DNA of 20,992 nucleotides, from positions 1 through 20,992 of the IMG/VR virus record IMGVR_UViG_3300034375_000869. The stretch is one strand, 5' to 3'. The notes beneath the pieces are model-generated. The model made no database searches. It was given only the letters and a program-made list of their open reading frames with translations, and had not been told where the DNA came from. How positions within the stretch are numbered: the first letter of the stretch is position 1; each line of letters opens with the position of its first letter. The DNA is from a virus. Positions 1 to 20,992 of the stretch are shown here, one piece after another. The translations under genes and the position numbers were made by a program.

Positions 1-686
1 CTCAGATGCAACAACAAGCTTTGTTGTCTAATCAAGCGGCTCAGAATGCCGCAAGACAGTTTAATGCTCAAAGCGAAAATCAAGTAAATCAATTTAATGC
101 AAGTTTGGCATCTCAGATAGATCAGTTTAATGCTTCACAGCAAAATGCTATGGCACAGTTTAATACTGAACAACAAAATCGTCAAGAGTTAGCTAATCAA
201 CAAGCTCAAAATCAAGCTTCTTTAACTAATGCTGGAATTGCGGCAAATCTACAACAAACAAGAATGCAAGTTGCAAGTAATGAATATATTGCAAACAATC
301 AAATGACTTTACAGGCTCAACAGTTTGTGGCTGATCAAGAGTTTAGGCGTGATCAATTTAATGCCGCAAATGCACAGGCGATTGCACAGGCTGATGTAGC
401 TTGGAAGCGACAGTTGGCTACAGCAGACACTGCCGCACAAAATGCCGCTAATCAGCAAAACGCTCAAAACGCTTTTAATATGAGCTTACAAGAGCAACAA
501 AATATGTGGCAACAGTTTAGAGATGAAGCAAACTATCTCAGACAGCAATATGAAAACGAAGAAACTAGAAAGACTCAGTTGTATGCTGTAGCTTTAGGTA
601 ACGAGGCGGCGGCTGGTAAAGATTCAAAAACGGGTACTACCGCTTTAAAAAATCTAGTTGATTTAATATTTCCGGGTGGAGGCTAA
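1..686 (+). CDS. Gln/Asn-rich coiled-coil virion-type protein (5' end cut by window)
   Basis: The frame is open to the window edge, so this is probably the C-terminal part of a longer protein; the first visible ATG is at base 6, giving 226 residues, but nothing marks it as the true start. The protein is very rich in Gln, Asn and Ala. Counting from that Met, Phe residues of repeated QFNA or QFNT units fall at 19, 30, 41 and 52, an exact 11-residue period expected of a hendecad coiled coil. A further QFNA occurs near residue 118. The C-terminus ends in a Gly run after a short hydrophobic stretch. No enzyme motif is seen. Its place directly ahead of the amphipathic and large internal-virion-type proteins, with a GGAGG ribosome site for the next gene inside its last codons, suggests a structural or internal core role. 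That role is inferred from position and composition only. Confidence 0.75.
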   Translation, partial: QMQQQALLSNQAAQNAARQFNAQSENQVNQFNASLASQIDQFNASQQNAMAQFNTEQQNRQELANQQAQNQASLTNAGIAANLQQTRMQVASNEYIANNQMTLQAQQFVADQEFRRDQFNAANAQAIAQADVAWKRQLATADTAAQNAANQQNAQNAFNMSLQEQQNMWQQFRDEANYLRQQYENEETRKTQLYAVALGNEAAAGKDSKTGTTALKNLVDLIFPGGG

Positions 687-690
687 GTAA

Positions 691-1959
691 ATGGGATTCT
701 TCAAGAAAATATTTAAAGGTATAAAAAAGGTCTTTAAAAAGATCGGAAAAGGAATTAAAAGCGCCTTTAAGTCTATTGGAAAATTTATGGGCAAGATTGG
801 CATTATTGGTCAAATTGGTCTTGCGCTTATCCTGCCGGGGATCGGGCAAATGTTATCGGGCTTATTAGTTGGGACAGGCAGTACTGTTGGTGGCCTTGCA
901 GGAGCTTTGCAGGGTATGGGCGCTGTTGGTCAAGCCGCCTCTAATTTTATCCAAGGGGCTGTAAAAATTGCTTCTAATACTAGTAAGTTTTTCAGTAGTG
1001 TTACTGACGGCGTTACAAATGTTATAGGAGAAACGATAGGTGCTATAGCTAATAAAGTTCCGGGCTTAGGTGATGCTTTAAAAAGTATTACTGGAGGAAG
1101 ACTAGACATAACGCAAAAAACTTTTTCTAGTGCTTGGAAGGTTACTCAAGAGTCTATGACAAATATAACCAAGGCTGGTGGTAATCTTTTTAATCTTGAT
1201 CCACTGTCTGAAGTATCAGTACCTCAAAGAACTTTAAAAGAAATTCCAGAAGATTCGTTAATGAATGAAGCACCTTTAAGAGAGGCTATTGATAGTGAAG
1301 GCGCTTTAGATGCTTTAACAAAAGACAGGCTTCAAACTGAAGCGGCTATGGCGAGAGTTGGGGGAGAGCCTTTATTAGGAGGAGATCCTTTTGGCCCTGT
1401 TGGAACAATAGATGGTGTAACTTATATGAAAGGGCCACCCCCCTCGTCTTTACTTTCTGGCAGTACTGGAAATATTGCAGAGACTTTAACTGAAAATATT
1501 GCTCAACAAAGCGGTGCGGGTACTGTAGCAGATCCCTTCTTTGCTTCTGGTAAAGCGGCAGTAGCCCCAGAAAAGTCTCTATTAGATAAGACTAGTGAAT
1601 TTATAACGGGTAAAAGCGTTGATGAAAATTTAGCGTATGGACGAGCAAAAATGAGGGAAGCAGTTACTGATTTTATACCTGAAACTGGAAAGGCTCTAGG
1701 ACGAGAGGCTATAGCACAAGCGACAGGGCTTTCACCAACTGCTGAACAGCTAAGGCCCATCGCTTATTCAAGTTCAGTAGCTCTAGGAGACTTTGAAACT
1801 TCTATAGGATTCAATGACTATGCTACTAGCCCATATCAAAGTGTTATTAATCAAGTAGGGCCACAGTATGCAACGTCCCATCCTTATGGTTTAATGGCGC
1901 AACAATTTAATTTTAATCAGTATCAAGAACAAGCAAGGGCTAGGGGAGTACCGGCATAA
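691..1959 (+). CDS. Membrane-active internal virion/ejection-type protein
   Basis: 422 residues, with GGAGG 8 bases before the ATG. The first about 35 residues are a Lys/Phe/Ile/Gly-rich amphipathic segment of repeated FKKI, IKKV and FKKIGKGI units with no acidic residue, resembling a cationic antimicrobial helix. Residues about 36-100 follow as a hydrophobic Gly/Ala/Leu stretch that could span or insert in a membrane. The rest is soluble-looking and ends in a Gln/Asn/Tyr-rich tail. Short phage proteins that embed in the host envelope during DNA ejection (T7 gp14 is the classic case) have this kind of character, but I see no sequence identity to gp14. It sits between the Gln/Asn-rich protein and an acidic 198-aa protein, and its stop overlaps the next start as TAATG. 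The membrane or ejection role is inference; a structural role is likely. Confidence 0.8.
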   Translation: MGFFKKIFKGIKKVFKKIGKGIKSAFKSIGKFMGKIGIIGQIGLALILPGIGQMLSGLLVGTGSTVGGLAGALQGMGAVGQAASNFIQGAVKIASNTSKFFSSVTDGVTNVIGETIGAIANKVPGLGDALKSITGGRLDITQKTFSSAWKVTQESMTNITKAGGNLFNLDPLSEVSVPQRTLKEIPEDSLMNEAPLREAIDSEGALDALTKDRLQTEAAMARVGGEPLLGGDPFGPVGTIDGVTYMKGPPPSSLLSGSTGNIAETLTENIAQQSGAGTVADPFFASGKAAVAPEKSLLDKTSEFITGKSVDENLAYGRAKMREAVTDFIPETGKALGREAIAQATGLSPTAEQLRPIAYSSSVALGDFETSIGFNDYATSPYQSVINQVGPQYATSHPYGLMAQQFNFNQYQEQARARGVPA

Positions 1960-2555
1960 TGGACGAAGAATATTTTGATGCAATACTGCGGGGTGGGCCT
2001 ATTCCCGGCTCTAGCCTAACTTCAGATCCAGATGACCCCGCACCTTATGAAAAGCCTCCACAGTATGTTGATGTTCATTCAGCTTCAGAATGGATTTTTT
2101 CTGAACTAATTGATGAAGATCGTTATGATCAGCTAATACAAAGTCTACTTGAAGGTATTCCTGTAATGGATGTTGTACAAGTAATTCTCTTTACAGGTTT
2201 TACGCAAGGTAAATGGGATGTAAATTTAATGACTCTTTTAATAGAGCCTACAGCCTATATTATCATGGCTCTTGCAGAAAGGGCAGGAGTGGACTTTGTA
2301 ATAGAAAGAGGTGAAGCCTCTGAAGAACAAAACGATCCTGTAATTTTGGGGGCTAGGTTATCTAAAGAGCGTAGAGATAATATACAAAAGTTTAAAGAAA
2401 TGAAAATGTCTCTTCCATTCTTGTCTGAAACTAGTCAAGAAAGGCTTAGAACAATAGAGCCTCCTGAAGCTGTAGACGGTAATGCTAATGCAGAAATGCA
2501 AGAAGAGCCTACTGAAAGTCTTCTTGCGGCTCCACAACAAGAGGTCATGGGATAA
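1959..2555 (+). CDS. Acidic phage protein of unknown function, virion module
   Basis: 198 residues, acidic overall. The N-terminus is Pro/Asp-rich. A central hydrophobic or amphipathic region (about residues 62-112) follows, and the C-terminal tail is rich in Glu, Pro and Gln. I do not recognise a family or catalytic motif. Start and stop are both joined to neighbours by TAATG overlaps, so it should be translated together with the amphipathic protein before it and the 481-aa protein after it. The context suggests a small internal or adaptor virion protein, or an assembly chaperone for the cationic protein upstream; both are guesses from charge and position. Confidence 0.75.
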   Translation: MDEEYFDAILRGGPIPGSSLTSDPDDPAPYEKPPQYVDVHSASEWIFSELIDEDRYDQLIQSLLEGIPVMDVVQVILFTGFTQGKWDVNLMTLLIEPTAYIIMALAERAGVDFVIERGEASEEQNDPVILGARLSKERRDNIQKFKEMKMSLPFLSETSQERLRTIEPPEAVDGNANAEMQEEPTESLLAAPQQEVMG

Positions 2556-4000
2556 TGGTACAGGGTATAGACGCAACATTTAGTCTGCTACAAAAACAAC
2601 AACAAGATCGTGCTGATGAGCTTGCAAAACGCCAAAGAGATCAAGACCTGACAGATACTATTCTAGGTGGTCTTATTAAAGGTGGTGTTGCAGTTGGTAA
2701 TGCTGTATTAAAAAATAAAACATATGATTTTTTAAATACTACTGAGCAACGTGGGGCTACTCAGCTTGCGGCTCAAGCCGATACTAATATTGCAAGACTA
2801 CAGGCAGAGTGGGCTGAGATAGACGCCGCACAAGGACTAACCCCCTTAGAGTACTTAACTCAAAAAGCAATTCCATTTATGGAGCAAAGTGTTAAAGCAA
2901 ACACACCCGATTGGAAAGAAGGCTTAGATGAAGTTGGTTATCAAAGTAAAGTTTATGCGGCGGCACAAGAAGTTGCAAAAGAAAGATTAAAAATTTTGAC
3001 TGAGGCTAGAGGTATTTACGAAGGTCAAGACATGAATAATTTTTCAAATCAACTAGAAATGGTAAGAAGCCAGTATCGACCTAACTCACTTGAAGATTTG
3101 TTTACTTCTACTTTTGCTAAAGCCTTTGATGGTAAGTCTCAAGAGGATCTTGATATGGAAGAGATGCTTGCATATAGAGACTTTATTGATGCTCAAAACC
3201 CAGCCTCTCGTGCATATCATGCTAAAAAACTAAATGCTCTAGTAGAGTCTTATGAAGAAACTGGTAGTATGTTACTGGCTCAAGTAGATGCTGTAAATAA
3301 AATGATTGCTGATCAAGCGATTGATCCTGATCGTGGGCCGATAACAACAAAACCAGTTGTAGATGTTCAAGCTATTGGTGGGAGGATGGTTTTAATTAAA
3401 AAAACTGAAACAACTGATATGTCCCGAAAAGATTTAGACGGTAAGCCCGTAAAAACATATGGCGATCCAACAGTTACAGTTTTAGATGAGAGTGAAACTA
3501 TAACTCCTACTGAGTTACTGACTGCTACTAGAAGTGCTTTTGACCTACAAGAGTTTTATCAAAATCATGTTAAATCTGAAGGTCAAAGAATTATTGCAAA
3601 AAGATTAAGAGAGCTTACAGATGCGGAAGGTAATCCAACTCCCCTATCATTTGGAGACATTGATAGCCCTGAAAAATATAAGACAGTTGCAGACATTATG
3701 TTTGAGGTTGTTGTTGGTACAGAAATTGATCCAGCAACTGGAGACATAAAAGATCCTAATCTTTTGAAAGATGATCTTGAGTCTAAAAACCAAGCGGCTC
3801 TTTATACAGAGCTAGTTAGAGTAGACCTATGGGCAAACTATGGTTCAATTTCACAGATGGATCCCAACGTAGATAGTAACGGAGATGGTATTTCAGACCA
3901 ACAAGAAGAAATGATTAAGTTTTTTTCACATCTAGCAAATATACGTGGGCGCGTAGATCAAGCTACAGGTATTTCGCCAGCAATACAAAGGAACCCATAA
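2555..4000 (+). CDS. Internal virion-type protein with a Ca-binding-like loop
   Basis: 481 residues, starting at an ATG that overlaps the preceding stop (TAATG). The N-terminal about 40 residues are charged and Gln-rich, probably helical. A short Gly/Val stretch (about 42-55) follows, then a long mostly helical, polar body. Near the C-terminus, residues 440-451 read D-S-N-G-D-G-I-S-D-Q-Q-E, an EF-hand or thrombospondin-3-like Asp/Asn/Gly loop that could bind Ca2+. No enzymatic domain is recognised. Length, position directly before the 1403-aa protein and helical composition fit the internal core proteins of T7-like virions (a gp15-like position), but this is inferred from order, not from recognised homology. 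Confidence 0.8.
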   Translation: MVQGIDATFSLLQKQQQDRADELAKRQRDQDLTDTILGGLIKGGVAVGNAVLKNKTYDFLNTTEQRGATQLAAQADTNIARLQAEWAEIDAAQGLTPLEYLTQKAIPFMEQSVKANTPDWKEGLDEVGYQSKVYAAAQEVAKERLKILTEARGIYEGQDMNNFSNQLEMVRSQYRPNSLEDLFTSTFAKAFDGKSQEDLDMEEMLAYRDFIDAQNPASRAYHAKKLNALVESYEETGSMLLAQVDAVNKMIADQAIDPDRGPITTKPVVDVQAIGGRMVLIKKTETTDMSRKDLDGKPVKTYGDPTVTVLDESETITPTELLTATRSAFDLQEFYQNHVKSEGQRIIAKRLRELTDAEGNPTPLSFGDIDSPEKYKTVADIMFEVVVGTEIDPATGDIKDPNLLKDDLESKNQAALYTELVRVDLWANYGSISQMDPNVDSNGDGISDQQEEMIKFFSHLANIRGRVDQATGISPAIQRNP

Positions 4001-4004
4001 AAAT

Positions 4005-7000
4005 ATGAGTACTGCAAATGTCCCAACTGTTTACGGCACTATCACGGTTGCATACGAAGGTAATCCAACTGATGAAGAACTGTATCGTATGGCTATGGAT
4101 AAGGTTCAAGAAAAAGAAAAACTTTCAAAAATTGATCAAAACTTATCAGTCAATAATCAGCCTAGTGGTTTTTCGCCTATCGACAGCAAACCTGTTCAGG
4201 AGGAGGAAGAAGAAGAGCCTGAAGATGATTTAGTTGCTGACATTGCAAAGGGTTTTTTACGTGTTGCAGAAGTCCCTCAAAACTTTATTATGGAACAAGT
4301 CTTAGGGATGGCTGGTTTAAGCGGTACTCAAAAAGAAGCTATGCGTCAAACACTAGAAGGCAGTTCACGCGAACAGTTTTTAGATAATATTGCGGCAGTT
4401 ACAGGTGCTGTAACAGGTAAAGAAAGCGACATCAAAGAAAGAGTTATTGATGAGCAAGGGCGCTTTAAAGAGGCTACAACACTAACAGGAGTTGGTCTAG
4501 AAATTGCTCCATATTTTGTTGGTGGTGCTAAAATAGGAACTACCCTATCTAGGATTGCTCCTCAACTTCCTATAATTGCAAATGGTCTTATTTCAGGTGC
4601 AACTATTGATTCAGTTTTACATAAAACTGGTGAAGAAGGTTTAGCAACAGACTTTGAAAGGTCTGAAGACGAAGGACTTTTAGAAGGTTTTGGAAAAGAT
4701 ATTGTAGAATTTTTATCTGTAGACGAAGACAATAGTATTGCAGAGCAACGCCTTAAAATTGCTTTTGAAGGCATGATTATTGGTGGTGTTGCAGAAGGAT
4801 TTTTTAGAGCTTTAGGTATCGTATTGCCAAAAGCAGATACCCTTGAAAAACAAGCTGAGTCTGCTGTAAAACAATTAAAAGAAGCTAGAGAAGCTGTACA
4901 AATAAACAAGTCTAATATTCATCAAGACCTAAAGTTTTCAGAAACGCCTAAGGATCAAGCCCAAATTGATCAACAAAACAGTGGTTTGCTACGGCGTTTT
5001 TATCAACAAATGCTTACATCTCGCGGATACTTTACAACCAACGCCTATAATTTATTTCGTGGTAAAGAATACGCACAAAGGCAAACTGTACGCGAAGCAG
5101 AAAACATTGCCAATCGTTTAAGCAAAGCATTGGACAAGCTTCCTGTTGATTCAGTATCTGAAGAAACTTTAACAGATTTTTTAACAGCTTCTTTAAACTC
5201 TTCATCAGACTTTTACAAGGGTTTAATTACTAAAGGCGAATATGAAGAAGAAGCGTTGCGTGTAGCACAGCGTATGGGTATTCCAGACGATGCGGCAATA
5301 GAGCTACTAAACGCAAGAAACCTTATAGATGATCTGTCTGCAAAACTTGCTAACTCTAGTATACCTAACGAACAGTTTAAAGAAATTATTACAGCTAATT
5401 CAGGAGAGTATATTAGAAGATCATATCGGTTGTTTGAAGATTCTGGTTTTAAGCCAGATGAAAATCTAAAACATCAAGTAGTTAAAAAATTACAAGCAAG
5501 TAAATTACTAGACAACCCAAACCTAACGCCTGAAAAAGCCTATGATCAAGCTTTAGGTCAAGTAGATGCTATTCTAAATCGTGGAGATTACGCAGGGCTA
5601 GACCACTATGGCAAGGCAGTGCGGGTAAATAAAGAAATTCTTACAGGCAAAAAAGATATTGATGCTGATATAAGACGGCTTATGGGAGAAGTTACAGATC
5701 CTGTTGATAATATTCTTTTAACTATAGGTAAAATGTCTCAGCTTGTTGAAACAAATAAGTTTGCTGATAATCTTTTGCAGTTGGGTAGAGATAAATATAT
5801 TTTTACTAGCCCAGAAACCAAAGGTAATGTTAAGTACGACTATAAAATTACAGGTACTAACTCATCATTAGACGGTAAATATACAACAAGAGAAATGGGT
5901 ATAGCCATTGCAGGCAGACAGTCAGAACTGTTGGATACTTCGCGTTCAGCTAATCGAATGATTCGTCCTTTACAAGAAGGCTATATTGCTTTTATGAAGG
6001 CTAAGGGTGTTTCTCAAGCTTCTAAGACTGTACTTAGTCACGTAACCCACCTAAGAAACTATTTGGGCGGTATGCAGTTTGGTTTGGCTAATGGAATCAA
6101 TCCATTTTTTAATAGATCTGAAACAAAAAGAATTTTAACAAACGCTATTAAGAATCAGGGCGATGCTGGCTTAGATGCGCTGTACGAAAAATATTTAGGG
6201 CTTGGCGTAATCAATACTAACGTCAAAGTAAATGAGTTCCGAAAGCTTATGAGGGCTGGCACAGAGCTTGATGGCTCTGCCGATGATTTTTTTGATGGTC
6301 TTAGAGGATACGGCATGGCTGGCGAAAAGGCCGCTGATCTTTATAAGTGGGCCGAAAAAAAATATGTGGCTACAGATGATTTTTTTAAAATAAATGCGTT
6401 TGAAAAAGAGCTAGATGTTTTAAAGAAAGCTTTTCCAGATGAGCCTATTGAAGTTTTGGAGCGCAAGGCCGCACAAATTATTCAAGATACTATGCCCAAC
6501 TACGACAAAGTACCTAACGGTGTAAAGGCTTTTAGGTATCTACCGATTGGTAGTTTTGTTTCATTCCCTGCTGAGATTGTAAGAACTTCTGCACACATTG
6601 TTAGGCAGGCATCAAAAGAAATTACTTCTGGTAATAGGGTTATTGCCGCAAGAGGACGAGCAAGGCTTGCTGGATTTACAGCATCTATGGGGGGCTTTGA
6701 GGGAATAGCTAGTACAGCGGCCTATCTTACAGGAATTACTAACGAAGAAGAAGAAGCTGTTCAAAGAATTTCACACACGCCTTGGTCTAAGGCCACCCGT
6801 ATTCCATTTAGAGGCCCAGACGGAGACATATTTGTTGCTGATACTCAGTTTATAGATTCTTATAGTGTTTTGAAAGAGCCTGTAAAAGAAGCCTATCACA
6901 TGATAGCTGATGGTTCACTAAAAGGAAAAGAACTAGATGAGTATTTAGTTGATGCCGCAGGAGCGTTCTTTGAAAAGTCTTTAACACCTTATACAGATGC

Positions 7001-8216
7001 TTCAATTATTACACAAGCTTTGGCAGATGTTTATGTTGCGGCTAAAAGCGACGATGGGCGTACAGCAGAAGGTAAACAACTTTTCCCTGAAAATGAAACA
7101 AGCATTAATAAACTTATAGATGGCGTTTCCCATGTTGCTATGTCAATGATGCCGGGAAGTGTTGATAGCCTATACAGGCTCTTAGTTGATGCAGACGCTA
7201 CAGGCATTGGTGAAATGTATTTTGATAAGCCACCAAAAGTTAGTGCGGCTACAGGATCAATACGCTACGACAAACGCGCAGAGCTTGCCGCCAATCTTAT
7301 TGGAATTCGTTTTAGTCGATTAGACCCTAAAGACAAAATGTTTTATGCGTCTAGCGATTTTCAAAATCATGGTCGCGCTGATTTTTCTAAGAGAATAAAT
7401 TTTGGCGATAAGCCAGAAGATATTTCAAGAGAACAAAAAAGAAACTTGCGGTCAAACTATGACGCCCAGCAAGACCTTTATCTTATGTATGATAGTGTAA
7501 AAGAACTAGTTGGTGACGTAGAAGCTCGTAAAGTTATGAAGAGCGCAGGACTGAGTGACCAAGCCATCGCCAGAATCGCAGGAAATAGTTATTATGATAT
7601 AGACTATGCGCGAACAAGATCTGAAGATTTGTTTACAAAAGTACAGGGACAGCCAGAAAAAATACAACAACTAATTAGAGAGCTAAACGGCGCTCAATAT
7701 CAGTATCGCAGTACACCTTTAATACCTGTTGATGAGGCAGGAAGAGAGCGTCAAGAGCGTTTACCAAAAGCTAAAGGAGGGCTAGTGTTAAACGTCCCTC
7801 AAGCCCCTGTAGAGCCTGACGAGCGCATAGACAAGCTGACAGGAAGGCCCTATATTGAACAGGCCGGTGGAGCCTTTACAGACGAAGAAGAGCGTTCAGG
7901 CTTTGCGGGAGGCGGCATCACAAGGCGCTATGCAGTTGCCAAGGGCGGCAAGATCGACAAGAAGAAGATGGCCTGTAACAAGCCTCGACGCACACCAAAC
8001 CACCCTAAGAAGTCTCATGTTGTCAAAGCCTGCGAAGGCGGTAAAGAAAAGATTATTCGCTTTGGTGAGCAAGGCGCTAAGACTGCTGGCAAACCAAAGT
8101 CTGGTGAATCTGCACGTATGAAGGCCAAGCGCAAGAGCTTTAAAGCCCGTCATGCTAGAAACATCAAGCGCGGAAAGATGTCTGCGGCTTATTGGGCTGA
8201 TAAGGTCAAGTGGTAA
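4005..8216 (+). CDS. Giant internal virion-type protein with fused basic C-terminal domain
   Basis: 1403 residues, by far the largest gene here and in the position of the large gp16-like ejection protein of T7-like phages. An acidic Glu run lies near residues 66-73. Hydrophobic Gly/Ala/Ile stretches lie around 160-205, 250-275 and 890-920, and the remainder looks mainly helical. I see no lysozyme or transglycosylase catalytic motif. Near residues 1255-1315 are Gly-rich patches (AKGGLV, FAGGGI, AKGGKI). The last about 82 residues, from Met1322 (base 7968), form a strongly basic Cys/Lys/Arg-rich domain ending AAYWADKVKW. As far as I recall, that segment is a stand-alone small protein in other marine phages, so it looks like an in-frame gene fusion. 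The ATG is only 4 bases after the previous stop, and the nearest purine-rich AAGGA lies rather far upstream. Role as a DNA-ejection or core protein is inferred. Confidence 0.85.
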   Translation: MSTANVPTVYGTITVAYEGNPTDEELYRMAMDKVQEKEKLSKIDQNLSVNNQPSGFSPIDSKPVQEEEEEEPEDDLVADIAKGFLRVAEVPQNFIMEQVLGMAGLSGTQKEAMRQTLEGSSREQFLDNIAAVTGAVTGKESDIKERVIDEQGRFKEATTLTGVGLEIAPYFVGGAKIGTTLSRIAPQLPIIANGLISGATIDSVLHKTGEEGLATDFERSEDEGLLEGFGKDIVEFLSVDEDNSIAEQRLKIAFEGMIIGGVAEGFFRALGIVLPKADTLEKQAESAVKQLKEAREAVQINKSNIHQDLKFSETPKDQAQIDQQNSGLLRRFYQQMLTSRGYFTTNAYNLFRGKEYAQRQTVREAENIANRLSKALDKLPVDSVSEETLTDFLTASLNSSSDFYKGLITKGEYEEEALRVAQRMGIPDDAAIELLNARNLIDDLSAKLANSSIPNEQFKEIITANSGEYIRRSYRLFEDSGFKPDENLKHQVVKKLQASKLLDNPNLTPEKAYDQALGQVDAILNRGDYAGLDHYGKAVRVNKEILTGKKDIDADIRRLMGEVTDPVDNILLTIGKMSQLVETNKFADNLLQLGRDKYIFTSPETKGNVKYDYKITGTNSSLDGKYTTREMGIAIAGRQSELLDTSRSANRMIRPLQEGYIAFMKAKGVSQASKTVLSHVTHLRNYLGGMQFGLANGINPFFNRSETKRILTNAIKNQGDAGLDALYEKYLGLGVINTNVKVNEFRKLMRAGTELDGSADDFFDGLRGYGMAGEKAADLYKWAEKKYVATDDFFKINAFEKELDVLKKAFPDEPIEVLERKAAQIIQDTMPNYDKVPNGVKAFRYLPIGSFVSFPAEIVRTSAHIVRQASKEITSGNRVIAARGRARLAGFTASMGGFEGIASTAAYLTGITNEEEEAVQRISHTPWSKATRIPFRGPDGDIFVADTQFIDSYSVLKEPVKEAYHMIADGSLKGKELDEYLVDAAGAFFEKSLTPYTDASIITQALADVYVAAKSDDGRTAEGKQLFPENETSINKLIDGVSHVAMSMMPGSVDSLYRLLVDADATGIGEMYFDKPPKVSAATGSIRYDKRAELAANLIGIRFSRLDPKDKMFYASSDFQNHGRADFSKRINFGDKPEDISREQKRNLRSNYDAQQDLYLMYDSVKELVGDVEARKVMKSAGLSDQAIARIAGNSYYDIDYARTRSEDLFTKVQGQPEKIQQLIRELNGAQYQYRSTPLIPVDEAGRERQERLPKAKGGLVLNVPQAPVEPDERIDKLTGRPYIEQAGGAFTDEEERSGFAGGGITRRYAVAKGGKIDKKKMACNKPRRTPNHPKKSHVVKACEGGKEKIIRFGEQGAKTAGKPKSGESARMKAKRKSFKARHARNIKRGKMSAAYWADKVKW

Positions 8217-8260
8217 CGCTCAGTAAGATTGTATGGCACGATGCCTCTGGAGGCTCTAAC

Positions 8261-8476
8261 ATGGGCTGGAGAGACATCAACGAACTCAAACAAATCACAG
8301 CCGCCATTGCAGTCTCTTGTGGTATGATAATCCATGAGGACGATGACCTGATAATTATATGTCCTCATATGTTGCTTGAGGATGGTAAAGCCATACAGGG
8401 CGATGCAGAGATAGCCATCCCAAAGGCTTGGATAATTTCAAACGAAAAACTATTGGCGCTACCGCCGGGAGATTAG
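8261..8476 (+). CDS. Small phage protein of unknown function
   Basis: 71 residues from the ATG at 8261, chosen because GGAGG (8249-8253) lies 7 bases upstream. The same frame is open back to a GTG at 8210, which would overlap the 1403-aa gene by 7 bases and give 88 residues, so that start cannot be excluded. The protein has a hydrophobic segment (TAAIAVSCGMIIH) and a short acidic run followed by Ile-rich strands. No family is recognised. It lies between the giant internal protein and three further small genes, so it belongs to the late transcription unit. Confidence 0.65.
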   Translation: MGWRDINELKQITAAIAVSCGMIIHEDDDLIIICPHMLLEDGKAIQGDAEIAIPKAWIISNEKLLALPPGD

Positions 8477-8477
8477 G

Positions 8478-8792
8478 ATGCCGTTTTATAAAGATGTAAA
8501 AGATTTAGCAGACCGTTCAGGGGTTTTGAGTGTAACTCCAGCAGGCATTGTCGCAAATGTAGTATCAAAAGCTATCACAGGTAAGACGCCTTTACAGCAT
8601 TTTGCAGGACAGATTACAGGCCCAGCACAAGGCAAAGGTAATGTAGGCCGCAGTAGAAAAGGTGATGTTGTAGCAGAAGGTGGAAGCTTTCGTGATCCAC
8701 AACAAAAAAATATTATACGTGGCAGAAGCGCCAAAGGTGGGTTAGTATCTTATAAGTCTATTGCGGATATGGAGTCCAAGAGTGGCCGCTAA
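8478..8792 (+). CDS. Small phage protein with AKGGLV motif
   Basis: 104 residues, ATG preceded by GGGAG about 6 bases upstream and one base after the previous stop. The N-terminal half is mixed polar and hydrophobic, and the C-terminal half is basic and Gly-rich. It contains AKGGLV near residues 85-90, the same hexamer found near residue 1256 of the 1403-aa protein. No enzymatic motif and no family that I recognise. Its end overlaps the next gene, whose GGAG site and GTG start lie within its last codons. Probably a minor virion or assembly protein, by position only. Confidence 0.65.
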   Translation: MPFYKDVKDLADRSGVLSVTPAGIVANVVSKAITGKTPLQHFAGQITGPAQGKGNVGRSRKGDVVAEGGSFRDPQQKNIIRGRSAKGGLVSYKSIADMESKSGR

Positions 8793-8970
8793 GAAAAAAA
8801 CAAAAAGTCGAGTAAATGAAGCAGGAAACTACACTAAGCCAGCGTTACGCAAGCGTCTGTTTGAAAAGATTAAAGCGGGTAGCAAAGGCGGTAAGGCAGG
8901 CCAGTGGTCGGCACGTAAAGCTCAGATGCTTGCTAAAGCCTACAAGGAAGCGGGTGGGGGTTATAAATAA
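8782..8970 (+). CDS. DUF5872-like small basic protein
   Basis: 62 residues from a GTG at 8782, chosen because GGAG (8771-8774) is 7 bases upstream and because homologous-looking sequence begins just after it; an in-frame ATG further upstream at 8761 exists with no better site. The protein is Lys/Arg/Gly-rich with the pattern VNEAGNYTKP, KRLFEKIKAGSKGG, GQWSARKAQMLAKAY and a GGGYK end. This matches my recollection of the DUF5872 family of phages and aquatic bacteria, whose function is unknown. The high positive charge suggests nucleic-acid binding, which is inference. The stop overlaps the next ATG (TAATG). Confidence 0.7.
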   Translation: MAAKKKTKSRVNEAGNYTKPALRKRLFEKIKAGSKGGKAGQWSARKAQMLAKAYKEAGGGYK

Positions 8971-9278
8971 TGGCACTTAAAAAGTCTCAGCAATCTTTAA
9001 AGAACTGGACAAAAGAAGATTGGGGAACTAAGTCTGGTAATCCTTCTACGCAAGGCCCAAAGGCTACAGGTGAACGCTATCTTCCTAAGAGTGCTAGAGA
9101 ATCTCTAAGCTCTTCTGAGTATGCCGCAACGTCTGCTAAGAAACGTGCTGATACTGCGGCAGGCAAACAGTTTTCTCAACAGCCTAAGAAGATTGCTCAG
9201 AAAACTAAGCGCCATAGATCTACTGCAAAGCATGGTGGGCTAATGAAGAACGCTATGCCCAGAGGAAAACCCTGCTAG
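8970..9278 (+). CDS. DUF6321-like small basic protein
   Basis: 102 residues, starting at an ATG that overlaps the DUF5872-like stop; a GGGGG run lies about 10 bases upstream. The sequence begins MALKKSQQSLKNWTKEDWGT and continues with STQGPKATGERYLP, SSSEYAATSAKKRA and AGKQFSQQPKKIAQKT. I associate this pattern with DUF6321, a family of unknown function seen in phages. It is very basic and ends with a GGLMKN patch and a terminal Cys. It is the last gene of the rightward block, and its TAG is interlocked with the TAG of the convergent metalloprotease gene. A DNA-binding or virion role is possible but unproven. Confidence 0.7.
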   Translation: MALKKSQQSLKNWTKEDWGTKSGNPSTQGPKATGERYLPKSARESLSSSEYAATSAKKRADTAAGKQFSQQPKKIAQKTKRHRSTAKHGGLMKNAMPRGKPC

Positions 9279-10564
9279 TCTATAACTTCTATACCAATAC
9301 GCCTAGCTCTAGACATCACAGGCCGTAGCCTAGCGTCTGGATCTACGTACTTGTTCTCGTCGTGAATCAACGACACATTATATCTAACTCTATTGAGCGC
9401 ATGAGCAGTGTCTGACCACTCTATGCCGCCTGCCAATACATCTGTATACCACACATCAAAGATCTCATCGCAGTACAATTTAGAATTAGAATGAAACCAT
9501 CCTTCGTAACCATACGACATTAGATCATCTTTAGTGCCACAGATATCATTCCAGCCATGCCCAAAATCAGGGAAGATATATCCTCTGGCTTTATAGTCTT
9601 GATTTTCTGGGCCATGTGCAAGGCCAACACTGTGGCCTAGTTCATGTAGGTCTGTGTAATGAATACAGCGACTCATAGATGTAGGAGGCTTATTCTCTTT
9701 AAAGTACGTAGTCACATCTGCAACGCCGCAAGTATCTGGATAAGATGTGCCGTACCCTAAAGTAATATCTACTGGTAGGCCCGTAACCAAAGATTCTAAC
9801 TGTCGCAAGCTGTGCCAATGTGCAAGATAAAGTTTAGTTAGTTTATATCTTATGTGAACGCCAGATCTTTCATAGACTTTATTATATTTGTCTATGCGAT
9901 ATTCCCACTTGCGCCACTGGGCATGGTCTTCATCCCACTCTTCAAGAATCTCTATAGGTACGTCTATTCCATATTCAGTATGTGATGCGTAAACAAGTAC
10001 ACCTAACTCCCACGTTACAATCCTATCGTCATCTTCCCCATAGTAAATAAGTTCTTGACCGCCTTTTTGTGTATGGCCTTCACAATCAATGCGACTACTA
10101 CTACCATACCATTTAGGCTCGTCTACAAACTCACAGATAGGTTCTTTTTCTATACGGAATTGTATTTCAGTTCTGCCTAGCGTAAAGATACCATCGCCTG
10201 TACGACCATCTCCATAGATCTTCACAGTGCAACAGCCTTCACGCTCTGCATAACCCATAGATATTTTATGGTGTACCATGCCCCAGCTTTCTTCACGGCC
10301 CAGCATATCCTTATAATCTACGTTGACTATGGCAGGATCAAACCTGTCTCCAACATCTTTTTCCATTGACAGGTTTAGATAGCGACGATAACCACACCTC
10401 CAAGATCTAGGATCTTTTATTGTGTAGCGATTGCCGTCAGCGTCTTCGTAGATAAACCACTCTACCCCCAGATAATCTTTAGAACAACCAGATCTTATTA
10501 GGGTGTCGGTATTCGCCATCGGCGCAGACACCAACATAAACGCAAATAGAATGTATTTAAACAT
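9275..10564 (-). CDS. Secreted metzincin-type zinc metalloprotease
   Basis: 429 residues. Residues 1-18 look like a signal peptide (one Lys, hydrophobic core, Ala/Pro/Met/Ala end), so export from the cytoplasm is expected. The catalytic signature is complete: HELGHSVGLAH at 307-317 (HExxHxxGxxH, zinc ligands H307, H311 and H317, catalytic E308) and a Met-turn, DLMSYG, with M349. These two together define metzincins (the M10/M12-type clan); I cannot assign a precise family. Ten Cys residues (27, 57, 111, 112, 144, 161, 279, 300, 342, 365) fit disulfides in an extracytoplasmic protein. The first about 220 residues have no domain I recognise. It is the last gene of the leftward block, its ATG overlapping the preceding stop. 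Possible roles are cleavage of host envelope or surface proteins at release, or virion maturation; neither is shown by the sequence. Phage metzincins are uncommon in textbook T7-like genomes. Confidence 0.9.
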   Translation of the reverse strand: MFKYILFAFMLVSAPMANTDTLIRSGCSKDYLGVEWFIYEDADGNRYTIKDPRSWRCGYRRYLNLSMEKDVGDRFDPAIVNVDYKDMLGREESWGMVHHKISMGYAEREGCCTVKIYGDGRTGDGIFTLGRTEIQFRIEKEPICEFVDEPKWYGSSSRIDCEGHTQKGGQELIYYGEDDDRIVTWELGVLVYASHTEYGIDVPIEILEEWDEDHAQWRKWEYRIDKYNKVYERSGVHIRYKLTKLYLAHWHSLRQLESLVTGLPVDITLGYGTSYPDTCGVADVTTYFKENKPPTSMSRCIHYTDLHELGHSVGLAHGPENQDYKARGYIFPDFGHGWNDICGTKDDLMSYGYEGWFHSNSKLYCDEIFDVWYTDVLAGGIEWSDTAHALNRVRYNVSLIHDENKYVDPDARLRPVMSRARRIGIEVID

Positions 10565-10791
10565 TAGAGTATTCTATTGATGGCGTCTATGTCTGTCTCA
10601 ATCTTTGAGTGCATATCTCCGGTATGTTCTTTAAAGGACTTTATTGCCGCACGAACTAGTATTTGAGTTTCTTCTTCACGAAATACTTTTGCAATATGTT
10701 CGTCAGGAAATTCAGTAGCTTCGGTAACAAAAAGCCCTTCTGAATCTATCAGGATGCGGAAGCCTATTATTGTTGCATCCTTCTGAGACAT
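10564..10791 (-). CDS. Small protein of unknown function between nrdJ and metalloprotease
   Basis: 75 residues from the ATG at 10791, which overlaps the stop of the reductase gene (TAATG); its own stop overlaps the start of the metalloprotease in the same way. The longer reading frame upstream runs inside the reductase tail and is not needed. The sequence is mixed alpha/beta in appearance (an Ile/Gly strand near residues 7-15, an acidic middle and a helical C-terminus). No family is recognised. Tight coupling to nrdJ suggests expression with nucleotide metabolism, without telling its function. Confidence 0.7.
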   Translation of the reverse strand: MSQKDATIIGFRILIDSEGLFVTEATEFPDEHIAKVFREEETQILVRAAIKSFKEHTGDMHSKIETDIDAINRIL

Positions 10792-12674
10792 TAGAGTTCG
10801 CAAGCACCGCCAACACAAGCTAGTGTTTGCGCTCCTTCAGTGAAGTCATCTGACTCATTAAGATCCCAATCAAAGGCTGTCGGGAAATCTTTTACCATTT
10901 CATTATATTCCTCTTCCGTGATCTGCTCATATGGTGCTTGAGCATATGTGTGTTCATCATATGGTAAGAAACTAATACCAGAAACTGTATCAAAGTTATT
11001 GTAAACCCAATTACCAATCTCAAGGAAGTCAGAGTCCCGATAGTACACAGTAATACTAGGCTTGTGTTCACACCAATGTTCTTGGTATGCGGCCCATAGT
11101 TCTAACTGTTCCATACCAGACTGCTCAGAAGCGAACACAGCGCCCTCTGGAGCCTTCTTAGGGAAGGAGAATACCTTAGTACTAGGTGAGAAGTTATCCA
11201 TCTCACAGGGTACTCCAGCGTCTTCTAAGACCGCACATAATGGGTCACGCATATCAGCCCTAACCCTCCGAATATAATAAGGAGCATAGCGTCCGTGGAT
11301 TCCTGATGCTGAATCTACTAGTTGTGACACCGTACCACTAGGCTTAACACAAGTAATAGCCGCACTCTGAGGAATACCTAAGCGTTCTGCCCAGATCTTA
11401 TTAGTCTCGACGGCCTCTTCACGCAGAGTCGTAAGAAGCTTATCAAGGTTCTTGTTCTCTAGCGTGAGTAGTGGGTTGTCAAGAATACCTGTCAGGCTCA
11501 CGCCCAACAAAGATTCTTCTTCTGTATTAGTTTTCCAAATACCTCTCAGGTAGCGGAAGTCCGTGAGCGTGGCTTGGAGAGTACCCAAGATAGTCGCAAT
11601 TCGTACTTTTCTCCGAAGAGTGTTAAGTGTATCTTTCGGTCTGACGACAACTTCTGAAAGGTTGCAGAATTGATTTGGTCTAAGGATGATTTCACTGCAT
11701 GGGTTCGTTCCGAAATCTCTGTCACTATCTCGTCTACCGTTTCTTGAAGCTTGTTTTTTACTAGCCGCACGGCTGAATATTCCTCGTTCTCCACTTTGTG
11801 ATTCATGTAAGCTACTCCATTCGTTAGAAAATAAATTAAAAGAAGGCTTGCTAGTATAGCAGGCACTGTTATTTGCAAGGCCACGCTGTGGTTCTGTATT
11901 GTACCAAGCACCGTGCTTTGCTTGACGGATATCATCATCCGATAAATCAGAGAGGCTGATAAGCGCAGAGCGCCTAACCCCACCTACAACAACTATTTGA
12001 GCGATTTTACAGCAAAGATCGTGGCATTCAAGGGGCGTAAGCTTTCGTCCAGCCGCTCCTTTAAATAATCTAACTGCAAATTTGAAGAGTTCAACAAGAG
12101 GTTCTGGGCCACTTGCTCGACCTCCAAAAGTTTTAAGGCTGGAACCCGTAGGTCGAACTCTAGATGTATCCCATTCTGGTATTTGACCTGAATACAGCAA
12201 CGAAACCAATTCCCTAAACGATTTCGCCCATCCAATTTTTGAATCTGGTATATGTATGACTGTATCTGTTGCATGGAAATCCTCTGCAATTTCTGGAAGC
12301 TTAGAAACATACTGCTCTTCAACACTGAAGCCAACGCCTGTACCACACATAAGTACATACATCATCTCGTCAAAAGCACGAGGGCTATCAATAGCAAGAT
12401 AACTACAATTAAAGCCTGCTACATTGTCACGATCTAAAGCTTCGCCAGCGGTCATCAAGGCTCGCATGGATGGCATAACTTCCAAGCCATGAATAGCTTT
12501 GTAGATTTCTTTTTGTTCGTCTACATTAAGCTTGTCGCCCCAATAATTTACATAACGATTAACTGTTTCTTCCCATGTCTCGCGGCGTTCTTCGTGTGGA
12601 AGATATCTAGCGTAACGACTCTTGTGAATATAAGACTCATACGAACCAAGTTCATTTGTTTCAAAGGTACTCAT
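10791..12674 (-). CDS. nrdJ: Adenosylcobalamin-dependent (class II) ribonucleotide reductase, monomeric type
   Basis: 627 residues. It reduces ribonucleotides to deoxyribonucleotides in the cytoplasm, using B12 to generate the thiyl radical. Visible signatures are GFNCSYL with C90 (reducing pair), FGTNPCSEI with N324, C326 and E328 (the active-site Asn, radical Cys and Glu), KPSGTVSQL, and a C-terminal ACVGGACEL whose Cys pair (620, 625) matches the redox-shuttle CxGGxC tail of the Lactobacillus-type monomeric enzyme. It is about 110 residues shorter than that enzyme (739). A GAGG lies 6 bases before the ATG. Roseophage and cyanophage podoviruses often carry class II reductases, so the gene fits the replication operon around it. 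It requires host cobalamin, so the host probably makes or imports B12. Confidence 0.96.
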   Translation of the reverse strand: MSTFETNELGSYESYIHKSRYARYLPHEERRETWEETVNRYVNYWGDKLNVDEQKEIYKAIHGLEVMPSMRALMTAGEALDRDNVAGFNCSYLAIDSPRAFDEMMYVLMCGTGVGFSVEEQYVSKLPEIAEDFHATDTVIHIPDSKIGWAKSFRELVSLLYSGQIPEWDTSRVRPTGSSLKTFGGRASGPEPLVELFKFAVRLFKGAAGRKLTPLECHDLCCKIAQIVVVGGVRRSALISLSDLSDDDIRQAKHGAWYNTEPQRGLANNSACYTSKPSFNLFSNEWSSLHESQSGERGIFSRAASKKQASRNGRRDSDRDFGTNPCSEIILRPNQFCNLSEVVVRPKDTLNTLRRKVRIATILGTLQATLTDFRYLRGIWKTNTEEESLLGVSLTGILDNPLLTLENKNLDKLLTTLREEAVETNKIWAERLGIPQSAAITCVKPSGTVSQLVDSASGIHGRYAPYYIRRVRADMRDPLCAVLEDAGVPCEMDNFSPSTKVFSFPKKAPEGAVFASEQSGMEQLELWAAYQEHWCEHKPSITVYYRDSDFLEIGNWVYNNFDTVSGISFLPYDEHTYAQAPYEQITEEEYNEMVKDFPTAFDWDLNESDDFTEGAQTLACVGGACEL

Positions 12675-12682
12675 CTTTAGCC

Positions 12683-13009
12683 TCAGTTATCAAGTGGAAG
12701 TGATGTGTGCATTTCTTTTGCAAAGTCATAGGCTTCGTCAGCCGTAGCAAAAATCATTTTCTTGCTGGCCCAATCACCATCTTCAGAGCGCCCAGAAATC
12801 TCTACCATATAGCCATTTGAATAACGATAGACCTCAAGACGTTCATTAATTTTAGCAAGGCTTGCTTCACTCATAATAATTCTCCTCATTATAATATCAC
12901 GTTCATCATCAGTGTAATTAGACCAGAAAATAATTTCTGCTAGTGTCCGATGACAACCAACACAAACATCATTCTCTGTTTTACATACAGAAATACAGGG
13001 TGTTTTCAT
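12683..13009 (-). CDS. DUF1289 fusion protein with probable internal start
   Basis: 108 residues. Residues 1-40 match DUF1289: PCISVC and CVGCHRTLAEI, giving C5-x3-C9-x6-C16-x2-C19, a metal or Fe-S-like four-Cys knuckle followed by the usual W and DDER. Residues 46-108 form a separate unit (VYRYSNGYMVEISGR, DDW-like and a helical end), similar to small proteins I have seen in marine phages. Met46 (base 12874) has a perfect GAGGAGA (12881-12887) 6 bases upstream, so a 63-residue product from 12683-12874 is likely made as well. The full-length ATG overlaps the stop of the 52-aa gene as ATGA and has little ribosome site of its own. Neither domain has a firm function. Confidence 0.8.
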   Translation of the reverse strand: MKTPCISVCKTENDVCVGCHRTLAEIIFWSNYTDDERDIIMRRIIMSEASLAKINERLEVYRYSNGYMVEISGRSEDGDWASKKMIFATADEAYDFAKEMHTSLPLDN

Positions 13010-13164
13010 TCCATATCATCAATAACATTTAGGTCATTAATATTTAATTTGTATTTGTTTCTTTTCTTTAGCGGTTTCAATCGGGCTTCATCTTTTTCCT
13101 CATGCTTTTTTCTTTTATGGCGACTGAATTTTTCTAATCTCTCTCGCTTACGGTCATTCATCAT
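13006..13164 (-). CDS. 52-residue highly basic peptide
   Basis: Short gene filling the gap between endonuclease I and the DUF1289 gene. Its ATG (13164, with a second ATG at 13161) overlaps the endonuclease stop region, and its TGA (13006-13008) overlaps the next ATG. The N-terminal two thirds are Arg/Lys/Glu/His-rich (start MMNDRKRERLEKF), probably one charged helix, and the C-terminus is Asn/Asp/Ile-rich. No family recognised. The charge suggests nucleic-acid or nuclease binding, an inference only. Support comes from exact fit between neighbours with coupling overlaps on both sides. Confidence 0.6.
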   Translation of the reverse strand: MMNDRKRERLEKFSRHKRKKHEEKDEARLKPLKKRNKYKLNINDLNVIDDME

Positions 13165-13633
13165 CGCTTAGGCTCTCTCTTTTTGAAGCATCTATCCAAG
13201 AGGCTGGGATGCTATCTTCAGAAAACCAACGAAACCCTTTGGAAGAAGCCCACTCAGCATGGTTACGCTTTGTGCCATCCTTCCTGCGCTTTGCTTGGGG
13301 CATAGGTGCATTGGGATCAGCAAACAAGAACACCAACTCAATATCTTTTGGAAGGGCCTTAGCTATCCAAACATATTTGTTGTATTCATTGTGATCCCAG
13401 AAGCGGCCCTTCGCCTCTAGATAGATCTTTCTGCCCTCTATCTCACGGATAAAGTCTGGATGATAGGTGTGTTCAACAATATAGGCGGCTTGTTCAGAAT
13501 GAATCTTCCATTCGTTTAAGATGCCTGAGTGAAGCTCATACTCCCAATTAGAATCGTATCCACGAACAGGTGCTTTTTCGATGGGCCGCTTAACGCGAGC
13601 CTTCCTGTATCCTTTTTTTATTTTAGGCTTCAA
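13154..13633 (-). CDS. Endonuclease I (T7 gp3-like Holliday junction resolvase)
   Basis: 159 residues, against 149 for T7 gp3. It cleaves branched DNA such as Holliday junctions and, in T7, helps break down host DNA. The active site pattern of the family is present: E31 in SNWEYEL, D60 in TYHPDF, then E73 and K75 in YLEAKG. The later IELVFLFADP and IPASWI segments also match the T7 layout. The start is TTG at 13633: an in-frame stop lies just upstream and no Met occurs before residue 107, so no other usual start is possible. The TTG overlaps the TGA of the 46-aa gene (TTGA), indicating translational coupling. Basic N-terminal about 24 residues precede the nuclease fold. Confidence 0.9.
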   Translation of the reverse strand: MKPKIKKGYRKARVKRPIEKAPVRGYDSNWEYELHSGILNEWKIHSEQAAYIVEHTYHPDFIREIEGRKIYLEAKGRFWDHNEYNKYVWIAKALPKDIELVFLFADPNAPMPQAKRRKDGTKRNHAEWASSKGFRWFSEDSIPASWIDASKRESLSDDE

Positions 13634-13770
13634 TGTATTGTAGGTATCCCTTCAAAATGAATCTTTAATATAACATATAACTCAAACAATAAGTCTTCAT
13701 CTATTGTTTCTTCTTCTGCTAATTGCTTGGCGCAATAAAACACCAACGCCTCCAAGCTTAAAGCTTTCAT
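13630..13770 (-). CDS. 46-residue peptide of unknown function
   Basis: A short reading frame starting MKALSLEALVFYCAK and ending in GIPTIH. Its ATG at 13770 overlaps the stop of the preceding gene (ATGA) and its TGA (13630-13632) overlaps the TTG start of endonuclease I. It looks helical and acidic in the middle (EEETIDED). No family recognised. The double coupling overlap is the main support; it may serve mainly to deliver ribosomes to the TTG start of endonuclease I. Confidence 0.55.
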   Translation of the reverse strand: MKALSLEALVFYCAKQLAEEETIDEDLLFELYVILKIHFEGIPTIH

Positions 13771-14036
13771 TTTAAATCGGCAACGGTATAGCTGTCAATG
13801 GGTTTATATGGATTTTTGTTATAAAAATCTTTCAGTTTATTCCTTGTCCACCTTTCAGTAAAAGCAGAGTTAAAGAACTGCTTATCTTTAAAGTAATGAG
13901 ATGTTTGGTTTAGATACTGCCTAAAGTTTTTCAGATTTATTTTATCTGCTTCTCCTTCAGGCATGATACTTTGCAACCACTCAACAGAAATAATCCTAAC
14001 CTGTCTGTTGATCTTCTTCATTGTCTTCCGGTTCAC
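13767..14036 (-). CDS. Small basic protein of unknown function
   Basis: 89 residues from GTG at 14036, which overlaps the stop of the Cas4/RecB-like gene as GTGA with GAGGAGGT just upstream. An ATG five codons later (14021) is an alternative giving 84 residues. The frame is open further upstream, but that part only shadows the nuclease gene. The protein is rich in Lys, Asn and aromatic residues (QYLNQTSHYFKDKQFF, NKNPYKPIDSY). No motif or family recognised. It may be a DNA-binding accessory to the flanking nucleases, which is a guess from charge and position. Confidence 0.65.
   Translation of the reverse strand: MNRKTMKKINRQVRIISVEWLQSIMPEGEADKINLKNFRQYLNQTSHYFKDKQFFNSAFTERWTRNKLKDFYNKNPYKPIDSYTVADLK
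13769..13798 (-). promoter_or_regulatory. Possible internal sigma70-like promoter
   Basis: On the - strand TTGACA (13793-13798), 18 bases, TAAAAT (13769-13774): the same hexamers as the main promoter with one extra spacer base. It lies inside the end of the 89-aa gene, so it may be coincidence of coding sequence. If active it would add transcription of endonuclease I, the DUF1289 gene, nrdJ and the metalloprotease. Confidence 0.35.
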
Positions 14037-14887
14037 ACAACCTCCTCGACTCTTGGTGCAACTTCGACATGAGTTAGGTAAGTTGGCCCATGAGAATATT
14101 TGAATACTCTCAAACCCTGCCCATTGTTTGCATCTTTGTAGCACTCAAACTTGTACGGACAATACGTACAATTACGATGCAGTTTCATGTTGCCTTTCTT
14201 CCCCTCCGGTACAGACTCATAACAGCGTGGAGGTGGAGTAGCCATCTTCAGGGCTTTCTTCACATCCTGTATCTGAGTGTTGATACTAGGCTTGTCAAGC
14301 TCCTCTGGGCGATATAAACACAACTCGCCGCTCTCTTTATTGATTACAAGAAAGCCGCCCTCAGAGGACTTCTCAGCCTCCTCGTAGCCTGCAAGCTGTG
14401 ACATATATCCGAAAGGATCATCTTCTCGTAGCCGTCCCTCACGAAACTTATTGAACGAGAACTTAGATGCGGTCTTAATATCAACCACTTCTCCATCAAT
14501 CTTGCAATCAATGTGTCCCTTCACGCCCTTAACAGTAACCTCTTTCTGTTCGTCAGTGACTTCATGACCTGAAGCCCTGACAAGCATAAGCAGGATCTCT
14601 TCTAGGAGATGACCATAAAGAAATTTTATTTGTAGGTATGGTGGGGGTACTGACGGCTCAGACTCACGGTGCTGTTCGTACCAAAGCTGTCGAGCGGGGC
14701 GACCAACATTAGACATACGCAGAGAGAACTCTGAGTTTCTTTCTGATGGCCTAGCCCAAGCTAGAAGCGAGTCCTTGATACGGGCCAGCGTGAAGTCCAG
14801 ATCTTCATCACTTAAATTAAATTCACGGCCTTCGGATAGCTCTGAAAGCTGTCCATAAATATCGTCAATTAATGTGTCAAGTTTCAT
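14033..14887 (-). CDS. PD-(D/E)XK exonuclease, Cas4/RecB-like
   Basis: 284 residues. The RecB-type nuclease motifs are in order: GHLLEE (H93, E96/E97), GHIDCKIDG (D127), VVDIKT (D136, K138) and QLAGY (Q164xxxY168). Near the C-terminus CTYCPYKFEC gives C240, C243 and C249, the three clustered Cys of the Fe-S-bearing Cas4/AddB group, with C222 nearby. The N-terminal Cys that usually completes the cluster would be expected near residues 62-67, where the sequence is GRPARQLWY without Cys. In T7-like phages this position in the operon is taken by a 5'-3' exonuclease (gp6 role: primer removal, recombination, host DNA degradation), so that role is inferred. The start ATG overlaps the stop of the upstream nuclease gene (ATGA). 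Confidence 0.85.
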   Translation of the reverse strand: MKLDTLIDDIYGQLSELSEGREFNLSDEDLDFTLARIKDSLLAWARPSERNSEFSLRMSNVGRPARQLWYEQHRESEPSVPPPYLQIKFLYGHLLEEILLMLVRASGHEVTDEQKEVTVKGVKGHIDCKIDGEVVDIKTASKFSFNKFREGRLREDDPFGYMSQLAGYEEAEKSSEGGFLVINKESGELCLYRPEELDKPSINTQIQDVKKALKMATPPPRCYESVPEGKKGNMKLHRNCTYCPYKFECYKDANNGQGLRVFKYSHGPTYLTHVEVAPRVEEVV

Positions 14888-15168
14888 TTCCTATGCCTTA
14901 CGAATCGACACTTCCGTGTCTTTGAATTGTAGTGTAAGTATTGTACACCAAGCTCTTTCTGAAGTGGAGTCTTTGCAGAAAGCCTACCGTCTTTATAAGA
15001 CTTTACATCTATCAAAGTAATCTCACCTTCTGGGTTCATGGCAACAATGTCCACTGGCCCTGTGCATCCACAGTTCTTGAACACATGATAGCCATTGTCC
15101 CATAACCATGTAACGGCATAGTGTTCTGCTAAGTCACCGACTCTGTTAGGCTCGTGCTGTATTTTCAT
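14884..15168 (-). CDS. Small PD-(D/E)XK nuclease (Holliday-junction-resolvase-like fold)
   Basis: 94 residues, about the size of a bare nuclease fold. Pattern: VGDLAEHYAVTWLWDNGYHV (family Glu at 15), GPVDIVAM (D40) and ITLIDVKSY (D54, K56), then a basic C-terminus with QYLHYNSKTRKCRFVRHRK. This is the E...D...(D/E)xK order of archaeal Hjc-like and endonuclease-like PD-(D/E)XK proteins. The substrate cannot be told from sequence. It overlaps the upstream gene by 23 bases and the next by 4. Together with endonuclease I and the Cas4/RecB-like protein it makes three distinct PD-(D/E)XK nucleases within 2 kb. Confidence 0.8.
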   Translation of the reverse strand: MKIQHEPNRVGDLAEHYAVTWLWDNGYHVFKNCGCTGPVDIVAMNPEGEITLIDVKSYKDGRLSAKTPLQKELGVQYLHYNSKTRKCRFVRHRK

Positions 15169-15742
15169 TTTTTTCTTCCTTGTATTTTGTAAGCCGCATA
15201 ACTCTAGCTCTTCCTATCTTATCACCTCTATAAAATATAAGTCCTTTTAGCTCAAGCTGTCTGGGAATCCAGCCTACCCTTTCTTCGCCCCACTCTCCAG
15301 CATGGTCATCTTTTAGTTGTCTTGAGGTTAGGCCCAGTTCTCCCCGTTCTTCCAAAATATTTAAAATATGTTGCTCTATTTTTTCATCTTCTTTTGCTTT
15401 AGCCTCTACTGCATTTTGATATGTAGCTTCTTGTTCCTTTAGATATTCATCATTATCAATATACCTATCTAAAAAATCTTTTATACCCATAGCCTGATAA
15501 TGTTTTTTTCTATTATTTTTATAGGTAGACCATTTTCCTGTAGTCCAATAATATGAAAACGTATCATTGTTTTTATTGGTAATCCACAACATACCGCCCC
15601 CAGCGATCTCATAATAAAAGCCACGCTCATCTAAATAATCTACAACATCTTCTATATCTTCTTGTGTGTAATGTCTGAATATTTTTTTACCTTTAGAGTT
15701 TGTGCGGTGATAATGCCACTTATATTCTTCAGTGTGTTTCAC
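15146..15742 (-). CDS. Unknown protein with probable winged-helix C-terminus
   Basis: 198 residues from a GTG at 15742, with AGGAG about 9 bases upstream. It overlaps the DNA polymerase gene by 14 bases and the next gene by 23, longer overlaps than elsewhere in the block. The N-terminal half is aromatic and charged (HYHRTNSKGKKIF, GGGMLWITNKNN, SYYWTTGKW). A Lys/Glu helical linker spans about residues 95-128. The last about 65 residues (ILNILEERGELGLTSRQLKD, WIPRQLELKGLI) have the pattern of a winged helix DNA-binding domain. AT-rich codon use and Lys/Asn/Glu richness set it apart from the polymerase beside it, which may mean a later acquisition. Not recognised as a named family. Confidence 0.75.
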   Translation of the reverse strand: MKHTEEYKWHYHRTNSKGKKIFRHYTQEDIEDVVDYLDERGFYYEIAGGGMLWITNKNNDTFSYYWTTGKWSTYKNNRKKHYQAMGIKDFLDRYIDNDEYLKEQEATYQNAVEAKAKEDEKIEQHILNILEERGELGLTSRQLKDDHAGEWGEERVGWIPRQLELKGLIFYRGDKIGRARVMRLTKYKEEKNENTARA

Positions 15743-17483
15743 TCCAGTTATCTCCTATTTTGTACTCACCATCAAGAGGGCAGAATAATTCTAGCTCCTC
15801 ACCCGACTGCTTTATTGCATCAACCCCCAGCATTCCTGTTGCATCAGCCACAGCTTCTTTTACCTCTAACTGCCACTCATCATGCACGTTACAAACAAAG
15901 TGTGCGTCCAGTGTGTTGAGCTTGATTAGCTGATTAAGATTTATCATCGCCTGCTTCATGATGATAGCGCCAGCACTTTGAAGTAATGTGTTCAGTGCGG
16001 CGTGTTCAGATCGGACATATAGCTTGCGACCATCTAGCCCTTTCAAGAAACCTTTTGAAGCCGCTCGTCCAACTGAGTCTTTAAGATGTTTAAATGCAGG
16101 GAGATTATCGAAGAAACGCTTTCTAAGTTCCGCACCATCTCTTTTGTTTCCTCCAACCACACTGCCAAGTTTTTCATCTCCTGCTCCGTATAAGAGTGCA
16201 TAGATAAATGTCTTTGCCTGATTTCTTGATTCAAGCCCTGCAAGTCTTTGGTTAGCTGAGTGTATGTCTCCGTGCAATATTTCATCTTTGAACCCCTCAT
16301 CCTTCATGTAGTGTGCAAGCATACGCAACTCAAGGCCGCTGGCGTCAATACCAACCAGCTTGTAGCCGTCTGCCACAGTCCAACAGGCCCGACACTCTTT
16401 GCCGTAGGGCGCTGAGAGGTTGGGAACCTGTGCCATGTTGGGGCTGTTGTGTGTCATGCGACCTGTGATAGTTCCGTTTGGATTAACAAAACCGCGAACA
16501 CGATCATCGTCGTGACAAGCCTCAAGCCAAGAGGACACCTGTGCTATTCGCTTCTGAAGCAGAAGGTACTCAGCAATCAGTGTGGCCTCTGGAATATCTT
16601 TAATCTTACTGAGCGTAGACTCATCAACGATTGGCTGACCTGTGGGTGTGAACCGCTTGGGCTTCCAACCAAAATCAATCAGATACTCACCAATCTGTTT
16701 ACGTGATCCAAGGTTGAAAGGAGTTTCTTCAATACGTACAGCCTTACGCTTTATTGCAATCTCTTCATATTCCTCTTGAGTCAAGCGGCTTTTCTTTTCT
16801 GAGCCTTGGATGAGGCCCATCTTAGATAGTGCGCCTGTCTTGGTAAAGTGTGGTAGAAGAATAGTTTTTAGTTGCTTAGGTCTGAAGGTCTTCTGCACCT
16901 CACGTTCTACTTCCTTGAGGCGATCAGTCAGTTCAGCGACAAGCAGTGTTGCGGCCTGTACATTCAGAAGAAAACCATGCTCTCTTTGATCTGCAATAAT
17001 CTTTAGTGCTTCATGTTCTAGCACTACAGACTGTCGGCTGAAGCCCCGTGATTCTGCTTTAAGATTATTAAACATCTTGGCGTTGAGTACTGCATCGTTG
17101 CGACAGTAGTTCAGCATCTCTGGAGAGTACTCGCCAAACTCTTTGTGATCTATTTTCTGAAGACCAATGCGATAGCCCCAAGACTCAAGGCTGTGCCCAC
17201 CCTCGCGTGTTGGGTTAAAGAGGCGAGACAATACTAGCGTGTCTACGATGGCGCGGTTCTCAGTCAGATCAATATTGTGTATCTTCTTGATGGCTGGTAA
17301 GTCATAACCAATGATGTTGTGACCTATCAGTTTGTCTGCACTGGAGAGGTGAGCCAAACCCTGAACAATCTCAGTAGGCCCAAAGGTCTTTGTCTCTCCA
17401 GAGTCAGGATCGACAGCCGCAATACACCATATCTTTGTAGGCTCTAGGCTGTCTGCTTCTATGTCAAAGACAATACTTTTCAT
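15729..17483 (-). CDS. DNA polymerase, family A, T7 gp5-like
   Basis: 584 residues, against 704 for T7 gp5. It replicates the phage genome with 3'-5' proofreading. Exonuclease motifs: FDIEAD (D7, E9), NIIGYD (D61) and YCRND (Y126, D130). Polymerase motifs: A, VGIDASGLELR (D380); B, RNQAKTFIYALLYGAG (R420, K424, Y428); C, NVHDEW (H535, D536, E537). The residue matching E. coli Phe762 and T7 Tyr526 is Tyr. The segment between the exonuclease and the thumb (about 200-257) is at the place of the T7 thioredoxin-binding insert but does not resemble it. The start overlaps the primase-helicase stop as ATGA. All catalytic residues are present. Confidence 0.97.
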   Translation of the reverse strand: MKSIVFDIEADSLEPTKIWCIAAVDPDSGETKTFGPTEIVQGLAHLSSADKLIGHNIIGYDLPAIKKIHNIDLTENRAIVDTLVLSRLFNPTREGGHSLESWGYRIGLQKIDHKEFGEYSPEMLNYCRNDAVLNAKMFNNLKAESRGFSRQSVVLEHEALKIIADQREHGFLLNVQAATLLVAELTDRLKEVEREVQKTFRPKQLKTILLPHFTKTGALSKMGLIQGSEKKSRLTQEEYEEIAIKRKAVRIEETPFNLGSRKQIGEYLIDFGWKPKRFTPTGQPIVDESTLSKIKDIPEATLIAEYLLLQKRIAQVSSWLEACHDDDRVRGFVNPNGTITGRMTHNSPNMAQVPNLSAPYGKECRACWTVADGYKLVGIDASGLELRMLAHYMKDEGFKDEILHGDIHSANQRLAGLESRNQAKTFIYALLYGAGDEKLGSVVGGNKRDGAELRKRFFDNLPAFKHLKDSVGRAASKGFLKGLDGRKLYVRSEHAALNTLLQSAGAIIMKQAMINLNQLIKLNTLDAHFVCNVHDEWQLEVKEAVADATGMLGVDAIKQSGEELELFCPLDGEYKIGDNWSETH

Positions 17484-19141
17484 AGTTCTATTTCTTCTTG
17501 CTGTTCTACTTCCATTGATATCTCACTGAGCCTACCACTGTCCTTGTCGTAAAACAAGTGTGTCGCTAAACCGACATCGCCCGTGTATCTGGACTTGAGT
17601 ACACGGACTCGTGTGGTGCTGGCTTCAATGGGATCTTCTGATTGCTGGTTACGCTCCAAAGATATCACACAGTCTGACAACTGAGCGATACTCTGTGAGC
17701 CACGTAGATGGTTGAGTCCTGTCTCAATACCATTCTCGTGACCGCGATTGCCATCAATCCTTCTGAGGTGCGACACAAGTATGAGGCCCACGCCCGTCTC
17801 TTCCACCAGCGTTCTGAAGTTGTGCATTATAGAATCTATATTGCGGCGTTCATCACCGTCCGTTGTCATGGACAAGAGCATATGCAAGTGGTCAAAAACT
17901 ATCCACTTACACTCAAGGCCCATTGCCATGAAGCGCAGTTTAGAAAACACACTATCAACATCGTTCATCCCAAGATGGGCATGGACAAAGACGCGGTTCT
18001 TGTTCTGCCCGTCATAAAGAACATTGAAGAAATTATCTATTTCTTCCTCACTGTACTTAGCTCTGACGCTATCAATGTGCAGGCGAGCATTAGCCTCAAT
18101 AGATAAGATACCATCAACAGTCCTACGCCAGTCCTCTTCAAGAGCAATGACGCCTACCTTGTCGTTGGTGTTGGTGATGAGCCAGTGTTCAAGCTCACGA
18201 GTAACACTAGATTTACCTAAGCCTGTGCCGCCTGTCAGTGTGATTAGCTCACCCTGCCGCAAGCCCTCAAGCTTTTCGTTTAGTCCCTGCCACGGGTAGG
18301 CAACGGATTCTTTTCGCTCCCGCTTCTTATAGTTCTCACGCTCTTCACTGACATTTAGAATCCCAGACGGCGTGTAAAGTTTTGAAGCCCACCATGCAGT
18401 AACGTAAGCTTTGTGATGACCCAGCTTGAGCATTTCGTTAGGGTCTTTGAAGTCGGTAGGAAGCGTAAGTATCTTCGCCTTTCCGGGCTTGATAATACGC
18501 GCCACTTTCTTTGAGGCTTCTCTTCCGGGCTTGTCGTTGTCGAAAGAAATAACCACCGTATCAAACGATTCAAGGAATTCAAGATTTTCTTGAATATCTT
18601 TGACTGCACCTTGCGCTCCATTCTTAACAGATACAACCGGCCATTTACTCCCCAAAAGTTCGTATGCCGCCATAGCATCACACTCACCTTCAGTGACCGT
18701 AATATATTTGCCGCCCGCCTGTGCAATTTGCTGACCAAAAAGGCCAGTTCCCTTGGCAGAACCGACCCAATTAAATACTTTATTTTCTCTACGGATTTTA
18801 GTAGCGACTTCTTCATTGTTTATGTACGCAGGGTAGTGGTGTTCAATGATCTTGCCCGACTCGTCTTTGACTGAGCGAACTCCGTATTTCTTTGCAGTCT
18901 CTAGTGAGATTGAACGGTCTGTTAATGCGTGATAGAAGGTTTGATTTTGAGAGAAGGGTGCGTTGTCGTTTGATCTTTTGAAGCTATTAAAGTCTGCCAC
19001 GTTGCCTCCTATTGCAGATTCATAGTCCTTGAAAAAGGTTCCACAACTAAAACATTTAGCAGTGCCATCTGAATTTATGGAGACAGGATCACTGCCTCCA
19101 CATTCAGGACAGGGCTTGTGGTACTCCACAAAGTCGCCCAT
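17480..19141 (-). CDS. Primase-helicase, T7 gp4-like
   Basis: 553 residues (T7 gp4 has 566). It unwinds DNA at the fork and makes RNA primers. Domains in order: zinc finger with C11, C14, C30 and C33; TOPRIM primase domain with TEGECDA (E151) and SFDNDKPG (D201, D203); then a RecA/DnaB-type helicase with Walker A GGTGLGKSS (304-312), Walker B IVFDHLH (D417), RGSQSIAQLSD (480-490) and an arginine-finger segment KSRYTGD (R518). The C-terminus is acidic (EVEQQEEIEL), as in gp4 where the tail contacts the polymerase. GGAGG lies 8 bases before the ATG. No Met lies soon after the zinc finger, so a short helicase-only form like T7 gp4B is not evident. Confidence 0.97.
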   Translation of the reverse strand: MGDFVEYHKPCPECGGSDPVSINSDGTAKCFSCGTFFKDYESAIGGNVADFNSFKRSNDNAPFSQNQTFYHALTDRSISLETAKKYGVRSVKDESGKIIEHHYPAYINNEEVATKIRRENKVFNWVGSAKGTGLFGQQIAQAGGKYITVTEGECDAMAAYELLGSKWPVVSVKNGAQGAVKDIQENLEFLESFDTVVISFDNDKPGREASKKVARIIKPGKAKILTLPTDFKDPNEMLKLGHHKAYVTAWWASKLYTPSGILNVSEERENYKKRERKESVAYPWQGLNEKLEGLRQGELITLTGGTGLGKSSVTRELEHWLITNTNDKVGVIALEEDWRRTVDGILSIEANARLHIDSVRAKYSEEEIDNFFNVLYDGQNKNRVFVHAHLGMNDVDSVFSKLRFMAMGLECKWIVFDHLHMLLSMTTDGDERRNIDSIMHNFRTLVEETGVGLILVSHLRRIDGNRGHENGIETGLNHLRGSQSIAQLSDCVISLERNQQSEDPIEASTTRVRVLKSRYTGDVGLATHLFYDKDSGRLSEISMEVEQQEEIEL

Positions 19142-19144
19142 TGT

Positions 19145-19363
19145 TTAGTCCTCCGTTTCATTGTCCTCTACGATTGCCTCGTCAACAAGAAGCTGTTGCA
19201 TCTTCTGGTGCAATGCAACTGCCGCCGCCTGATTGATGGTCATGTTTGTTTCAAGATCTTCAATTCTCTTTTGAACATCAGCGATCAGCATAAATGTCGC
19301 CTGACCCTCTGGAGAGATCTTTTCTACATCATAGGTTTTATCTTCGTGGGTATATCTCCACAT
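19145..19363 (-). CDS. DUF6447-like small protein
   Basis: 72 residues. The start MWRYTHEDKTYDVEKISPEG followed by a helical Gln/Glu/Asp-rich region (IADVQKRIEDLETN, AALHQKMQQLL-type) resembles the small DUF6447-type phage proteins, as I remember them: a short beta hairpin and one long coiled-coil helix. Function unknown. Its ATG overlaps the SSB stop and it ends 3 bases before the primase-helicase start, so it is co-expressed with the replisome. Confidence 0.65.
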   Translation of the reverse strand: MWRYTHEDKTYDVEKISPEGQATFMLIADVQKRIEDLETNMTINQAAAVALHQKMQQLLVDEAIVEDNETED

Positions 19364-19794
19364 CAGAACTCACTCCCAGCATCGCCATCATCCAGCGCCT
19401 CAAACTCAGCACCATCAGGGCTGGCATATTCAACAAGCTCTAGCACTTGCATAGCTTGAAAGTCCAAGCCACGATAGACAGTACCATTCCAAGTTGACTC
19501 CCACTCCTTGTACTGCACTCGCACCTTGGAGCCATTACCTACGCTGGTATTCAGAGGCGCTTTATTGCGATCCATCAGTTTGGGTGCGGAGTTAGGCTGA
19601 CCATTCTTACCAGTAACTTTGCGCTTGATAACAAGGGCTGGCCCCTCTTCCATGTCCTTGACCTTAAACCCGCGTGAGCGGAAGTCATTAGCAACGTCAT
19701 CAGATACTATCAGGTTCACGGTATACACCGGAGTGTACGTTGTGTTGGGTGTGGTAACGGATGCCCACATTGCTACGCCATCAACAATAGCCAT
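19363..19794 (-). CDS. Single-stranded DNA-binding protein, T7 gp2.5-like
   Basis: 143 residues from the ATG at 19794, chosen because TAGGAG (19805-19810) lies about 10 bases upstream; the frame continues upstream to another start inside the previous gene, without a ribosome site. The body is beta-rich (VAMWASVTT, YTVNLIVSD, SKVRVQYKEW, GLDFQAMQVLELV), consistent with an OB fold. The C-terminal tail is acidic and ends in Phe (DDGDAGSEF), the feature by which T7 gp2.5 binds polymerase and helicase. It is encoded just before the primase-helicase and polymerase, as expected for a replisome protein. Confidence 0.85.
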   Translation of the reverse strand: MAIVDGVAMWASVTTPNTTYTPVYTVNLIVSDDVANDFRSRGFKVKDMEEGPALVIKRKVTGKNGQPNSAPKLMDRNKAPLNTSVGNGSKVRVQYKEWESTWNGTVYRGLDFQAMQVLELVEYASPDGAEFEALDDGDAGSEF

Positions 19795-19807
19795 AGTATA
19801 TTTTCTC

Positions 19808-20008
19808 CTAAGCTTTATTAAAAAGAAAGTTAATGTACAACGGGATACAGCCATAGATATAATCTTCGGTCAGACGCTCACCCTCTAGTTGGGCTTGTCG
19901 CTTGATCCAACCAATCATATCGCTCACTGTTCTGTAGTTGGGCATACCACTACCCAACGTCAAGACAAAAGCCTTGCATAAAGTATCTTCAATATCATAA
20001 TCAGACAT
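19808..20008 (-). CDS. Small protein of unknown function, SSB operon
   Basis: 66 residues, start ATG at 20008 with GGAGA about 9 bases upstream, overlapping the end of the preceding gene region. Sequence MSDYDIEDTLCKAFVLTLGS with a helical, Trp/Tyr-containing remainder ending INFLFNKA. No family recognised. Its stop lies next to the SSB ribosome binding site, so SSB translation may follow from it. Confidence 0.65.
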   Translation of the reverse strand: MSDYDIEDTLCKAFVLTLGSGMPNYRTVSDMIGWIKRQAQLEGERLTEDYIYGCIPLYINFLFNKA

Positions 20009-20010
20009 TA

Positions 20011-20244
20011 TTAATAATCTCCTGTGAGAATGGTATGCTTTACTAAGTCTAATAAAAGATTAAACTTTTCCATCTCTACATCAGATACTACCTTCAACTC
20101 CTCACCAGTGTCAACAATAAGAATAAAGGGGTATCTAATTTCTTCATCGTTTGATTGATCTCTAAGATTTTGAAGACCTTCTAAGACTTTATCACTTAAA
20201 GTTTTTTTATTACTTTTATCAAAGTTTCCTTGTATGATTTTCAA
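20011..20244 (-). CDS. Small protein of unknown function, first gene after promoter
   Basis: 77 residues from a TTG at 20244, chosen because TTGGAG sits 7 bases upstream. An upstream TTG at 20262 would give 83 residues, and an in-frame stop lies three codons before that, so the gene must start at TTG in either case. Basic N-terminus (KIIQGNFDKSNKKTLSDK) and a beta-like middle (RYPFILIVDTGEELKVV). No family recognised. It is the first gene after the sigma70-like promoter, about 28 bases from the predicted transcription start. Confidence 0.65.
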   Translation of the reverse strand: MKIIQGNFDKSNKKTLSDKVLEGLQNLRDQSNDEEIRYPFILIVDTGEELKVVSDVEMEKFNLLLDLVKHTILTGDY

Positions 20245-20254
20245 TTTGTATCTC

Positions 20255-20269
20255 CAAGTCAAAAGACTT
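20255..20269 (-). other. Small 5'-UTR hairpin
   Basis: AAGTC (20256-20260), AAAA loop and GACTT (20265-20269) form a 5-bp inverted repeat. In the leftward transcript it would sit at the very 5' end, just before the GGAG site of the 77-aa gene. It is short and AT-rich, so it is only a weak candidate for mRNA 5'-end protection or start control. Confidence 0.25.
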
Positions 20270-20278
20270 TAAAGGTTG

Positions 20279-20307
20279 ATTTTAGCATGGATCGAGGCAG
20301 ATGTCAA
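20279..20307 (-). promoter_or_regulatory. Sigma70-like promoter for the leftward replication operon
   Basis: On the - strand TTGACA (20302-20307, perfect -35) is followed by 17 bases and TAAAAT (20279-20284, 5 of 6 for the -10). The predicted start is near 20272. The site lies in the only sizeable intergenic gap of the block; its -35 overlaps the stop of the DUF3310 gene. It points to use of host RNA polymerase holoenzyme for the replication genes. Confidence 0.75.
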
Positions 20308-20609
20308 CCCCCCTCTAACTCCTTGATTAACCAGCCTAAATAGACCTGTGCTTTCTTCAGATCTTCTACACCGTTCTTGTACTCGTACCTCCAAAGGTAT
20401 TTGAGGCAGTTGCCTTTGAGATAACCCTTGAATTCTTGTGGGTGCATTGAAGCACTGATTGCTTCGATAGCTTCAATCGCTCCCTTGTTATAATGATCTG
20501 GTTTATTTACCACATCATGCTTATCTTCCGGGTGATAAAGTTTTCCATAAACTGTTTTACTTTTTGAAACACTATCCCATTCTTGTGGTGTTACATCATC
20601 AATGCTCAT
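20304..20609 (-). CDS. DUF3310 protein, T7 gp1.7-related
   Basis: 101 residues. The conserved DUF3310 pattern is clear: VNKPDHYNKGAIEAIEAI, then GYLKGNCLKYLWRYEYKNG and EDLKKAQVYLGWLI. T7 gp1.7 of this family acts as a nucleotide kinase on dTMP/dGMP, but most members are untested, so the reaction here is inferred. GGAGG lies 6 bases before the ATG, which overlaps the stop of the 45-aa membrane peptide (ATGA). Its TGA overlaps the -35 box of the downstream promoter. Confidence 0.85.
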   Translation of the reverse strand: MSIDDVTPQEWDSVSKSKTVYGKLYHPEDKHDVVNKPDHYNKGAIEAIEAISASMHPQEFKGYLKGNCLKYLWRYEYKNGVEDLKKAQVYLGWLIKELEGG

Positions 20610-20743
20610 AGGTATCCTCCGTCTTTAAGATACTGCCCGATTATAGTACCAATAGAAAAGAAAGTCACTATCACCAGCGCATACAAATACTCAGGTGAGT
20701 GACGCAGAAGAATAAAGAATTCTTTTATACGGCTTTTGTCCAT
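20606..20743 (-). CDS. 45-residue single-pass membrane peptide
   Basis: A short gene starting MDKSRIKEFFILLRHSPEYL followed by a hydrophobic stretch (about residues 19-37: YLYALVIVTFFSIGTIIG), predicted as one transmembrane helix, then QYLKDGGYL. The Lys/Arg-rich N-terminus suggests an N-in orientation. Its TGA overlaps the DUF3310 start. It could be a small host-takeover or holin-like peptide, but position among early-type genes argues against lysis. No family recognised. Confidence 0.6.
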   Translation of the reverse strand: MDKSRIKEFFILLRHSPEYLYALVIVTFFSIGTIIGQYLKDGGYL

Positions 20744-20747
20744 CGCA

Positions 20748-20990
20748 TCAGTCTCCATGATCTGACCAATGGTAGTCGGCTTCGTCTATGTAATCACGAA
20801 CAAGATCAAACATATAATCAATGTTGACCCAGCTAGTGATGTCAACTCCGTGCGATTTAACTGAAACAATTTCAACTAAGTTCTCCTCGTCACCATGATG
20901 TACAAACTCAATCAAAACATCCGTTGTCATCCAAGGGCAGTCAAGCTCTGCTTCCATGACTTGATTGCCATACATACTAGCTGTCCCCAT
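20748..20990 (-). CDS. Small acidic protein of unknown function (start near window edge)
   Basis: 80 residues from an ATG only two bases from the window edge, so the start is uncertain. A later ATG (about 20975) with GGGGA upstream is an alternative, and the gene might also begin beyond the window. It is acidic (HHGDEENLVEIVSVKSHGVD, DYIDEADYHW), with a mixed beta then helix appearance. No family recognised. It is separated by 4 bases from the 45-aa membrane peptide and belongs to the upstream part of the leftward block. Confidence 0.65.
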   Translation of the reverse strand: MGTASMYGNQVMEAELDCPWMTTDVLIEFVHHGDEENLVEIVSVKSHGVDITSWVNIDYMFDLVRDYIDEADYHWSDHGD

Positions 20991-20992
20991 GA

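Follow-up and report, generated by a model that had tools for sequence, protein, structure and literature searches.

The helix gene, second of five genes in a conserved virion cassette, encodes a 422-residue protein with a lysine-rich amphipathic N-terminal helix and an adjoining hydrophobic segment. By design and context, and not by homology, this protein is probably, though by no means surely, an internal-virion or ejection-type protein that engages the host membrane. It lies in the window, the 20,992-base stretch of viral DNA analyzed here (Table 1). For short-tailed phages that infect abundant marine bacteria, T7 is the main source of what is known about the passage of DNA through both membranes. 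Should the helix prove to be the part that enters the membrane, it would provide a short, synthesizable segment and a marker for ejection cassettes in uncultured phages.

Table 1. Positions of the cassette features in the window and of ApxC-like genes in three cultured phages.
Feature	Position	Strand	Remarks
Upstream Q/A/N-rich virion-module protein, C-terminal 227 aa	3..686	+	cut by window edge
Ribosome-binding site of helix gene	678..682	+	GGAGG, from the sequence
Helix gene, 422-aa protein with cationic amphipathic N-terminus	691..1959	+	ATG 691, stop 1957-1959; proposed ejection (envelope-penetration) protein
Hendecad amphipathic helix, residues 1-37	691..801	+	12 Lys, no acid
Residues 38-105, hydrophobic, then Gly/Ala-rich	802..1005	+	no acidic residues
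Acidic helical protein, 198 aa	1959..2555	+	start overlaps helix-gene stop
481-aa protein	2555..4000	+	gp15-like by size and order only; no family match
1403-aa protein	4005..8216	+	gp16-like by size and order; matches PHROG phrog_22602 'virion structural protein'
ApxC-like acyltransferase gene, HTVC103P	L056 9458-9907		
ApxC-like acyltransferase gene, HTVC111P	L233 840-1247		
ApxC-like acyltransferase gene, HTVC112P	L229 start		

The earlier note singled out positions 691-1000, which encode residues 1-103, for about 35 N-terminal residues with only basic and hydrophobic side chains in a helical repeat. The amphipathic helix stands; the description of its composition overlooks glycine and serine. 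Residues 1-37 comprise K12 G7 F6 I6 M2 S2 V1 A1, with a net charge of +12 and Phe, Ile and Val totaling 13. The first acidic residue of the protein is D106, and residues 1-105 contain 14 basic residues. The helical pattern is borne out by the hydrophobic moment of residues 2-37, which is 0.705 at 100 degrees compared with 0.178 ± 0.091 in composition-preserving shuffles (0 of 20,000 as high); when any period was allowed, 0 of 3,000 shuffles reached the observed value. Power peaks at 98.5 degrees, or 3.65 residues per turn, corresponding to three turns per 11 residues, and the register is that of an 11-residue hendecad, not a 7-residue coiled coil. A survey of 175,106 36-mers from 273 distinct ORFs, each 200 aa or longer, in related loci found segments with a charge of at least +12, no acid and a similar moment in 37 proteins, every one a homolog of the window protein.

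The hydrophobic stretch proposed to follow the helix is real. Hydropathy has one clear peak, with a 19-residue Kyte-Doolittle maximum of 1.93 at residues 42-60 (nt 814-870), and the hydrophobic segment lies at about residues 36-62; the sequence is rich in Gly, Ile and Leu at 37-62 and in Gly and Ala at 63-105. Charge, moment and the order of helix and hydrophobic part are shared with cationic amphipathic antimicrobial peptides, and residues 1-37 form a net positive amphipathic helix, as a membrane-lytic peptide is expected to. Unlike those peptides, the window segment is joined to a 422-aa phage protein, and two of its homologs have a net charge of 0. A sequence search of the PDB found no AMP chain.

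AlphaFold2, run with a 38-row alignment, models residues 2-47 as a free helix, with pLDDT values of 87, 90 and 83 across residues 1-30. The segment is thus not buried in a globular fold, an outcome that would have counted against the earlier reading, although overall confidence is low (mean pLDDT 61, pTM 0.27) and poor past the first 30 residues. A monomer model of such quality cannot fix the state of the helix inside the particle. A fold search of the helix protein against viral models was uninformative (best E 0.27), and nothing significant emerged when A1, A2 and residues 1-50 were compared with PDB sequences. Matches to the T3SS translocon SctB2 (Pfam 0.0083, below cut-off) and to phiKZ_IP were put down to composition.

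Amphipathicity, not charge, is the constant feature of this N-terminus. To residue 33, each of 38 aligned homologs has hydrophobic residues at hendecad positions a and d, and 37-38 of them also at position h; residues 2-33 contain no acid. The scan seeded with the window protein, which yielded 51 viral loci, is biased toward the N-terminus because MGFFKKIF was one of its six seeds. To avoid this bias, a second set was recruited through the next gene, encoding the acidic protein; it consists of the best 80 of 469 matches and therefore favors loci whose acidic protein is closely related to that of the window. Of the 80 loci, 72 include the beginning of the upstream gene, the other 8 being left out since their contigs begin within the gene. 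All 57 distinct N-termini in this set are amphipathic (shuffle p < 0.01), with a summed power peak at 98.5 degrees; net charge is at least +8 in 53, and 33 are acid-free. L093, L100 and their duplicates carry +7. L117 and L133 have a net charge of 0 yet are amphipathic, and on this ground amphipathicity is taken as the constant. Strong purifying selection acts on the helix. Over 703 pairs from the 38-homolog set, residues 2-42 have a median pN of 0.145, pS of 0.722 and pN/pS of 0.20, compared with median pN/pS values of 0.73 for residues 43-105 and 0.86 for residues 106-165, a contrast that is qualitative because pS is almost saturated and the downstream regions align less well.

The cassette has a conserved order of Q-rich protein, helix protein, acidic protein, a protein of ~480 aa and one of ~1400 aa. 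Of 56 loci, 52 contain a match to the Q-rich protein, 53 to the helix protein and 48 to the acidic protein. This order recurs in HTVC103P as gp59, gp58 (bearing the lysine-rich helix), gp54 (acidic), gp53 and gp52; the HTVC103P cassette follows tail-fibre-type genes at the end of the virion module, and three small genes separate gp58 and gp54. To judge from gene order, the window carries the virion module of an HMO-2011/HTVC103P-type podovirus. The record begins within the Q-rich gene, with the capsid, portal and terminase genes outside it. HTVC103P-type phages are described as sharing HMO-2011-type morphogenesis genes in the available part of PMC8528129.

Among cultured phages, the acidic protein gene is the most widely shared member of the cassette. 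Its relatives occur in 22 phage records, representing 20 phages, and include HMO-2011, CRP phages, Slicky01, CHOED, MQM1, and Rhizobium and Sinorhizobium phages; SAR11, SAR116 and Roseobacter are among the hosts of related isolates. Cassette genes in ten annotated cultured relatives are labeled hypothetical, and the corresponding slot of HMO-2011 is unannotated. The 1403-aa protein matches PHROG virion structural proteins at 8.7e-23 and, weakly, Cellulophaga phage proteins labeled structural. Its residues 1317-1403 (7953-8213, +) form a basic domain of ~88 aa, phrog_7595, which is a C-terminal fusion here, whereas other loci encode it as a separate protein of ~92 aa; identity to its roseophage and cyanophage counterparts reaches 78%.

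The slot occupied by the helix gene was examined in 11 of the 20 phages bearing the acidic-protein gene, and among these only HTVC103P and Slicky01 combine a cationic helix with a hydrophobic segment. The slot of HTVC033P holds a hydrophobic 114-aa protein without the helix. The N-terminus of the CHOED protein is amphipathic and net negative, that of MQM1 is also net negative and more weakly amphipathic, and the protein of phage 1233 is net-acidic as judged by eye. The slot protein of CRP-13 has 292 aa and includes a transglycosylase domain (SLT, 21.7 bits vs a cut-off of 21.3), and HMO-2011, CRP-1, phiM6 and RHph_I3_11 encode short charged proteins that, by eye, lack the helix design. As these other slots hold different proteins, a membrane-helix function is not fixed to the position, and the helix would be one solution among several. 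The HMO-2011 slot (L137 7781-7987) is an open frame of ~68 aa between gp25 and gp24, overlapping the gp24 start.

This distribution bears on the acidic 198-aa protein, which the earlier note expected to form an oligomer with the helix protein. The idea gains no special support, since the acidic gene is kept in phages without the cationic helix. A role as dedicated helix partner or chaperone is likewise weakened: the acidic protein is conserved in HMO-2011, CRP-1, CRP-13, phiM6 and RHph_I3_11, all with a helix-less slot. It is modeled as helical (pLDDT 74), and a fold search against the PDB gave no match (best E 0.8).

Relatives of the cassette proteins carry envelope-related domains. The C-terminus of HTVC103P gp52 matches phage lysozyme (36.2 bits vs a cut-off of 22.3) and phrog_2083 'internal virion lysozyme motif' (1.2e-8). 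This protein is syntenic with the window's 1403-aa protein, the lysozyme end being gp52's own, and no phage lysozyme domain was found in five other large cassette proteins scanned. A LysM-like domain sits behind the hydrophobic region of homologs of the helix protein, in 15 of the 38 homologs, and 7 of the 72 loci of the acidic-gene-recruited set, against 1 of 579 other ORFs, as scored by a profile built from 12 of the 15 domain-bearing homologs. The profile matches PDB LysM chains (5yz6, 2.6e-4). Pfam LysM is matched by 6 of the 12 fragments, and an HTH model matches two, either in place of LysM or in addition to it. L027 scores 21.3 bits at full length (cut-off 20.9) and 25.8 as a fragment, L021 scores 16.3, below the cut-off, and the window protein itself has no LysM match in the profile search. 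Muralytic domains move among ejection partners, according to the accessible text of PMC8954989. Together, the cassette and the lysozyme, transglycosylase and LysM-like domains in relatives argue for an ejection-type protein.

For the 422-aa protein, we infer location in the virion, membrane insertion, pore formation and the membrane involved. Within the particle, the protein would sit alongside its cassette partners, and it would exit via the tail before the DNA or together with it. The 11-residue-repeat helix may then lie on the host membrane with the hydrophobic face down and, in most lineages, its lysines toward the lipid headgroups, and the adjoining hydrophobic segment would insert after the helix has settled. 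Several copies could form or anchor the membrane-facing end of a trans-envelope DNA channel, and related copies might also grip peptidoglycan by the LysM-like domain. The envelope-penetrating role put forward in the earlier note is partly supported: it is favored by the helix, the hydrophobic segment, the cassette, the LysM-like domains and the presence of the peptide on entry proteins, whereas the antimicrobial-type charge is dispensable, as L117 and L133 illustrate.

Such a role accords with the podovirus picture, in which ejected proteins build a trans-envelope channel; in T7, gp14 is assigned to the outer membrane, gp15 to the tunnel and gp16 to the inner membrane (PMC8954989, in the part available). 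The T7 gp14-gp15-gp16 set, like the window cassette, places a membrane-seeking protein ahead of proteins of ~500 aa and ~1400 aa. However, the window protein has 422 aa and one clear hydropathy peak, whereas gp14-type proteins are given there as about 180-240 aa with several membrane segments (PMC8954989). T7 gp14 also lacks a cationic amphipathic N-terminus (best 18-mer moment among its first residues 0.36, p 0.24) and has no similarity to the window protein (BLAST E 2.0; hhalign probability 0.1). The 198-aa acidic neighbor is closer to gp14 in size and position, also without similarity. N4 gp52, a 150-aa protein, was modeled by AlphaFold3 with an amphipathic helix and a hydrophobic part that form a nonameric channel (PMC12633501, as excerpted). 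It shares these two parts, and a place in a podovirus ejection cassette, with the window protein, but has them in reverse order, without a lysine-rich hendecad in its first 70 residues and with no sequence similarity. Neither T7 gp14 nor N4 gp52 emerged as a homolog.

A likeness also extends to long-tailed particles. For the marine siphophage R4C, the hydrophobic N-termini of the hub ('megatron') are proposed, in the available portion of PMC10276861, to insert into the outer membrane. The R4C/RcGTA megatron has an N-terminal iris/penetration domain (PMC10276861), a hydrophobic penetration segment on an entry protein as proposed for the window protein, and the J-like relatives L152, L160, L161 and L192 begin with the amphipathic peptide MGFFKKIFK. 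The megatron differs as the tail hub of long-tailed particles, and the R4C N-terminus is hydrophobic and uncharged, not amphipathic. An account of an N-terminus like that of the window protein was not found in the literature searched, whose coverage excludes subscription journals and which was available in part.

The same peptide start occurs on other phage proteins. A degenerate DNA pattern for MGFFKKIFK, a search that itself imposes these nine residues, matched 78 viral loci, all assigned to three entry-type virion protein families, with no match among the 78 beyond these classes; the N-terminal pattern defined the classes before they were checked, and the contigs include some duplicates. 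The window-protein family accounts for 46 loci, 37 with the acidic gene downstream and 9 ending too early. Another 26 encode 023Pt-like proteins, the slot class of HTVC027P-type podoviruses; the HTVC027P-type Q-rich gene comes next in 18 of the 18 long enough, and 11 also reach a large gp16-like gene. Six are central-fibre-J-like, of which three match central tail fibre J phrog_31 (6.3e-92, 2.4e-73 and 5.2e-21) and the other three match those by BLAST. What the pattern does not impose is the entry-type identity of all these proteins and the amphipathicity of residues 10-28 in J-like starts, present in 4 of 5 tested (p 0.0004-0.012) and absent from L189; L182 agrees with L160 at all of 56 aa, and the two were treated as one. 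The stretch past the pattern is borderline amphipathic in the 023Pt-type class (p about 0.03-0.19). The J N-termini of HTVC111P and DSL-LC06 are basic amphipathic helices, and that of HTVC112P is a net-negative helix.

Two podovirus ejection-type families and the siphovirus central fibre J thus open with the same cationic amphipathic start, by shared descent or by convergence; in J it stands where the R4C hub N-terminus is proposed to enter the outer membrane. Searching 257 Gb of prokaryote contigs gave 3 matches to MGFFKKIFK, one in the window-protein family and two in short frames that look spurious. The match in the window-protein family lies on a 44,770-base contig binned into a Sphingobacteriales MAG (L222), probably a phage contig, which may be a host hint or a binning error.

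We offer, with considerable reserve, the suggestion that a portable peptide for envelope penetration, made up of the first ~10-40 residues, is used across tail types and in some pelagiphages maybe matured by a phage-encoded lysine acyltransferase. If so, one penetration motif would serve short- and long-tailed phages. The acyltransferase lead comes from HTVC103P gp34, which matches the lysine acyltransferase ApxC (4whn, E 2e-4). HTVC111P gp50, which overlaps the J gene start, is assigned as ApxC-like because it is homologous to gp34 (34%, E 1.7e-22); alone, gp50 has no match in the PDB. ApxC-like genes lie directly upstream of the J gene in HTVC111P and HTVC112P and were not found in the window or the other loci compared. 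The J N-terminus of HTVC111P is amphipathic and lysine-bearing. That of HTVC112P, in the same gene arrangement, has a net charge of -4 and does not fit the acylation idea, under which lipid-tailed penetration helices would be armed before release. DSL-LC06 (L234 980-1465) likewise has a GNAT-type acetyltransferase gene upstream of its J-like hub (PDB 2aj6, E 0.0018).

The main rival to a membrane-engaging ejection protein, which we consider unlikely, is that the helix is an assembly element without membrane contact, packed inside the particle in a helical bundle or onto portal or core proteins, with the hydrophobic segment as the core of the bundle. Tape measure proteins such as that of TP901-1 have 11-residue repeats and hydrophobic regions in common with the window protein. 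The TP901-1 protein contains 25 such repeats, and its hydrophobic regions are linked equally to chaperone binding and to membranes in the available text of PMC5099701. The net-neutral homologs L117 and L133 stay amphipathic, as packing would predict. However, the helix has a period of 98.5 degrees, as against 102.9 for a classical coiled coil, its polar face is nearly all lysine in most members with no complementary acids, and the same start is found on entry proteins of unrelated build. The window protein matches PHROG tape-measure families (best 3.1e-8), and one such family weakly matches up to 23 of the 38 relatives, but the reversed protein also matches these families, to 3.2e-5, and so these matches lend homology no support; the related isolates CRP-9 and CRP-13 are reported as short-tailed by electron microscopy (PMC8528129).

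It is highly improbable that the protein is a DNA-associated core protein that holds packaged DNA or another nucleic acid by its lysine face. Twelve lysines in 37 residues would suit this function, and an internal protein would contact the genome. Yet the lysines are confined to one side of the helix, the other side being an unbroken face of bulky hydrophobic residues that all 38 homologs conserve, L117 and L133 lose the charge while keeping amphipathicity, and the hydrophobic segment directly adjoins the helix.

Slightly less probable still is a host-membrane protein made in infection (lysis accessory, exclusion or signal-anchored), for which a basic N-terminus followed by the hydropathy peak at residues 42-60 could act as signal anchor, but the gene is locked among virion-module genes, relatives carry LysM or swap in a transglycosylase, and the basic part extends over 37 residues in an ordered amphipathic repeat, a signal n-region being far shorter.

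Beyond the cassette, the window encodes a 429-aa protein (9275-10564, -) with a hydrophobic N-terminus and the sequence HELGHSVGLAHG, which we take to be a metzincin-type zinc protease motif, HExxHxxGxxH; the protein is possibly a secreted metalloprotease beside the virion genes of this marine phage. Positions 10791-12674 (-) presumably encode a ribonucleotide reductase, and 17480-19141 (-) are assumed to encode a primase-helicase. A probable family A DNA polymerase is encoded at 15729-17483 (-), and its closest isolates are HTVC103P-type, at 48%.
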